Source of the DNA: Enterobacter chengduensis
GTDB lineage: Bacteria > Pseudomonadota > Gammaproteobacteria > Enterobacterales > Enterobacteriaceae
Reading direction: 5' to 3'
NCBI RefSeq assembly: GCF_001984825.2
Contig: NZ_CP043318.1
Span: 3,534,001-3,598,000 of the forward strand
Length of the DNA: 64,000 nt
Shown here: positions 1 through 64,000 of the stretch, one piece after another
Position numbering within the stretch: the first letter of the stretch is position 1
How the letters are laid out: every line of letters begins with the position of its first letter
Position numbers and translations under genes: made by a program
The notes under the pieces: generated by a model
Database searches by the model: none
Seen by the model: only the letters and a program-made list of their open reading frames with translations
Told to the model about the DNA's origin: nothing

Positions 1-169
1 TATTCCGCCAGCCGAGGATATGTCGGTTCTCGCCGACCAGATCGTCGCCGTCGATGTCCTGATACGGGCAGGTCTGTTCAACCACGAACACTTCGCAGCG
101 CAGCTTCAGCAGGGCGTAAAGTGAATGAACGGTGAGGTCACTATGGTGTAAATCTTGCCACTGGATCAT
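1..169 (-). CDS. elaA: ElaA, GNAT-family N-acetyltransferase (5' part only)
   Basis: The first 56 codons run off the left edge of the window. The translation opens [16 protein letters not shown] and contains [20 protein letters not shown], the N-terminal half of the ElaA-type GNAT fold. The ATG (complement of 167-169) follows an AGGAGA ribosome site at good spacing. It is divergent from rbn, as in E. coli. ElaA is a predicted acyl-CoA-dependent acetyltransferase with no firmly known substrate. The acetyl-CoA-binding half lies outside the window. Confidence 0.9.
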
Positions 170-240
170 GTCGGTCTCCTTCCTGGGGTTCATCACGTTA
201 TACTAAACCCCTCCCCGTTCGGCAAAGGGCTGATTGCGTT

Positions 241-1158
241 ATGGAACTGATTTTTCTGGGCACGTCCGCTGGCGTGCCAACCCGCTCACGAAACGTGACG
301 GCGATCCTATTGGATCTTAAGCACCCCACCCGCGGCGGGCTGTGGCTGTTTGACTGCGGTGAAGGAACGCAGCATCAGCTGCTGCATACCGCTTACCATC
401 CCGGCAAGCTGGATAAAATTTTTATCACCCATCTTCACGGCGACCATCTGTTTGGCCTTCCCGGCCTGCTGTGCAGCCGCTCGATGGCCGGTAACCCCAA
501 TCCGCTGACGATTTACGGGCCAGCGGGAGTCCGGGAATTTGTTGAAACCACGCTGCGCCTCAGCGGCTCGTGGACAGATTATCCGCTGGAAATCGTAGAG
601 ATTACCGAAGGCCTGGTTTTCGATGACGGTGACTTTAACGTCAGCGCTCGGCCGCTCAATCATCCGGTGGAGTGCTATGGCTACCGTATTGACGCGCATG
701 ACAAGCCCGGCGCGCTGGACGCCGCCGCGCTGATGGCCGATGGCGTAAAACCCGGGCCGCTGTTCCAGCGCCTGAAGCACGGCGAGACCGTCACGCTGGA
801 GGACGGGCGCGTCATCAACGGTCAGGACTATCTCGCCGCCCCGCAGCCCGGCAAAAAGCTGGCGATTTTTGGCGATACGGCCCCGTGCCCGGCGGCGCTC
901 GAGCTTGCCCGGGGCGTGGACGTGATGGTGCATGAAGCAACGCTTGAAACGGCAATGGAAGAGAAAGCCAACAGCCGGGGCCATAGCTCCACGCGCCAGG
1001 CGGCGCAGCTTGCCCGTGACGCGGGCGTCGGGAGGCTCATTATCACCCACGTCAGCTCGCGCTACGACGCGCGGGGGTGCGAAAGCCTGCTGGCAGAGTG
1101 CCGCGCATTGTTCCCGGAATGTGAGCTGGCCGAAGATTTCGCTCAGGTCAGCGTTTAG
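241..1158 (+). CDS. rbn: Ribonuclease BN / RNase Z-type tRNA 3' endonuclease
   Basis: This 305-residue metallo-beta-lactamase-fold nuclease has the expected family length. The zinc motif HLHGDH lies at residues 64-69 (His64, His66, Asp68, His69), and further metal ligands sit in FGDTAPC and in the ITHVSSR segment near the C terminus. In enterobacteria the enzyme (also called ElaC) processes tRNA 3' ends and can act as exo- and endonuclease on RNA in the cytoplasm. The ribosome site before the ATG is weak; a TATACT hexamer at 199-204 is a possible -10. In E. coli elaD and yfbK-yfbP follow; here cheV follows instead. Confidence 0.96.
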
Positions 1159-1161
1159 CCC

Positions 1162-1188
1162 TTCACTTTTCCCTCAGGATGCCGATAA
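1162..1188 (+). promoter_or_regulatory. Putative sigma-28 (FliA) promoter of cheV
   Basis: TTCACTTT at 1162-1169, an 11-base spacer, then GCCGATAA at 1181-1188. The second box is an exact match to the enterobacterial FliA -10 (GCCGATAA). The first matches TAAAGTTT at five of eight bases, and the 11-base spacing is canonical. The element ends 34 bases before the cheV ATG, so it is well placed for late flagellar-class expression. No start-site data are visible. Confidence 0.72.
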
Positions 1189-1222
1189 CGATTAAAAGGC
1201 CAGCATTTCTCTCGAGGGTAGA

Positions 1223-2227
1223 ATGGATAATTTCCAGAAAGATATTGATGACAGGGCGAATCTGACCCTGTCGAACCGTTTTGAACTGTTGCTGTTCCGT
1301 CTCGGCACGTCTCTTAACGAAAATAAATCCGAGCTGTTTGGCATTAACGTCTTTAAGCTGCGTGAAATCGTGCCGATGCCGGAGTTCACAAAGCCCGCCG
1401 GGATGAAATCGCCGCTGATGGGAATGGTGAATATTCGCGATCAGGTGATCCCGGTGATCGATCTGGCCGCCGTCGCAGGCTGTAAGCCCACCACCGGGCT
1501 GAACATCCTGCTGATCACCGAATACGCGCGCAGCGTGCAGGCGTTTGCCGTGGAGTCGGTTGAGAACATCATGCGTCTGGACTGGAAGCAGGTACACGCG
1601 GCGGAAACCGCCGTCAGCGGTCGCTACATCACCAGTATTGCGTGTCTCGACGAGAAGACCGATACCAACGATCTGGCGATGGTGCTGGACGTTGAGCAGA
1701 TCCTGTACGACATCACGCCAGCGAACCACGACCTGCACGCCACCAATCTGAAGACCACGAAATTCAACATCAAGCCGGGCTCTGTGGCGATTGTGGCGGA
1801 AGACTCCAAAGTGGCGCGCTCGATGCTGGAGAAAGGTTTGCAGGCGATGGAGATCCCGGCACAGCTGCACATCACCGGCAAAGACGCGTGGGAGAAAATT
1901 GGCGTGCTGGCCGCACAGGCGCAGGCAGAGGGCGTACCCATCACCGATAAGATTGCCCTGGTGCTGACCGACCTCGAAATGCCGGAGATGGACGGTTTTA
2001 CGCTAACGCGCAAAATCAAAACCGACCCGGTACTGAAGGATATTCCGGTGGTGATCCACTCTTCGCTTTCCGGCAACGCTAACGAGGACCATATTCGCAA
2101 GGTGAAGGCCGACGGGTATGTGGCAAAGTTTGAGCTGAACGAGCTGTCGTCGGTGATTGAGGAAGTGCTCGACCGTTCGATGAAGAAGATTGACGGGCCG
2201 CTGATCAGCAGGAAGCAGCTGTCTTAG
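1223..2227 (+). CDS. cheV: CheV-type chemotaxis adaptor (CheW domain plus receiver)
   Basis: The protein has 334 residues. Residues about 20-165 form a CheW-like domain (FGINVFKLREIV, GMVNIRDQVIPVIDLAAV). Residues about 185-325 form a CheY-like receiver, with phosphoacceptor Asp250 in VLTDLEMPEMDG and the conserved lysine in YVAKF. CheV couples chemoreceptors to CheA, and phosphorylation of its receiver domain tunes adaptation. E. coli K-12 lacks it, but Salmonella has a homologue at this junction. A GAGGGT ribosome site precedes the ATG. A sigma-28-like promoter lies just upstream, and a palindromic repeat and a shared terminator separate it from nuoN. Confidence 0.93.
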   Translation: MDNFQKDIDDRANLTLSNRFELLLFRLGTSLNENKSELFGINVFKLREIVPMPEFTKPAGMKSPLMGMVNIRDQVIPVIDLAAVAGCKPTTGLNILLITEYARSVQAFAVESVENIMRLDWKQVHAAETAVSGRYITSIACLDEKTDTNDLAMVLDVEQILYDITPANHDLHATNLKTTKFNIKPGSVAIVAEDSKVARSMLEKGLQAMEIPAQLHITGKDAWEKIGVLAAQAQAEGVPITDKIALVLTDLEMPEMDGFTLTRKIKTDPVLKDIPVVIHSSLSGNANEDHIRKVKADGYVAKFELNELSSVIEEVLDRSMKKIDGPLISRKQLS

Positions 2228-2231
2228 TTCT

Positions 2232-2278
2232 GGTGCGGGCTGGTGCCCTCACCCCGACCCTCTCCCACGGGGAGAGGG
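2232..2278. repeat. Palindromic intergenic repeat, copy 1 of 4
   Basis: The unit reads GGTGCGG, then CTGGTGCCCTCACCC, then an inverted repeat CTCTCCC-ACGG-GGAGAG. Closely related copies lie at 38992-39038, 46313-46348 and 59002-59048. It differs from the classical REP units also present in the window. It sits between the convergent 3' ends of cheV and nuoN. Confidence 0.8.
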
Positions 2279-2288
2279 CGCAAACATT

Positions 2289-2315
2289 AAAAAAGGCAAC
2301 TTTCGTTGCCTTTTT
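2289..2315. terminator. Bidirectional terminator between cheV and nuoN
   Basis: AAAAAGGCAAC-TTTC-GTTGCCTTTTT gives a perfect stem-loop with a T-run on both strands. It can terminate cheV rightward and the nuo operon leftward. Confidence 0.9.
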
Positions 2316-2324
2316 GCTTTTACC

Positions 2325-3782
2325 TTACATTAATGGCATCGCTCGCTGCACGATATCAATCAGCGGCTGCGGATAGATACCGAAGATCAGCACCAGCAGG
2401 GCTGAGATCAGCACCACGATACCACCGGCGCTGTACTGCCAGTTGGATGGCGCATCGCGGTTGAGCTGCTGAGGCGCGCTCAGGTACAGGCTCACGGCCA
2501 CGCGCAGGTAGTAGTAGAGACCAATCGCGGAGCCAATAACCACGCCCGCAGTCAGCCACCACAGGTGTGCCTGCACACCAACGGCCAGCACGTAGAACTT
2601 ACCGATAAAGCCCAGCGTCATCGGGATACCCGCCAGAGAGAGCATCATCACGGTCATCACCGCGGACAGGATCGGACGGTGCCAGAACAGACCACGGTAG
2701 GAGAACAGTGAATCGGCATCCGGACCACGGTACGGGCTGGACATCAGGCTCACCACGCCGAAGGCGCCGAGGCTGCTGAACAGGTAACCGGCCAGATACA
2801 CGCCCACGGCTTCCATCGACATCTCACCGCTCTGCAGCGCAATCAGCGCCACCATCAGGTAGCCCAGATGAGAGATGGACGAGTAGCCCAGCAGACGCTT
2901 GATGTTGGTCTGGCTCAGCGCCATCAGGTTACCGAAGATGATGGAGACGAACGCGATGATGCCCAGCACCACGCGAACCGCTTCGCTGTCACCCACCGGC
3001 GCGTACAGGAACAGACGCATAACCACCCCGAAGATGGCGATTTTGCTCGCCGTCGCCAGGAAGGTCGATACCGGCGCTGGAGCGCCCTGGTAGACGTCTG
3101 GCGTCCACAGGTGGAACGGCACCAGAGAGAGTTTAAAGCCGAGGCCAACAATCATCATGCCCAGACCCGCCAGCAGCAGCGGCTCGTGGAGCATGCCGTC
3201 GCCGAGGCTCTTGCCGAGCGCCATAAAGGAGAGGTTACCGGACTGTGCGTAAACCAGCGCAATACCAAACAGCAGGAACGAGGAGGCAGCAGCAGACAGG
3301 ATGGTGTACTTAATGCTTGCTTCCAGCGAGCGCTTCTGGCGGAAGGCGTAACCAATCAGGCCGAACAGCGGCAGAGAGATCAGCTCAATGCCGAGGAACA
3401 GCGCGGCCAGGTGGTTGGCATTCGCCAGCAGAATGCCGCCCAGCGCGGCAATCAGAACCAGCAGGTAAAACTCTTCTTTGTTGTCGTTGTAGCCTTCGAG
3501 CCACGGGTAGGCAAAGGTACAGGTCGCCAGGCTCGCCAGCAGCACCAGACCGGTATACAGCATGGCGTAGCCGTCAACGCGCATCAGCGGGGTGACGTCC
3601 ATCGCCCCGCCCTGGCCAACAAACCAGAGAGAGACTAACGCGGCGTTCAGGCCGATGACCGACAGCGTGGCATTCAGGAAGTGATTGCGTCGCCACGCAA
3701 TGGAGAGCATCACAACCACCACCGTCAATCCGACGATCAGCAGCGGTAGCAGCGCAATCAGTTGTTGTGGAGTTATTGTCAT
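2325..3782 (-). CDS. nuoN: NADH-quinone oxidoreductase subunit N
   Basis: This 485-residue polytopic protein of the antiporter-like (Mrp/ND2) family matches E. coli NuoN in length. About fourteen membrane helices are evident, with [13 protein letters not shown] and the broken-helix lysine region typical of proton-channel subunits. It forms part of the membrane arm of complex I. It is the last gene of the nuo operon and lies six bases after nuoM. The ATG corresponds to 3780-3782. Confidence 0.98.
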
Positions 3783-3788
3783 GGCGAT

Positions 3789-5318
3789 TTACGGCCTTGT
3801 AGTAGAAGCAGAATTAACAAACCACTGCTGGATGTTACCCATCGCGCTGTGCGAGGTATCCAGAATCGGCTGCGGGAAGAAGCCCAGCAGCACCAGCAGT
3901 ACGACCAGCAGCAGGATGATGAACAGCTCGCGCAGCGACATCCCCGGCAGTTCTTGTGCGGCAATTTCGCTCTTCGCTTTACCGAAGTAAGCGCGGTGCA
4001 GCATCGCCAGCGAGTAGACGGAAGCAAACACCAGACCGAAGGTGGAGATCACGGTAATCACCGGCACCACTTTGAAGCTGCCGAACAGAATCATAAATTC
4101 GCCGACGAAGTTACCGGTGCCCGGCATCCCCAGGGTGGCAACCGCGAAGAACATTGAGAGCGCAGGCAGCCACTTAATTTTGCTCCACAGGCCGCCCATC
4201 ATGCGCATGTCGCGGGTGTGCAGACGTTCGTACAGCTGACCACACAGGATGAAGAGGCCGGCTGCGGACAGACCGTGCGCAATCATCTGGATCACCGCGC
4301 CCTGGTACGCCAGCTGGCTGCCGGTGTAGATAGCAATCAGCACGAAGCCCATGTGGGAAACGGAGGTGTAGGCAATCAGACGCTTTATGTCGTACTGCGT
4401 GAAGGCCATCCACGCGCCGTAGAAGATACCGATCACGCCGAGCCACATGGCAATTGGGGCGAACTCTGCGGAGGCATTCGGGAACAGCGGCAGAGCGAAA
4501 CGCAGCAGACCGTAGGCCGCGGTTTTCAGCAGGATGCCCGCCAGGTCAACGGAACCCGCCGTTGGCGCCTGAGAGTGCGCGTCTGGCAGCCAGCCGTGCA
4601 GCGGAACCACCGGCATTTTCACCGCGAACGCGATGAAGAAGCCCAGCATCAGCAGGTATTCCACGCCGTGAGACATTGGCGTCTTGAGCAGGTCTTCGTA
4701 GTTGAAGGTCCAGGTGCCGGTCGCGTTGTGGTGAACAAACACCAGCGCCAGAATGGCAATCAGCATCACCAGACCGCTCGCCTGGGTGTAGATGAAGAAC
4801 TTGGTTGCCGCCGTGATGCGCGTTTTACCGTCGGACGCCTTGTGGCCCCACAGCGCGATCAGGAAGTACATCGGCACCAGCATCATCTCCCAGAAGAAGA
4901 AGAACAGGAACATGTCGATGGCAAGGAACACGCCGATAACGCCGCCCAGGATCCACATCAGGTTCAGGTGGAAGAAGCCCTGGTATTTTTCGATTTCTCG
5001 CCAGGAGCAGAGTACCGCCAGAACGCCGAGCAGACCGGTCAGCACCACCATCAGCAGCGACAGACCGTCAATCGCCAGGTGGATCGTAATGCCGAAACGT
5101 GGGATCCACGGCAGGATGAACTCAGACTGCCACTGCGGAATGCCCGCAGACTGGGTCAGTGAGTAACCGCCCTGCAACCACAGTTGCAGGCCAAGCGCGA
5201 GCGTCAATCCCATGGTGATCAGCGCGATCCAGCGCGGCATCTTCACGCCAAAGCGTTCAGTCTGCCAGCACAGGAAGCCGCCGATGAAGGGAATTAATAT
5301 TAGCCAGGGTAGTAACAT
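3789..5318 (-). CDS. nuoM: NADH-quinone oxidoreductase subunit M
   Basis: This 509-residue antiporter-like membrane subunit (ND4 family) pumps protons in the membrane arm of complex I. Glu144 in FFWEMMLVPMYF is the conserved TM5 glutamate, and PLHGWLPDAHSQAPTAGS is the family signature of TM7-8. The length matches E. coli. It is separated from nuoL by 76 bases that hold a strong hairpin, the widest gap in this half of the operon. Confidence 0.98.
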   Translation of the reverse strand: MLLPWLILIPFIGGFLCWQTERFGVKMPRWIALITMGLTLALGLQLWLQGGYSLTQSAGIPQWQSEFILPWIPRFGITIHLAIDGLSLLMVVLTGLLGVLAVLCSWREIEKYQGFFHLNLMWILGGVIGVFLAIDMFLFFFFWEMMLVPMYFLIALWGHKASDGKTRITAATKFFIYTQASGLVMLIAILALVFVHHNATGTWTFNYEDLLKTPMSHGVEYLLMLGFFIAFAVKMPVVPLHGWLPDAHSQAPTAGSVDLAGILLKTAAYGLLRFALPLFPNASAEFAPIAMWLGVIGIFYGAWMAFTQYDIKRLIAYTSVSHMGFVLIAIYTGSQLAYQGAVIQMIAHGLSAAGLFILCGQLYERLHTRDMRMMGGLWSKIKWLPALSMFFAVATLGMPGTGNFVGEFMILFGSFKVVPVITVISTFGLVFASVYSLAMLHRAYFGKAKSEIAAQELPGMSLRELFIILLLVVLLVLLGFFPQPILDTSHSAMGNIQQWFVNSASTTRP

Positions 5319-5339
5319 GGCGATTTACATTCCTTTTTA

Positions 5340-5358
5340 AGGCCCCCAGCAGGGGCCT
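5340..5358. other. Hairpin in the nuoL-nuoM intercistronic gap
   Basis: AGGCCCC and GGGGCCT form a seven-base perfect stem with a short loop (5340-5358). On the mRNA strand it is followed by TTAAAAAGGAATG rather than a U-run. It looks like an mRNA-processing or stability element just before the nuoM ribosome site, not a strong terminator. Confidence 0.6.
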
Positions 5359-5394
5359 GATTTTCAACGAATTCGAATAAAATTCACTTAACGA

Positions 5395-7236
5395 TCAACG
5401 CAACACCATCAGCAGCGCCAGCACGACAACCGCACCGATGCTCATGGACGCCACATACCAGCGCAGGTAACCGTTCTCGCTGTACAGCAGGCCTTTACCT
5501 GCAAAGCGGGAGAGGATCGCCGGGATATTCATCAGGCTGTTCAACGGATCGCGCTTCAGCAGCCACGCAATGCCCAGGAACGGCTTAACGAAGATCATGT
5601 CGTACAGCCAGTCGAAGCCCCATGCGTTGTACCACCAGGTGCCCAGCAGACGGCCCGGCGCGCTGTTGGCAACGGCGGTTACCAGCGTGCGTTTGCCCAG
5701 CCACAGCCATGCGGCGATCAGGATGCCCGCGATAGCGACCACGCCGGAGGTGATTTCAAGCGTCAGAACGCGACCGTGCTCAAGCTCGGTGGTGTCCGGC
5801 AGTACGCCCTGCAGCGGTGGCACAATCATCGCGCCAACGAAGGTGGACAGTACCAGCAGCACAATCAGCGGCAGGTGGTGGGTAATCCCCTTCCCTGCGT
5901 GAGCGTGAATTTGTTCTTTACCGTGGAATACGATGAAAATCATACGGAAGGTATACAGGGAGGTCATGAACGCACCGACCAGACCCGCAACCATCAGATT
6001 GATATGACCATTCGCCATGGCGCCCGCAAGGATTTCGTCCTTACTGAAGAAGCCCGCGGTGATCAGCGGCAGTGCCGCCAGCGCCGCGCCGCCCACCAGG
6101 AAGCAGACATAGACTAGCGGGATGGACTTACGCAGACCGCCCATCTTGAAGATGTTCTGCTCGTGATGGCAGGCCAGAATCACCGAACCGGACGAGAGGA
6201 ACAGCAGCGCTTTAAAGAACGCGTGCGTCATCAGGTGGAAGATTGCCGCATCCCACGCCTGAACGCCCAGCGCCAGGAACATGTAGCCAATCTGGCTCAT
6301 GGTGGAGTACGCGAGAACGCGCTTGATGTCGGTCTGCACCAGTGCGGCAAAGCCTGCCAGCACCAGCGTTACCGCACCAACGATACCCACCAGATGCAGA
6401 ATTTCCGGGGTCATCAGGAACAGGCCATGGGTACGCGCAATCAGGTAAACACCCGCGGTCACCATGGTCGCGGCGTGGATCAGCGCGGAGACAGGGGTAG
6501 GACCCGCCATCGCGTCCGCCAGCCAGGTCTGCAACGGCAGCTGCGCGGATTTACCCACGGCACCACCCAGCAGCATCAGCGTTGCCCACCACAGCATGTT
6601 GTTGCCTGCGGCGAAGTGCGCTGGCGCCAGTTCCACCATTTCGCGGAAGTTCAGCGTGCCCAGTTCGTTGTAGAGAATGAACAGGGCAAAAGCGAGGAAG
6701 ACGTCACCCACGCGGGTCACGACGAACGCTTTCATGGCCGCTGCGCCATTCTTCGGATCGGTGTAGTAGAAGCCGATCAGCAGGTAAGAACAGAGACCTA
6801 CGCCTTCCCAGCCCAGATACATCAGCAGCAGGTTATCGGCCAGCACCAGAACCACCATGCTGGCGATAAACAGGTTGGTGTAGGCGAAGAAGCGGGAGTA
6901 ACCCTCTTCACCGCGCATATACCAGGAGGCGAACATGTGGATCAGGAAGCCGACGCCGGTGACCACGGAGAGCATGGTCAGCGAGAGGCCGTCCAGCACC
7001 AGGTTAAAGCCGATGTTGAAGTCACCCACCGACATCCAGGTCCACAGCGGCACGCTGAACGGCTGACGTCCGTTGTTGAAGAAGTCGATCCCCGCATACG
7101 CTGTGACCAGCGCGGCCAGACCGACAGAGCCCATGCCCACGGTCGCAGACAGATTCTCAGACCAGCGGCCGCGAGAAAACGCCAGCAGCACGAAGCCAAT
7201 CAGCGGAAAAATAATGGTTAAGGCAAGCATGTTCAT
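5395..7236 (-). CDS. nuoL: NADH-quinone oxidoreductase subunit L
   Basis: The protein has 613 residues, as in E. coli. It is the distal antiporter-like subunit (ND5 family) of complex I, with a long lateral helix followed by a C-terminal anchoring helix (residues about 520-612). Glu144 in [14 protein letters not shown] is the conserved TM5 carboxylate, and [18 protein letters not shown] is the TM7-8 signature. The start overlaps the nuoK stop by four bases (translational coupling). Confidence 0.98.
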
Positions 7237-7535
7237 CCACGCAACTCACTTACTGAATCGATGTTCAGATTCTGGCGGCGACGATGGAGCTGCAGCAACA
7301 GCGCCAGGCCAATACTCGCTTCGGCAGCCGCGAGGCTGATGGCGAGAATGTACATCACCTGACCATCGGTCTGGCCCCAGTAGCTTCCGGCGACCACGAA
7401 GGCCAGCGCGGAGGCGTTAATCATGATTTCCAGTCCGATCAGCATAAACAGCAGGTTGCGGCGGATAACCAGACCGGTCAGACCCAGAACGAATAAAATC
7501 GCCGCGAGGATCAGTCCATGTGTTAAGGGGATCAT
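7233..7535 (-). CDS. nuoK: NADH-quinone oxidoreductase subunit K
   Basis: This 100-residue, three-helix membrane subunit (ND4L family) has the two buried glutamates Glu36 (LIGLEIM) and Glu72 (AAAEASIG) used in proton transfer along the central axis of complex I. The length equals E. coli. The gene overlaps both nuoJ and nuoL by four bases. Confidence 0.98.
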
Positions 7536-8086
7536 GCGCGCTCCTCCGTTTTTCTTTTCGCGCGGTCGTCAGTGCGGTTGCTCAGCACCTCGCCAGCGCG
7601 CTCTTCGCGACCAACGTGGAAAGCAACAACCAGGCCTGCCAGCAGCAGCATTGAGGCCAGTTCCACCGCCAGAACGTATGGGCCAAAGAGCGTGATACCC
7701 ACCTCTTTCGCGCCGATCGGCGTGCCGTCGATGCCCTGATCGTTGACGCCCAGAATGGCGTAAACGATCACCACCAGCATGATGGCCGACAGAATTGCCG
7801 GGCCAATCCACACCTGCGGTTTTAACCACTGACGTTCCTGCTCAATTTCAGAGCCGCCCAGGTTCAGCATCATCACCACGAACACGAACAGCACCATAAT
7901 GGCCCCGGCGTAGACGATGATTTCCAGCGCACCGGCGAAATGCGCGCCCAGTGCGAAGAACACCCCTGAAATGGCCAGCAGCGAAATGATTAAGTACAGC
8001 AGCGCATGCACCGGATTGGTGTGCGTGATCACTCGCAGCGTAGCCAGGATGGCGATAAGGCCACAGATATAAAAAGCGAATTCCAT
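7532..8086 (-). CDS. nuoJ: NADH-quinone oxidoreductase subunit J
   Basis: This 184-residue membrane subunit (ND6 family) has five predicted helices and a charged cytoplasmic tail ([15 protein letters not shown]). The central helix [17 protein letters not shown] corresponds to the TM3 segment whose rearrangement couples quinone chemistry to pumping. It starts ten bases after nuoI and overlaps nuoK by four bases. Confidence 0.98.
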
Positions 8087-8096
8087 TGCCCTCTCC

Positions 8097-8639
8097 TTAC
8101 GGTAACAGGCTCTTGACGTCGATAGGCTTAGCTTCGTTCTCTGCTTCGCCCTTATCTTTGCCGTCGATTGCCATACCCGCCATCCGGTAGAAGTTATATT
8201 CCGGGTATTTGCCCGGACCGGAAATCAGCAGATCCTCTTTCTCGTACACCAGGTCCTGACGCTTGTACTCACCCAGCTCGAAGTCTGGAGTCAGCTGAAT
8301 CGCCGTGGTTGGGCACGCTTCTTCACACAGACCGCAGAAGATGCAGCGTGAGAAGTTGATGCGGAAGAACTCAGGGTACCAGCGGCCGTCTACCGTCTCT
8401 GCTTTCTGCAGAGAGATACAGCCTACCGGACACGCTACCGCACACAGGTTACAGGCAACGCAGCGCTCGGAACCGTCCGGGTCGCGCGTCAGCACGATAC
8501 GGCCACGGTAGCGCGGCGGCAGATATACCGGCTCTTCCGGGTACATCCGGGTTTCGCGTTTGGCAAACGCGTGCAGGCCGATCATCCAGATACTGCGTAC
8601 CTGGGTACCGAAGCCTACCAGTAATTCTTTTAAGGTCAT
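8097..8639 (-). CDS. nuoI: NADH-quinone oxidoreductase subunit I, 2x[4Fe-4S]
   Basis: This 180-residue peripheral-arm subunit has two ferredoxin motifs, [15 protein letters not shown] and [15 protein letters not shown], which ligate clusters N6a and N6b and pass electrons to NuoB. All eight cysteines are present and the length equals E. coli. An N-terminal amphipathic stretch contacts the membrane subunit NuoH, encoded immediately upstream. Confidence 0.98.
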
Positions 8640-8652
8640 GGTCTATAGCCCC

Positions 8653-9630
8653 TTATGGCTGCTGCCAGAGAATGACAGCTGCCGTTACCAACAAGTTGAC
8701 GAGCGTCAGCGGCAGGCACACTTTCCAGCCGAAGGACATTACCTGGTCATAACGCGGACGCGGTAACGCTGCGCGAATCAAAATGAACATCATCATGAAG
8801 AACGCGGTTTTCAGCGCGAACCAGATGAACGGCGGTAAGAACGGGCCATGCCAGCCACCGAAGAACAGCGTTACCATCAACGCGGAAATGGTGACGATAC
8901 CGATGTACTCGCCCACGAAGAACAGACCGAACTTCATGCCGGAATATTCGATGTGGTAACCGTCGGCCAGTTCCTGTTCGGCTTCTGGCTGGTCAAACGG
9001 GTGACGGTGGCACACCGCCACGCCCGCGATGGCAAAGGTAATAAACCCAAAGAACTGCGGAATAACGTTCCAGATGTCGGCCTGGTTGTTGACGATGTCG
9101 GTCATGTTGAATGAACCGGCCTGCGCCACCACGCCCATCAGGGAGAGACCCAGGAACACCTCGTAGCTCAGCGTCTGCGCGGAAGCACGCATCGCACCCA
9201 GCAGCGAGTATTTGTTGTTACTGGACCAGCCTGCGAATAGCACCGCGTAAACCGCGAGCCCTGCCATCATCAGGAAGAACAGAATGCCGATGTTCAGGTC
9301 AGCGACCACCCAGGTCGGGCTGACCGGCACGATAGCAAACGCCAGCAGCAGCGAGGTGAAGGCGATCATCGGTGCCAGAGTAAAGATCACGCGGTCAGAG
9401 AAGCGCGGGATCCAGTCCTCTTTAAAGAACATCTTGATCATGTCCGCGACCAGCTGGAGTGAACCACCCCAGCCCACGCGGTTCGGTCCGTAACGGTTCT
9501 GGAACAGACCGAGCAGACGACGTTCACCAAAGCTCATGAACGCGCCGCAGGTGACCACCACCAGCAGGATAACAATCGCTTTCAGAATGCTCAGCAGGAT
9601 GTCGATAAGATCCGGCGTTAACCAACTCAT
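8653..9630 (-). CDS. nuoH: NADH-quinone oxidoreductase subunit H
   Basis: This 325-residue membrane subunit (ND1 family) forms the quinone chamber with NuoB and NuoD. The conserved loop [16 protein letters not shown] and the acidic loop [20 protein letters not shown] are intact. Eight helices are expected. The start overlaps the nuoG stop by four bases. Confidence 0.98.
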
Positions 9631-12356
9631 GCTTTTGCCTCCTGCAGATTATCAAGACGCGCGCCCGCCAGAACCGGCGCAATGCCTGGCATACCCATCG
9701 GCAGACCGACCTGCCCTGCCGTAAGACTTTCAGAGATAATCAGCGGCAGGCTGATGGTCTGGCCGTCATAGCTAAAGGCAACGTTCGCGCCCGCGTTAAC
9801 GCCAAGCTTTGCGGCATCCGCCGGGTTGAGCTTGATGTAAGGCTGCGGCATGCGGGTCTGGAAGACCGGTGAACGCTGGGACAGCTCGTCGCTACCGAAC
9901 AGATGGTAGTACGGCGCAATACGCCAGCTACCGTCCTGGGCCTGGAAGCTTGCCGGTACGGTGGTGAAGAAGTCCAGACCGGTTTCGGAGGCTTCAATCA
10001 GACGTACGCCCGGATCGCCGTGGCGCAGGGAGCCACCCACTTCAGCCTGGAACTTGTTCCATGCCTGCGGGGAGTTCCAGCCCGGTGCCCATGCGAATGG
10101 GATCTGTGAACGCGGCGCAGACGGCTGGTTGTTCCCTTCCATAGAGAAGGCGAACATGGTGTCTTTATCCTGCGGCTGGCGCGGTTCGTGTACGCTGATG
10201 TTGGCGCGCATGGCGGTACGACCGCTGTAGCGGTGCGGTTCACGTGCCAGCTTCTGGCCGCGAATGCGGAAGCTTGCTTCAGGTGCGGCATCTTTAATGC
10301 CTGCCAGCTGAGGCAGTTTTTCCACCACCGCATCGATAACGTGGTCAAGCTGCGTCCAGTCCACTTCACGGCTCTGTACGGTACTGTGCAGGGAGTGCAG
10401 CCAGCGCCAGCTTTCCAGCATTACGGTGTTGCTGTCGTAGTACGCCGGGTCATAAACCTGGAAGAAACGCTGTGCGCGGCCTTCGTTGTTGATAACCGTA
10501 CCGTCGCTTTCCGCGAAGCTTGCCGCAGAGAGCACCAGGTGCGCTTTGTCCATGATCGCGGTGCGCTGATGGTCGATGACCATCACCAGCGGCGCTTTCG
10601 AGAGCGCGGCGTCAACGCGCGCGGCTGAGGCGTGGCGATGCAGGTCGTTTTCCAGCACCACAACGGCGTCAGCGGCACCGGATTCCAGCTCGCTTAACGC
10701 TTCTTCCAGCGAGCCGCCGCCAATCATCCCCAGGCCAATGCTGTTCACCGCACGGGCAATCATGGTTACGCCGACGTCCGCGCCGCGGCCTTTGAGGGCT
10801 TTAGCAACGTTTGCAGCCGCCTGAACGATCTCCGCGCTGCCGGCGTTAGTACCGGAAATAATCAGCGGTTTCTTCGCACCGGCCAGGGCCTGAACAATCA
10901 CGTCAACCTTGTTTTGCAGGTCGCGATCCAGCTCAACGGCAGGGGAGTTGTTGTCCAGCGCGTGAGCAATGGCAAAGCCAAGACGGGCCTGATCTTCAAC
11001 CGGCGCGCAGTAGGTCCACGCCGCGATATCGTCCAGACGGGTATTGTCGACGTTGGTCACAAACAGAGGATGCTTCGCGCGCTGGCCGATGTTGAGGATC
11101 GCCGCAATTTGCCAGTCAGCCACTTTCTGCGCCGCTGCCATTTCACGCGCTTTACCCTTCACCGCCTGACGAACCGCCAGAGCCGCGCGTGCGCCGGTCT
11201 GGGTCAGGTCTTCACCCAGCACCAGAACCGCATCGTAGGATTCAATTTCGCGCAGCGCAGGGGTATGAATACCGCCTTCACGCAGCACTTTCAGCACCAG
11301 CTGCAGACGTTCCTGCTCGCCCTGAGCGATACCGGTGTAGAAGTTTTCCGCCCCAACCAGCTCGCGCAGCGCAAAGTTGCTTTCAACGCTGGCGCGCGGG
11401 GAGCCGATACCGATGACTTTCTTCGACTGGCGCAGAATATCTGCCGCGCCCTGCATCGCCTGTTCGGCGTTCAGGGTAATGAAGTCGTCGCCACGGCGCT
11501 GAACCGGCTGACGCGGACGGTCTTTCAGGTTCACATAGCCATAGCCGAAACGACCGCGGTCGCACAGGAAGTAGTGGTTAACGGTACCGTTGTAACGGTT
11601 TTCGATACGACGCAGTTCGCCGTAGCGCTCACCCGGGCTGGTGTTACAGCCGAGGGAACACTGCTGGCAGATGCTTGGCGCAAACTGCATGTCCCATTTA
11701 CGGTTGTAACGCTCGGAGTGGGTTTTATCCGTGAATACGCCGGTCGGGCAGATTTCTACCAGGTTACCGGAGAATTCGCTCTCAAGCGTACCGTCTTCCG
11801 GACGACCGAAGTAGACGTTATCGTGCGCGCCGTACACGCCCAGATCCTGACCGTCCGCGTAGTCTTTGTAGTAACGCACGCAGCGGTAGCAGGCGATGCA
11901 GCGGTTCATTTCGTGAGAGATGAACGGCCCCAGGTCCTGGTTACGGTGGGTACGCTTGGTAAAGCGATAGCGACGGAAGCTGTGGCCGGTCATCACGGTC
12001 ATATCCTGAAGGTGGCAGTTACCGCCCTCTTCACAGACCGGACAGTCGTGCGGGTGGTTGGTCATCAACCATTCCACAACGCTTTCGCGGAACTGTTTCG
12101 CTTCTTCGTCATCAATCGAAATAAAGGTGCCTTCGGTGGCTGGCGTCATACAGGACATCACCAGGCGACCACGCGTGTCTTCCGCGTTTTGATATTGCTT
12201 CACCGCACACTGGCGGCAAGCACCGACGCTGCCCAGCGCCGGATGCCAGCAAAAGTACGGAATATCGAGGCCCAGAGACAGACAAGCTTCTAGCAGGTTG
12301 TCCGCCCCGTTGACTTCGTATTCTTTGCCGTCTACATGAATCGTAGCCATTAGCAT
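9627..12356 (-). CDS. nuoG: NADH-quinone oxidoreductase subunit G
   Basis: This is the large (up to 909-residue) iron-sulfur subunit of the peripheral arm. An N-terminal [2Fe-2S] domain ([15 protein letters not shown]) is followed by [14 protein letters not shown], a two-cluster ferredoxin region ([17 protein letters not shown]) and CQQCSLGC, which holds cluster N7 in enterobacteria. The rest resembles molybdopterin oxidoreductases without the cofactor. Two ATGs lie two codons apart (MLMATIHV); the second gives the form with the family consensus start MATIHVDG. Confidence 0.98.
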
Positions 12357-12404
12357 GCTTCCAGTTGGCTCGAATTGCTTCGAGCGTTAATCAAAATTCT
12401 GTCT

Positions 12405-13742
12405 TTACCAGCGTGCTTTCAGCAGGTTCGGCTGAATCCCATTGATTGAATGGGTATTGCTGAACGGCTGCTTGATGCCTGCTTCGAATTCGTCGCGGAA
12501 ATATTTAATCGCGCTCTGCAGCGGCTCGACGGCACCCGGTGCGTGGGCACAGAAGGTCTTACCTGGCCCTAAGAATCGACACAGTTGCTCAAGCGTCTCG
12601 ATATCGCCAGGCTGGCCTTCGCCACGTTCGATCGCGCGCAGGATCTTCACGCTCCACGGCAGACCATCACGGCACGGTGTACACCAGCCGCAGGACTCGC
12701 GGGCGAAGAACTCTTCCAGGTTACGCACCAGCGAAACCATGCCGATCTCGTGGTCGACGGCCATCGCCAGCGCCGTCCCCAGACGGCTGCCTGCTTTACC
12801 AATGCTTTCGAATTCCATCGGCAGGTCAAGGTGGGCTTCGGTGAGGAAGTCTGTCCCTGCCCCGCCCGGCTGCCAGGCTTTGAATTTCAGGCCATCGCGC
12901 ATGCCGCCCGCGTAATCTTCAAGAATTTCGCGCGCGGTGGTACCGAACGGCAGTTCCCAGACGCCCGGGTTTTTCACGCGGCCGGAGAAGCCCATCAGCT
13001 TGGTACCGGCATCTTTGCTTGAGGAGATGCCCTGATACCACTCCACGCCGTTGGCGAGGATAGCCGGAACGTTACACAGGGTTTCAACGTTGTTGACGCA
13101 GGTCGGTTTACCCCATACGCCGGAGCTTGCCGGGAACGGCGGCTTGGAACGCGGGTTCGCGCGGCGGCCTTCCAGGGAGTTAATCAGCGCGGTTTCTTCA
13201 CCGCAGATATAACGCCCGGCACCGGTGTGCACGAACAGCTCGAAGTCAAAGCCGGTGCCTAGGATGTTTTTACCCAGCAGACCGGCTTCGGTGGCTTCGG
13301 CAATCGCGCGACGCAGGTTTTCTGCCGCTTCGATGTACTCGCCGCGCAGGAAGATGTAGCCACGGTACGCTTTCAGCGCAAACGCGGAGATCAGCATGCC
13401 TTCCACCAGCAGGTGGGGCAGCTGCTCCATCAGCAGGCGGTCTTTATAGGTGCCCGGCTCCATTTCATCGGCGTTACACAGCAGGTAACGGATGTTCATG
13501 GACTCGTCTTTCGGCATCAGGCTCCACTTCAGGCCGGTGGAGAAGCCCGCGCCGCCGCGCCCTTTCAGGCCAGCGTCTTTCACCGCGTTAACGATGTCGT
13601 CCGGCGCCATGCCGCCAAGGGCTTTACGCGCGCCGGCATAGCCGTTTTTGCTCTGGTATTCGTCGAGCCATACCGGCTGTTTGTCATCGCGCAGACGCCA
13701 GGTCAGCGGATGCGTCTCAGCAGTACGAATTACAGTTTTCAT
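12405..13742 (-). CDS. nuoF: NADH-quinone oxidoreductase subunit F (NADH/FMN)
   Basis: This 445-residue entry subunit of complex I binds NADH and FMN through the glycine-rich segment [16 protein letters not shown]. Its C-terminal [4Fe-4S] motif is [12 protein letters not shown] plus a distal cysteine in KTFCAHAPG. The length equals E. coli. The start overlaps nuoE by four bases, and 48 bases separate it from nuoG. Confidence 0.98.
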
Positions 13743-14239
13743 TTGTACTGCTCCAGCAGGTCAGGAATCGCTTCCGGCGTCAGATGGCTGTGAGTGTCCT
13801 CGTCAATCATCATGGTCGGCCCCTTGTCGCAGTTACCCAGGCAGCAGGTTGGCAGCAGAGTAAAGCGTCCATCGAACGTGGTCTGGCCCGGCTTGATATT
13901 GAGCTTCTTCTCAATCGCAGCCTGAATGCCCTGATAGCCGGTGATGTGGCAGACAACGCTGTCACAGTAGCGAATCACATGGCGGCCTACCGGCTGACGG
14001 AAGATCTGGCTGTAGAACGTGGCCACGCCTTCTACGTCACTTGCCGGAATACCCAGCACTTCCGCGATCGCATAGATCGCCCCATCCGGCACCCAACCAC
14101 GCTGTTTCTGTACGATTTTCAGCGCTTCAATGGACGCCGCACGCGGGTCTTCGTAGTGGTGCATCTCATGCTCAATGGCGGCACGTTCTGCTTCACTCAG
14201 CTCAAAAGCCTCGGTTTGTGGTTGTTGATTCTCGTGCAT
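13739..14239 (-). CDS. nuoE: NADH-quinone oxidoreductase subunit E, [2Fe-2S]
   Basis: This 166-residue thioredoxin-fold ferredoxin has its N1a [2Fe-2S] ligands in YCDSVVCH and PTCCLGNC. It forms the NADH dehydrogenase tip with NuoF and NuoG. It lies two bases after the nuoCD stop. Confidence 0.98.
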
Positions 14240-14241
14240 AA

Positions 14242-16044
14242 TTAGCGGTCCACATCTGACATAACAAAATCGATACTACCCAGATACACAATCAGGTCAG
14301 AGACCAGACTGCCGCGAATGGCGGACGGGATCTGCTGCAGGTGCGCAAAGCTCGGCGTACGCACGCGGGTACGGTAGCTCATGGTGCTGCCGTCACTGGT
14401 CAGGTAGTAACTGTTAATACCCTTGGTCGCTTCAATCATCTGGAAGGATTCTTGCGCCGGCATGACCGGACCCCAGGAAACCTGCAGGAAGTGGGTGATC
14501 AGGGTTTCGATATGTTGCAGCGTGCGCTCTTTCGGCGGCGGCGTCGTCAGCGGGTGATCCGCCTTGAACGGGCCTTCCGGCATGTTGTTGAGGCACTGCT
14601 CAAGGATGCGCAGGCTCTGGCGCAGCTCTTCCACTTTCAGCATCACGCGGGTGTAGCAGTCGGACACGCCGCCGCCCACCGGGACTTCAAAGTCGAAGTT
14701 CTCGTAGCCAGAGTAAGGACGGGCTTTACGCACGTCAAAATCAATACCGGTCGCGCGCAGACCTGCACCTGTCGTACCCCACTCCAGCGCTTCTTTCGCG
14801 CCGTAGGCAGCAACGCCCTGGGAACGGCCTTTCAGGATGGTGTTGCGCAGCGCGGCTTTCTCGTAAGAGGCCAGACGTTTTGGCATCCAGTCGAGGAACT
14901 CACGCAGCAGACGGTCCCAGCCGCGCGGCAGATCGTGCGCCACGCCGCCGATACGGAACCAGGCCGGGTGCATACGGAAACCGGTAATCGCTTCCACCAG
15001 ATCGTAGATTTTCTGACGATCGGTAAAGGCGAAGAAGACCGGCGTCATCGCGCCGACGTCCTGAATGAACGTGGAGATGTACAGCAGGTGGCTGTTAATA
15101 CGGAACAGCTCAGACAGCATAACGCGAATCACGTTAACGCGATCCGGCGTCACAATACCCGCCAGTTTCTCAACGGCCAGCACGTAAGGCATTTCGTTGA
15201 CGCAGCCGCCGAGGTACTCGATACGGTCGGTATACGGAATGTAGCTGTGCCAGGACTGACGCTCGCCCATCTTCTCAGCACCACGGTGGTGGTAGCCGAT
15301 ATCCGGGACGCAGTCGACAATCTCTTCGCCATCAAGCTGAAGAATAATACGGAATGCACCGTGCGCAGACGGGTGGTTTGGACCGAGGTTGAGGAACATG
15401 AAGTCCTCGTTTTCAGTACCGCGCTTCATGCCCCAGTCTTCCGGCTTGAAGGTCAGCGCTTCCATCTCCAGATCCTGCTTGGCTTTGGTCAGCTCAAACG
15501 GATCGAATTCGGTGGCACGTGCCGGGTAGTCTTTACGCAGCGGGTGGCCGGTCCAGGTCTGCGGCATCATAATGCGCGTCAGGTGCGGGTGGCCGTCGAA
15601 GGTCATGCCGAACATTTCCCAGGTTTCACGCTCGTACCAGTTCGCGTTCGGGAAAAGTTTGGTGATGGTCGGCAGATGCATGTCGTTTTCAGACAATGCC
15701 ACCTTGAGCATGATATCCGTGTTGCGGTCTATTGAGATCAGGTGGTAGAAAACGGAAAAATCCGCAGCAGGGAGACCCTGGCGGTGGGTACGCAGACGTT
15801 CATCCATGCCGTGTAAATCAAACAGCATGACGTACGGTTTTGGCAATTTCTTGAGGAAATCGACAACTTCCAGCAATTGTTCACGCTTCACCCAAACAAC
15901 GGGTACCCCGGTGCGGGTCGCCTGAACGGTAAAGGCATCCGGCCCAAAACGGTTGCGCAGTTCGCCAATGACAGGGTCATCCAGATGATCCCGGGTCTGC
16001 CAGGCGGCTTCTTGCGCGGTTAAGTCGGTCATATTGTTCACCAT
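14242..16044 (-). CDS. nuoC: NADH-quinone oxidoreductase fused subunit C/D
   Basis: This 600-residue fusion has NuoC at about residues 1-190 ([18 protein letters not shown]) and NuoD at about 210-600 ([15 protein letters not shown], the quinone-site loop; [11 protein letters not shown]; the [NiFe]-hydrogenase-like fold). Fusion of C and D is normal for enterobacteria. The translation opens [16 protein letters not shown] second ATG at codon 5 is preceded by GGTGAA, so the start may be either. The C-terminal [15 protein letters not shown] is the canonical end. Confidence 0.97.
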
Positions 16045-16133
16045 TGCAAATGGTCCGTGGTGACTGTTGAGCCTGGCTTCGCGCTATTTGAGTAGTGATA
16101 TGCGAAGGTGTTCTCCAGGCCTACAGGCGCAAA

Positions 16134-16808
16134 TTAAATTTCGTCAGGCGTACGCAGATTGGTGACGGCAATACGTTCACCACGTTTACGCTCGCGCTCA
16201 GACTGCATGTTCGCGCGATACACACCCTGATCGCCAACAACCCACGACAGTGGGCGACGTTCTTTACCGATAGACTCCTGCAGCAGCATCAGCGCCTGCA
16301 TGTAGGCTTCCGGACGTGGCGGACAACCCGGGATGTACACATCCACTGGAATAAATTTATCTACGCCCTGCACGACGGAATAGATGTCGTACATACCGCC
16401 AGAGTTAGCACATGCGCCCATGGAGATAACCCATTTAGGCTCCAGCATCTGGTCATAGAGACGCTGAATGACTGGCGCCATCTTGGTAAAGCACGTACCG
16501 GCTACCACCATCAGGTCAGCCTGACGTGGGGAAGCACGCAGTACCTCTGCCCCAAAACGCGCAACGTCATGCACCGCAGTGAATGACGTCACCATTTCAA
16601 CGTAGCAGCAAGAAAGGCCAAAGTTGTACGGCCAGATAGAGTTCTTACGACCCCAGTTGACCATATCGTGCATGGCATGTTCGAGCTTGCCCATGTACAC
16701 GCTTTTATTGACTTCTTGCTCCAGGGGGTCGGTTACGATCTCCTGTTTTTGCAGGGGGTAACGGTCATTCTCACCGTTAGGATCTATGCGGGTGAGCGTA
16801 TAATCCAT
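16134..16808 (-). CDS. nuoB: NADH-quinone oxidoreductase subunit B, [4Fe-4S] N2
   Basis: This 224-residue subunit carries the terminal cluster N2, with the tandem cysteines in [10 protein letters not shown] and further ligands in [11 protein letters not shown] and [10 protein letters not shown]. It hands electrons to ubiquinone. From memory the E. coli protein is about 220 residues and reads GKLNDMVNWG, where this one reads [14 protein letters not shown]; the four extra residues coincide with a CATGC CATGC tandem in the DNA. The rest of the protein is essentially invariant. Confidence 0.97.
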
Positions 16809-16823
16809 CTTATTGCCTCGCTG

Positions 16824-17264
16824 TTACTGCTGACGATTAGAGATACTGTTTTCCGGGTTGATGTGTTCACGACGTGAACGCGCAGGCGTCCAGTCAAGCG
16901 CGCCAATACGCACCAGATAAACCAGACCGGCCAGTAACACTAAAATGAAAATTGCGGCCTCGACAAAGCCCACCCAACCACTTTCGCGGATGGACGTTGA
17001 CCATGCGAAAAGGTAAAGCGCTTCCACGTCGAAGATGACGAAGAACATGGCTACCAGATAGAACTTGGCAGACAGGCGTAAGCGAGCGGAACCGACCGAA
17101 TCAATACCTGATTCGAAAGGTGTGTTTTTGTGCCTTGCACGGGCGCGACCGCCCAGGAACCAGCCGCCGACTAACATCAGGCAGCACAGGCCAATGGCTA
17201 CAATAAGAAAGATTGCGAATGCCCAGTGATGAGCGATGACTTCTGTGGATGTTGACATACTCAT
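16824..17264 (-). CDS. nuoA: NADH-quinone oxidoreductase subunit A
   Basis: This 146-residue, three-helix membrane subunit (ND3 family) is the first gene of the nuo operon. The conserved loop [21 protein letters not shown] and [10 protein letters not shown] flank the quinone channel. An in-frame ATG lies two codons inside the start (MSMSTSTEV). A 631-base spacer upstream must hold the operon promoter(s). Confidence 0.98.
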
Positions 17265-17706
17265 TGCTTACTCATCAAAAGTGATACCGACGACACTGCT
17301 CTTGCTGGCAGATGGGCATCACATCGATTCATGGGGAGGAACAAAATAACCTTACACTAACTGTCAGAAATGAGACATAGACAGCAAAATGATGGGTTTT
17401 TTTACTCCTTTCTATAACCTTTTGTCAACTTTAACAAAGGTTTCTTCACATTAAATTACAACGTGCGATTCTCATTAACATTTGGTGCCCTTTAACCCTG
17501 GTGGGTACATGACTTTCCGTCAAATGCATCTTGTTGAATCGTGTCCGTTTTGGAAGTAAAAAAAATAACCCTCCTATTTTGACAGGATTTGCCAACGATT
17601 CCTCCCCCCAAATGGGAGTATTTTCTTGATCTGCGACACGCTTTTGTTAATTCGGCCTGGAAAACAGCAACATATTTCCTGTTTTTTTAACATGAAGGAG
17701 ATATGG

Positions 17707-17739
17707 ATGAAGTTAGAACGGGAAATGGATAAGTTTTAA
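17707..17739 (+). CDS. Possible micro-ORF or leader peptide (10 codons, speculative)
   Basis: AAGGAG at 17695-17700 stands six bases before an ATG at 17707, which opens MKLEREMDKF and a TAA stop. An in-frame ATG at 17692 would give fifteen residues beginning MKEIW. The ribosome site is as strong as any in the window and has no other gene to serve: lrhA and nuoA both run on the opposite strand. A T-rich terminator on the same strand follows at 17858. Homology cannot be judged at this length, and a chance occurrence remains possible. Confidence 0.3.
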   Translation: MKLEREMDKF

Positions 17740-17812
17740 GCAAAAGCATTTATCTCATTGATAAATAGAGACTCCTCTGAAAACCCTCGCGCCAAAAACG
17801 GGTATTGTTGCT

Positions 17813-17858
17813 AAAAAAAAGCCACTGCAGGTGAAAATCACACGAGTGGCTTTTTTTT
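17813..17858. terminator. Terminator downstream of lrhA (bidirectional)
   Basis: Eight As, GCCACT, an 18-base loop, AGTGGC and eight Ts make a symmetrical terminator. It is suited to end lrhA transcription leftward and equally any plus-strand transcript from the nuoA-lrhA spacer. Confidence 0.8.
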
Positions 17859-17895
17859 ACACTTACATTTTGTTACCAGAATTTTGAGCTATCGA

Positions 17896-18834
17896 TCACT
17901 CAAAATCCCCCTCAACGATCAGGGAATCATCGCCCCCTTCGGAGGTAACTTGCTCGAACTGCCATGGGTTATGGTAGTTTTGCATCGCCTCGAACACCAC
18001 TTTGGCCAATTCGTTATGGCTGGACGAATTGTGGCAAAGCAGATACTCCGTATCCGGCAGCGCAGGAAGGCCATCGGATTTCCCCAGAACGCGCAGATCG
18101 GGGCTCATCATCTCTACCGGACGGGCCGTTACGCCCAGACCGGCCTTCACGGCGGCGCGAACCGCCGGCAGCGTGGACGCCACATACGCCAGACGCCACG
18201 GAATGTTGGCCTCATTCAGCGCCGTGAGCACCATATCGCGGAACGGGCTCGGGTCATCCAGCAAGACCAGCGGAACCGGCTCCCCTTTTTGCAGCACGTA
18301 TTCGGCTGCGCAGTACCAGTGCGTTGGCGATGTACGCAGCGTCAGGCAATCAAACTGCCCGGGACGATGCGTCGTTACCACCAGATCGACTTTGTTCTCA
18401 TTTAACATCTCAACCATAAAGGCATTACGCTTTACGCTAACGTCCAGCGCAAGCTTCGGATAAACCGAACTAATACGATTGAGAAGAAACGGCAATATAG
18501 TATCCGCTGACTCATCAGATGCGCCTAACGTTAGCACCCCTTGCAGGTTGCTAAACATTAATGACATACATGCTTCATCATTAAAGCGAAGAATTTTCCT
18601 GGCATAACCCAGAAGCTGAATACCGTGTTCCGTTAAGAGCTTATTACGCCCATGACGCGCAAAAAGCTCTTTACCAACCAACTGCTCCAGCCGCTGCATT
18701 TGCTGGCTGACGGCGGATTGAGTTCGGCAAACGGCGGCAGCAGCTGCTGCAAAAGTGTTGAGATCGGCGACCGCAACAAACGTTCTCAGCAGATCGAGGT
18801 CGAGATTCATTATCGGACGATTTGCATTTATCAT
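17896..18834 (-). CDS. lrhA: LysR-family regulator LrhA
   Basis: This 312-residue protein has an N-terminal winged helix-turn-helix (residues about 10-70: [35 protein letters not shown]) and a LysR substrate-binding domain. In E. coli LrhA represses flhDC, and so flagella and chemotaxis, and affects type 1 fimbriae and RpoS translation. Near identity of the DNA-binding half supports the assignment. It lies between two unusually long non-coding spacers, in line with complex regulation, and is divergent from alaA. Confidence 0.97.
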
Positions 18835-19772
18835 ATCTATTCACTTTCAGGTTGCTCGTGCGGAGCTGCCCGGGTTGAAGCTGTGTGTATACCGTTAAGC
18901 AATTCCCTCTGAAGATTTTCCCTCGCATCCCGGCCCGGCAGACTGCCTGACAGATAGTTATTGTGCTGCTTTATATCAACAGTCAGAAAGCACGTTTCAT
19001 GACGTTATTTTTATTCTCTTAAACGTTCAGGATATTTAGATGTTCGCAGGTTTATGTAAATTACATTAAAGGTGTAACACCTTTTCTGCCATCTTTATCG
19101 CAGCGCTGTCAACGTAGCAGGAGATGTTCAACACATTCCAGCCAGAGATAACTCCAACAATAACAATCAATTAATTCGGAAAACCAGTGCCAGATATACA
19201 AAAAACGTGCCTCTGCCCTCTGCTTTCCTGAAAGACATCTTAACCCAAATCCACTTTATTTATAAGTCTTATTGCAATATTGAGGATTAAAGAGGAATGT
19301 TAAGCTTCTCAACTAATTTTATTAAAATTAACTAAAGTTGCATTTTATAGGTTAATAATAAATAAATTTTAATTTAGATTAAGACCATTCATTAATGGCA
19401 CTTAACATTAATTTCACATGAGTAACTTTTAGCCACAGCATGCTATTACGGAAACCTGCATCAAGCATTCAGGTTTAACGAAATGTCACTCAGGGTGATT
19501 TCCTCCTTTGTCCTGCTTACCACCTATTTTCACCAGCACAATATACATAATTTCTACAAACTTACAGCACATTTAACTCAACATCGCGCTGCATGCACAA
19601 CTTTAAGACAGTAAAAAAGCGACCATGCAGCGAAAAAGATTTATCAGGGAATCCCCTCTACCACAAAATCTTCTACTGCATACCCTTCAAAACGAAGCGA
19701 GGGGGGAGTACATTATTCCGTGCTGACTTCCACGGCAGGGAGTGGCAATAATAGCGAAAAGGTTAAAGGTTC
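18835..19772. other. 938-base lrhA-alaA divergent spacer, AT-rich
   Basis: No gene was found here. A markedly AT-rich block spans about 19250-19440, in sharp contrast to the GC-rich coding DNA around it, and includes the inverted repeat CATTAATG / CATTAAT near 19390-19420. It is a plausible nucleoid-protein (H-NS-like) and regulator target for lrhA, whose transcript in E. coli has a long untranslated leader. The alaA leader end contains AAAGG five bases before the ATG. I could not identify a convincing RcsB or LrhA operator by eye. Confidence 0.6.
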
Positions 19773-20987
19773 ATGTCCCCTATCGAAAAATCCAGCAAGC
19801 TAGATAACGTCTGTTATGACATCCGCGGCCCGGTTCTGAAAGAGGCAAAACGTCTTGAAGAAGAAGGCAACAAGGTTCTGAAACTCAACATTGGTAACCC
19901 TGCGCCATTTGGTTTTGAAGCGCCGGATGAAATTCTGGTTGATGTGATCCGCAACCTTCCTACTGCACAAGGCTATTGCGATTCAAAAGGGCTTTACTCC
20001 GCGCGTAAAGCCATCATGCAGCACTACCAGGCGCGCGGCATGCGCGATGTTACCGTTGAAGATATCTATATCGGCAACGGCGTCTCCGAGCTTATCGTGC
20101 AGGCGATGCAGGCGCTGCTGAACAGCGGGGACGAAATGCTGGTACCCGCGCCGGACTATCCGCTGTGGACGGCCGCCGTATCACTCTCCAGCGGTAAAGC
20201 CGTGCACTACCTGTGCGACGAGTCCTCTGACTGGTTCCCGGATCTCGATGACATTCGCGCGAAAATCACGCCCCGCACCCGCGGCATCGTGATCATTAAC
20301 CCGAACAACCCGACGGGCGCGGTGTACTCAAAAGAACTGCTAATGGAGATCGTTGAGATCGCCCGCCAGCACAACCTGATCATCTTCGCCGACGAAATTT
20401 ACGACAAGATCCTGTACGACGCGGCGCAGCATCACTCCATCGCCGCGCTGGCCCCGGATCTGCTGACCGTCACCTTTAACGGCCTGTCTAAAACCTACCG
20501 CGTGGCCGGTTTCCGTCAGGGCTGGATGGTACTCAACGGCCCGAAAAAGCACGCCAAAGGCTATATTGAAGGGCTGGAAATGCTGGCCTCCATGCGGTTA
20601 TGTGCCAACGTACCGGCCCAGCACGCGATCCAGACGGCGCTCGGCGGCTACCAGAGCATCAGCGAGTTTATCGTTCCCGGCGGGCGCCTGTACGAACAGC
20701 GTAACCGCGCGTGGGAGCTGATCAACGATATCCCGGGTGTCTCCTGCGTGAAGCCGAACGGGGCGCTCTATATGTTCCCGAAAATTGACGCAAAGCGCTT
20801 CAATATCCATGACGATCAGAAAATGGTGCTTGATTTCCTGCTGCAGGAAAAAGTGCTACTGGTTCAGGGCACGGCGTTTAACTGGCCGTGGCCGGATCAC
20901 GTGCGTATCGTGACGCTACCGCGTGAAGATGACCTCGAAATGGCCATCAGCCGCTTTGGGCGCTTCCTCTCTGGATACCATCAGTAA
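19773..20987 (+). CDS. alaA: Glutamate-pyruvate aminotransferase AlaA
   Basis: This 404-residue fold-type I PLP aminotransferase makes L-alanine from pyruvate and glutamate. The Schiff-base lysine is Lys240 in FNGLSKTYRVAGFR; NPNNPTGAVYS and the C-terminal arginine in HVRIVTLPRE are also conserved. It is one of the main alanine transaminases of enterobacteria. Expression is monocistronic: a long spacer lies upstream and a strong terminator follows the stop. Confidence 0.97.
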   Translation: MSPIEKSSKLDNVCYDIRGPVLKEAKRLEEEGNKVLKLNIGNPAPFGFEAPDEILVDVIRNLPTAQGYCDSKGLYSARKAIMQHYQARGMRDVTVEDIYIGNGVSELIVQAMQALLNSGDEMLVPAPDYPLWTAAVSLSSGKAVHYLCDESSDWFPDLDDIRAKITPRTRGIVIINPNNPTGAVYSKELLMEIVEIARQHNLIIFADEIYDKILYDAAQHHSIAALAPDLLTVTFNGLSKTYRVAGFRQGWMVLNGPKKHAKGYIEGLEMLASMRLCANVPAQHAIQTALGGYQSISEFIVPGGRLYEQRNRAWELINDIPGVSCVKPNGALYMFPKIDAKRFNIHDDQKMVLDFLLQEKVLLVQGTAFNWPWPDHVRIVTLPREDDLEMAISRFGRFLSGYHQ

Positions 20988-20992
20988 TCTTA

Positions 20993-21020
20993 AAATCAGG
21001 CTACTTAGGTAGCCTGATTT
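20993..21020 (+). terminator. alaA terminator
   Basis: AAATCAGGCTAC-TTAG-GTAGCCTGATTT is a perfect twelve-base stem. The U-run is short, but it starts six bases after the stop codon. Confidence 0.82.
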
Positions 21021-21081
21021 GCATCTTCCCTCCCCTCCCCGCACAATGAACGCCTGTCGCAGTGAAGACAAAAGGTAACCT

Positions 21082-21681
21082 ATGAGTCAGAGTCATTTCT
21101 TTGCCCACCTCTCCCGCCTGAAGCTCATCAACCGCTGGCCGCTGATGCGAAACGTGCGCACGGAAAACGTGTCAGAGCACAGCCTGCAGGTTGCGATGGT
21201 CGCCCACGCGCTGGCGGCGATTAAAAACCGCAAATTCAACGGTCAGGTCAATGCAGAACGCATCGCCCTGCTGGCGATGTATCACGATGCGTCCGAAGTG
21301 CTGACCGGCGACCTGCCGACGCCGGTGAAATATTTCAACTCGCAAATTGCCCAGGAATATAAGGCCATCGAGAAGATTGCCCAGCAGAAGCTGATTGACA
21401 TGGTGCCTGAAGAGCTGCGCGATATCTTCGAGCCGCTCATCGATGAGCATCAGTACACGGAAGAGGAAAAATCGCTGGTCAAACAGGCGGACGCGCTGTG
21501 CGCCTACCTGAAGTGTCTGGAAGAGCTCTCTGCGGGCAATAACGAATTTTTACTGGCAAAAACGCGTCTGGAAAAAACGCTGGAATCCCGCCGCAGCGAA
21601 GAGATGGATTACTTTATGCAGGTGTTTGTACCGAGCTTCCATTTATCGTTGGATGAGATCAGTCAGGATTCGCCGTTGTAA
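21082..21681 (+). CDS. yfbR: 5'-deoxynucleotidase YfbR
   Basis: This 199-residue HD-domain phosphohydrolase has metal ligands His33 (SEHSLQ), His68-Asp69 (YHDASE) and a distal Asp in [11 protein letters not shown]. The family dephosphorylates deoxyribonucleoside 5'-monophosphates, contributing to dUMP and dNTP pool balance in the cytoplasm. The length matches E. coli YfbR. It is followed directly by a REP element and convergent yfbS. Confidence 0.96.
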
Positions 21682-21686
21682 TTTTT

Positions 21687-21720
21687 CGCCGGGTGGCGGC
21701 TTCGCCTTACCCGGCCTACG
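21687..21720. repeat. REP element between yfbR and yfbS
   Basis: Single REP-type palindrome: GCCGGGTGGCGGC ... GCCTTACCCGGCCTACG. It lies between two convergent stop codons, the usual location of such elements. Confidence 0.85.
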
Positions 21721-21735
21721 CTTCTGCACTCACGC

Positions 21736-23568
21736 TTAAAACGGGAACAGGACAGGGATCAATACCACGCACACCACCATCACCAGCACGGTGAACGGCA
21801 CGCCAATCTTCACAAAATCGCTGAACCTGTAATTCCCGGGTCCCAGCACCAGCGTATTCACCGGGGATGAAACCGGCGTCATAAATGCCGCGGAAGCCGC
21901 CATGGCCACCATCATCGCAAACGGGTACGGCGATACGCCCATTGACTTCGCCATCGCCAGCGCAATCGGCGCCATCAGCACCGCCGTCGCGGTGTTGGAG
22001 ATAAACAGGCCGATGGTGGCGCACATGATAAACAGGCAGACCAGCATCATGTATGGCCCATACCCGCCCCCCACGTCCATTAAGCCTTTAACGATCAGAT
22101 CCACTCCGCCGGTTTTTTGCAACGCCAGGGCGAAGGGCATCATCCCGACGATAAGAATAATGCTCGGCCAGTGAATGGCTTTATAGGCGCTTTCGGCGTC
22201 GATGCAGCGGAATTTCCCCATCAGCAAACAGGCAATGATGGCGGCTATGGGGTTTGGAATTTCATCGGTCAGCATCAGCGCAACCATCAGCACCAGACAA
22301 AAAATCGCATGCGGGGCCTGGCTGTGCGCCGGAGAGGCATCGCTCTCCTCGACCGGCATGTTGAGCACCACAAAATCACGCCCTTTTTGCCCGAGCTGGC
22401 TAATCAGCTTCCAGTTACCGACCACCAGGAAGATATCCCCCAGCAGGATCGGCTCATCCACCACCGCCCCTTCCATCGCCACGCCGTCGCGCTTCAGCCC
22501 CACGACGTTCAGGCCATAGCGGGTTCGGAACCCCATCTCCCGCACGGTTTTACCCAGCAGTTCCGACTCCGGGATCAGCGACACTTCGGCCATGCCCACG
22601 TCCAGCGCCCGATCGGAGAAATATTCCCCGCGCAGCACCATCGGCTCCAGCAGCTGTTCGCTGCAAAACTCGCGCAGATCCACGTCCGCGGTGGACATAT
22701 CAATCAGCAGAACGTCACGCGCGCGGAATTCCGACACCCCGTTGACGTTGACGATCACCCGGCGAAAACGGCGCCAGCGCTCCACGCCGATCACGTTCGC
22801 GCCGTAGCGCTCGCGCAGCTTCAGGTCATCGAGCCGTTGCCCCACCATCGGCGAGCCGGGACGAATAGCCAGACGGCGCGCGCGCCCGGTAAGGCGGTAC
22901 TCTTTAATCAGATCGCGGAAGGTGCGTCGCTTCCAGCCTTCTTTATTTTTATCCTGTTTTTCACCTTTCAGGGCAAAGCGGGTCAGCAGCATGTAAACCA
23001 CGCCCATCACCAGAATGACCAGCCCAAGCGGGGTGACGCTGAAAAAGCTGAAGCCCTGAAAGCCTTCCCGGAGCAGCTCGCTGTTCACCACCAGGTTCGG
23101 CGGCGTGGCCACCAGCGTCATCATGCCGCTGATCAAACCGGCGAAGCTCAGGGGCATCATCAGGCGCGACGGCGAGATCTGCATCCGCATGGAGACGCTC
23201 AGTACCACAGGAATAAAGATGGCGACCACGCCCGTGGAGCTCATAAACGCCCCCAGTCCGGCAACGGTGACCATCAGGTAGACCAGCATCTTGGTTTCGC
23301 TGCTGCCCGCGACCTTCACCAGCCAGGACCCCATAATGGTCGCTACGCCGGTACGCACCAGGCCGTCGCCAATAATAAACAGGGCGGCAATCAGGATAAC
23401 GTTGGGATCGCTAAACCCGGAGAAGGCTTCCGGGAGCGTCAGCGTGCCGCTCAGCACAAACGCGACGATGACAAACAAGGCGACGGCATCCATGCGTACC
23501 TTGCCCGTTGCAAAAAGAAGAATGGCGATTAAAAGCAGGCTCAGGACCCAAATCAGTTCACCGTTCAC
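21736..23568 (-). CDS. yfbS: Putative SLC13/DASS-type anion transporter YfbS
   Basis: This 610-residue membrane protein has two helix-rich halves (about residues 1-200 and 410-610) separated by two cytoplasmic TrkA-C (RCK-C) domains at about 210-390 ([39 protein letters not shown]). This architecture belongs to the citrate/sulfate/dicarboxylate permease group. No substrate is established. The ATG follows a GGATAGGTT stretch. Confidence 0.9.
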
Positions 23569-23607
23569 AACCTATCCTTGTCAGTGGAAGATGCGGAATT
23601 TTGCCAT

Positions 23608-23632
23608 AAAAAAGCCCCAGCAATGTGGTGCT
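23608..23632 (-). terminator. Probable hxpA terminator
   Basis: On the minus strand AGCACCA and TGGGGCT pair with one mismatch around a six-base loop and are followed by six Ts. It lies 11 bases past the hxpA stop and ahead of yfbS. Confidence 0.65.
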
Positions 23633-23643
23633 AAATCATGGGA

Positions 23644-24309
23644 TTACATTTTTAGCGAGACGGTTACTACGCCATCGGGCGCTTTTGACACCGCCAGCGC
23701 CGTCAGGGAATCCAGCACAAAGTCTGCCTCATTCAGCCGGGGAGACCCTGCAGGAACGTTAACAGCAATGACGTGGCTTCCGGCGTTCAGCCCGGCCAGT
23801 ACGCCTGCCGCCGCATCTTCCACCACCACGCACTCTACGGGCGCGAGGCCCAGCAGTTCAGCGCCAAGCAGAAACGCATCCGGCTCTGGCTTGCCGCGCT
23901 TGACGCGCTCTGCGGTGATGAACACGTCGGGCGTTGGTAAACCGGCCGCCTTATGACGGGCGTGCGCAACCGGAACAGAGCCGGAGGTGACGATAGCCCA
24001 CGGGATCTGCGCTTCATTAAGGTGCTCAAGCAGCTCGCGTGCGCCGGGCAGCGCGGTGATGCCATCGGTATCGGTGGCTTCAATCTGCTCCAGGTATGTG
24101 AACTCCGCCTGAATCTCTTCCTCAGAACGCCCCGCTAAGAAGTGCCGCAATGAGGTAATGGCCTGTTTGCCATGGATGAAATTCAGCACGTCCTGATGGT
24201 CAATGCCATGTCTGTCAGCCCAATGGCACCAGGAACGCTCCACAACCGGCAGCGAATCCACCAGCGTACCGTCCAGATCAAACAGAAAACCTCTACACTG
24301 CACACGCAC
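23644..24309 (-). CDS. hxpA: HAD-family sugar phosphatase HxpA (YfbT)
   Basis: This 221-residue haloacid dehalogenase-type phosphatase has motif I FLFDLDGTLVDS, motif II IVTSGS, and a motif III/IV region with KRGKPEPDAFLLGA and VVEDAAAGVLAG. The E. coli homologue hydrolyses small phosphorylated sugars and hexitol phosphates. The start MRVQCRGFLF is two residues longer than the E. coli form as I recall it. It lies five bases after yfbU, so the two are probably cotranscribed. Confidence 0.93.
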   Translation of the reverse strand: MRVQCRGFLFDLDGTLVDSLPVVERSWCHWADRHGIDHQDVLNFIHGKQAITSLRHFLAGRSEEEIQAEFTYLEQIEATDTDGITALPGARELLEHLNEAQIPWAIVTSGSVPVAHARHKAAGLPTPDVFITAERVKRGKPEPDAFLLGAELLGLAPVECVVVEDAAAGVLAGLNAGSHVIAVNVPAGSPRLNEADFVLDSLTALAVSKAPDGVVTVSLKM

Positions 24310-24314
24310 CTCCG

Positions 24315-24809
24315 TCAGGCATTAATGATTTGTTGAATTTCGTTGCTGCTTAAATGGTACTGACGCGGGCAGGCGTGCCACGCGCTCAGCATACGCTGAT
24401 ATTTATCCCACATTGGGGTCTGCGCGTTGAAGCCATGGGTGCCCGCGTCAAAGTGGGTATAACGCCCTTCCGTATTCACCATAAAGCGAACATAGCTCAG
24501 ATAGCGCGCTTCCGTTGCCGCATCAAAGCCTAAGAAGGTCACGCGGCGCTCGTCAATGGACTGCTGGTCTTTAAGATTCGTCCAGGACACGTGAAGCGCG
24601 TGGTACATCTCCATAATGTCGATCACGATGCGGCAGGTTTCTTCTTTCAGCTCGCCAAACTCGCGGTCCAGTTCGCGCATTTGCAAACCAAAGCCGCGTT
24701 CGACGATGGTCTGCAGGCGGCTGTAGCGCGCAGCGTTATCGGGATCAAGCATAGTCATCATCTTGTACTGGTTGGACAAAATCAGACGTTGAGCATGGGT
24801 CATTTCCAT
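24315..24809 (-). CDS. yfbU: YfbU, UPF0304 protein
   Basis: This 164-residue conserved cytoplasmic protein begins [15 protein letters not shown] placed the start at 24809 because the AGGAGT ribosome site lies just before that ATG and the seven upstream in-frame codons have no homologous extension. The family is highly conserved in enterobacteria, and overproduction has been linked to cell death in E. coli. Its biochemical role is unknown. Confidence 0.93.
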
Positions 24810-24837
24810 CTTTCGACTCCTGTAGCGCATTGCACTT

Positions 24838-24872
24838 AAAAAAAAGACACGGTAACTGATTGTTACTGTGCC
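24838..24872 (-). terminator. yfbV terminator
   Basis: GGCACAGTAAC / GTTACCGTGTC (one mismatch, one G-U) around a five-base loop is followed by eight Ts on the minus strand, 29 bases past the yfbV stop. Confidence 0.85.
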
Positions 24873-24900
24873 CTCTTTTCGTCGTCGTTTCGATGATCAA

Positions 24901-25356
24901 TCACAAGTCATCGAGGAATGTTTTATCCAGTTGCTTAAAAGCACGCTTTAGCGTGTCCGCCAGCGCCTGGTAATCGGGCTTGCCTTCAACCGGAGCCAGC
25001 GCCTGCCCGGCCTCCTCCAGTTTTCCGCGCACTTCATAAAACCAGTGTAAAATAGAAGGTGGAAGTGGCGTGACGGAGCGTTTTCCTAGCCACCACAGGC
25101 CCTGCATCGGCAGGCTTAACGCAAAAAGCGCCGTCGCAACCGCAGGGCCAAGCTGGCCACCCAGCGCAATTTGCCAGCACAAGGTAAAGACAGCGACGGG
25201 CGGCATAAAGCGAATCGCATAGCGCGTGGCGCGAATGGTGCGATTCTCAATGAACATCGGCGCAAGGCGCTTTTCCATTGGCCACGTCTTTGCATAATGC
25301 TGTCCCCGACGAAACAGACTAAAGAAATTGACGGACGGGTTTTCAGGTGTCGACAT
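24901..25356 (-). CDS. yfbV: YfbV, UPF0208 inner-membrane protein
   Basis: This 151-residue protein has two membrane helices ([18 protein letters not shown] and the following [19 protein letters not shown]) and cytoplasmic ends. In E. coli YfbV helps insulate the Ter macrodomain from the rest of the chromosome together with MatP. The sequence is close to the E. coli protein throughout. It is divergent from ackA. Confidence 0.95.
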
Positions 25357-25693
25357 GGCTGTACCTCAACTTCACATATAAAAATTAAAATTTTCGTGCA
25401 AAACCACAACGGGCTATGACAACGTTCAAAATATTTTGTCATCCCTACCCCGTATCAGGTATCCTGTGCCAGCCCGATAGGGCCATAGACGAGAATCATT
25501 AACTCGTCAAATTATTGCACATTATGCCATTGGCTGAAAATTGTGCAAAATGGCATAAAATCATAGTTATTTCTTCCATCATGCCACAATGTTCGTTTGG
25601 CATGATGATAATCATAAATGTCTGAGTCATCCTGCGTTACGCTGTTAGACTCACTGACGTTTTTTTAGCCACGTATCAATAATAGGTACTTCC
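25357..25693. other. yfbV-ackA divergent spacer
   Basis: These 337 bases hold no gene but do hold the promoters of yfbV and of ackA-pta. The notable content is a cluster of inverted repeats at 25515-25605 (listed separately). The final stretch before ackA carries a run of seven Ts and then AGGTACTTCC directly before the ATG. Confidence 0.7.
25515..25605. promoter_or_regulatory. Clustered inverted repeats (TGGCAT half-sites) upstream of ackA
   Basis: TTGCACA (25515) and TTATGCCATT (25522) are followed by their reverse complements TGTGCAA (25542) and AATGGCATAA (25549) in interleaved order. A second pair, TCATGCCA (25579-25586) and TGGCATGA (25598-25605), is perfect over eight bases. Together they give four ATGCCA/TGGCAT half-sites 90-170 bases before ackA. 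They could be regulator operators or leader RNA structure; I cannot name the protein. Confidence 0.5.
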
Positions 25694-26896
25694 ATGTCGA
25701 GTAAGTTAGTACTGGTTCTGAACTGCGGTAGCTCCTCACTGAAATTCGCCATCATCGATGCGCTTAACGGTGACGAATACCTCTCTGGTTTGGCCGAATG
25801 TTTCCATCTGCCTGAAGCACGTATCAAGTGGAAGATGGACGGCAGCAAACAAGAAGCGGCTTTAGGTGCAGGCGCCGCTCACAGTGAAGCGCTGAACTTT
25901 ATCGTTAACACTATTCTGGCACAAAAACCAGAACTGTCTGCTCAGCTGACTGCGATTGGTCACCGTATCGTCCACGGCGGCGAAAAATACACCAGCTCCG
26001 TGGTGATCGACGAATCTGTGATCCAGGGCATCAAGGACTCTGCGTCCTTCGCACCGCTGCACAACCCGGCTCACCTGATCGGTATCGCTGAAGCACTGAA
26101 ATCCTTCCCGAATCTGAAAGACAAAAACGTGGCCGTATTCGACACCGCGTTCCATCAGACCATGCCGGAAGAGTCTTACCTCTATGCCCTGCCGTACAGC
26201 CTGTATAAAGAACACGGCGTACGTCGTTACGGCGCGCACGGCACCAGCCACTTCTATGTGACGCAGGAAGCCGCAAAAGTCCTGAACAAGCCGGTTGAAG
26301 AAGTGAACATCATCACCTGCCACCTGGGCAACGGTGGTTCCGTTTCCGCTATCCGCAACGGTAAATGTGTTGATACCTCTATGGGTCTGACCCCGCTGGA
26401 AGGTCTGGTGATGGGTACCCGTTCCGGCGACATCGACCCGGCGATCATCTTCCACCTGCACGACACCCTGGGCATGAGCGTTGACCAGATCAACAAAATG
26501 CTGACCAAAGAGTCTGGCCTGCTGGGTCTGACCGAAGTCACCAGCGACTGCCGTTACGTTGAAGACAACTACGCAGAAAAAGCTGACGCTAAACGTGCAA
26601 TGGACGTTTACTGCCACCGTCTGGCGAAGTACATCGGCTCTTACACTGCGCTGATGGAAGGCCGTCTGGACGCGGTTATCTTCACCGGTGGTATCGGTGA
26701 GAACGCGGCAATGGTTCGTGAACTGTCCCTGGGCAAACTGGGCGTTCTGGGCTTCGAGGTTGATCACGAGCGTAACCTGGCTGCCCGCTTCGGCAAGTCT
26801 GGCTTCATCAACAAAGAAGGCACCCGCCCTGCTCTCGTTATTCCAACTAACGAAGAGCTGGTCATTGCGCAAGACGCGCACCGCCTGACTGCCTGA
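25694..26896 (+). CDS. ackA: Acetate kinase
   Basis: This 400-residue ASKHA-fold kinase interconverts acetyl phosphate + ADP and acetate + ATP. The family motifs [31 protein letters not shown] and FTGGIGENA are all present. With Pta it forms the overflow/fermentative acetate pathway and sets the acetyl-phosphate level. pta follows after 76 bases containing a strong hairpin. Confidence 0.98.
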
Positions 26897-26901
26897 TTCC
26901 A

Positions 26902-26924
26902 CACCGCCAGCAATGCTGGCGGTG
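26902..26924. other. Hairpin between ackA and pta
   Basis: CACCGCCAG / CTGGCGGTG form a nine-base perfect stem with a five-base loop five bases after the ackA stop; the following GCTGTTTTG is a weak U-run. It probably attenuates or protects the ackA-pta message rather than fully terminating it. Confidence 0.7.
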
Positions 26925-26972
26925 CTGTTTTGTAACCCGCCCCCTTTGGGCGGTAACGAAAGAGGATAAACC

Positions 26973-29114
26973 GTGTCCCGTACTATTATGCTGATCCCTA
27001 CCGGAACCAGCGTCGGCCTGACCAGCGTCAGCCTTGGCGTTATCCGTGCTATGGAACGCAAAGGCGTTCGTCTGAGCGTCTTTAAGCCAATCGCCCAGCC
27101 ACGTGCCGGTGGCGATGCGCCAGACCAGACCACCACCATCGTTCGCAAGAACTCCAATCTGCCAGCGGCTGAACCGCTGAAGATGAGCCACGTTGAGTCT
27201 CTGCTGTCCAGCAACCAGAAAGACGTGCTGATGGAAGAGATCATCGCCAACTACCACGCTAACGCGCAGGACGCGGAAGTGGTGCTGGTTGAAGGTCTGG
27301 TCCCGACGCGCAAGCACCAGTTTGCCCAGTCTCTGAACTTTGAAATCGCGAAAACCCTGAACGCAGAGATCGTCTTCGTGATGTCTCAGGGCACCGACAC
27401 CCCAGAGCAACTGAAAGAGCGTATCGAACTGACGCGCAGCAGCTTCGGCGGCGCGAAAAACACCAACATCACCGGCGTGATCGTGAACAAGCTGAACGCA
27501 CCGGTGGATGAGCAGGGCCGTACCCGTCCTGACCTGTCCGAGATCTTCGACGACTCTTCCAAAGCGAAAGTCATCAAAGTTGACCCGGCTAAGCTGCAGG
27601 AATCCAGCCCGCTGCCGGTTCTGGGCGCGGTGCCATGGAGCTTCGATCTGATTGCCACCCGTGCCATCGACATGGCGCGTCACCTGAACGCGACCATCGT
27701 TAACGAAGGCGACATCAACACCCGCCGCGTGAAGTCCGTGACCTTCTGCGCGCGCAGCATTCCGCACATGCTGGAACACTTCCGCGCGGGTTCCCTGCTG
27801 GTAACCTCCGCAGACCGTCCTGACGTGCTGGTTGCAGCCTGCCTGGCCGCGATGAACGGCGTGGAAATCGGTGCGATTCTGCTGACCGGTGCCTACGAGA
27901 TGGACCCACGCGTCAGCAAGCTGTGCGAACGCGCGTTCGCTACCGGCCTGCCGGTCTTCATGGTGAACACTAACACCTGGCAGACCTCCCTGAGTCTGCA
28001 GAGCTTCAACCTGGAAGTGCCGGTTGATGACCACGAGCGTATCGAGAAAGTGCAGGAATACGTTGCGGGCTACATCAACGCCGACTGGATCGAATCCCTG
28101 ACCGCGACCTCCGAGCGCAGCCGCCGTCTGTCTCCTCCAGCCTTCCGTTACCAGCTGACCGAGCTGGCGCGTAAAGCGGGCAAACGCGTTGTTCTGCCAG
28201 AAGGCGACGAACCGCGTACCGTTAAAGCGGCGGCTATCTGTGCAGAGCGCGGCATCGCGACCTGCGTGCTGCTGGGTAACCCGGACGAGATCAACCGCGT
28301 GGCGGCCTCTCAGGGCGTTGAGCTGGGCGCGGGCATCGAAATCGTTGACCCTGAAGTGGTTCGCGAAAGCTACGTTGCCCGTCTGGTTGAGCTGCGTAAG
28401 GGCAAAGGCATGACCGAAGCCGTTGCGCGTGAGCAGCTGGAAGACAACGTGGTTCTCGGCACGCTGATGCTGGAGCAGGACGAAGTTGACGGTCTGGTTT
28501 CCGGTGCGGTTCACACCACCGCAAACACCATTCGCCCACCGCTGCAGCTGATCAAAACCGCACCGGGCAGCTCTCTGGTTTCTTCCGTGTTCTTCATGCT
28601 GCTGCCTGAACAGGTTTACGTTTACGGCGACTGCGCGATCAACCCGGATCCAACCGCAGAGCAGCTGGCAGAAATCGCTATCCAGTCCGCGGACTCCGCG
28701 ATTGCCTTCGGTATCGAACCGCGCGTGGCGATGCTCTCCTACTCCACCGGCACCTCGGGTGCAGGTAGCGACGTAGAGAAAGTGCGTGAAGCGACCCGTC
28801 TGGCGCAGGAAAAACGTCCTGACCTGATGATCGACGGTCCGCTGCAGTACGACGCCGCGGTCATGGCTGACGTTGCGAAATCCAAAGCGCCGAACTCGCC
28901 GGTTGCGGGTCGCGCTACCGTGTTCATCTTCCCGGATCTGAACACCGGTAACACCACCTATAAAGCGGTACAGCGTTCTGCCGACCTGATCTCCATCGGG
29001 CCGATGCTGCAGGGCATGCGCAAACCTGTGAACGACCTGTCTCGTGGCGCACTGGTAGACGATATCGTCTACACCATCGCGCTGACGGCAATCCAGTCTT
29101 CGCAGCAGCAGTAA
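26973..29114 (+). CDS. pta: Phosphate acetyltransferase
   Basis: This 713-residue enterobacterial long-form Pta has an N-terminal P-loop-like/DRTGG regulatory region (about 1-380, opening [17 protein letters not shown]) and a C-terminal catalytic domain (about 390-710; [27 protein letters not shown]). It interconverts acetyl-CoA + Pi and acetyl phosphate. Codon use is strongly biased, so the gene is highly expressed. It ends in a REP pair and a bidirectional terminator. Confidence 0.98.
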
Positions 29115-29126
29115 TTGTAAGGTCTT

Positions 29127-29193
29127 GCCGGATGGCGCTTCGCTTATCCGGCCTACAGGACCGTAGGCCCGGTAAGCGTGAGCGCCACCGGGC
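29127..29193. repeat. Inverted REP pair (BIME) after pta
   Basis: GCCGGATGGCGCTTCGC...CCGGCCTAC is followed by its inverted partner GTAGGCCCGGTAAGC...GCCACCGGGC. It sits between the convergent pta and transketolase genes. Confidence 0.88.
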
Positions 29194-29196
29194 AAC

Positions 29197-29226
29197 AAAA
29201 AGGCGACCTCACGGTCGCCTTTTTTA
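29197..29226. terminator. Bidirectional terminator between pta and the transketolase operon
   Basis: AAAAAGGCGACC-TCAC-GGTCGCCTTTTT is a perfect stem with T-runs on both strands. It immediately abuts the stop codon of the minus-strand transketolase gene. Confidence 0.92.
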
Positions 29227-30180
29227 TTACAGCAGCTCTCGCGCCGCCGAGACAATGTCATGCGCCGTCAGGCCGTACTCCTTCTGCAGGAAGTCCTGGG
29301 TTCCCACCTGCCCGTAACGCTCCTTGACGCCCACCCGCCGCATCGGAACCGGGCAGGTTTCCACCAGCACTTCCGCCACCGCCGATCCCAGCCCGTTGTG
29401 AATGCTGTGGTTTTCACAGGTGACGATACGCCCGGTTTTCTCGGCGTAGTTTTTCACCAGCATCCGGTCGATGGGCTTCAGGGTAAACATGTCGATGACC
29501 GCCGCGCTGACCCCCTCCTGTTCCAGCTGACGCGCCGCCTCCAGCGCTTCCGCCACCATGATGCCGTTAGCGATCAGGGTAATATCGGAGCCTTCGCGCA
29601 GCACGTTGCCTTTACCAATGGTGAAGGTGGAGCCCGGCGCATACACGCTCGGCGCCTGCTTGCGGATGGTCCGCACCCAGTAGAAGCCGTCAAGATCGAT
29701 AAGCTGGCGCAGCACGTCTTCGAACATCACCGCGTCGGTCACCTCCAGCACCACCGAGTGTGCCAGACCGCGCACGATGCCCATATCTTCGAACGACATA
29801 TGCGTTCCGCCGTTGTGGCAGGCCGTCACGCCCGCGTCTGAGGCGATCACCTTCACGTTGTTGCGCTGATAGTCCAGGGACATAAACAGCTGGTCAAAGC
29901 AGCGGCGGCTGGCAAACGCGGTGAAGGTGTGCACGAACGGCTTACGCCCGGTAAGCGACAGCCCCGCCGCGGTGCCGATCACGTTGGCCTCCATAATGCC
30001 GCAGTTAATCACGTGCTGCGGATAATCGCGCGCCACGCCGTCCATCGCCATCGAGCTCATCAGATCTGCTTCCAGCGCAATGATGTCACTTCCGGCCTCA
30101 ATCTGCTTTGCCACGAAGCCCGCGTAGACCTTACGCATCTCAACGGCGTCTTTCTGTCCTGCCGGTGCAACCTTAATCAT
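29227..30180 (-). CDS. Transketolase-like, C-terminal subunit (split enzyme)
   Basis: This 317-residue protein corresponds to the pyrimidine-binding and C-terminal domains of transketolase. The catalytic glutamate that activates thiamine diphosphate is Glu64 in NCGIMEANVIGTAAG; DAGVTACHNGGTHMSFED and NGIMVAEALEAAR follow. Its last gene partner is the N-terminal subunit, overlapping by eight bases, so the two should assemble as one enzyme. Similar split pairs include apulose-4-phosphate transketolase and the Salmonella homologues at this locus. The substrate is unknown; the PTS genes suggest a phosphorylated ketose. Confidence 0.9.
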   Translation of the reverse strand: MIKVAPAGQKDAVEMRKVYAGFVAKQIEAGSDIIALEADLMSSMAMDGVARDYPQHVINCGIMEANVIGTAAGLSLTGRKPFVHTFTAFASRRCFDQLFMSLDYQRNNVKVIASDAGVTACHNGGTHMSFEDMGIVRGLAHSVVLEVTDAVMFEDVLRQLIDLDGFYWVRTIRKQAPSVYAPGSTFTIGKGNVLREGSDITLIANGIMVAEALEAARQLEQEGVSAAVIDMFTLKPIDRMLVKNYAEKTGRIVTCENHSIHNGLGSAVAEVLVETCPVPMRRVGVKERYGQVGTQDFLQKEYGLTAHDIVSAARELL

Positions 30181-31003
30181 GTGAAGCCTCCAGTTGGCGA
30201 ATCGTCTCGTTAAGGGCCGCTTTGCTCTCCGGGGTTAACCGCAGGTGGTGCGAATTGCTGAGCTGCTCCAGGTAGGGCACCCCCTGCCCTTTGATGCTGT
30301 CCAGGATCACCACCAGCGGACGCGCATCGGCCTCCGGTACCCGCGACGTCACCTCCAGCAATGCCGGGATGTCATCCCCTTTCACCGTCACCACGTCATA
30401 GCCAAAGGCACGGAATTTCCCCTCGAGGTCGAACGCGCTGATGATCTCGTCCAGCTCGCCGTCGAGCTGCTGTTTGTTCCAGTCCACAAACACCGTCAGG
30501 TTGTTCAGACGATGGTGCGCGATAAACTGGAAGGCCTCCCAGCACTGCCCCTCGTTCAGCTCGCCGTCGCCGACGATGCAGAAGACCCGATTCGGCCGTC
30601 CGGCCAGCCTGTGGGAGAGCGCCATGCCGCCGGCGATGGAAATCCCCTGTCCCAACGAACCGGTGGTAGCATCTACGCCGCGCGTTTTCAGACGGTCCGG
30701 GTGGCTCGGCAGGCGCGTCCCGTTTTGGTTGAGCGTGCTCAGCTCTTCTGTCGGGAAGTAGCCCTTGATCGCCAGGGTGCTGTAGAGCGCGGGGCCCGCA
30801 TGGCCTTTTGACAGCACAAAGTAGTCTCGCTCCGGCCAGTCCGGATCCGCCGGATCAATCTTCATCACCGCGCCGTACAGCACGGCCAGGGTTTCAACCA
30901 CCGACATACTGCCGCCGTAGTGGCCAAAGCCCAGCTGCGTCAGGGATTTCAGCGTCTCAAGACGGATCTGACGCGCGAGTTCGGTTATCTCTTTCTCATT
31001 CAT
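30173..31003 (-). CDS. Transketolase-like, N-terminal subunit (split enzyme)
   Basis: This 276-residue protein corresponds to the thiamine-diphosphate pyrophosphate-binding domain. The GDG...N motif is in VGDGELNEGQCWEAF and TVFVDWNKQQLDG, and GHYGGSMSVVE and LSKGHAGPALYS are the usual substrate-channel segments. It overlaps the EIIC gene by four bases and the C-terminal subunit by eight. The pair lacks the covalent linkage of housekeeping TktA/TktB, so it is a dedicated catabolic transketolase rather than a duplicate; that reading is inferred from its operon. Confidence 0.91.
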   Translation of the reverse strand: MNEKEITELARQIRLETLKSLTQLGFGHYGGSMSVVETLAVLYGAVMKIDPADPDWPERDYFVLSKGHAGPALYSTLAIKGYFPTEELSTLNQNGTRLPSHPDRLKTRGVDATTGSLGQGISIAGGMALSHRLAGRPNRVFCIVGDGELNEGQCWEAFQFIAHHRLNNLTVFVDWNKQQLDGELDEIISAFDLEGKFRAFGYDVVTVKGDDIPALLEVTSRVPEADARPLVVILDSIKGQGVPYLEQLSNSHHLRLTPESKAALNETIRQLEASHD

Positions 31004-32397
31004 GATTTGGCTCCGGTGTCTTCCTGCGCGTTACCGCCCGCAGGTCTGTTTTTTGCGAAGACGTTGTACGCCACCAGCAGCGCGAACAGCGCCACAACCA
31101 GCCCGGTGATGGCAAGCGGCGACAGGAAGCGCGCGAGGTTGCCGAGCACAATCCCAACCGCGCCGAAGTCGGCGTCCGAGAAGGTGGTGTTGGCAAAGCC
31201 AATGGCGCCCAGCACCGGCAGCAGCAGAACGGGCAGGAAGGTGATCAGCAGGCCGTTAGCAAAGGCGCCAATCATGGCCCCGCGACGCCCGCCGGTGGCG
31301 TTACCGAACACGCCCGCCGTTGCGCCGGTGAAGAAGTGCGGCACCACGCCCGGGAGGATCAGCACCCAGCTAAACTGGCCGCAGATGAACAGCCCCACAA
31401 TTCCGCCGAGGAAGCTGAACAGGAAGCCAATCAGCACCGCGTTTGGCGCATACGGATACACCACCGGGCAGTCCAGCGCGGGGCGCGCATTGGGCACCAG
31501 CTTTTCCGAAAAGCCGGTAAAGGCCGGAACGATTTCTGCCAGAATCAGGCGCACGCCCTGCAGGATGATGAAGACGCCTGCCGCGAAGGTGATCGCCATG
31601 ATGATGGCGTAAACCAGGTAGTTCTGGCCGCCGCTGAAGGTGGCTTCAACGTACTCGCGCCCGGCGCTCACCGCCATGATCAGGTAGATAATCATCATGG
31701 TCAGGGAGATGGAGATCGAGCTGTCGCGCAGGAAGCTCAGGTTCTTCGGCAGGTTCATCTCTTCCGTTGAGCGGGATCCTTTGCCGACCTTGCTGCCAAT
31801 CCAGCCGGACAGCACGTAGCCCAGCGTGCCAAAGTGGCCGAAGGCAATTTCATCGTTGCCGGTAATGCGCTTCATGTAGCGTTGCGCAATCGCCGGGAAG
31901 AAGGCCATGATCAGGCCGAGGATCAGCGAGCCGGTAAAGACCAGCCCCACGCCCTCAAAGCCCGCGACCGTCAGGATCACGCCAATCATGCACGCCATGT
32001 AAAACGTGTGGTGCCCGGTGAGGAAGATGTACTTCAGGCGGGTAAAGCGCGCGACGATAATATTCGCCACCATCCCGAAGGCCATAATCAGCGCGGTCGC
32101 TGCACCGTATTTTTCCAGCGCTATCGACACAATCGCTTCATTGTTTGGAATAATGCCCTGGATCGTAAAGGCGTGCTCAAACATGCCGCCCAAAGGATTT
32201 AACGACCCCACCAGCACCGTGGCGCCGCCGCCCAGCACAATAAAGCCGAGAATGGTTTTAATGGTCCCTTTCACCACGTCCGAAAAGGCTTTTTTCTGCG
32301 CAACCAGACCAATAAGCGCAATTAAACCGACCAGCACCGAAGGGACTTTTAAAATATCAACAACGAAATTCAGCGTTTCAAGGATAAACATATCCAC
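31000..32397 (-). CDS. PTS EIIC, ascorbate (UlaA/SgaT) type
   Basis: This 465-residue membrane permease of the AG superfamily has about eleven helices. The GTIKTILGFIVLGGGA and FLTGHHTFYMACM segments correspond to the UlaA substrate-site regions. It translocates and presents the sugar for phosphorylation by the separately encoded EIIB. Unlike UlaA itself, it is linked to transketolase genes and not to an ulaD/E/F-type L-ascorbate set, so the ascorbate label is only a family name. Fifteen bases separate it from EIIB. Confidence 0.9.
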   Translation of the reverse strand: MDMFILETLNFVVDILKVPSVLVGLIALIGLVAQKKAFSDVVKGTIKTILGFIVLGGGATVLVGSLNPLGGMFEHAFTIQGIIPNNEAIVSIALEKYGAATALIMAFGMVANIIVARFTRLKYIFLTGHHTFYMACMIGVILTVAGFEGVGLVFTGSLILGLIMAFFPAIAQRYMKRITGNDEIAFGHFGTLGYVLSGWIGSKVGKGSRSTEEMNLPKNLSFLRDSSISISLTMMIIYLIMAVSAGREYVEATFSGGQNYLVYAIIMAITFAAGVFIILQGVRLILAEIVPAFTGFSEKLVPNARPALDCPVVYPYAPNAVLIGFLFSFLGGIVGLFICGQFSWVLILPGVVPHFFTGATAGVFGNATGGRRGAMIGAFANGLLITFLPVLLLPVLGAIGFANTTFSDADFGAVGIVLGNLARFLSPLAITGLVVALFALLVAYNVFAKNRPAGGNAQEDTGAKS

Positions 32398-32412
32398 CTC
32401 GCCTTATCAGGG

Positions 32413-32685
32413 TTATTGTCTTTCGAACCAGGCGCGCAGCTGCGCTTCAAGCTCGTTGATGTCGATGATGTTGTTGATCACCACCAGCTGGCTTTCCGGG
32501 ACGCTGGCGCTGGCGGCAATGTCTTTAGCCATCACGAACAGATCGGCCGCGCCCGGCGTGGCTGAGGAGAGATCGGAATGTTCAACCTCAGCGTCAATCT
32601 CCAGCTTTTTCAGCACTTTTTTAATGTTCATTTCGACCATAAAACTGCTGCCCAGGCCGGAACCGCAAATAGCCATGATTTTCAT
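32413..32685 (-). CDS. PTS EIIB, ascorbate/lactose-like type
   Basis: This 90-residue phosphocarrier opens MKIMAICGSGLGSSFMVEM, so the phosphorylated cysteine is Cys7 in the P-loop-like CGSGLGSS. It accepts phosphate from the EIIA encoded upstream and passes it to the sugar bound by EIIC. Eighty bases separate it from the EIIA gene. The spacer contains no obvious terminator. Confidence 0.9.
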   Translation of the reverse strand: MKIMAICGSGLGSSFMVEMNIKKVLKKLEIDAEVEHSDLSSATPGAADLFVMAKDIAASASVPESQLVVINNIIDINELEAQLRAWFERQ

Positions 32686-32765
32686 TGTTGTCCCCTTATT
32701 TTGAGTAGAGTACGCCCCATCACGCCGACGCGTAATGTTGTGAATAATCGGATTAAAGAATTAAA

Positions 32766-33209
32766 TCAGAAGCGGTCAATAATCGTTTTAATTTCCTCCA
32801 GGGTATTCGCCTGATGCAGTTTTTCCATATCTTCGTCGCTGGAAAATAATTCAGCCAGCGATGAGATCATCTCGATATGGCTATTTTTGTCGGGCGCCGC
32901 GAGCATAATAATGACGTCGACAGGGTCAAACTCACCGGCACCAAACGAGACGCCCTGCTTTAGTTTTAATAACGACAGCCCCAGTCCTTTGGCACCTTCC
33001 TCCGGCCGCGCGTGCGGCATGGCTAGCCCTGGTGCCAGCACATAATAGGGTCCTAACGCGTGGTGCTGCTGGATGATGGCCGTGACGTATTCAGGCTCAA
33101 TCACCTGCAAATCCAAAAGCGGCTGCGCGCAGAGTTCCAGCGCCTGCGGCCAGTCTTCCACGCTCTCCTGCAGCGTGATGGTTGTATCATATATCCATTT
33201 TTTGAGCAC
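32766..33209 (-). CDS. PTS EIIA, mannitol/fructose (PTS_EIIA type 2) fold
   Basis: This 147-residue phosphotransferase protein has its phosphoacceptor histidine at His66 in LAMPHARPEEGA, with the supporting His50 upstream. It receives phosphate from HPr. The start is a GTG at 33207-33209, placed by a GGGAG ribosome site six bases upstream; there is no better ATG. It is the first gene of the minus-strand operon EIIA-EIIB-EIIC-transketolase N-C, which runs from a control region carrying CRP-like and LacI-like sites. Confidence 0.9.
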   Translation of the reverse strand: MLKKWIYDTTITLQESVEDWPQALELCAQPLLDLQVIEPEYVTAIIQQHHALGPYYVLAPGLAMPHARPEEGAKGLGLSLLKLKQGVSFGAGEFDPVDVIIMLAAPDKNSHIEMISSLAELFSSDEDMEKLHQANTLEEIKTIIDRF

Positions 33210-33269
33210 TTTTCACTCCCGCGACACGCTTAAGATGAGCAAACTTTATTCAACGCATCGATAATTGAC

Positions 33270-33285
33270 TGCGATCGCGATCACA
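33270..33285. promoter_or_regulatory. CRP-like site in the PTS/LacI divergent region
   Basis: TGCGATCGCGATCACA matches TGTGA-N6-TCACA at nine of ten core bases. It is centred about 68 bases before the EIIA start codon and about 30 bases upstream of an AATAAAGT -10-like stretch on the minus strand. That position suits class II activation of the PTS operon. Confidence 0.7.
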
Positions 33286-33286
33286 A

Positions 33287-33300
33287 AGATAGCGCTACCA
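33287..33300. promoter_or_regulatory. LacI-family operator candidate 1
   Basis: AGATAGCGCTACCA matches the perfect operator at 33321 in twelve of fourteen bases. It abuts the CRP-like site. The two centres lie 34 bases apart. Confidence 0.62.
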
Positions 33301-33320
33301 ATGCTTAACATGCAGAAATG

Positions 33321-33334
33321 TGATAGCGCTATCA
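33321..33334. promoter_or_regulatory. LacI-family operator candidate 2 (perfect palindrome)
   Basis: TGATAGCGCTATCA is a perfect 14-base palindrome with a GC centre, the usual form of LacI-family operators. It lies between the divergent EIIA and LacI-family genes, 110 bases from the regulator's ATG. A TATACT at 33383-33388 is a possible -10 for the regulator. Confidence 0.72.
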
Positions 33335-33443
33335 AATTGCAATCACGGTGCTAAATCACAGCAAAAAAAGGGATTTAAGGCGTATACTGCCTGTCACGTG
33401 AAGCGAAGGAAAAGAAGAACGCGTCTGGTCAGCAGGAAGGTGT

Positions 33444-34463
33444 ATGTCTCTAACCCGAAAACGGCGCAGTACTGGTAAAGTGACACTCGCCGATGTCGCA
33501 CAGCTTGCCGGTGTGGGCACGATGACCGTGTCCCGTGCACTCCGCACCCCCGAACAGGTTTCCGATAAACTACGTGAAAAAATTGACGCTGCCGTACAGG
33601 AGCTGGGCTATATGCCTAATCTTGCCGCCAGCGCGCTGGCCTCGGCCTCGTCCTGGACGATAGCCATGGTCGTACCCAACCTCTCCGAAGCCGGCTGCTC
33701 GGAGATGTTCGCCGGGCTGCAGCAGGTGCTGCAGCCCGCCGGGTATCAGATCATGCTGGCAGAGTCCCAGCATCGCCTTGAGCAGGAGGAGAAATTGCTG
33801 GAGACGCTGCTGGCGTCGAACATTGCGGCCGCAATCCTGCTCAGCGTTGAACATACCGATACAGTTCGCCACTGGCTGAAAAATGCCTCTATTCCGGTAA
33901 TGGAGATGGGCGCCATGCGCGCCGATCCGATTGATATGAACATCGGCATTGATAACGTGGCGGCCATGTATGAGCTCACGGAAATGGTCATCAGGCGCGG
34001 CTATCAAAATATAGGCCTGCTGTGCGCCAACCAGGAGCAGTGGATTTTCCAGCAGCATCTTCAGGGCTGGTACAAAGCCATGCTTCGCCACCATATGTCG
34101 CCGAACCGGGTCATTAACGCGGCGATGCCGCCGAGCTTCTCAACCGGCGCGGCGCAGCTGCCTGAATTCCTGCTGGCGTGGCCGGAGCTGGATGCGCTGG
34201 TGTGCGTCTCCGACGAGCTGGCCTGCGGCGCGCTGTACGAGTGCCAGCGCAGGCGAATCAAGGTGCCGGACGATCTGGCTGTGGTTGGCTTTGGCGATAG
34301 CGACGTCAGCCGCGTCTGTCAGCCGCCGCTGACGACGATGGCGGTACCGCATCGTAAGATTGGCATTGAGGCCGGGAAAGCGCTGCTGGAGCGCCTGAAT
34401 GGCGGAGACTGGCGCGATCAAAAGCCCATCGCGTCCAGTCTGTGCGTGAGAGAGAGTTGCTGA
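33444..34463 (+). CDS. LacI/GalR-family transcriptional regulator of the PTS operon
   Basis: This 339-residue regulator has an N-terminal LacI helix-turn-helix (VTLADVAQLAGVGTMTVSRAL, residues about 13-33), hinge region YMPNLAASALAS and a periplasmic-binding-protein-like effector domain (GQ-rich SDELACGALYE, VPDDLAVVGFGDSD). Within the family the protein most resembles the gluconate/idonate-type GntR group. It is divergent from the PTS-transketolase operon and so is presumably its repressor. A GGAAGG ribosome site precedes the ATG. Only three bases separate its stop from the convergent yfcD stop, and no terminator lies between. Confidence 0.91.
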   Translation: MSLTRKRRSTGKVTLADVAQLAGVGTMTVSRALRTPEQVSDKLREKIDAAVQELGYMPNLAASALASASSWTIAMVVPNLSEAGCSEMFAGLQQVLQPAGYQIMLAESQHRLEQEEKLLETLLASNIAAAILLSVEHTDTVRHWLKNASIPVMEMGAMRADPIDMNIGIDNVAAMYELTEMVIRRGYQNIGLLCANQEQWIFQQHLQGWYKAMLRHHMSPNRVINAAMPPSFSTGAAQLPEFLLAWPELDALVCVSDELACGALYECQRRRIKVPDDLAVVGFGDSDVSRVCQPPLTTMAVPHRKIGIEAGKALLERLNGGDWRDQKPIASSLCVRESC

Positions 34464-34466
34464 AGC

Positions 34467-35021
34467 TTACTCCGCCTCTTCCTCTTTCTCTGATTTAGTC
34501 GATTCGTTTTTGGCGTTGCGGGTCATCCACAGCGCCAGCGCTTTTAAGGAATCCGGCGTGAACTCGTCGCAGCGCGCGGTAATCTCTTCCGGCGTCATCC
34601 AGCAGACTTCACTCACCTCTTCTTCCTGCAGGGCGAACGGGCCGTGCGAGACGCAGCTAAACAGCCCGCCCCAGACGCGGCAGTTTTCATCTTCGAAATA
34701 GAACTGCCCGTGCTCGGCAAACGGCACGCCGGCAATGCCTAACTCTTCTTCTGCTTCCCGACGCGCGGAATCCAGCAGCACTTCATCCGCCTGGACGACG
34801 CCGCCCGCGGTGGCATCCAGCATCCCCGGGAGAAAATCTTTGGTGTCCGTGCGGCGCTGAACCAGAATTTTTCCCATGCCGTCATGCACAACGATGTACG
34901 TTGCGCGATGGCGCAGACGCTCCGCGCGCATCTGTTCGCGGCTGGCCTGCGCGATCACTTCATTCTCTTCGCTGACAATGTCAACCCACTCTGTACTTGC
35001 CAAATGACTCTGCTCCACCAT
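34467..35021 (-). CDS. yfcD: Nudix hydrolase YfcD
   Basis: This 184-residue Nudix enzyme has its box beginning [20 protein letters not shown] and continuing ELGI, which fits GX5EX7REUXEEXGU. It hydrolyses a nucleoside-diphosphate-linked compound that has not been established for this subfamily, which is related in fold to isopentenyl-diphosphate isomerase. A lysine/glutamate-rich C-terminal tail (KSEKEEEAE) is present. The gene resumes E. coli gene order after the accessory block. Confidence 0.93.
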
Positions 35022-35076
35022 CGGGAAACCTTCTCTTCTAAGCGCTCTTTCGGCGCGTTTGCAGTTGTGGTGTAAC

Positions 35077-35628
35077 TTACGGATTAATCGCTATCTGCGC
35101 AATAACTTGCTGATCATTAAGTGCGATAACGCTCAGGGTATTTCCATCCAGCATGCCGTAGCTCGCAGGATATCCGCCTTTCGGCATACTGACAGAGCCC
35201 GGATTAAAGTGATAAATCTCACCGCGTTTTTCCGCAACCGGAATATGAGTATGACCGTAAACCAGGACATCGCCAGCCGCGAGGGGCGGGAGATTATCGG
35301 GGCTAAAAAGATGCCCGTGGGTCAGAAACAGGCGGTGTTGTTCGAGCAGCACCTGTTGCCACGGTGCGGTAAGGGGAAAATGCAGCAGCATCTGGTCCAC
35401 CTCGCTGTCGCAGTTGCCGCGAACGGCGATAATGCGCGAGGCAAGCGGGTTAAGCTTTTCCGCCACCTGCGCAGGCGCGTAGCCCTCCGGCAGCGCGTTG
35501 CGCGGGCCATGATTGAGCACATCTCCCAGAATAATCAGCCACCGCGCGCCGCTTTGTGCAAACAGGGAGAGGACGCGCTCGGTCGCGGGCAGCGATCCAT
35601 GGATATCCGACGCGAACATCAGTTTCAT
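35077..35628 (-). CDS. yfcE: Metallophosphodiesterase YfcE
   Basis: This 183-residue calcineurin-like enzyme has the motifs [25 protein letters not shown] and [17 protein letters not shown], which supply the binuclear metal site. E. coli YfcE is a cytoplasmic phosphodiesterase active on model substrates; its natural substrate is unclear. The length equals E. coli. Confidence 0.95.
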
Positions 35629-35684
35629 CAGTCACTCCTTGGGAAAACAGACTGCCCCCATGATACCTGAAGCGTCAGGGCTTA

Positions 35685-36407
<723 letters not shown>

Positions 36408-36468
36408 TTACAACAACCACCTATACTCATTTTCATGGCACCCCTCTTCGCATGGACAGGAGTTGAGA

Positions 36469-37098
36469 ATGATCGACCTTTATTATGCCCCAACCCCAAA
36501 CGGCCATAAGATCACCCTCTTTCTTGAAGAAGCCGAGCTGGATTACAGGATCATTCGCGTGGATATCAGCAAAGGCGAACAGTTCAGCCCTCTCTTTCTG
36601 GCTATCTCGCCGAATAATAAAATTCCGGCCATTATTGATAACCAGCCGGCGGACGGAGGCAGACCGCTGAGCCTGTTTGAATCCGGGGAAATTTTGCTCT
36701 ACCTGGCGGAAAAAACCGGCAAGCTGCTGAGCGGCGAACTGCGCGAGCGTCACCATACCCTGCAGTGGCTTTTCTGGCAGGCGAGCGGGCTGGGCCCCAT
36801 GCTGGGGCAAAATCATCACTTTACCGCCTACGCCCCGCAGCCTATTCCATACGCGATAGAGCGCTATCAGGTCGAGACTCAGCGGCTCTATGACGTTCTG
36901 AATCGTCGACTGGAGAAAACGCCGTGGCTCGGGGGCGATCACTACAGCATTGCCGATATCGCCTGCTGGCCGTGGGTGAATACGCATGAAAAACACCGAA
37001 TTGACTTAACCTCTTACCCGGCGGTGAACAACTGGTTTGAGCGCATCCGGACCCGCCCGGCCACCGAGCGGGCGATGCAAAAAATCCAGCAAATTTAG
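36469..37098 (+). CDS. yfcG: Disulfide-bond oxidoreductase YfcG (GST family)
   Basis: This 209-residue protein of the nu-class GST/YghU-YfcG group has motifs MIDLYYAPTPNGHKI, NNKIPAIIDNQ, ESGEILLYLAE and DIACWPWV. In E. coli YfcG binds glutathione disulfide and has disulfide-bond reductase activity. The ATG at 36469 follows AGGAG by six bases; an in-frame TTG two codons upstream is not needed. The C terminus (KIQQI) is shorter than the E. coli tail. Confidence 0.93.
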   Translation: MIDLYYAPTPNGHKITLFLEEAELDYRIIRVDISKGEQFSPLFLAISPNNKIPAIIDNQPADGGRPLSLFESGEILLYLAEKTGKLLSGELRERHHTLQWLFWQASGLGPMLGQNHHFTAYAPQPIPYAIERYQVETQRLYDVLNRRLEKTPWLGGDHYSIADIACWPWVNTHEKHRIDLTSYPAVNNWFERIRTRPATERAMQKIQQI

Positions 37099-37173
37099 CC
37101 CCCTATGAGGCTGGGTGCCTGCGAACCTCTCATGTATGATGAGCAGGAAATACTGACACGGAGAAGACCTGCA

Positions 37174-37542
37174 ATGTCACAGCCAGACGCCATTATTCGT
37201 ATAAAAAATTTACGCCTGCGTACCTTCATCGGTATCAAAGAGGAAGAGATCGCTAACCGCCAGGATATTGTCATTAACGTGGTGATCCACTACCCCGCAG
37301 ACAAAGCGCGGGCCAGCGAAGACATCAACGACGCGCTGAACTACCGCACAATCACCAAAAACATTATCCAGTTTGTGGAAAATAACCGCTTCTCTCTGCT
37401 GGAAAAATTAACTCAGGATGTGCTCGATATCGCACGCGAACATCACTGGGTCACTTATGCTGAAGTTGAGATCGATAAACTTCACGCCCTGCGCTACGCC
37501 GATTCCGTCTCCATGACGCTAAGCTGGCGGCGCCAGGCGTAA
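37174..37542 (+). CDS. folX: Dihydroneopterin triphosphate 2'-epimerase
   Basis: This 122-residue tunnelling-fold enzyme, a paralogue of FolB, has motifs [30 protein letters not shown] and [11 protein letters not shown]. It epimerises dihydroneopterin triphosphate to the monapterin form used in tetrahydromonapterin synthesis. The start MSQPDAII matches the family; the longer frame upstream is untranslated leader. It lies 13 bases before yfcH. Confidence 0.95.
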
Positions 37543-37555
37543 ACCTGGAGGTTGT

Positions 37556-38449
37556 ATGAAGATTTTGCTGACCGGCGGTACGGGCCTGATTGGTCGTCAC
37601 CTTATTGCGCGTCTGCAGGCCCTGCATCACGACATTACCGTGGTCACGCGCAGCCCGGAGAAAGCGCGTCAGGTGCTGGGGGCCGGTGTCGATATCTGGA
37701 AAAATCTGGCCGAGCAGCAAAATCTGGACGGTTTTGACGCCGTCATTAACCTCGCGGGTGAACCCATCGCCGACAAGCGCTGGACGGAAGAGCAAAAACA
37801 GCTGTTATGCAGCAGCCGGTGGAACATTACCGAAAAGCTGGTCGAGCTGATCCGCAACAGCCACACGCCGCCTTCGGTGCTGATTTCCGGGTCAGCCGTG
37901 GGCTATTACGGCGATCTCGGCGAGGTGGTGGTGACCGAGGAAGAGCCGCCCCATAACGAATTTACCCATAAGCTCTGCGCCGAATGGGAGCGCATCGCCT
38001 GTCGTGCCCAGAGCGATAACACCCGCGTCTGCCTGCTGCGGACCGGTGTGGTGCTCGCGCCGAAAGGCGGCATCCTGGGCAAAATGCTTCCGCCGTTTAA
38101 GCTGGGACTCGGCGGCCCCATTGGCAACGGCCGTCAGTATCTGGCCTGGATCCATATCGACGATATGGTCAACGGCATCCTCTGGCTGCTGGATAACGAT
38201 CTGCGCGGGCCGTTTAACATGGTTGCGCCCTATCCGGTGCGTAATGAACAGTTTGCTCATGCCCTGGGACGTGCTCTGCACCGCCCGGCGATATTACGCG
38301 TGCCCGCCACGGTGATTCGCCTGATGATGGGCGAAGCATCCGTGCTGGTATTAGGCGGCCAACGGGCGCTCCCCAAACGGCTTGAAGCGGCCGGGTTTGC
38401 GTTCCGCTGGTATGAATTAGAAGAGGCGCTGGGGGATGTGGTGCGGTGA
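37556..38449 (+). CDS. yfcH: SDR39U1-type epimerase-like protein YfcH
   Basis: This 297-residue extended short-chain dehydrogenase/reductase has the nucleotide-binding motif [11 protein letters not shown] at its N terminus and the YfcH-type signatures [22 protein letters not shown] and a C-terminal DUF1731 segment ([13 protein letters not shown]). The biochemical substrate is unknown. A GGAGG ribosome site precedes the ATG. It is coupled to folX by proximity. Confidence 0.93.
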
Positions 38450-38469
38450 ATATGGTACAGTGACAGGCC

Positions 38470-39003
38470 ATGTTCCGAAGAAATGGCGTAACAATGGCTA
38501 CCCTCACCACTCCCCGGCTTCTCCTCACCCCTTTCGAACCCACCGACTGGGCCTTCTTCCGCTCGCTGCGTGAGGATCGCCGCATCATGCGCTACATGGC
38601 CGCCATCGCGCCGGAAAAAGAGACCCGACGCGTGTTTGCCGCGCGCCTGATGGCCGAGCATGTTTTCGTGATCCGTTTTCGGGATGAGGAGACACCGCTT
38701 GGCGATATCGGGCTGCAAATCAGCCCTGAGAATCGTGAAGAGGCCGATATCGGCTATACGGTGGTGCCAGCCGCGCAGGGAAAAGGTATCGCCAGCGAGG
38801 CGCTGCGCGCGGTGTGCGATTACGCGTTTAACCAGACCGGCGTGAAGGCGATTAACGCGTACGTGCTGGCGGACAACGGTGGGTCGGTGCGGGTGCTGGA
38901 GAAGGCGGGGTTTGTGCGCACGCAGGTGCTGGAAAAGGCATATGAGATTGACGGCGTGCGTTACGACGACTGGGTGTATCGGCTGGAGTGTGGTGCGGCT
39001 TGA
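38470..39003 (+). CDS. GNAT-family N-acetyltransferase (RimJ/RimL-like)
   Basis: This 177-residue protein has strand LTTPRLLLTPFEPTDW and the acetyl-CoA loop VVPAAQGKGIASEALRAV, typical of RimJ/RimL-type acetyltransferases that modify protein or small-molecule amines. It has no counterpart at this place in E. coli K-12. The start may be the ATG at 38470 or at 38494 (MATLTTPRLL); neither has a strong ribosome site. The last codons and the TGA stop coincide with the left end of a repeated palindromic element. Confidence 0.82.
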   Translation: MFRRNGVTMATLTTPRLLLTPFEPTDWAFFRSLREDRRIMRYMAAIAPEKETRRVFAARLMAEHVFVIRFRDEETPLGDIGLQISPENREEADIGYTVVPAAQGKGIASEALRAVCDYAFNQTGVKAINAYVLADNGGSVRVLEKAGFVRTQVLEKAYEIDGVRYDDWVYRLECGAA

Positions 39004-39038
39004 TGCCCTCACCCCGGCCCTCTCCCACGGGGAGAGGG
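38992..39038. repeat. Palindromic intergenic repeat, copy 2 of 4
   Basis: GGTGCGG-CTTGATGCCCTCACCCC with the inverted repeat CTCTCCC / GGGAGAG. Nearly identical to the copy at 2232. It begins inside the last codons of the GNAT gene and supplies its stop. Confidence 0.8.
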
Positions 39039-39052
39039 AGAACACCCAGCCA

Positions 39053-39084
39053 GTAGGCCCGGTAAGCGCAGCGCCACCGGGCGA
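39053..39084. repeat. REP element between the GNAT gene and hisP
   Basis: GTAGGCCCGGTAAGCGCAGC...GCCACCGGGCGA, an enterobacterial REP unit, immediately after the second repeat type. The two elements form a composite found again at 59002-59085. Confidence 0.85.
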
Positions 39085-39105
39085 TTAGGCGGCACCGCGG
39101 CCTAC

Positions 39106-39882
39106 CTACTTCAACGATCCCTTAAGGAACTGCTGCAAGCGCGGGCTTTGCGGATTCGCCAGGACCTCGTCCGGATGGCCCTGCTCTTCAATTTTCCCCT
39201 GATGCAGGAAAATCACGTGATTCGAGACGTTGCGGGCGAAGCCCATCTCGTGCGTCACCACCACCATCGTTTTGCCCTCTTCGGCCAGCTTCTGCATAAT
39301 GCGCAGCACTTCGCCAACGAGTTCCGGGTCGAGCGCGGAGGTCGGTTCGTCGAACAAAAGCACCTCGGGTTCCATCGCCAGCGCGCGCGCGATGGAGACA
39401 CGCTGCTGCTGGCCGCCGGAGAGGTGCACCGGGTATTTTATCTGCTGGCGCTCGTCGATACCCACTTTCGCCAGGTATTTCACCGCGCGCTCGCGGGCTT
39501 CCTGCTTGCTCAGGCCCAGCACCTGAATCGGCGCTTCCATCACGTTCTCCAGCACCGTCATGTGGCTCCAGAGGTTGAAGTGCTGGAACACCATCGTCAG
39601 ACGCGTGCGCAGCAGGCGCAGCTGATGCTTATCCGCGACCTTCAGCTGGCCGTCTTTGTCACGGACCAGGTTAATATTCTGCCCGCTCACCACAATCGAG
39701 CCTTCGCTCGGCTTTTCGAGGAAGTTAATGCAGCGCAGGAAGGTACTTTTACCCGAGCCGGATGAGCCGATGATACTGATTACGTCGCCTGCGTTAGCCT
39801 GCAGCGACACCCCTTTCAGCACTTCATGTTCGCCGTAGCGTTTGTGCAAATCAATAACGTTTAATTTGTTCTCAGCCATCAT
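39106..39882 (-). CDS. hisP: Histidine/lysine-arginine-ornithine ABC transporter ATPase HisP
   Basis: This 258-residue ATPase has Walker [10 protein letters not shown] (about residues 39-47), Q-loop VFQHFNLW, signature LSGGQQQR, Walker [12 protein letters not shown] and the H-loop VVTHEMGF. It works as a homodimer on the cytoplasmic face of HisQM. Two start ATGs are adjacent (MMAENK). The gene is last in hisJQMP and is followed by a REP and a palindromic repeat. Confidence 0.98.
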
Positions 39883-39887
39883 CTTTC

Positions 39888-40604
39888 TCAGTGCGTCGAA
39901 GAGGGTTTTATATGCTGCAACCAGCGTTTTTCAGCCTTACGGAACAGGCTAATCAATACATAAGAGATAATTAAGTAGAGCACCGCCGCAATGCCAAACG
40001 CGGTAAACGGCTGATAGGTCGCGGAGTTAATATCGCGCGCGATTTTGAGCAGATCCGGCACCGTCGCGGTAAAGGCAAGCGCGGTGGAGTGCAGCATCAA
40101 AATCACTTCGTTACTGTACGCCGGTAAGGCGATGCGCAGCGCCGACGGCAGAATAATGCAGCGGTAAAGCTTCACGGAGGAAAAACCGTACGCCCGCGCC
40201 GCTTCAATTTCACCGTAAGGCACAGAGCGAATGGCCCCGGCGAAAATCTCGGTAGTGTAGGCGCAGGTATTGAGCGTTAAGGCCAGCACCGTACAGTTGA
40301 GGCCACTGCGGAAGAACGCGTTCAGCATCTCGGTGCCTTTTACGATCTCAAGCGTGTACATCCCCGAATAGAACACCAGCAGCTGCACGTACAGCGGCGT
40401 ACCGCGAAACACGTAGGTAAACAGCCAGATCGGGAACTGGATAAGTTTATTGTTCGACACGCGGCCAATGGCGAGAAACACCGCCAGAATACCGCCCATC
40501 ACCACGGAGGAGATCAGCAGCCAGAGCGTGATCGCAACGCCTGTAAAGCGGTAGCCGTCCGTCCACAGCAGCGATTTCCAGTATTCCTGAATAATCTCAA
40601 TCAC
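39888..40604 (-). CDS. hisM: Histidine ABC transporter permease HisM
   Basis: This 238-residue inner-membrane permease has five helices and the ATPase-contact EAA loop [22 protein letters not shown]. It forms the pore with HisQ for substrates delivered by HisJ or ArgT. The start overlaps hisQ by four bases and the stop is five bases before hisP. Confidence 0.98.
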
Positions 40605-41287
40605 AGGTCAGCCCTCTTCACACCCACGGAGTAGCGACGCTCGAGCAGAAGCAGCACGCCGTTGGAGACGGTCGTAAAGACCAGATAGATCACGCCGCAG
40701 ACCACCGCGAAATAGAACGGCTCCCAGGTGCTCTTGCCCGCCAGCTGAGTCGCTTTCACGACGTCTTCCAGGCCGAGCAGCGAGACCAGCGCCGTCGCTT
40801 TGAGGATAACCTGCCAGTTGTTGCCGATACCCGGTAGCGCATAGCGCATCATGGCCGGGAACATGATCCGACGAAACGTTTGTGAAGAGGTAAAACCAAA
40901 TGCCGTTGCCGCCTCAATGTGGCCTTTCGGCACGGCCATGTAAGCGCCGCGGAAGGTTTCGGTGAAGTAGGCGCCGTAGATAAAACCGAGGGTAATAATA
41001 CCGGCCACCATCGGGTCGATATCAATTTGTCCCATACCCAGCGCGTCCGTGACGCTGTTCAGCGCAATCTGCAGACCGTAAAAGATAAGCAGCATCAGCA
41101 CCAGATCGGGAACGCCGCGAATCAGCGTGGTGTAGCCTTCAAAAATCAGCGCCAGCGGTTTGTTAGCCGAAAGCTTCGCCCCTGCGCCCGCCAGACCTAT
41201 CAGCACCGCCAGCACCACGGAGCTGATAGCCAGCTCAAGGGTGACAAGCGCGCCCTGTAAAATAACGCCAGAAAATCCGTACAGCAT
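40601..41287 (-). CDS. hisQ: Histidine ABC transporter permease HisQ
   Basis: This 228-residue permease is paralogous to HisM, with the EAA loop EAATAFGFTSSQTFRRIMFP. The membrane helices and length match E. coli HisQ. The start codon lies 88 bases after hisJ, across a perfect GC-rich hairpin. Confidence 0.98.
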   Translation of the reverse strand: MLYGFSGVILQGALVTLELAISSVVLAVLIGLAGAGAKLSANKPLALIFEGYTTLIRGVPDLVLMLLIFYGLQIALNSVTDALGMGQIDIDPMVAGIITLGFIYGAYFTETFRGAYMAVPKGHIEAATAFGFTSSQTFRRIMFPAMMRYALPGIGNNWQVILKATALVSLLGLEDVVKATQLAGKSTWEPFYFAVVCGVIYLVFTTVSNGVLLLLERRYSVGVKRADL

Positions 41288-41331
41288 ACCGCGAGCCCTG
41301 TCGTATCGTGAGTGGTGGAACCGTGTCTTAT

Positions 41332-41352
41332 CCCCTCCCGCTACGGGAGGGG
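41332..41352. other. Perfect GC-rich hairpin between hisJ and hisQ
   Basis: CCCCTCCCG-CTA-CGGGAGGGG is a nine-base perfect stem with a three-base loop. In Salmonella and E. coli a REP hairpin at this position is thought to lower HisQMP relative to the abundant HisJ by shielding the hisJ 3' end. No T-run follows, so it is a stability or processing element rather than a terminator. Confidence 0.8.
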
Positions 41353-41375
41353 CCGCACGTTATTTGACGGGGCGA

Positions 41376-42158
41376 TTAGCCGCCGTAAACGTTAAAATCA
41401 AAGTACTTTTTCGCCAGCTTGTCGTAGGTGCCGTCAGCGCGCATTTCAGCGAACGCTTTGTTCAGCGCCTCACGCAGCTCGTTGTCTTCTTTGCGCAGGC
41501 CCATACCGGTGCCCACGCCAAACAGCTTCACGTCCTTAATGGACGGGCCGCCAAACTTGTAATCTTTACCTGGCGGCGTTTTCAGGAAGCCTTCGCTTGC
41601 CGCGACTTCATCCTGGAATGCCGCGTCAATACGGCCCGCCGTCAGGTCAGCGTAGATATTTTCCTGGCCCTGATAGGAGACGATCTCAATCCCCTTCGGC
41701 GCCCAGTGTTCGTTGCCGTAGGTTTCCTGCGTGGTGCCCTGCAGCACGCCGACGCGTTTGCCCTTCAGGGACTCCAGCGTTGGCTGAATGTCAGACGATT
41801 TTGCCACCACCAGACGAGAGTCGGCCGCGTAGAGCTTGTCGGTGAAGGCAATCTCCTGCTGGCGTTTTTCGGTGATGGAGAGGGAGGACATGATTACGTC
41901 GATTTTTTTCGCTTTCAGGGATGGGATCAGCGCATCCAGCGGGTTCTCAACGTAGGTACATTCTGCTTTGATGCGTTTGCACAGCTCGTTGGCCAGATCG
42001 ATGTCAAAACCGACCAGTTCACCCTTTGAATTCTTCGATTCGAACGGCGCGTAGGTTGGATCGGTACCAATGCGAATTTTCTGCGGTATGGCTGCAAATG
42101 CCGCGGTGGCGCTGGAAAAGGCCAGTACCAGAGATAGTGACAACACGAGTTTTTTCAT
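41376..42158 (-). CDS. hisJ: Periplasmic histidine-binding protein HisJ
   Basis: This 260-residue solute-binding protein has a 22-residue signal peptide ([10 protein letters not shown]...ATAAFA, cleaved before AIPQK). Ligand-site segments are conserved: [29 protein letters not shown] and [12 protein letters not shown]. It delivers L-histidine to HisQMP in the periplasm. I placed the start at MKKLVL because the five upstream codons are not part of the family. Confidence 0.97.
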
Positions 42159-42303
42159 ATTTGTCCTCAACAAACTGTCTTCATACGGGATTTTTACGAC
42201 GACGGGGTGGTGCTAATGTGCCATTAATCCCCTCCGTCAGGCAAAGATTAATGCCCTTCAGGCGGGAATTTTTGCATTATAAATGCGTAAGTATGCACAA
42301 AGC

Positions 42304-42340
42304 GATCCAATACGGTGCAATGCTTGCACCGTATTGGATC
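42304..42340. promoter_or_regulatory. Perfect 17-base palindrome between argT and hisJ
   Basis: GATCCAATACGGTGCAA, loop TGC, then TTGCACCGTATTGGATC. Each arm also resembles an NtrC half-and-half site (GCAC-N7-GATC, compared with GCAC-N7-GTGC). It could be an argT 3' hairpin that tunes read-through to hisJ, a regulator operator, or both. Confidence 0.6.
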
Positions 42341-42353
42341 AACCGCTCCCGTA

Positions 42354-42372
42354 ACGCACCGTGTCGGTGCGT
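42354..42372. promoter_or_regulatory. NtrC-like palindrome or argT 3' hairpin
   Basis: ACGCACCG-TGT-CGGTGCGT; the inner GCAC-N7-GTGC (42356-42370) is an exact match to the NtrC consensus geometry. It begins 13 bases past the argT stop, so it may alternatively act as a 3' end structure. Confidence 0.55.
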
Positions 42373-42384
42373 CACCGCCAGGCA

Positions 42385-43167
42385 TTATTCACCGTAGACG
42401 TTGAAGTCGAAGTATTTCTTCGCCAGTTTGTCGTAAGTACCGTCTTTACGCAGCTCTGCAAAGGCTTTGTCAAAGGCGGCTTTCAGCTCGGTATCATCCT
42501 TGCGCAGGCCAATCCCGGTGCCGTCACCAAAGTACTTTTTGTCTTTCACCGACGGGCCCGCAAACGCGAAGTCTTTCCCCGCAGGCTGCTTCAGGAAGCC
42601 TTCACTCGCGGCGACTTCATCCTGGAATGCCGCATCCAGACGGCCTGCCGCCAGGTCAGAGTAAATCAGATCCTGGTTCTGATAAGCCACCACGTCGACG
42701 CCCTTCTCGCGCCAGTTGGCATTGGCATAGCCTTCCTGGGTCGAGCCCTGAAGCACGCCGACGTGCTTGCCCTTCAGCGAGTCGATGGTAGGCTTAATCG
42801 GGGAGCCTTTCGGCGCAATCAGGCGAGAATCCGCGGCGTACAGCTTGTCAGAGAAGGCAATCTCCTGCTGGCGTTTTTCGGTGATGGAGAGAGAAGAGAT
42901 AATGGCGTCGATTTTCTTGGCCTTCAGCGACGGGATTAACGCGTCAAAGTCGCTGCCCACCCATGTGCATTTCACCGCAATGCGTTTGCACATTTCATTT
43001 CCCAGATCGATATCAAACCCCACGAAATCGCCTTTCGCATCCTTGGAAGAGAATGGCGCGTAGGTTGCGTCTGTACCGATACGAACCGTCTGTGGAAGCG
43101 CTGCGTAGCTACCTGCTGCCGCACTTAACCCCACGAGCAAAGACAGAGCCAGAACCGTCTTCTTCAT
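42385..43167 (-). CDS. argT: Lysine/arginine/ornithine-binding protein ArgT
   Basis: This 260-residue periplasmic solute-binding protein is paralogous to HisJ. A 22-residue signal peptide ([10 protein letters not shown]...AGSYA) precedes ALPQT. Ligand-site segments [14 protein letters not shown] and [15 protein letters not shown] are intact. It delivers basic amino acids to the same HisQMP complex. A canonical sigma-54 promoter lies upstream, so nitrogen limitation should induce it. A hairpin and long palindrome separate it from hisJ. Confidence 0.97.
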
Positions 43168-43226
43168 ACATTTACCCTCAAGTACCGTGATTTTATTATG
43201 TATTGTGTTGTGTTGCAGGCTTCATC

Positions 43227-43245
43227 TTGCAGGTCTTATGCCACA
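43227..43245 (-). promoter_or_regulatory. Sigma-54 promoter of argT
   Basis: On the minus strand TGTGGCATAAGACCTGCAA carries GG-N10-GC, the invariant -24/-12 arrangement (GGCAT...CTGCA). It is about 60-75 bases before the argT start codon. Confidence 0.85.
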
Positions 43246-43398
43246 TTGCCGTCGGGTCAAAACTTCGACGTTAAATATGTTAATAAAACGTTGCGATATT
43301 GCCTTAATGGTGAAAGATAGCAGGTCTGCCGAACGAACCGGAGAGAGAAAAATGGAAAAAACGAATTAAATGTCGAGGATATGATCGCCGTTGCATAA

Positions 43399-43429
43399 TT
43401 GCCCTGAAACAGGGCAACGTCTTTTTTTT
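43399..43429 (+). terminator. Orphan plus-strand terminator in the argT-ubiX spacer
   Basis: TTGCCCTG-AAA-CAGGGCAA followed by CGTC and eight Ts on the plus strand. Both flanking genes run on the minus strand, where the hairpin lacks a U-run. It may still serve ubiX weakly, or end an unannotated plus-strand transcript. Confidence 0.55.
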
Positions 43430-43430
43430 A

Positions 43431-43447
43431 TGCACGCGGCTTGTGCA
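43431..43447. promoter_or_regulatory. NtrC-like site upstream of argT
   Basis: TGCACGCGGCTTGTGCA contains TGCAC-N7-GTGCA, an exact match to the NtrC dimer consensus. It is about 200 bases upstream of the argT sigma-54 promoter, in typical enhancer range, and just past the ubiX stop. Confidence 0.7.
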
Positions 43448-43452
43448 CAGAA

Positions 43453-44022
43453 TCAGGCTCCCTGCCAGCGGGTGAAGAGATCTTCAGGCAGGTCGATGTC
43501 GAACTGATCCAGCACGCGGTTAACGGTCTGGTTTATCACATCATCCAGCGAGGCTGGGCGATGGTAAAACGCCGGGACCGGCGGCATGATGACGGCCCCC
43601 AGCTCGGCTGCCTGCGTCATTAAGCGCAGATGGCCCAGGTGCAGCGGCGTTTCCCGCACGCAGAGCACCAGTGGACGCCGCTCCTTCAGCACCACATCCG
43701 CGGCGCGGGTTACCAGGGTATCGGTATAGCTGTTCACAATGCCGGAGAGCGTTTTAATTGAACAGGGCAGGATAACCATGCCGGCGGTTTTAAACGAGCC
43801 AGAGGAGATGCTGGCGGCGATATCGCGGGCATCGTGAACCACGTCAGCCAGTGCCTGAACATCGCGCAGGGAGAGATCGGTTTCAAGAGAGAGGGTCTGC
43901 CGCGCCGCCTGGCTCATCACCAGATGGGTTTCGACATCAGCCACGTTACGCAGAATCTGTAGCAGACGTACGCCGTAAATGGCGCCGCTGGCGCCGCTGA
44001 GCCCAACAATGAGTCGTTTCAT
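43453..44022 (-). CDS. ubiX: Flavin prenyltransferase UbiX
   Basis: This 189-residue flavoprotein opens MKRLIVGLSGASGAIYGVRL and has SSGSFKTAGMVILPCS and RETPLHLGHL. It attaches dimethylallyl to FMN to make the prenyl-FMN cofactor of the decarboxylase UbiD in ubiquinone synthesis. The start at 44022 matches the family; the longer in-frame extension (31 residues) is spacer. It is 89 bases downstream of purF and probably in the cvpA-purF-ubiX operon. Confidence 0.96.
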   Translation of the reverse strand: MKRLIVGLSGASGAIYGVRLLQILRNVADVETHLVMSQAARQTLSLETDLSLRDVQALADVVHDARDIAASISSGSFKTAGMVILPCSIKTLSGIVNSYTDTLVTRAADVVLKERRPLVLCVRETPLHLGHLRLMTQAAELGAVIMPPVPAFYHRPASLDDVINQTVNRVLDQFDIDLPEDLFTRWQGA

Positions 44023-44111
44023 GATTTTCGCCCTTACTGATTTCAGGGCAGACTGTGCAGGATTTTGCGGGGAGTTGCAAGCGAGGGCATACGCCCTCAC
44101 CTGCAGGCGCA

Positions 44112-45629
44112 TCAACCTTCGTTGTGCATCTCTAAGCTTTCGAGATCGTTTTGCAGCTGAACGGCTTTGGCGTCGTCATTGCGCAGCGAATCAAGATAGT
44201 CGAGGTACTGCTGGTCAACGTCTTTAGTCACGTAAATACCGTTGAACACGGAGCATTCAAACTGCTGAATTTCCGGGTTCTCGGCACGCACGGCGTCAAT
44301 CAGGTCGTTGAGGTCCTGGAAAATCAGGCCGTCAGCGCCGATGATCTGGCGAATTTCATCCACTTCACGCCCGTGAGCGATCAGCTCGTTGGCGGTTGGC
44401 ATATCGATACCGTATACGTTCGGGAAGCGAATTTCCGGCGCGGCAGAGGCCAGGTAAACTTTCTTTGCACCCGCTTCGCGCGCCATCTCGATAATCTGCT
44501 CAGAGGTGGTGCCGCGAACGATGGAGTCATCCACCAGCAGGACGTTCTTGTCACGGAATTCCGCGCGGTTGGCGTTCAGCTTGCGGCGCACGGACTTACG
44601 ACGCAGGTGCTGGCCCGGCATGATAAAGGTGCGGCCAACGTAGCGGTTCTTCACGAAGCCCTGACGGTATGGCTTATCCAGAATGCGGGCAATCTCCAGG
44701 GCGATATCGCAGGAGGTTTCCGGGATAGGAATAACCACGTCGATGTCGAGATCGTCCCACTCGCGGGCAATCTTCTCGCCCAGCTTCGTGCCCATGTTGA
44801 CGCGGGCACTGTAGACGGAGATCTTGTCGATGAAGGAATCCGGACGGGCAAAGTAAACGTATTCAAACAGGCACGGGTTGCTGACCGGGTTGTCGGCACA
44901 CTGGCGGGTAAACAGCTGGCCCTTCTCGGTAATATAGACCGCTTCGCCCGGCGCAACGTCGCGCAGGAATTCGAAGCCCAGGGTATCCAGCGCCACGCTT
45001 TCAGAGGCAACCATATACTCGGTGCGACCATCGCCGAGGTCGCGTTTGCCCAGCACCAGTGGACGGATGCCGTTTGGATCGCGGAAGGCGACCATGCCGT
45101 GACCGATGATCATTGCCACGCAGGCGTACGCGCCGCGGATCTGACGGTTGGTCGCGGCAATGGCAGCAAAGATGTTTTCTGCTTCCAGCGGGTAGTGGCG
45201 GAAGTTATCCAGCTCGCTGGCGAACACATTGAGCAGGATTTCAGAATCAGAGGTGGTGTTAATGTGGCGACGTTTCTCTTCGAACAGCTTTTTACGCAGC
45301 TCGTGCGCGTTGGTCAGGTTGCCGTTATGAGCAAGGGTGATGCCATACGGTGAGTTGACGTAGAAAGGCTGTGCCTCAGAGGCGCTGGAACTGCCAGCAG
45401 TAGGATAACGAACGTGACCGATCCCCATATTACCTTGCAGACGCTGCATATGGCGGGCTTCAAACACATCGTTTACCAGGCCATTCGCCTTGCGTAAACG
45501 GAAGCAGTTGTTTGCATCAATGGTGATGATACCCGCAGCATCCTGCCCACGGTGCTGAAGCACCGTTAACGCGTCATAAATCGACTGGTTTACCGGCATG
45601 AAACCGGCGATACCGACAATACCGCACAT
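44112..45629 (-). CDS. purF: Amidophosphoribosyltransferase
   Basis: This 505-residue enzyme catalyses the first committed step of purine synthesis (PRPP + glutamine to phosphoribosylamine). The N-terminal nucleophile is Cys2, exposed by removal of Met1 (MCGIVGIAG), and there is no propeptide. The glutaminase segments [11 protein letters not shown] and GNLTN and the PRPP motif [14 protein letters not shown] are intact. It is in the PurR-controlled cvpA-purF-ubiX transcription unit, 33 bases after cvpA. Confidence 0.98.
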
Positions 45630-45662
45630 TCGTCTTTTCCTCGTTAAGCCACATCTCAGGGT

Positions 45663-46151
45663 TTATGCCCTGGGCAAAAAACTCGACGAGCTTTGCAGAT
45701 AGTCAAAGAACCATCTGATGATGAAGCTGAACTCAGGAATGAGCTGCGATTTCTGCCAGTCTTCGCTTTTGGAGAACCCGGTGAAGGTATCCAGGAAGAA
45801 CAGGATCGCGGCCACAATTAGCACGCCTCGCAACGCCCCGAAACAGATCCCGAGCACCCTGTCCGTTCCTGACAGACCGGTTTTCTCGACCAGCTGACCT
45901 ATCACGTAATTCACGATAGCGCCGACTATCAGCGTTGCGATAAACAGCACCGCGATAGCGATTCCATTTCGGACCAGTTCATCTTCAAAGCCCGTGAACC
46001 AGACAGACAGGTAAGTGTAGTAATGGCTGGCGACAAAGAAAGCACAACCCCAGGTCACCAGCGATAACGCTTCACGAACAAAGCCACGGATCAGGCTAAC
46101 CAGACAGGAAAAACCAATCACCGCAATGATGGCGTAATCAATCCAGACCAT
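45663..46151 (-). CDS. cvpA: CvpA inner-membrane protein
   Basis: This 162-residue protein with four helices begins MVWIDYAIIAVIGFS. It is required for colicin V production in E. coli and is linked to purine regulation only through its operon; recent work ties it to envelope stress tolerance. I placed the start at 46151 by homology; the upstream 41-codon extension overlaps the PurR box and is leader. Confidence 0.94.
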   Translation of the reverse strand: MVWIDYAIIAVIGFSCLVSLIRGFVREALSLVTWGCAFFVASHYYTYLSVWFTGFEDELVRNGIAIAVLFIATLIVGAIVNYVIGQLVEKTGLSGTDRVLGICFGALRGVLIVAAILFFLDTFTGFSKSEDWQKSQLIPEFSFIIRWFFDYLQSSSSFLPRA

Positions 46152-46207
46152 ATATGTCCCACGATTTAACGCCCTGTCATCCAGTTCGGGGCGAATTCTA
46201 ACAGAAA

Positions 46208-46223
46208 AAGAAAACGTTTGCGT
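46208..46223. promoter_or_regulatory. PurR box of the cvpA-purF-ubiX operon
   Basis: On the minus strand ACGCAAACGTTTTCTT, an essentially perfect PurR operator 57 bases before the cvpA start. Hypoxanthine- or guanine-bound PurR should repress the operon here. Confidence 0.9.
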
Positions 46224-46248
46224 AGGGATTTCCTTCCCGCGCGTAAAT

Positions 46249-46278
46249 AAAAAAGGCGCTGAAAAAATAATCAACGCC
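46249..46278 (-). terminator. dedD terminator
   Basis: GGCGTTGA / TCAGCGCC (one G-U) around a T-rich loop, then six Ts on the minus strand, between dedD and the purF operon promoter. Confidence 0.75.
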
Positions 46279-46312
46279 CCCGGTCGTTTTGACGTTTCTA
46301 TGAACGTCTACT

Positions 46313-46348
46313 CCCCCTCACCCCAGCCCTCTCCCTCAAGGGAGAGGG
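46313..46348. repeat. Palindromic intergenic repeat, copy 3 of 4
   Basis: CCCCCTCACCCCAGCCCTCTCCC then TCAA and GGGAGAGGG. This copy lacks the GGTGCGG left end of copies 1, 2 and 4 and has a different loop. It lies in the dedD-cvpA spacer. Confidence 0.75.
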
Positions 46349-46380
46349 AGCAAACCACTCCGGGGTTGGGTAAGTTCTTA

Positions 46381-47067
46381 TCAGTTCGCGCTGTAGCCCA
46401 TCACCACGCCGCTCAGGCCGGAGATCTGCTTCAGCTCACCGAGTGAATTTTTAAGCTTATCTTTGGATGCTTCTGGCCCCACGAGGATACGGGTAATTTT
46501 ACCCTGTACCGGCGTGGAAGGTGAAGTGTAAACACGGTATCCCGCACTGCGCAGTTTGCTCACGACCTCGTTGACCTTATCGGCATTTTTCAGCGCGCCG
46601 AGCTGCACCACGTAGGCTTTTCCGGTCGGAGCCGCGTCTTGTTTTGCCGGCGGTGGGGTCTCTGACGCGGCAGCCAGCTGCTCTGCGGCTTTATCCCGCT
46701 GCGGTTTCGGCTGCGGCTTCTCAACCGGCTTCGGTTTTTCAACCGGTTTAGGCTGCTCGACCGGAACAGGATCGATATCGCTGCTGCTCGCGGCCGCCAG
46801 GCGAGACGGATCGAGCGACGGTACGGCGGCATCGCCCGCGCGCACCTCTTCCGCCGCCCCTTCCGGTGGCTGAGCAGGCAGCGCCTGCGTCGCCGCGGGC
46901 AGCATGTCCGGCTCATCGCGGTCACCCGGTTTCGGCACCAGCGGAATCGCGGCAAACTCATCCTGATAATGCTTTTTCTGCCCGTCGAGCAGACCCGGGA
47001 GAATAATCACCCCGAGCGCGACCAGCACAATGGTTCCTGTTAAACGGTTCTGAAACTTACTCGCCAC
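46381..47067 (-). CDS. dedD: DedD, septal-ring SPOR-domain protein
   Basis: This 228-residue bitopic membrane protein has a short N-terminal helix (LTGTIVLVALGVIILPGLL), a proline- and lysine-rich linker (repeats of KPVEKP around residues 110-125) and a C-terminal SPOR domain (about 145-225; VVQLGALKNADKVNEVVSKL) that binds denuded septal peptidoglycan. It acts in cell constriction with FtsN. The start is the GTG at 47067, with GGGGAG six bases upstream; it overlaps the folC end by 11 bases. Confidence 0.93.
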   Translation of the reverse strand: MASKFQNRLTGTIVLVALGVIILPGLLDGQKKHYQDEFAAIPLVPKPGDRDEPDMLPAATQALPAQPPEGAAEEVRAGDAAVPSLDPSRLAAASSSDIDPVPVEQPKPVEKPKPVEKPQPKPQRDKAAEQLAAASETPPPAKQDAAPTGKAYVVQLGALKNADKVNEVVSKLRSAGYRVYTSPSTPVQGKITRILVGPEASKDKLKNSLGELKQISGLSGVVMGYSAN

Positions 47068-48325
47068 CGGTTCTCCCCGCATCCATCACTTCCATGACAT
47101 GTGCCACCGTGTGGAATGAACCACACACCAGCACGGTATCTTCTGGTTTAGCATCCACCATCGCGGCATGCCAGGCCTGCGCCACGCTACTGTAGATTGC
47201 GCCTTTGCCGAGATGTTCCATCAGCTGCTCGGCCGTCGCGCCGCGCGGCCCCTCCAGAGGAGCACAATACCAGCTATCGACCACGCTCTCCATGCAGGCC
47301 AGCGTCCCGCCGATATCTTTATCATGAAGCATACCGATAACCGCCAGCACGCGCCCGGTTTTTGGTAACGATTTGAGACGTCCCGCGAGATACGCCGCCG
47401 CATGCGGGTTATGCGCCACATCGAGAATCAGGCGCGGTGACTCGCTGACGATCTGGAAACGGCCGGGCAGAATAGCATTCTGAATGCCGTCGCGGATCGC
47501 CTGCTCGCTAACCGCGAGCCCGCTGGCGCGCAGTGCCGCCAGCGCGGTGGCGGCATTCGGCTGCGGTACCTGCGGCAGCGGCAGGTTGTCCAGCGCGCCC
47601 TGCGCATCGCTAAAGCTCCAGCCGTTTTCCTGAACCTCAAACTGCCAGTCAACGCCGCGGCGCAGCAGCTGCGCGCCCTTCTCGTTCGCCACGTCCGCGA
47701 TGGTGTGCGGCATATCCGGCTCGCCCACCACGGCGGGTTTGTTTGCCCGGAAAACGCCGGCCTTCTCGCGGCCAATGCTTTCACGATCCGGTCCCAGCCA
47801 GTCGGTATGATCCAGCGCGATGCTGGTCACCACCGCCACGTCCGCATCCACGATATTGGTCGCATCAAGACGTCCGCCGAGACCAACCTCAAGGATCGCC
47901 ACATCCAGCTGAGCCTGCCTGAACAGCCACAGGGCCGACAGGGTGCCGTATTCAAAATAGGTTAATGAGATCTCACCGCGTGCGGCTTCAATTTCCGCGA
48001 ACGACGCCGTATGTGCGGATTCCGGCAGCTCGCGGTTCTGCACGCGCACCCGCTCGGTGTAGCGGACGAGATGTGGAGAGCTGTAAACGCCAACCCGGTA
48101 ACCTGCCGCCATCAGGACGGATTCCAGCGTGCGGCAGGTCGTGCCTTTACCGTTGGTCCCCGCGACGGTGAACACGAAAGGCGCCGGTTTGAGCACATCA
48201 AGACGCGCCGCAACCTGGCTCACGCGCTCAAGCCCCATATCGATGGTTTTACTGTGCAGGTTTTCCAGATAAGAAAGCCACGCGGCCAGGGGCGACGTGG
48301 CTTGGGGAATGCTTTTATTTTCCAT
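47057..48325 (-). CDS. folC: Dihydrofolate/folylpolyglutamate synthase
   Basis: This 422-residue Mur-ligase-fold enzyme has the ATP loop VAGTNGKGTTCRTLE, catalytic segments EVGLGGRLDATNIVD and TSIALDHTDWLG, and LDVAHNPHAA. It adds glutamate to dihydropteroate and then to folates. The length equals E. coli. It is 70 bases downstream of accD, across a terminator-like hairpin, and overlaps dedD. Confidence 0.97.
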   Translation of the reverse strand: MENKSIPQATSPLAAWLSYLENLHSKTIDMGLERVSQVAARLDVLKPAPFVFTVAGTNGKGTTCRTLESVLMAAGYRVGVYSSPHLVRYTERVRVQNRELPESAHTASFAEIEAARGEISLTYFEYGTLSALWLFRQAQLDVAILEVGLGGRLDATNIVDADVAVVTSIALDHTDWLGPDRESIGREKAGVFRANKPAVVGEPDMPHTIADVANEKGAQLLRRGVDWQFEVQENGWSFSDAQGALDNLPLPQVPQPNAATALAALRASGLAVSEQAIRDGIQNAILPGRFQIVSESPRLILDVAHNPHAAAYLAGRLKSLPKTGRVLAVIGMLHDKDIGGTLACMESVVDSWYCAPLEGPRGATAEQLMEHLGKGAIYSSVAQAWHAAMVDAKPEDTVLVCGSFHTVAHVMEVMDAGRTGGE

Positions 48326-48357
48326 AATGCCCGGTTGTCATTAACAGATTAGAAAGC

Positions 48358-48389
48358 AAAAGGGCAGCGCCAACCGGCCCTGCCCTTTT
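48358..48389 (-). terminator. accD terminator or attenuator
   Basis: AAAAGGGCAG / CTGCCCTTTT around a 12-base loop, followed by GCTTTC on the minus strand. It lies six bases after the accD stop and before folC, so partial read-through is likely. Confidence 0.78.
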
Positions 48390-48395
48390 CAGTTA

Positions 48396-49301
48396 TCAGG
48401 CCTCGGGTTCCTGATCCGGTACCACCACGCCTTCGCGCGGCTCATCCGGGTTCGGCGCGGGCAGATTCATCAGCTTCGCCAGGATGCTCGCCAGCTTCAG
48501 GCGCATTTCCGGACGGCGGACGATCATGTCGATGGCGCCTTTCTCAATAAGGAACTCACTGCGCTGGAAGCCCGGCGGCAGCTTTTCACGAACGGTCTGC
48601 TCGATAACGCGAGGGCCGGCAAAGCCGATCAGCGCTTTTGGCTCAGCGATGTTCAGGTCGCCCAGCATCGCGAAGCTCGCGGAGACGCCGCCCATGGTTG
48701 GGTCGGTCAGCACGGAGATGTACGGCAGACCGCGCTCCTGCATCTTCGCCAGCGCTGCAGAGGTTTTCGCCATCTGCATCAGCGACATCAGCGCTTCCTG
48801 CATACGCGCACCGCCGGAGGCAGAGAAGCAGATCAGCGGACAGTTGTCTTCCAGCGCCTGCTCAACGGCACGCACGAAGCGCGCACCGACCACGGAGCCC
48901 ATCGAGCCGCCCATAAAGGAGAACTCAAACGCAGCGGCAACAACCGGCATCTCGTGCAGGGTGCCTTTCATGACGACCAGCGCGTCTTTTTCGCCGGTCT
49001 CTTTTTGTGCAGAGGCCAGACGATCTTTGTATTTTTTGGAATCGCGGAACTTCAGCACGTCTTTTGGCTCAAGCTCGCTGCCCAGCTCTACCAGAGAGCC
49101 TTCGTCCAGCAGGCTATGCAGGCGGTTGCGCGCCGACATACGCATGTGGTGGTCACACTTCGGACACACCTCAAGGTTGCGTTCCAGCTCTGCGCGATAC
49201 AGTACCTGACCGCAGCTATCACACTTCGTCCATACCCCTTCAGGAATGCTCGCTTTGCGCGTTGGGGTAATGTTGCTTTTAATTCGTTCAATCCAGCTCA
49301 T
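48396..49301 (-). CDS. accD: Acetyl-CoA carboxylase carboxyltransferase beta subunit
   Basis: The protein has 301 residues. The N-terminal zinc ribbon has Cys27, Cys30, Cys46 and Cys49 (KCDSCGQ ... VCPKCDH), followed by a crotonase-fold carboxyltransferase with [14 protein letters not shown] and [12 protein letters not shown]. With AccA it transfers carboxyl from biotin to acetyl-CoA. The start MSWIERIK at 49301 follows the family. The C-terminal tail ([12 protein letters not shown]) is about three residues shorter than E. coli. Confidence 0.97.
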
Positions 49302-49455
49302 TGATAACCTTTCTGCCTGAACCTGGTCGTATGCCAGTTTTGCTATAAGAGGCGAATAATGCCATTTTTGCCTCCAACAGACCATGAATGTTGCACATTA
49401 AAACATAACAGCCCGAAACTTTGGATAAAAAAGTGGTCGAACCGCCAGCGTGCAT

Positions 49456-50115
49456 TTACTTCGCTTGCTTAGCCGCCGCACGTTTGTGACGAATGATTTC
49501 GATAACGCCAGGCAGTACGGAAAGCACAATTATCGCTACAATCAGTAACTTAAGATTTTCCTGAACGATCGGAAGATCGCCAAACAGGTAGCCGGCATAG
49601 GTAAACAGCAGCACCCACAGCAGCGCCCCCACGATGTTATACATCGCAAAATGACGATAGGACATATGCCCCATTCCCGCCACAAACGGTGCAAATGTAC
49701 GCACAATAGGCACAAAGCGCGCAAGGATAATGGTTTTTCCGCCATGGCGTTCATAAAACGCATGGGTTTTATCTAAATAGCTGCGACGGAAAATTTTCGA
49801 ATCAGGATTGCTGAAAAGCCGCTCACCGAATACCCGGCCAATCGTATAGTTGACCGCATCACCGATAATCGCGGCAATCACCATCAACACCACCATAAGA
49901 TGCACGTTCAGATCGTTAGTCGGTAACGCCGATAACGCCCCGGCAACGAACAGCAGTGAATCCCCCGGCAGGAACGGGGTAACAACCAGCCCGGTTTCAC
50001 AGAACAAAATGAGGAACAGAATGGCATAAACCCAGACGCCATACTGCGCGATCAGCTCCGCCAGGTGAACATCAATATGCAGGATGAAATCAATTAAAAA
50101 ACGAATTACGTCCAT
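49456..50115 (-). CDS. dedA: DedA-family membrane protein
   Basis: This 219-residue polytopic inner-membrane protein has the DedA/SNARE-associated signature segments [19 protein letters not shown] and [17 protein letters not shown]. DedA family members are lipid or undecaprenyl-phosphate transporters/flippases that maintain proton-motive force and envelope integrity. It is 28 bases after truA, within a run of minus-strand genes. Confidence 0.95.
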
Positions 50116-50143
50116 ATTGTCTAAGCCCTAATTGCACCTTTGT

Positions 50144-50956
50144 TTAGTCCGCTAAAAATAGCGGGCCCATTGGCGGTTTTGGCAGGTCAAACCGATCCGG
50201 ATAGTCTACCGACACCAGATACAACCCTTCCGCTTTCGCCGTGGCTGCCGCCAGCGTTCTGTCCTTCGCTGCCAGCAGGTCTGCAATCCAGCTCTCCGGC
50301 TGGTGTCCGGCGCCCACTTCCATCAGGCTACCCACAATATTCCTAACCATATGATGTACAAAGGCATTGGCTTTGATATCCACCACCACATACGCGCCAA
50401 AACGGCTGACGTGAATGTGCATGACGTTACGCCACGGCGTGCGGGACTGACACTGCACCGCACGAAACGACGTAAAATCATTTTCACCAATCAGACACTG
50501 CGCCGCACGATGCATGCGTTCAGCGTCGAGCGGTTCATAAAAGTGCGTCACGCCCTGGCTTAACACCGCCGGACGCAGACGCTGATTGTAGATGACGTAG
50601 CGATAACGGCGCGCCGTGGCGCTGAACCGCGCGTGAAAATCATCCGGCACAGCTTTCACCCAGCGCACCGCAATGTCACCAGGCAAATTCGCATTTACAC
50701 CCAGCGTCCAGGCGGCGTCCTTGCGCACGGCGGTGGTTTCAAAGTGAACCACCTGCCCCGTGCCGTGAACGCCCGCGTCCGTACGTCCCGCGCACAGGAC
50801 GTTAATCGGCTCGTTTGCCACCTGAGAGAGCGCTTTCTCCAGCTTTTCCTGGACGCTGCGCACCTCATTCTGACGCTGCCAGCCATAATATTTGCTGCCG
50901 TCGTACTCAATGCCGAGGGCAATTCTATGGACCGGCTTTTGTTCCAGGTCTGACAT
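50144..50956 (-). CDS. truA: tRNA pseudouridine(38-40) synthase
   Basis: This 270-residue TruA-family enzyme has catalytic Asp60 in [14 protein letters not shown], with [11 protein letters not shown] upstream and [11 protein letters not shown] near the C terminus. It modifies U38-U40 in the anticodon arm of many tRNAs. The start overlaps the usg stop by one base (TGATG), and the length equals E. coli. Confidence 0.98.
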
Positions 50957-51969
50957 CAGTACAGATACTCCTGCACCAGTTTTTCAGCGATTTTGACCGC
51001 CATCAGCGCGCCGCCGAAGCGAACGTTGTCGGCAACCGACCAGAACTGAACCTGCTCCGGCATTCCGTAGTCGTTGCGCACGCAGCCAACGGAAAGATGC
51101 GCGCTACCGGTGGCGTCGCCGACCTGGGTCGGGAACTCGGTCTCTTCAGAAAGAACAATGTCCTCACCGCGGCCAAACGCATCGCGCGCTTCTTCCGCCG
51201 CCAGCGGACGCAGCGCTTCAAAGCCAACCATCTGCGCGTGGCCGTAGAAGACCGGGGACTGCACGACGCTTGCAGAGATCATCAGGCCATCGTCCTGCAA
51301 AATTTTACGCACTTCATCGACGATACGACGCTCTTCGCGCACGGAACCCTCGCGATCCGGCAGCAGCGGCAGCATGTTGAACGCCAGCTGGCGGCCAAAG
51401 AAATCATCTTCATCAATCGGGATACCGTTCAGCAGCTTAGCGCTCTGCCCGGCCAGCGCGTCGACGGCCTTTTTGCCGTTAGCAGAGGCGGACAGCAGGC
51501 TGGTGACGGTAATGCGCGACAGGCCGCCGTCGTCGATCAGCGGTTTCAGGGCGGTCAGCAGCTGGCTGGTCAGGCTGTTCGGTACCGCAATGACGTTACG
51601 GTTGCGGTAGTCAGCCAGCACGAACGGGTTCACGTCCGGCACCACCAGCGGCACGTCCGGCTCCATGGAGAACAGGCCGCTCAGGTCGATCACCAGGCAG
51701 CCCGCGTTGGTCGCCTCTTCAACGTACGCGGCAGTGGCTTCAGCGCCCGCGGCGAAAAACGCCAGCTGCGCCTGGGTCCAGTCAAACTCTGCTGCATCCT
51801 GGACCATCACGGATTTACTGTTAAAACGCAGATGCTCACCCGCGCTATCGGTACGCGCCAGCGCATAGATATCGCCCACCGGGAACTGACGCTCGGCAAG
51901 GGTTTCGAGCAGGGCTTCGCCCACGGCACCCGTGGCACCTAAAATGGCAATGTTCCAGCCTTCAGACAT
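50956..51969 (-). CDS. usg: Usg, aspartate-semialdehyde dehydrogenase-like protein
   Basis: This 337-residue protein with an ASADH fold has the NADP loop [16 protein letters not shown]. The catalytic Cys of true aspartate-semialdehyde dehydrogenases (NPNC context) is replaced in this region by AVPNSLTSQ, so normal dehydrogenase activity is unlikely. Its function is unknown. It lies between pdxB and truA, as in E. coli. Confidence 0.92.
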
Positions 51970-51988
51970 GGTGGTTTACTCCAGAAAT

Positions 51989-52022
51989 AAAAAAGCGTCC
52001 CTGTCGGAGTATCCAACAGGGA
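51989..52022 (-). terminator. pdxB terminator
   Basis: TCCCTGT / ACAGGGA around an 11-base loop, followed by CGC and six Ts on the minus strand, 14 bases past the pdxB stop. Some read-through to usg-truA is possible. Confidence 0.8.
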
Positions 52023-52036
52023 GCATTAAGAAGACA

Positions 52037-53173
52037 TTAATGCGCCGGGTGATGAACGGCGTTAAACCCCAGCTTGTGCAGCAGCGTCGCCGCCGACGCG
52101 TCGTCGCACATTACATACAGGGAAGACCACTCGCGGCGCTCAACATAGTTCTTGCGCAGCTTGTCAAATTCACCCGGGATCCCCGCCACTTTACGCAGCA
52201 GCGCATCATCGCGGCGCACATCATACACCAAATGCACCAGCCTTTTCAGCGTTGCCTGATCGAGCGGGCCGTGCAGGGTTATGCGGCCAAACTCAGGCGC
52301 GGGAAGTAAGGTATCCAGCGCGACCTGCTGCGGATGGCCGATAAAAGCGCTGTAGGCTTCGAAGACCTGCGTCGTGCCGCGGGCTTTCCCTTCAAGGGTA
52401 TAACCGGCGATATGGGCGGTGGCTACGTCCACCTTGTTAAGCAGCTCAACGTTGAGATCCGGCTCCGGCTCCCAGACGTCCAGCACCACGCTGAGGTCTT
52501 GTCCTTCGTTCAGACACGCCAGCAGCGCGGCGTTATCCACCACCGGCCCCCGGCAGGCATTTATCAGAATAGTGCCAGCCTTCAGACGGCGGATCAGCGC
52601 CGCGTCGGCCAGATGCAGCGACTTATACGGCCCCTCTTTAAACAGCGGCGTGTGGAAAGTCAGCACGTCGCACTCTTCAACCAGCTCGTCCAGCGAGCGG
52701 AAATCCCCGTCGTCGCCGTTGTCTTTGCGCGGCGGATCGCACAGCAGCGTGCGGATCCCTAGCGCCTCAAGGCGCTTTTGCAGGCGGCCGCCGACGTTAC
52801 CCACGCCAACAATCCCCACGGTGCGGTCTTTCAGCGCAAAACCGTCGCGCTCGGCCAGCATCAGCAGCGAGGAGAAAACGTATTCCACGACGGCAATCGC
52901 GTTACAGCCCGGCGCCGCGGAAAAACCAATCCCGGCATGCGCCAGCCACCGATCGTCCACATGATCGGTCCCTGCCGTAGCGGTACCAACGAACTTAATC
53001 GCCTTACCGGCGAGCAATGCCTCATTTACTTTGGTCACCGAGCGCACCATCAGCGCGTCTGCATCATCCAGTTCGTTGACCGGGATCGGGCGACCAGGGA
53101 CAGCCTTAACGTTACCCAGGCGGCTAAACAGCTCGCGGGCGTAAGGCATATTTTCATCAACGAGGATTTTCAC
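52037..53173 (-). CDS. pdxB: Erythronate-4-phosphate dehydrogenase
   Basis: This 378-residue D-2-hydroxyacid dehydrogenase has the NAD loop [16 protein letters not shown] and catalytic region segments [12 protein letters not shown] and [17 protein letters not shown]-terminal PdxB dimerisation domain follows. It catalyses the second step of the DXP-dependent pyridoxal-5'-phosphate pathway. The ATG is the complement of 53171-53173. Confidence 0.97.
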
Positions 53174-53286
53174 GTCTGAGTACCTGTTTGAGAGGAAGAA
53201 AACCTGTCAAGTGTGCCATAATCTGGCCGCCAGGCATATACGTCTGCCAGGTTTACGCTGAGTTTTGACTTTAAGGATTTTTGACG

Positions 53287-54291
53287 ATGCAGCCCATTTC
53301 AGGTACGCCGCCACGCCCTCCGGGTGAAGGCCCCGTCACGCCAAACGTTGCCGGTGAACAGCCGCTATCCACGCAACAGCGCACCGTGCTGGAGCGACTG
53401 ATCACGCGCCTGATTGCGCTGACTTCCCAGCAAAATGCGGAAGTCTGGGCCGGGGTAAAGCATGATTTAGGCGTGAAGAACGACGCACCGCTGCAGTCGC
53501 GCCATTTCCCTGCGGCCGAGCAAAACCTGAACCAGCGTATTACGACCGCTCAGCAAAACCACACCACGCGCCAGATTGTTTCTCAGCTGACGGAGCTGCT
53601 TGGCCAGGGAAATAACCGCCAGGCGGTGAGTGATTTTATCCGCCAGCAGTATGGTCAGACCGCCCTTGGCCAGCTGACGCCAGACCAGCTCAAAACCGTG
53701 CTGACGCTGCTGCAGAACAACGAGCTGTCGATTCCACAGCCTCAGGTGCGCCCGGCGACCGAGCGCCCGCTGCTGCCCGCCGAGCACAACACGCTCAAGC
53801 AGATGGTGACCAAGCTGGCCGCGGCTACCGGCGAGCCGACAAAGCTCATCTGGCAATCCATGCTGGAGTTGTCCGGCGTGAAGGCGGGCGAGCTGATCCC
53901 GGCCAAACAGTTTACCCATCTGGTGACCTGGCTCCAGGCGCGCCAGACGCTCAGCACCCAGAGCGCCCCGACCCTGCATACCGTGCAGGCCGCGCTGAAG
54001 CAGCCGCTTGAGCCGCACGAGTTTGAGGTGATTCGGGATTACGCCCAGCAAAACTGGCAGGCCACGCCGCAGACGGTGCTGACTACCGCCCAGGTGCAGG
54101 ATTTGCTCAACCAAATCTTCGTTCGCCGCGCCGAGCGCGAAGGCGGCGTGCCGGAGGTGAGAAATATTCAGCCAATCTACAGCCCGCTGTTTGCGCCGGT
54201 CGTCGAGACGTTCAGAACGCTCTCTGCGCGTCCGGGACTGATGTTTATTGCACTGCTTGTTGCGCTGGCGATTTTCTGGCTGGTTGCCTGA
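53287..54291 (+). CDS. flk: Flagellar regulator Flk
   Basis: This 334-residue protein has a proline-rich N terminus (MQPISGTPPRPPGEGP) and a C-terminal membrane anchor (GLMFIALLVALAIFWLVA). The middle shows LLPAEHNTLKQMVTKLAAA and a pair of similar helical repeats. In Salmonella Flk stops premature secretion and supports the switch to late substrates in flagellar assembly. The start is the ATG at 53287; a TTG two codons upstream is less likely. It is less conserved than neighbouring genes. Confidence 0.9.
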   Translation: MQPISGTPPRPPGEGPVTPNVAGEQPLSTQQRTVLERLITRLIALTSQQNAEVWAGVKHDLGVKNDAPLQSRHFPAAEQNLNQRITTAQQNHTTRQIVSQLTELLGQGNNRQAVSDFIRQQYGQTALGQLTPDQLKTVLTLLQNNELSIPQPQVRPATERPLLPAEHNTLKQMVTKLAAATGEPTKLIWQSMLELSGVKAGELIPAKQFTHLVTWLQARQTLSTQSAPTLHTVQAALKQPLEPHEFEVIRDYAQQNWQATPQTVLTTAQVQDLLNQIFVRRAEREGGVPEVRNIQPIYSPLFAPVVETFRTLSARPGLMFIALLVALAIFWLVA

Positions 54292-54297
54292 GGATTT

Positions 54298-54372
54298 GCC
54301 CGGTGGCGCTGCGCTTACCGGGCCTACAACGGCTCGAACCGTAGGCCGGGCAAGGCGCAGCCGCCCCCGGCA
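54298..54372. repeat. Inverted REP pair (BIME) between flk and yfcJ
   Basis: TGCCCGGTGGCGCTGCGC...GGGCCTAC and its inverted partner GTAGGCCGGGCAAGGCGC... occupy the convergent spacer. Confidence 0.85.
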
Positions 54373-54380
54373 ACAACGGC

Positions 54381-55559
54381 TCACGTTCTGCGAAACGCCA
54401 CCAGCGTCACCACAATCCCCACTACCGCTGAAACCGCACCGGCCAGGAAGACGGACGGGTAGCCAAACGAGGTGGCTAACACCCCGGCCAGCGGGCCGGT
54501 AACGCCGTACGAGATATCCTGAAACGCCGCATAGCCGCCGAGCGCCGTCCCGCGCACCTGCGGGGCCACGCGCTTCACGACTTCCACACCCAGCGCCGGG
54601 AAGATCAGCGAGCAGCCGCAGCCGGTGAGCGCGGCACCCAGCAGCGCAACGGAGGCAACCGGCGCTTGCCAAAGCAGCAGCAGGCCGACGGTCTCAATCA
54701 TCAGGGACGCCACCGCCACCTTCACGCCGCCAAAGCGATCCGGCATCCAGCCGAACAGCACGCGCATCAGCACAAACGCGCCGCCAAATGCGGTCAGCGT
54801 AAAACCGGCCATCGCCCAGCCGCGGCTCATGAAATAGAGCGAGACGAAGGTGCCAATGACCGCAAACCCCACGCCCTGCAGCGCCAGGCCAAGGCCCGGC
54901 TGCCAGATTTGACCAACCACGCTCCACATGGAAGGACGCTCCCCTTTGTGCGCGGGCACCTTACGCACCGAGCCGTTAAACGCCCACGCCACCAGCGGAA
55001 GCACCATGGTCGTTGCCGCCAGGGCCGCAAATCCAAACTGGCTGTTGATGAGCAGTCCAAGCGGTGCGCCGGCGGCCAGCGCGCCGTAGATGGCCATGCC
55101 GTTCCAGGACATGACCTTGCCGGAACGCGCAGGCCCCACCAGCCCCATTCCCCAGGTCAGGGTGCCGGTCAGCAGCTGGCTTTCGCCGAAGCCAAGGATT
55201 AAGCGGCCCAGCACCAGCAGCGCAAATTTATAGGCGGCATCGAGCGGCAAAAGGGCCGCCAGCAGCCACGCCCCGCCCGCCAGCCCGCAGGCAAACATCC
55301 CCTGTATCGCCGAGCGTTTAGCGCCGTGCTGATCTGCCAGCCGTCCGGCGTATCCGCGGGTTAATACCGTGGCTAAAAACTGAATGCCCACGGCAATGCC
55401 GACCATGGTGTTGCCATAGCCTAGCTCCTGATGGACGAACAGCGGGATCACCGGCAGCGGCAGACCTACGGTCATGTAGGTCAGGAATACCGCAAAGGCG
55501 ATACGGAAAAGGGAGAGGTTACCGGAAGGGATACGTTTATCCGGGATAGCGGCCGTCAT
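54381..55559 (-). CDS. yfcJ: MFS transporter YfcJ
   Basis: This 392-residue major facilitator protein has twelve predicted helices. The loop-2 motif [20 protein letters not shown] corresponds to the MFS motif A, and [15 protein letters not shown] is TM4. It belongs to the YfcJ/YhhS subfamily; no substrate is established. The start MTAAIPDKR at 55559 has GGAG upstream, and the longer frame overlaps the fabB terminator. Confidence 0.93.
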
Positions 55560-55581
55560 GCATAACTCCGTGTTGAGGCAT

Positions 55582-55608
55582 AAAAAAAGGGAACCTTCCG
55601 GTTCCCTT
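55582..55608 (-). terminator. fabB terminator
   Basis: AAGGGAACC-GGAA-GGTTCCCTT followed by five more Ts on the minus strand: a textbook terminator 20 bases past the fabB stop. Confidence 0.92.
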
Positions 55609-55627
55609 ATACTATACATTCAAACGC

Positions 55628-56845
55628 TTATGCTTTCAGCTTACGCATAACCAGCGTGGCGTTGGTGCCACCGAAGCCGAAGCTGTTTGACATGACGGTG
55701 GTCAGCGTCGCGTCCATTGGTTTGGTCACGATGTTCAGGCCAGCAGCCTGCTCGTCCATCTCGTCAATGTTGATGCTTGGGGCGATAAAGCCGTTTTCCA
55801 GCATCAGCAGAGAGTAGATCGCTTCCTGCACGCCAGCCGCACCCAGAGAGTGACCGGTCATGGCTTTGGTTGCGGAAATCGCCGGGCTGTTGTCGCCGAA
55901 GACTTCGCGGATCGCACCCAGCTCCTTCACGTCGCCTACCGGAGTAGACGTGCCGTGGGAGTTCAGGTAGTCGATTGGGGTATCAACGCCGTGCATCGCC
56001 ATCTTCATGCAGCGCACCGCGCCTTCGCCGGATGGCGCAACCATGTCGGCGCCGTCAGACGTTGCACCGTAGCCCACGATCTCAGCGTAGATGTGCGCGC
56101 CGCGCGCCAGGGCATGCTCCAGCTCTTCAACCACAACCATACCGCCGCCGCCGGCGATAACGAAACCGTCGCGGTGCGCATCATAGGTACGGGAGGCTTT
56201 GTCCGGGGTTTCGTTGTACTTGGTGGACAGTGCGCCCATCGCGTCGAATTCACAGGCCATTTCCCAGCCCAGCTCTTCGCCGCCGCCAGCAAATACGATG
56301 TCCTGTTTACCCAGCTGGATCTGCTCAACGGCATTACCGATGCAGTGTGCGGACGTCGCACATGCGGAGCTGATAGAGTAGTTCACACCGTGGATTTTGA
56401 ATGGGGTCGCCAGGCACGCGGAAACCGCAGAACCCATGGCTTTGGTGACCACGTACGGACCTACCGCTTTCAGACCACGCGGGCTACGCATTGCGTCAGC
56501 GCCGAATACCTGCGCTTTTGACGAGCCGCCGGAACCGGCGATCAGACCCACGCGCGGGTTGTTCTGATAAACCTCTTCACTCAGGCCGGAATCTTTGATC
56601 GCTTCCTGCATGGAGAGATAAGCGTAAATAGAGGCATCGTTCATGAAACGAACCACTTTGCGGTCAATCAAACCGGTGGTGTCCAGTTTGACGTTACCCC
56701 ATACGTGGCTGCGCATACCTGAATCTTTAAACTCTTCAGAGAAAGTGATCCCGGAGCGTCCTTCACGCAGAGATGCCAGGACTTCCTGCTGGTTATTACC
56801 GATGCTGGAAACAATGCCCAGGCCAGTAATCACTGCACGTTTCAT
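55628..56845 (-). CDS. fabB: 3-oxoacyl-ACP synthase I (KAS I)
   Basis: This 405-residue thiolase-fold enzyme elongates acyl-ACP and is essential for unsaturated fatty acid synthesis. The nucleophile is Cys162 in [14 protein letters not shown], and the two histidines are in [11 protein letters not shown] and TGHSLGAAG. It is one residue shorter than E. coli in the [11 protein letters not shown] loop. A FabR-like operator and a FadR-like site lie upstream, and a strong terminator lies downstream. Confidence 0.98.
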
Positions 56846-56893
56846 TCAATACCTCTGTAAGTCGCACTATAGTAAGTTTCGAGTCGCACAATA

Positions 56894-56927
56894 GCGTACA
56901 CTTGTACGCCGAACAAGTCCGATCAGA
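56894..56927. promoter_or_regulatory. FabR-like operator and adjacent FadR-like site upstream of fabB
   Basis: GCGTACA-CT-TGTACGC (56894-56909) is a perfect palindrome of the FabR type. It is followed directly by GAACAAGTCCGATCAGA (56911-56927), whose complement TCTGATCGGACTTGTTC fits the FadR pattern. They lie 49-82 bases before the fabB start, over and upstream of the likely -35. This is the expected arrangement for repression by FabR and activation by FadR. Confidence 0.8.
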
Positions 56928-57003
56928 CATTTTCTGCGGAAATTTGCACCGATGGACTCACATCGTTAAGATCGTGCCACTGCCTGTCAGACGAGTAACT
57001 TAC

Positions 57004-59001
57004 GTGAAACAAAACGCTATACAACCCGCCAACCTCGAATTCAACGCTGAGGGTACACCTGTTTCCCGAGATTTTGATGACGTCTATTTTTCTAATGATA
57101 ACGGACTCGAAGAAACTCGCTATGTTTTCCTCGATGGAAACCAGCTCAGCAGCCGCTTCCCGGCGCACCCGCGGAGCCTGTTCGTGGTCGCGGAAAGCGG
57201 ATTCGGCACCGGGCTGAATTTTTTAACCCTCTGGCAGGCGTTTAATCAGTTCCACGCTGCTCACCCTGAGGCTACGCTACAAAGATTACATTTCATCAGT
57301 TTCGAAAAATTCCCGCTTACCGCGCACGATCTGCGGCTTGCCCACCAGCGCTGGCCGGAGCTTGCGCCCTGGGCAGAGCAGCTTCAGGCGCAGTGGCCGC
57401 CCCACATCGGCGGCTGCCATCGTCTGATTCTGAATGGCGGGCGCGTAACCCTTGACTTGTGGCTTGGCGACATCAATGAGCTGACCGATACGCTCGATGA
57501 TTCGATGAATCAGACGGTGGACGCGTGGTTCCTTGACGGCTTCGCCCCCGCCAAGAATCCGGACATGTGGAGCCAGCATCTGTTTAGCGCGATGGCGCGA
57601 CTGGCCCGCCCTGGCGCAACGCTTGCCACCTTCACCTCGGCAGGCTTTGTCCGCCGAGGCTTGCAGGAAGCGGGCTTTACCATGCAGAAGACCAAGGGCT
57701 TTGGCCGCAAGCGCGACATGCTGGTCGGCAGGATGGAACAGACGCTGGACGTTCACGCTCAGGCCCCCTGGTTTGCTCGCCGCGCCAGCGCAGCCCGCGA
57801 GGTGGCAATCGTCGGTGGAGGCATCGCCAGCGCCCTGCTCTCGCTCGCGCTTCTCCATCGTGGCTGGCAAGTCACGCTCTACTGTGCTGACGATGCGCCA
57901 GCAAGCGGCGCGTCCGGCAACCGTCAGGGGGCGCTCTATCCGCTTTTAAGCGCGCACGACCCGGCCCTGTTCCGGTTTTTCCCTGCGGCGTTTACCTTCG
58001 CCCGTCGCCTGTATGACGCGCTCCCGGTGGCGTTCGACCATAGCTGGTGCGGCGTCACGCAGCTCGGCTGGGATGAAAAGAGCCAGCAAAAAATCACGCA
58101 GATGCTGTCGCTGGGCCTGCCCGAAGAGATCGCCCGCGCGGTAAGCGCGCAGGAGGTGAAAGACACCGCTGGCGTGGAAACCGGGTGTGGGGGCATACAG
58201 TATCCGCTCGGCGGCTGGCTGTGCCCGGCTGAACTGACCGCGGCGGTCATTGCCCTGGCGCACTCGCGCGGGCTGACGGTGCGGTATGGCCACAAGGTTG
58301 AATCACTGTCCCGAACAGAACGCTGGCACCTGCGTTTTGCTGATGGCAAGGAGGCAAACCATGCCAGCGTCGTGTTGGCAAACGGGCATCACATCAGCCA
58401 GTTTGCCCAGACAGCGACGTTGCCGGTGTATCCGGTTGGCGGGCAGGTGAGCCATATCCCGACCACGCCTGAGCTCGACCAGCTGCGTCAGGTGCTGTGC
58501 TATGACGGCTATCTGACGCCGCAAAACCCGTCTAACGGCCATCACTGCATCGGGGCCAGCTACCATCGCGGCGAGGCGGAAATGCGCTACAGCGAGGAGG
58601 ATCAGGCGCAAAACCGTCAGCGCCTGATTGACTGCTTCCCGGACGCGGCGTGGGCGCAAGAGGTTGACGTCAGCGCGGGTGACGCGCGCTGCGGCGTGCG
58701 CTGCGCCACCCGCGATCACCTGCCGATGATGGGAAACGTGCCGGACTACGAGGCAACGCTTGAGGTCTATGAGGACCTTGCTGATAACCGGGATAAAGCG
58801 GTCAGCGCGCCGGTCTATCCGGAGCTGTATATGCTGGGCGGGCTGGGCTCCCGCGGGCTGTGCTCTGCGCCGCTGCTGGCCGAAGCGTTAGCCGCGCAAA
58901 TGAGCAACGAGCCGTTACCGCTGGACAGGGTTACGCTTGCGGGACTGAATCCGAATCGATTGTGGGTGCGGAAACTGCTGAAGGGGAAGACGGTTAAATA
59001 G
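57004..59001 (+). CDS. mnmC: Bifunctional tRNA 5-methylaminomethyl-2-thiouridine enzyme MnmC
   Basis: This 665-residue fusion has an N-terminal MnmD methyltransferase (about 1-245; [37 protein letters not shown]) and a C-terminal FAD oxidase (about 255-660; [33 protein letters not shown]). It converts cmnm5s2U34 to mnm5s2U34 in tRNAs. The GTG at 57004 matches the family start ([13 protein letters not shown]); the longer frame upstream overlaps the fabB promoter. The two catalytic halves are intact. Confidence 0.96.
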
Positions 59002-59048
59002 GGTGCGGTCTGGTCCCCTCACCCAAACCCTCTCCCACAGGGAGAGGG
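59002..59048. repeat. Palindromic intergenic repeat, copy 4 of 4
   Basis: GGTGCGGTCTGGTCCCCTCACCC with the inverted repeat CTCTCCC / GGGAGAG. It begins directly after the mnmC TAG and is followed by a REP at 59056, the same composite as at 38992-39084. Confidence 0.8.
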
Positions 59049-59055
59049 GATATTC

Positions 59056-59085
59056 GTAGGCCCGGTAAGCGCAGCGCCACCGGGC
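59056..59085. repeat. REP element between mnmC and yfcL
   Basis: GTAGGCCCGGTAAGCGCAGC...CCACCGGGCGA, virtually identical to the unit at 39053. Confidence 0.85.
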
Positions 59086-59098
59086 GAAATACGATGAC

Positions 59099-59374
59099 CT
59101 AGCGTTTAGCCTGCTCGAACAAATTGTCCCACATGCCCAGCACCAGAGTCTGGTCGCGCGGGGAGAGTTCCCCGGCCTGAATGGCTTTCTCCAGACTCCG
59201 GGTCACTTCCTCATGAACGGCGTCGGCAGAGTGATCGTCACCCGCTTCCAGCTCGGCTACCGCGAGCGTCAGGTGACCACGCAGATAACCGCTGGCGAAC
59301 AGCTCATCATCACTGGCGTGTTCCACCATGTCATCAATTAACGCCAGAATGCGTGCTTCAAATTCTGCGATCAT
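59099..59374 (-). CDS. yfcL: YfcL family protein
   Basis: This small 91-residue cytoplasmic protein opens [17 protein letters not shown] and is helix-rich with no catalytic motif. It is conserved in enterobacteria and its function is unknown. The start at 59374 is chosen by homology; the 41-codon upstream frame runs into epmC. It is the last gene of the prmB-aroC-mepA-yfcA-epmC-yfcL run. Confidence 0.9.
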
Positions 59375-59387
59375 CTTCTTTCCTCTG

Positions 59388-59933
59388 TTAAAGATCTTCC
59401 GGCCACGGGAAGCATTCCGCCGTGATTTCCGGCGTGTGGTAATAATTCTGTAAGGCCTTGATAAAGCGCGCCGGGCGTTCCGGGATGCCCTTATCAAGAT
59501 ATTCCATCACCTGCGCGTGCACGCGGCGCTGGAAGACGATACGGTCTGGCTCGAAGTCGCCCTCGAGGTTGTCGCAGCTGACGTTAAACGGATACCCCGC
59601 CGCCACGCAGAACAGCCAGTCAAACGCCTGGGGCTTCACCTCAACGTCCTCAAACTGCCCCTGGGTCGCGGCGTCGCGCCCGTCCGGGCAGTACCAGTAG
59701 CCGAAGTCCACAAGCTCACGACGCGCTTTCCCGGCGATGCACCAGTGCGAAATCTCGTGAAGCGCGCTGGCATAAAAGCCGTGGGCAAAGACGATGCGGT
59801 TGTACGGAACCTCTGCATCAGCAGGAAGATAGATCGGTTCGTCGTCGCCTTTAATCAGACGGGTATTAAAATCGTCAGCAAAACAGCCGTCGAAAATCTC
59901 AATCAGCTGTTCGTATTTATGCGTACTGTTCAT
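59388..59933 (-). CDS. epmC: Elongation factor P hydroxylase EpmC
   Basis: This 181-residue enzyme has a metal-binding HEISHW motif at about residues 59-64 and [12 protein letters not shown]. EpmC hydroxylates the (R)-beta-lysyl-lysine of EF-P made by EpmA and EpmB, the last step of that modification. The start overlaps the yfcA stop by one base. Confidence 0.94.
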
Positions 59934-60742
59934 TAGTGCATCCCCAACCAGGTGAGGATCTCCTGTCCATGGCTGTCATAAAGAAGTTTGGCGCTCATTA
60001 CGGCCGAGACGATAACGATCATCGGTCGAATCAGTTTTTGCCCTTTGCTTAATACCAGGCGCGAGCCCGCGCGCGCGCCGAGAAACTGCCCCGCCATCAT
60101 CACAAACCCGGTAGCCCAGATGACCTTGCCGCCAATGATAAACAGCAGCAGGCCGCCGACGTTCGAGGTCGCGTTGAGCACTTTGGCATGGGCGGTGGAT
60201 TTGGCGAGGTTAAACCCGGCCAGCGTCACAAACGCCAGCGCGTAAAACGAGCCGGCCCCCGGGCCGAAGAAACCGTCGTAAAAACCGACGCAGCCCCCGG
60301 CAATCAGGGCAAACGGCAGGCCGTGCAGGCGACGCTGCCGGTCTTCCTCACCGAGCTTTGGCATCAGCAGGAAGTAAAGCCCGATGCAGATGACCAGAAT
60401 CGGCAGGATCTGGCGCAAAATATCCGACTGCACGTGCTGAACCAGCAGCGCGCCCGACGTGGAGCCGATAAAGGTCATCAGGATGTTAAGCTTCTGGTCG
60501 GCCAGGCTCACCACCTTGCGGCGGATAAAATAGAGCGACGCCGAGAGCGAGCCGCCGCAGGCCTGCAGCTTGTTGGTGGCCAGCGCCTGCGCCGGGCTCA
60601 TGCCCGCCGCCAGCAGCGCGGGGACGGTTAACAACCCGCCGCCGCCCGCAAGAGCATCGATAAAACCGGCCAGCATCGCCACAAAGAACAGCACCACCAG
60701 CAGCAGCGGTGACACCATAAACAGATCGACGAAATTATCCAT
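59933..60742 (-). CDS. yfcA: YfcA, TauE/SafE-family permease
   Basis: This 269-residue membrane protein has eight helices and the family segments AGFIDALAGGGGLLTVPALL and GFYDGFFGPGAGSFYALAFV. TauE/SafE proteins move sulfonates, sulfite or organic anions; the substrate of YfcA is unknown. The ATG overlaps the mepA TAA by one base (TAATG). Confidence 0.93.
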   Translation of the reverse strand: MDNFVDLFMVSPLLLVVLFFVAMLAGFIDALAGGGGLLTVPALLAAGMSPAQALATNKLQACGGSLSASLYFIRRKVVSLADQKLNILMTFIGSTSGALLVQHVQSDILRQILPILVICIGLYFLLMPKLGEEDRQRRLHGLPFALIAGGCVGFYDGFFGPGAGSFYALAFVTLAGFNLAKSTAHAKVLNATSNVGGLLLFIIGGKVIWATGFVMMAGQFLGARAGSRLVLSKGQKLIRPMIVIVSAVMSAKLLYDSHGQEILTWLGMH

Positions 60743-61566
60743 TAAAGTACATGCTCATCCAGTAGCGCCTGGCAGGAAGGCGGCAGCGGAGGCGGTGTCT
60801 TCTTCTCAGGCTTAGAGGTTCCAGGTTTTGCCGGTTCAAACCAGCTTTGCAGTTCTGCCCCACAGCCATCGCCTGGCGGAGGTAGCGGCTGATCTTCACA
60901 TTCCAGGCTGTTCGCCGGGCAGCGCAGGCGAACGTGCATGTGCGCACGATGCTGGAACCACGGACGCACCTTGCGCAGCCAGTCGCGATCGGTTCCGGCA
61001 TCCAGGCAGAGCTGCTGCTTGATGGCCGGGTTAACAAAAATTCGCGTAACGTCGTTATCTTCCGCCGCCAGCTTGATCATGCTGGATATGTCCCGCGTCC
61101 ACAGGGACGGCACCACGCGCTTGCCGTCGCTCGCCACCAGATCCAGCGCCTGCGGCTTCAGCAGTTGGGCGGAGCTCCAGCGCGTCTTCGGCAGCTGCAG
61201 GAAGATATCGACATCCAGTCCGGTCTGGTGGCTGGCGTGCCCGCCGTTGAAGCGCCCGCCGGCAGGCATGCCCATGTCGCCAATCAGCATCGTCCCCAGC
61301 CCCAGGTTGTGCACCTGATTTCCCAGTCGCTGGATGAACAATACCAGGTCAGGGTGGCCGAAATAACGGCGCTGGTCGGTACGCATCACCTGATAGTTAT
61401 CCGACTGCAGCGGAAGCTCCTGCGCGCCGACGATACAGCCGTTAGAAAAGGCGCCGATAGACTGCGCGCTTCCCGCGACCGGGTGGGTGATTTTTTGCCA
61501 TGGCGTCGCGGCCAGACTGGCTCCACTGGCGAGCAGCGCCAGCAGAGCAATTGCGGTTTTTTTCAT
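60742..61566 (-). CDS. mepA: Penicillin-insensitive murein DD-endopeptidase MepA
   Basis: This 274-residue periplasmic LAS (lysostaphin/VanX-type) zinc peptidase has a signal peptide of about 19 residues ([19 protein letters not shown]). The metal ligands are in [16 protein letters not shown] and [12 protein letters not shown]. It cleaves D-alanyl-meso-DAP crosslinks. I started it at MKKTAIAL; the longer frame overlaps aroC. It lies two bases after the aroC stop. Confidence 0.96.
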
Positions 61567-61568
61567 GT

Positions 61569-62654
61569 TTACCAGCGTGGAATGGTGGTCGTCACATCCG
61601 CATTCTGCGCGCGCTGGCGCAGGAAGTGATCCATCAGCACGATCGCCAGCATCGCTTCTGCGATCGGCACCGCGCGGATCCCCACGCACGGATCGTGACG
61701 TCCTTTGGTGATCATCTCAACTTCTTCGCCATCGCGGTTAATCGTGTGGCCCGGCACGGTGATGCTGGAGGTTGGCTTGAGCGCGATGTTGGCAATAATC
61801 TGCTGCCCGCTGCTGATACCGCCCAGAATGCCGCCCGCGTGGTTGCTCTGGAAGCCCGCCTTCGTGATTTCGTCTCGGTTCTGGCTGCCGCGAAGCCCAA
61901 CCACGTCGAAGCCGTCGCCAATCTCTACGCCCTTCACCGCGTTGATGCTCATCAGCGCGTGGGCGATGTCGGCGTCGAGACGGTCAAACACCGGCTCGCC
62001 CCAGCCCGCCGGGACGCCGTCCGCCACCACGGTGACTTTCGCCCCAATGGAGTCGCCCTCTTTTTTCAGGCCGCGCATCAGTTCGTCCAGCGCCTCAAGC
62101 TTGTCGGCATCGGCGCAGAAGAACGGGTTTTGCTCAACCTGATCCCAGTCTTTGATCGCCAGCGGAATGTCGCCCATCTGGGTCAGACAGCCGCGAATAA
62201 CGATGCCAAATTTCTGCTGCAGGTATTTCTTAGCAATGGCGCCCGCCGCGACGCGCATCGCGGTTTCACGCGCGGAAGAACGTCCGCCGCCGCGATAGTC
62301 GCGGAAGCCGTACTTTTGCTCGTAGGTGTAGTCGGCGTGGCCCGGACGGAAGACGTCTTTGATGGCGCCGTAGTCCTGGGAGCGCTGGTCGGTGTTTTCG
62401 ATCAGCAGGCCAATGCTGGTCCCGGTGGTGCGGCCTTCAAAGACCCCGGAGAGAATTTTGACCTGGTCCGGCTCGCGACGCTGCGTGGTGTAGCGAGAGG
62501 TGCCCGGGCGACGACGGTCAAGGTCGTGCTGTAAATCGGCTTCGGTCAGCTCGATGCCTGGCGGTACGCCATCAACGATACAGCCCAGCGCCAGCCCGTG
62601 CGACTCGCCAAAGGTGGTCACGCGGAATACCTGTCCAATACTGTTTCCTGCCAT
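61569..62654 (-). CDS. aroC: Chorismate synthase
   Basis: This 361-residue FMN-dependent enzyme converts EPSP to chorismate. The signature segments [35 protein letters not shown] and [19 protein letters not shown] are intact. The ATG at 62654 has GGAG upstream; an in-frame GTG one codon earlier is less likely. It is 60 bases downstream of prmB. Confidence 0.98.
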
Positions 62655-62714
62655 CACGGCTCCGATGTTGTTGTTTGTGTTTGAGCGTTGTGAAACGGGC
62701 CGAAGCCCGCTGGA

Positions 62715-63647
62715 TTAATCTTTATAGATGCTGAAGTGTTCGCGCGCGTCGAGCAGCTGCGCTTTGGTCAGCATAAAGACGCCGTCACCGCCGTTGTCGA
62801 ACTCAAGCCAGGTGAACGGCACATCCGGGTACTGCTCTATCAGATGTACCATGCTGTTGCCCACTTCACAAATCAGAACGCCGTCGTCGGTCAGATAATC
62901 CGGCGCGCAGGCCAGGATGCGGCGGGTCAGCTTCAGGCCGTCAGATCCTGACGCCAGACCCAGCTCCGGCTCGTGGCGATATTCGTTCGGCAGATCCGAC
63001 ATATCTTCCGCATCGACGTACGGCGGGTTGGTGACGATCAGATCGTACTGCAGCGTCGGCAGGTCGCGGAACAGGTCAGAGCGAATTGGCGTGACGTGGT
63101 GGATCAGGCCGTGCTCTTCAATGTTGTGCTCGGTGACCGCCAGCGCGTCGGTGGAGATATCGACGGCGTCCACTTCCGCTTCCGGGAAGGCGTACGCGCA
63201 GGCAATGGCGATACAGCCGCTGCCGGTACACATATCCAGAATGTGCTGCGGCTGATGGCCGATAAGGCCTTCAAAGTGGTTGTTGATCAGCTCACCAATC
63301 GGCGAGCGCGGCACCAGCACGCGTTCGTCAACATAGAACTCGTGGCCGCAGAACCAGGCTTTGTTGGTCAGGTAGGCGACCGGAATGCGTTCGTTGACGC
63401 GGCGGATCACGCGCTCAACGATGCGGTGTTTTTCGCTGGAGGTCAGGCGCGCGGTGCGCATGTCTTCCGGAATATCCAGCGGCAGATAGAGGGACGGCAG
63501 CACCAGCTGCACGGCCTCATCCCACGGGTTGTCGGTACCGTGGCCGTACCAGATATTGGCGGCGCTGAAGCGGCTAACCGACCAGCGCAACATGTCCTGT
63601 ATGGTATGCAGCTCGTTTACTGCTTCATCGACAAAAATTTTATCCAC
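62715..63647 (-). CDS. prmB: Ribosomal protein uL3 glutamine methyltransferase PrmB
   Basis: This 310-residue SAM-dependent methyltransferase of the HemK/PrmC family has motif [20 protein letters not shown] and the substrate motif [13 protein letters not shown]. It methylates Gln150 of ribosomal protein uL3. The length equals E. coli. It is divergent from smrB. Confidence 0.97.
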
Positions 63648-63792
63648 TCTTTCCTCCAGGGCATGCTCGCATAATTTTCGGCGGCTAGTTTGCCATGAAG
63701 ACGGCGATAAATCAGCAATGACGCGTCCCGCTTGAGGTTAAAAAATGCGTTTAGTCGGGTACACTGTCGGAAATACGAGATGAGAATGACGA

Positions 63793-64000
63793 ATGAAAAA
63801 GAAAACATCGCTCAGCGAGGAGGATCAGGCGCTGTTCAGGCAGCTCATGACCGGGACGCGTAAAATCGCGCAGGACACCATTGTCCATCGCCCGCTGCGT
63901 AAAAAAATCACTGAAGTCCCGGTCAAACGGCTGCTGCAGGAGCAGGCGGATAATAGCCACTATTTTTCAGATGAATTTCAGCCGCTGCTTAACACGCAGG
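63793..64000 (+). CDS. smrB: Smr-domain endonuclease SmrB (5' part)
   Basis: The first 69 codons are present and run off the right edge. The translation opens [20 protein letters not shown] and continues with the N-terminal helical region ([20 protein letters not shown]) that precedes the Smr domain. In E. coli SmrB is recruited to collided ribosomes and cleaves the mRNA between them. The Smr catalytic domain is outside the window. Confidence 0.93.

Follow-up and report, generated by a model that had tools for sequence, protein, structure and literature searches.

A UlaA-type PTS operon with a split transketolase in Enterobacter chengduensis, a probable unit of ketose catabolism

Analysis of the window, the whole 64,000-nucleotide stretch of Enterobacter chengduensis DNA studied here, pointed to an operon that is probably an inducible ketose-catabolic unit (probability about 0.58), in which a ketose PTS would deliver its product to the non-oxidative pentose phosphate pathway through a two-subunit transketolase, TktNC. 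D-xylulose, giving D-xylulose 5-phosphate, was our single best guess at the substrate, and a tentative one. Observed directly were the genes and their families, the residues of the pocket and of the active site, the neighbourhoods and the conservation of the operators. The coupling of a PTS to a split transketolase, the core of the original prediction, was retained, but its description as a self-contained and unusually short pathway was not. If the reading is true, a common and probably misnamed transporter branch gains a function tied to central metabolism, a short list of testable sugars results, and a natural transketolase variant becomes available for substrate-range work.

Gene layout and control elements

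The locus consists of five genes on the minus strand and a divergent LacI-type gene, and each of the six reading frames is there and uninterrupted. Its features are as follows (window positions; control elements carry no strand).

29200..29225: G+C-rich inverted repeat flanked by A and T runs, read from the sequence; likely terminator common to the operon and pta
29227..30180, minus strand: TktC, pyrimidine-binding and C-terminal half of the split transketolase (317 aa; ORF, Transket_pyr and Transketolase_C)
30173..31003, minus strand: TktN, ThDP-binding half of the split transketolase (276 aa; ORF, Transketolase_N)
31000..32397, minus strand: EIIC, sugar permease of the UlaA superfamily (ORF, EIIC-GAT; NCBIfam label 'ascorbate')
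32413..32685, minus strand: EIIB (90 aa; PTS_IIB; Cys7 is the expected phosphorylation site)
32766..33209, minus strand: EIIA, fructose/mannitol-type (147 aa, GTG start; PTS_EIIA_2)
33270..33285: TGCGATCGCGATCACA, CRP-like site by sequence match
33287..33300: AGATAGCGCTACCA, second likely operator, an AGCGCT-centred site conserved across relatives
33321..33334: TGATAGCGCTATCA, perfect palindrome in single copy within the window; likely LacI-type operator
33444..34463, plus strand: LacI-family regulator, divergent (339 aa; family LacI)

EIIC and TktN overlap by 4 bases and TktN and TktC by 8, and the remaining gaps are 80 and 15 bases. EIIC starts at GTG or, alternatively, at an in-frame ATG at 32391, and the expected phosphorylation site of EIIA is His66, within MPHARPEEG. 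ORFs and family matches thus confirmed the layout as first described, including His66, Cys7, both overlaps and the divergent LacI-type gene. The nearest models for the regulator are GntR/IdnR, with scores under their cut-offs. The ORFs of the locus include no lactonase, decarboxylase or epimerase, and ORFs and family matches together revealed no isomerase or kinase. Exactly two AGCGCT-centred sites were found in 47 of 55 comparable intergenic regions; CRP-like matches by a loose criterion occurred in 39/55 relatives, a raw count with no chance level attached.

From these data we infer substrate class, flux direction, subunit assembly and repression. EIIA, EIIB and EIIC would import a ketose, presumably of 3S configuration, and phosphorylate its last carbon; TktN and TktC would assemble as a ThDP transketolase and move the two-carbon head of the ketose to an aldose phosphate, so that the carbon would enter the non-oxidative pentose phosphate pathway and glycolysis. 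The LacI-type protein would be the likely local repressor, binding the two AGCGCT-centred operators.

The locus is the Enterobacter copy of a widespread operon. Of 295 genomes sampled from the family (Enterobacteriaceae), 63 have a TktN match at E<=1e-60, so the locus is not a chance arrangement, and EIIC adjoins TktN and/or TktC in 39 of the 40 loci examined among these 63, the exception (L093) having a TktN only 44–45% identical. As well as in Enterobacter and Salmonella, relatives were seen in 126 of 5426 E. coli genomes, in Pasteurellaceae and Bacillaceae and on an enterococcal plasmid; bee-gut Gilliamella has the PTS alone. The comparable cluster that the original prediction placed at this locus in Salmonella was found in Salmonella subspecies (L125 and L173; TktN 86% and TktC 92% identical) beside yfcD with pta downstream; there, TktC and the pta-sized ORF are separated by an ORF of 506 aa.

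TktNC might be a mere spare pentose-phosphate transketolase that a sugar-responsive promoter controls and that has no particular tie to the imported sugar. Salmonella TktC (STM14_2885/2886) reportedly contributes to the pentose phosphate pathway (Shaw 2018), as this explanation would have it. Nevertheless, among the 19 of 140 Pasteurellaceae genomes with a TktC match of at least 60% identity, TktC adjoins EIIC in 17, which makes a mere spare enzyme very unlikely; of the other two genomes, one (G1149) has TktC beside an EIIC remnant and one (G1195) has a partial TktC and no EIIC.

Residues of the transporter and the transketolase

EIIC scored 998.8 bits against NCBIfam NF009549 ('ascorbate'), above the curated cut-off of 890; this label is a name and does not amount to a functional test. 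Compared with UlaA, six of the ten reliably aligned vitamin-C contacts are changed, and H135, H194, D314 and F362 are shared; M410 was omitted from the count because the alignment there is unstable. A second ascorbate system, in which EIIC brings in ascorbate or a sugar derived from it and ula enzymes elsewhere produce D-xylulose 5-phosphate that TktNC drains, would account for the family score and for the ascorbate response of the pneumococcal ula2 operon, induced two- to threefold according to PMC4324149, a point that also counts against a ketose substrate. UlaG was present in 32 of 49 tested PTS-bearing genomes, and a UlaG homologue (ascorbate-6-phosphate lactonase) was found in 15/15 stand-alone genomes with a single transketolase, including 12/12 that share the window's pocket and show no split transketolase, so a stand-alone PTS might feed an ascorbate route. 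Against this stand the changed contacts and the 14 of 49 genomes without either UlaG (E<=1e-30) or UlaD (E<=1e-20), among them two Enterobacter genomes closely related to that of the window (G001 and G020); one or both proteins were present in the other 35. In Pasteurellaceae (n=113), UlaG occurred in 24/33 EIIC-bearing versus 43/80 other genomes (Fisher p 0.09), an association that may be weak and was not significant, and 9 of the 33 lack UlaG. The pocket residues and the genomes lacking both proteins weakened ascorbate as sole substrate, and we regard a second ascorbate system as quite unlikely.

One pocket string is shared by 27 of 28 EIIC rows linked to a split transketolase and by 28 of 58 enzyme-free rows. 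Pocket residue 86 differs in all seven epimerase-linked rows (six distinct loci) and is Asn in 99 of 102 others; by the tree this represents about two independent changes, and the residue behaves as if it read sugar configuration. The window's EIIC fell in a 67-row set (SH-aLRT 96, quick tree) that mixes operons with a split transketolase, a full-length transketolase, transaldolase, epimerase or no enzyme.

The transketolase is divided into a ThDP half and a pyrimidine/C-terminal half on adjacent genes. The claim of intact ThDP motifs and catalytic Glu was borne out: TktN has Asp146 of the GDG motif and TktC has Glu64, the latter conserved in 104/104 TktC rows and the checked TktN residues in 105–106 of 106 rows. 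At the positions of human H416 and D424, TktC has Asp115 and Asn123 in place of the pair of a canonical, TktA-like pentose phosphate transketolase. Asp was found in 96/104 and Asn in 95/104 TktC rows (mostly close relatives), with the canonical pair in 8/104. PTS-linked split transketolases form one clade marked by these two residues, and this D/N signature is clade-specific among the rows compared. Judged from the alignment, the two changes would fit a dedicated enzyme, as the ketose reading supposes; the Asp, located where human-type transketolases hold the substrate phosphate, would give no obvious preference for a donor of the ordinary phosphorylated kind, which counts against that reading.

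The same signature would suit an unusual ketose, for instance apulose or a tetrulose, with TktNC specialised like apulose-4-phosphate transketolase, the name that automatic annotation gives to one relative (P0029; name incomplete). EIICs of the window's own branch, however, are paired with split transketolases that have the canonical His/Asp (L206, L207, L209, L213) and with a full-length transketolase (L154), and we consider such a substrate improbable. A wider proposal, possible though doubtful, is that the clade, with Asp for the human-type phosphate-holding His and Asn for Asp, would constitute a catabolic transketolase in its own right, with a distinct range of donors or acceptors. Its partner would be a branch of the ascorbate-PTS superfamily that is specific for ketoses and senses the sugar's C3 configuration through residue 86; many annotated 'ascorbate transporters' would then be ketose transporters.

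Neighbourhoods of EIIC relatives and the imported sugar

Among 104 EIIC relatives, 43 lie in an operon with a split transketolase, a full-length transketolase, transaldolase or an AlsE-type epimerase, although in two of these (L063 and L250) the transketolase consists of fragments only. Together with the two altered TktC residues, these links support the expectation that the imported product is a ketose phosphate usable by transketolase. Counted against it are the 56 operons called enzyme-free by our own 350-base rule and those carrying PfkB or an aldolase instead. An ordinary ribulose-5-phosphate epimerase was rejected as the identity of the linked epimerase, since both of those tested passed the cut-off of the allulose-6-phosphate epimerase model. 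In an EIIC branch at 44–48%, Pfam matches revealed a PfkB kinase and a class II aldolase at L261 and L263; at L262 the aldolase alone was scanned, and inspection of L065 by eye gave a PfkB-like gene without an aldolase, so that our label 'PfkB_FBA' is too generous there. This branch probably handles other sugars.

Transaldolase or TalC stands beside seven EIIC relatives (L187, L206, L207, L247, L250, L253 and L168), and a Vibrio nigripulchritudo plasmid has the order EIIB-EIIC-EIIA-tal-tkt. Both transketolase and transaldolase act on sedoheptulose 7-phosphate, and these neighbours would suit import of the seven-carbon sedoheptulose, or another pentose phosphate pathway ketose, in place of D-xylulose, with TktNC splitting sedoheptulose 7-phosphate directly. 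The AlsE-linked relatives suggest hexuloses or pentuloses instead, and this alternative appears unlikely.

Steps missing from the operon, which the original prediction named as a possible ground for refutation, are added in more distant relatives in the form of transaldolase or TalC; none was seen in the 40 family loci. Self-containment found no support: of 20 genomes with a stand-alone PTS, 17 show no split transketolase. Provided that the substrate does not differ, this enzyme is therefore not a general requirement for using what the PTS delivers. Because 12 of the 13 with the window's EIIC pocket likewise show none, ordinary central metabolism may supply the remaining steps.

Scanning of extra operon genes (L206, L210, L211, L212, L247, L249, L253, L254 and L256) gave mostly unrelated-looking proteins (HPr, RimP, NusA, a transposase, a zinc transporter and others), and three of the genes scanned had no match. 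Possible true members of their operons are a HAD phosphatase at L206 and, at L211, a glycerol-type dehydrogenase together with an SDR, although none of these is conserved.

Comparison with known systems

The arrangement itself is already known, because pneumococcal ula2 has the same enzyme set and the Salmonella enzyme has reportedly been studied as TktC. New here are the EIIC pocket differences from UlaA, the varied enzyme neighbours of EIIC relatives and the split-transketolase clade with two altered residues. A literature search covering few subscription papers found no substrate test of the operon apart from the ula2 papers.

The Streptococcus pneumoniae ula2 operon is ulaR2-ulaB2-ulaA2-tktN-tktC (PMC4324149). 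As in the window, where gene order and overlaps place them together, EIIB, a UlaA-type EIIC, TktN and TktC lie in a single gene string with their own regulator. The ula2 regulator is a PRD-type activator, whereas that of the window is LacI-type, and the five ula2 genes include no separate EIIA, which the window has. The ula2 EIIC is 29% identical to UlaA (same source), and the window's EIIC matches the UlaA-type genes found in its genus at about 30%. The D/N signature is present in a plasmid copy with the ula2 layout from Enterococcus gallinarum. Among the 120 of 6709 matches listed in a search for pneumococcal UlaA2, most came from enterococci and their relatives, and no entry bore the name pneumococcus.

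The closest solved sequence to the window's TktC (E 4e-74) is the split transketolase of Carboxydothermus hydrogenoformans (6yaj/6yak), which likewise has a separate C-terminal chain and was solved as separate chains; unlike TktC, it aligns with the canonical His and Asp at both substrate positions. The ascorbate PTS UlaABC (with UlaG, UlaD, UlaE and UlaF) resembles the locus at the level of the EIIC superfamily (E 1e-50 to UlaA), but differs from it in the six changed EIIC contacts and in having the lactonase, decarboxylase and epimerases that the window's operon lacks.

Gene content, regulatory sites and distribution

The operon is an ordinary-looking catabolic unit whose current name is probably wrong; in general mechanism it is likely a PTS for a ketose, coupled to a dedicated split transketolase. 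It lies between pta and yfcD, with EIIA, EIIB, EIIC, TktN and TktC on the minus strand and a LacI-type gene in the opposite direction. Operon genes overlap by 4 and 8 bases or are separated by gaps of 80 and 15 bases, domain assignments were consistent with the five gene identities and the LacI-type gene, and the phosphorylation-site residues His66 (EIIA) and Cys7 (EIIB) are present. The gene set originally noted, including both overlaps and the divergent LacI gene, was thus borne out by ORFs, domains and residues. The sole Rfam match above gathering score within the window was a nuoG leader RNA (12358–12399, minus strand). The divergent intergenic region contains three sites:

33270, CRP-like site
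33287, AGATAGCGCTACCA
33321, TGATAGCGCTATCA

Among 56 extracted intergenic regions the window's own row was empty, leaving 55 relatives, which contained exactly two AGCGCT-centred sites in 47 cases, three in six, one in one and none in one. The regulator scored best against GntR/IdnR-type LacI models, below those models' cut-offs.

The window EIIC is 98–99% identical to that of E. mori, E. wuhouensis and others, and an EIIC at ≥95% identity was found in 32 of 36 nearest or same-genus genomes. Of 295 family genomes sampled, 63 had a TktN match (E≤1e-60); 40 of these loci were fetched and inspected, and EIIC adjoined TktN and/or TktC in 39, none of which showed an additional catabolic gene between regulator and TktC. 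Because the ORF caller kept the longest frame only, EIIB genes, which are small, and some TktN genes do not show in the 40-locus listing, and one locus (L091) ends at a contig end. At L089, from the small-genome relative G094, no LacI-type gene was seen next to EIIA, the TktC motif reads GYHGGAH and a conserved TktN histidine is Tyr; this is perhaps a decaying copy. Among 5426 complete E. coli genomes, 126 had the operon, always within the 60–80% identity band (76.3% in the ten matches listed); its position in strain D10 is within a few kilobases of pgtA and pgtB and does not adjoin pta. Of the 99 plasmid records that matched EIIC, 49 were from Pantoea; the Pantoea plasmids among the matches listed were 0.14 to 0.63 Mb in size and about 77% identical.

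Transporter relatives and their enzyme partners

From an EIIC alignment scan of named genomes, the best 80 of 531 confirmed stretches were used and loci from further genomes were added; 107 loci were read, giving 104 EIICs (three loci had no EIIC by the criterion used), with two pairs of identical rows (L158/L225 and L168/L236). The operons carried no enzyme (56, an upper bound, because the rule covers only the same strand within 350-base gaps), split transketolase (23), full-length transketolase (6), PfkB/aldolase (4, including L065, which has no aldolase), AlsE-type epimerase (3), split transketolase plus transaldolase (3), epimerase plus full transketolase (2), epimerase plus transaldolase (2), transaldolase (2), or three other labels (1 each). 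Transketolase, transaldolase or epimerase was therefore present in 43 of the 104, the transketolase being fragments only in L063 and L250. Among the loci labelled enzyme-free, L208 does contain a TktC, at another place in the locus. On a Vibrio nigripulchritudo plasmid the order is EIIB-EIIC-EIIA-tal-tkt. Both epimerases tested matched the D-allulose-6-phosphate epimerase model above cut-off, one transaldolase matched talAB and one full transketolase the bacterial transketolase model, while TalC of L187 scored slightly below the TIGR00875 cut-off and above that of the sister fructose-6-phosphate aldolase model. Another EIIC, at 57% identity, occurs in three Enterobacter genomes (G012, G018 and G007; loci L062, L063 and L068), accompanied by a separate LacI-type regulator, an AlsE-type epimerase and apparently a fructose-type PTS downstream; L068 also has a full transketolase and L063 a fragment.

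In a quick maximum-likelihood EIIC tree (105 rows, SH-aLRT support only, several long branches), the window EIIC fell within a 67-row set (support 96) whose members are linked to split or full transketolase, transaldolase, epimerase or none; therefore, the same transporter branch works with different pentose-phosphate enzymes. The pocket string, read at the UlaA vitamin C contact positions, was identical in 27 of 28 split-transketolase-linked rows (24/25 and 3/3) and also occurred in 28 of 58 enzyme-free rows; in a 29th split-transketolase row (L224) the pocket differs, and a sugar kinase and an aldolase lie nearby. In a separate alignment of Enterobacteriaceae EIICs, the first ten pocket letters were alike in 79 of 79. 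Position 86 differed in all seven epimerase-linked rows (six distinct loci; five Thr, two Met) and was Asn in 99 of 102 rows without that link, an association that is suggestive only, because the tree gives about two independent changes; L254 has Thr without an epimerase, on the same branch as the epimerase-linked Thr rows. Aggregatibacter kilianii has three EIIC copies, one of which (L168 = L236) is linked to an AlsE-type epimerase and a transaldolase and has Met at 86. In the Erwiniaceae rows position 136 is Val and position 195 is mostly Thr, and these EIICs may take another sugar.

Transketolase site and a possible dedicated transketolase

The catalytic Glu was kept in 104 of 104 TktC rows, the phosphate-side Arg in 103, and the residues checked in TktN in 105 or 106 of 106, in rows that are not independent because most are from Enterobacteriaceae. 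Aligned to human transketolase, the window TktC has Asp115 and Asn123 at the H416 and D424 positions; the Asp is shared by 96 and the Asn by 95 of 104 rows, and eight have His and Asp. Asp at the human D424 position has a role at the C4 hydroxyl of the substrate. In a published model of TKTL1, H389 and S318 hold the phosphate of xylulose 5-phosphate (PMC6334435); we mapped these to TKT H416 and S345. In a quick 36-row TktC tree, with rows chosen mostly from EIIC neighbourhoods, the 20 Asp/Asn rows formed one side of a branch (support 99).

Among 140 Pasteurellaceae genomes, 19 had a TktC match at ≥60% identity, and EIIC adjoined 17 of these (15 by coordinates, two by locus reading); in G1149 TktC adjoins an EIIC remnant, and G1195 has a partial TktC and no EIIC of this type. 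Other Pasteurellaceae loci (L275, L276, L278–L283) are clusters with another split transketolase, in whose TktC the phosphate-side Arg is missing and the site motif is different; the split transketolase of L276 adjoins a glycerol-kinase-like gene and, by eye, ABC-transporter-like genes. A metagenomic protein of 541 aa (P0052) matched Pfam domains of both transketolase halves and is perhaps a fused TktN-TktC of the operon type.

We examined 20 genomes with a stand-alone PTS of this type (19 loci read first, then G1096). No split transketolase was found in 17, and 15 had a single transketolase only (frames of 668–702 aa, except 456 aa in G358). The window's pocket was present in 13 of the 19 whose pocket strings were read, and 12 of these 13 had no split transketolase. 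This fits a PTS product usable by central enzymes, a reading that needs caution because all 15 single-transketolase genomes, including those 12, also carry the ascorbate-6-phosphate lactonase UlaG.

Ascorbate as a possible substrate and known systems

Eleven UlaA residues contact vitamin C, and another ascorbate transporter keeps these contacts except T86P (Cell Discovery 2018, PMC6048161). Ten align reliably with the window EIIC, which keeps H135, H194, D314 and F362 and has the changes T86N, Y87E, I136H, Q139Y, Q195F and I358V; M410 was omitted, since it aligns to D in one alignment and to T or A in another. Among 49 PTS-bearing genomes, UlaG (E≤1e-30) had no match in 17, the ascorbate-route decarboxylase UlaD (E≤1e-20) likewise in 17, and neither was matched in 14, including the Enterobacter relatives G001 and G020 (EIIC 99% identical). 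Many UlaD matches were at 42–48% identity and may be paralogues. Across 113 Pasteurellaceae, UlaG was present in 24 of 33 genomes with EIIC versus 43 of 80 without (p 0.09), and in four of the genomes with EIIC both UlaG and a match to the split TktC were absent. Counter to these pocket changes and absences, the pneumococcal ula2 operon, with its tktN-tktC, is induced 2.3 to 3.2-fold by ascorbate on arrays in a UlaR2-dependent manner (PMC4324149), which favours an ascorbate link. In a further study, two strains grew less well in vitreous humor in vitro after ulaR2 was deleted, and for one of them growth was also reduced in the animal eye (PMC6780617). The operon architecture is thus already in print; what our analysis adds is comparative evidence on the EIIC pocket, the enzyme partners and the Asp/Asn transketolase clade.
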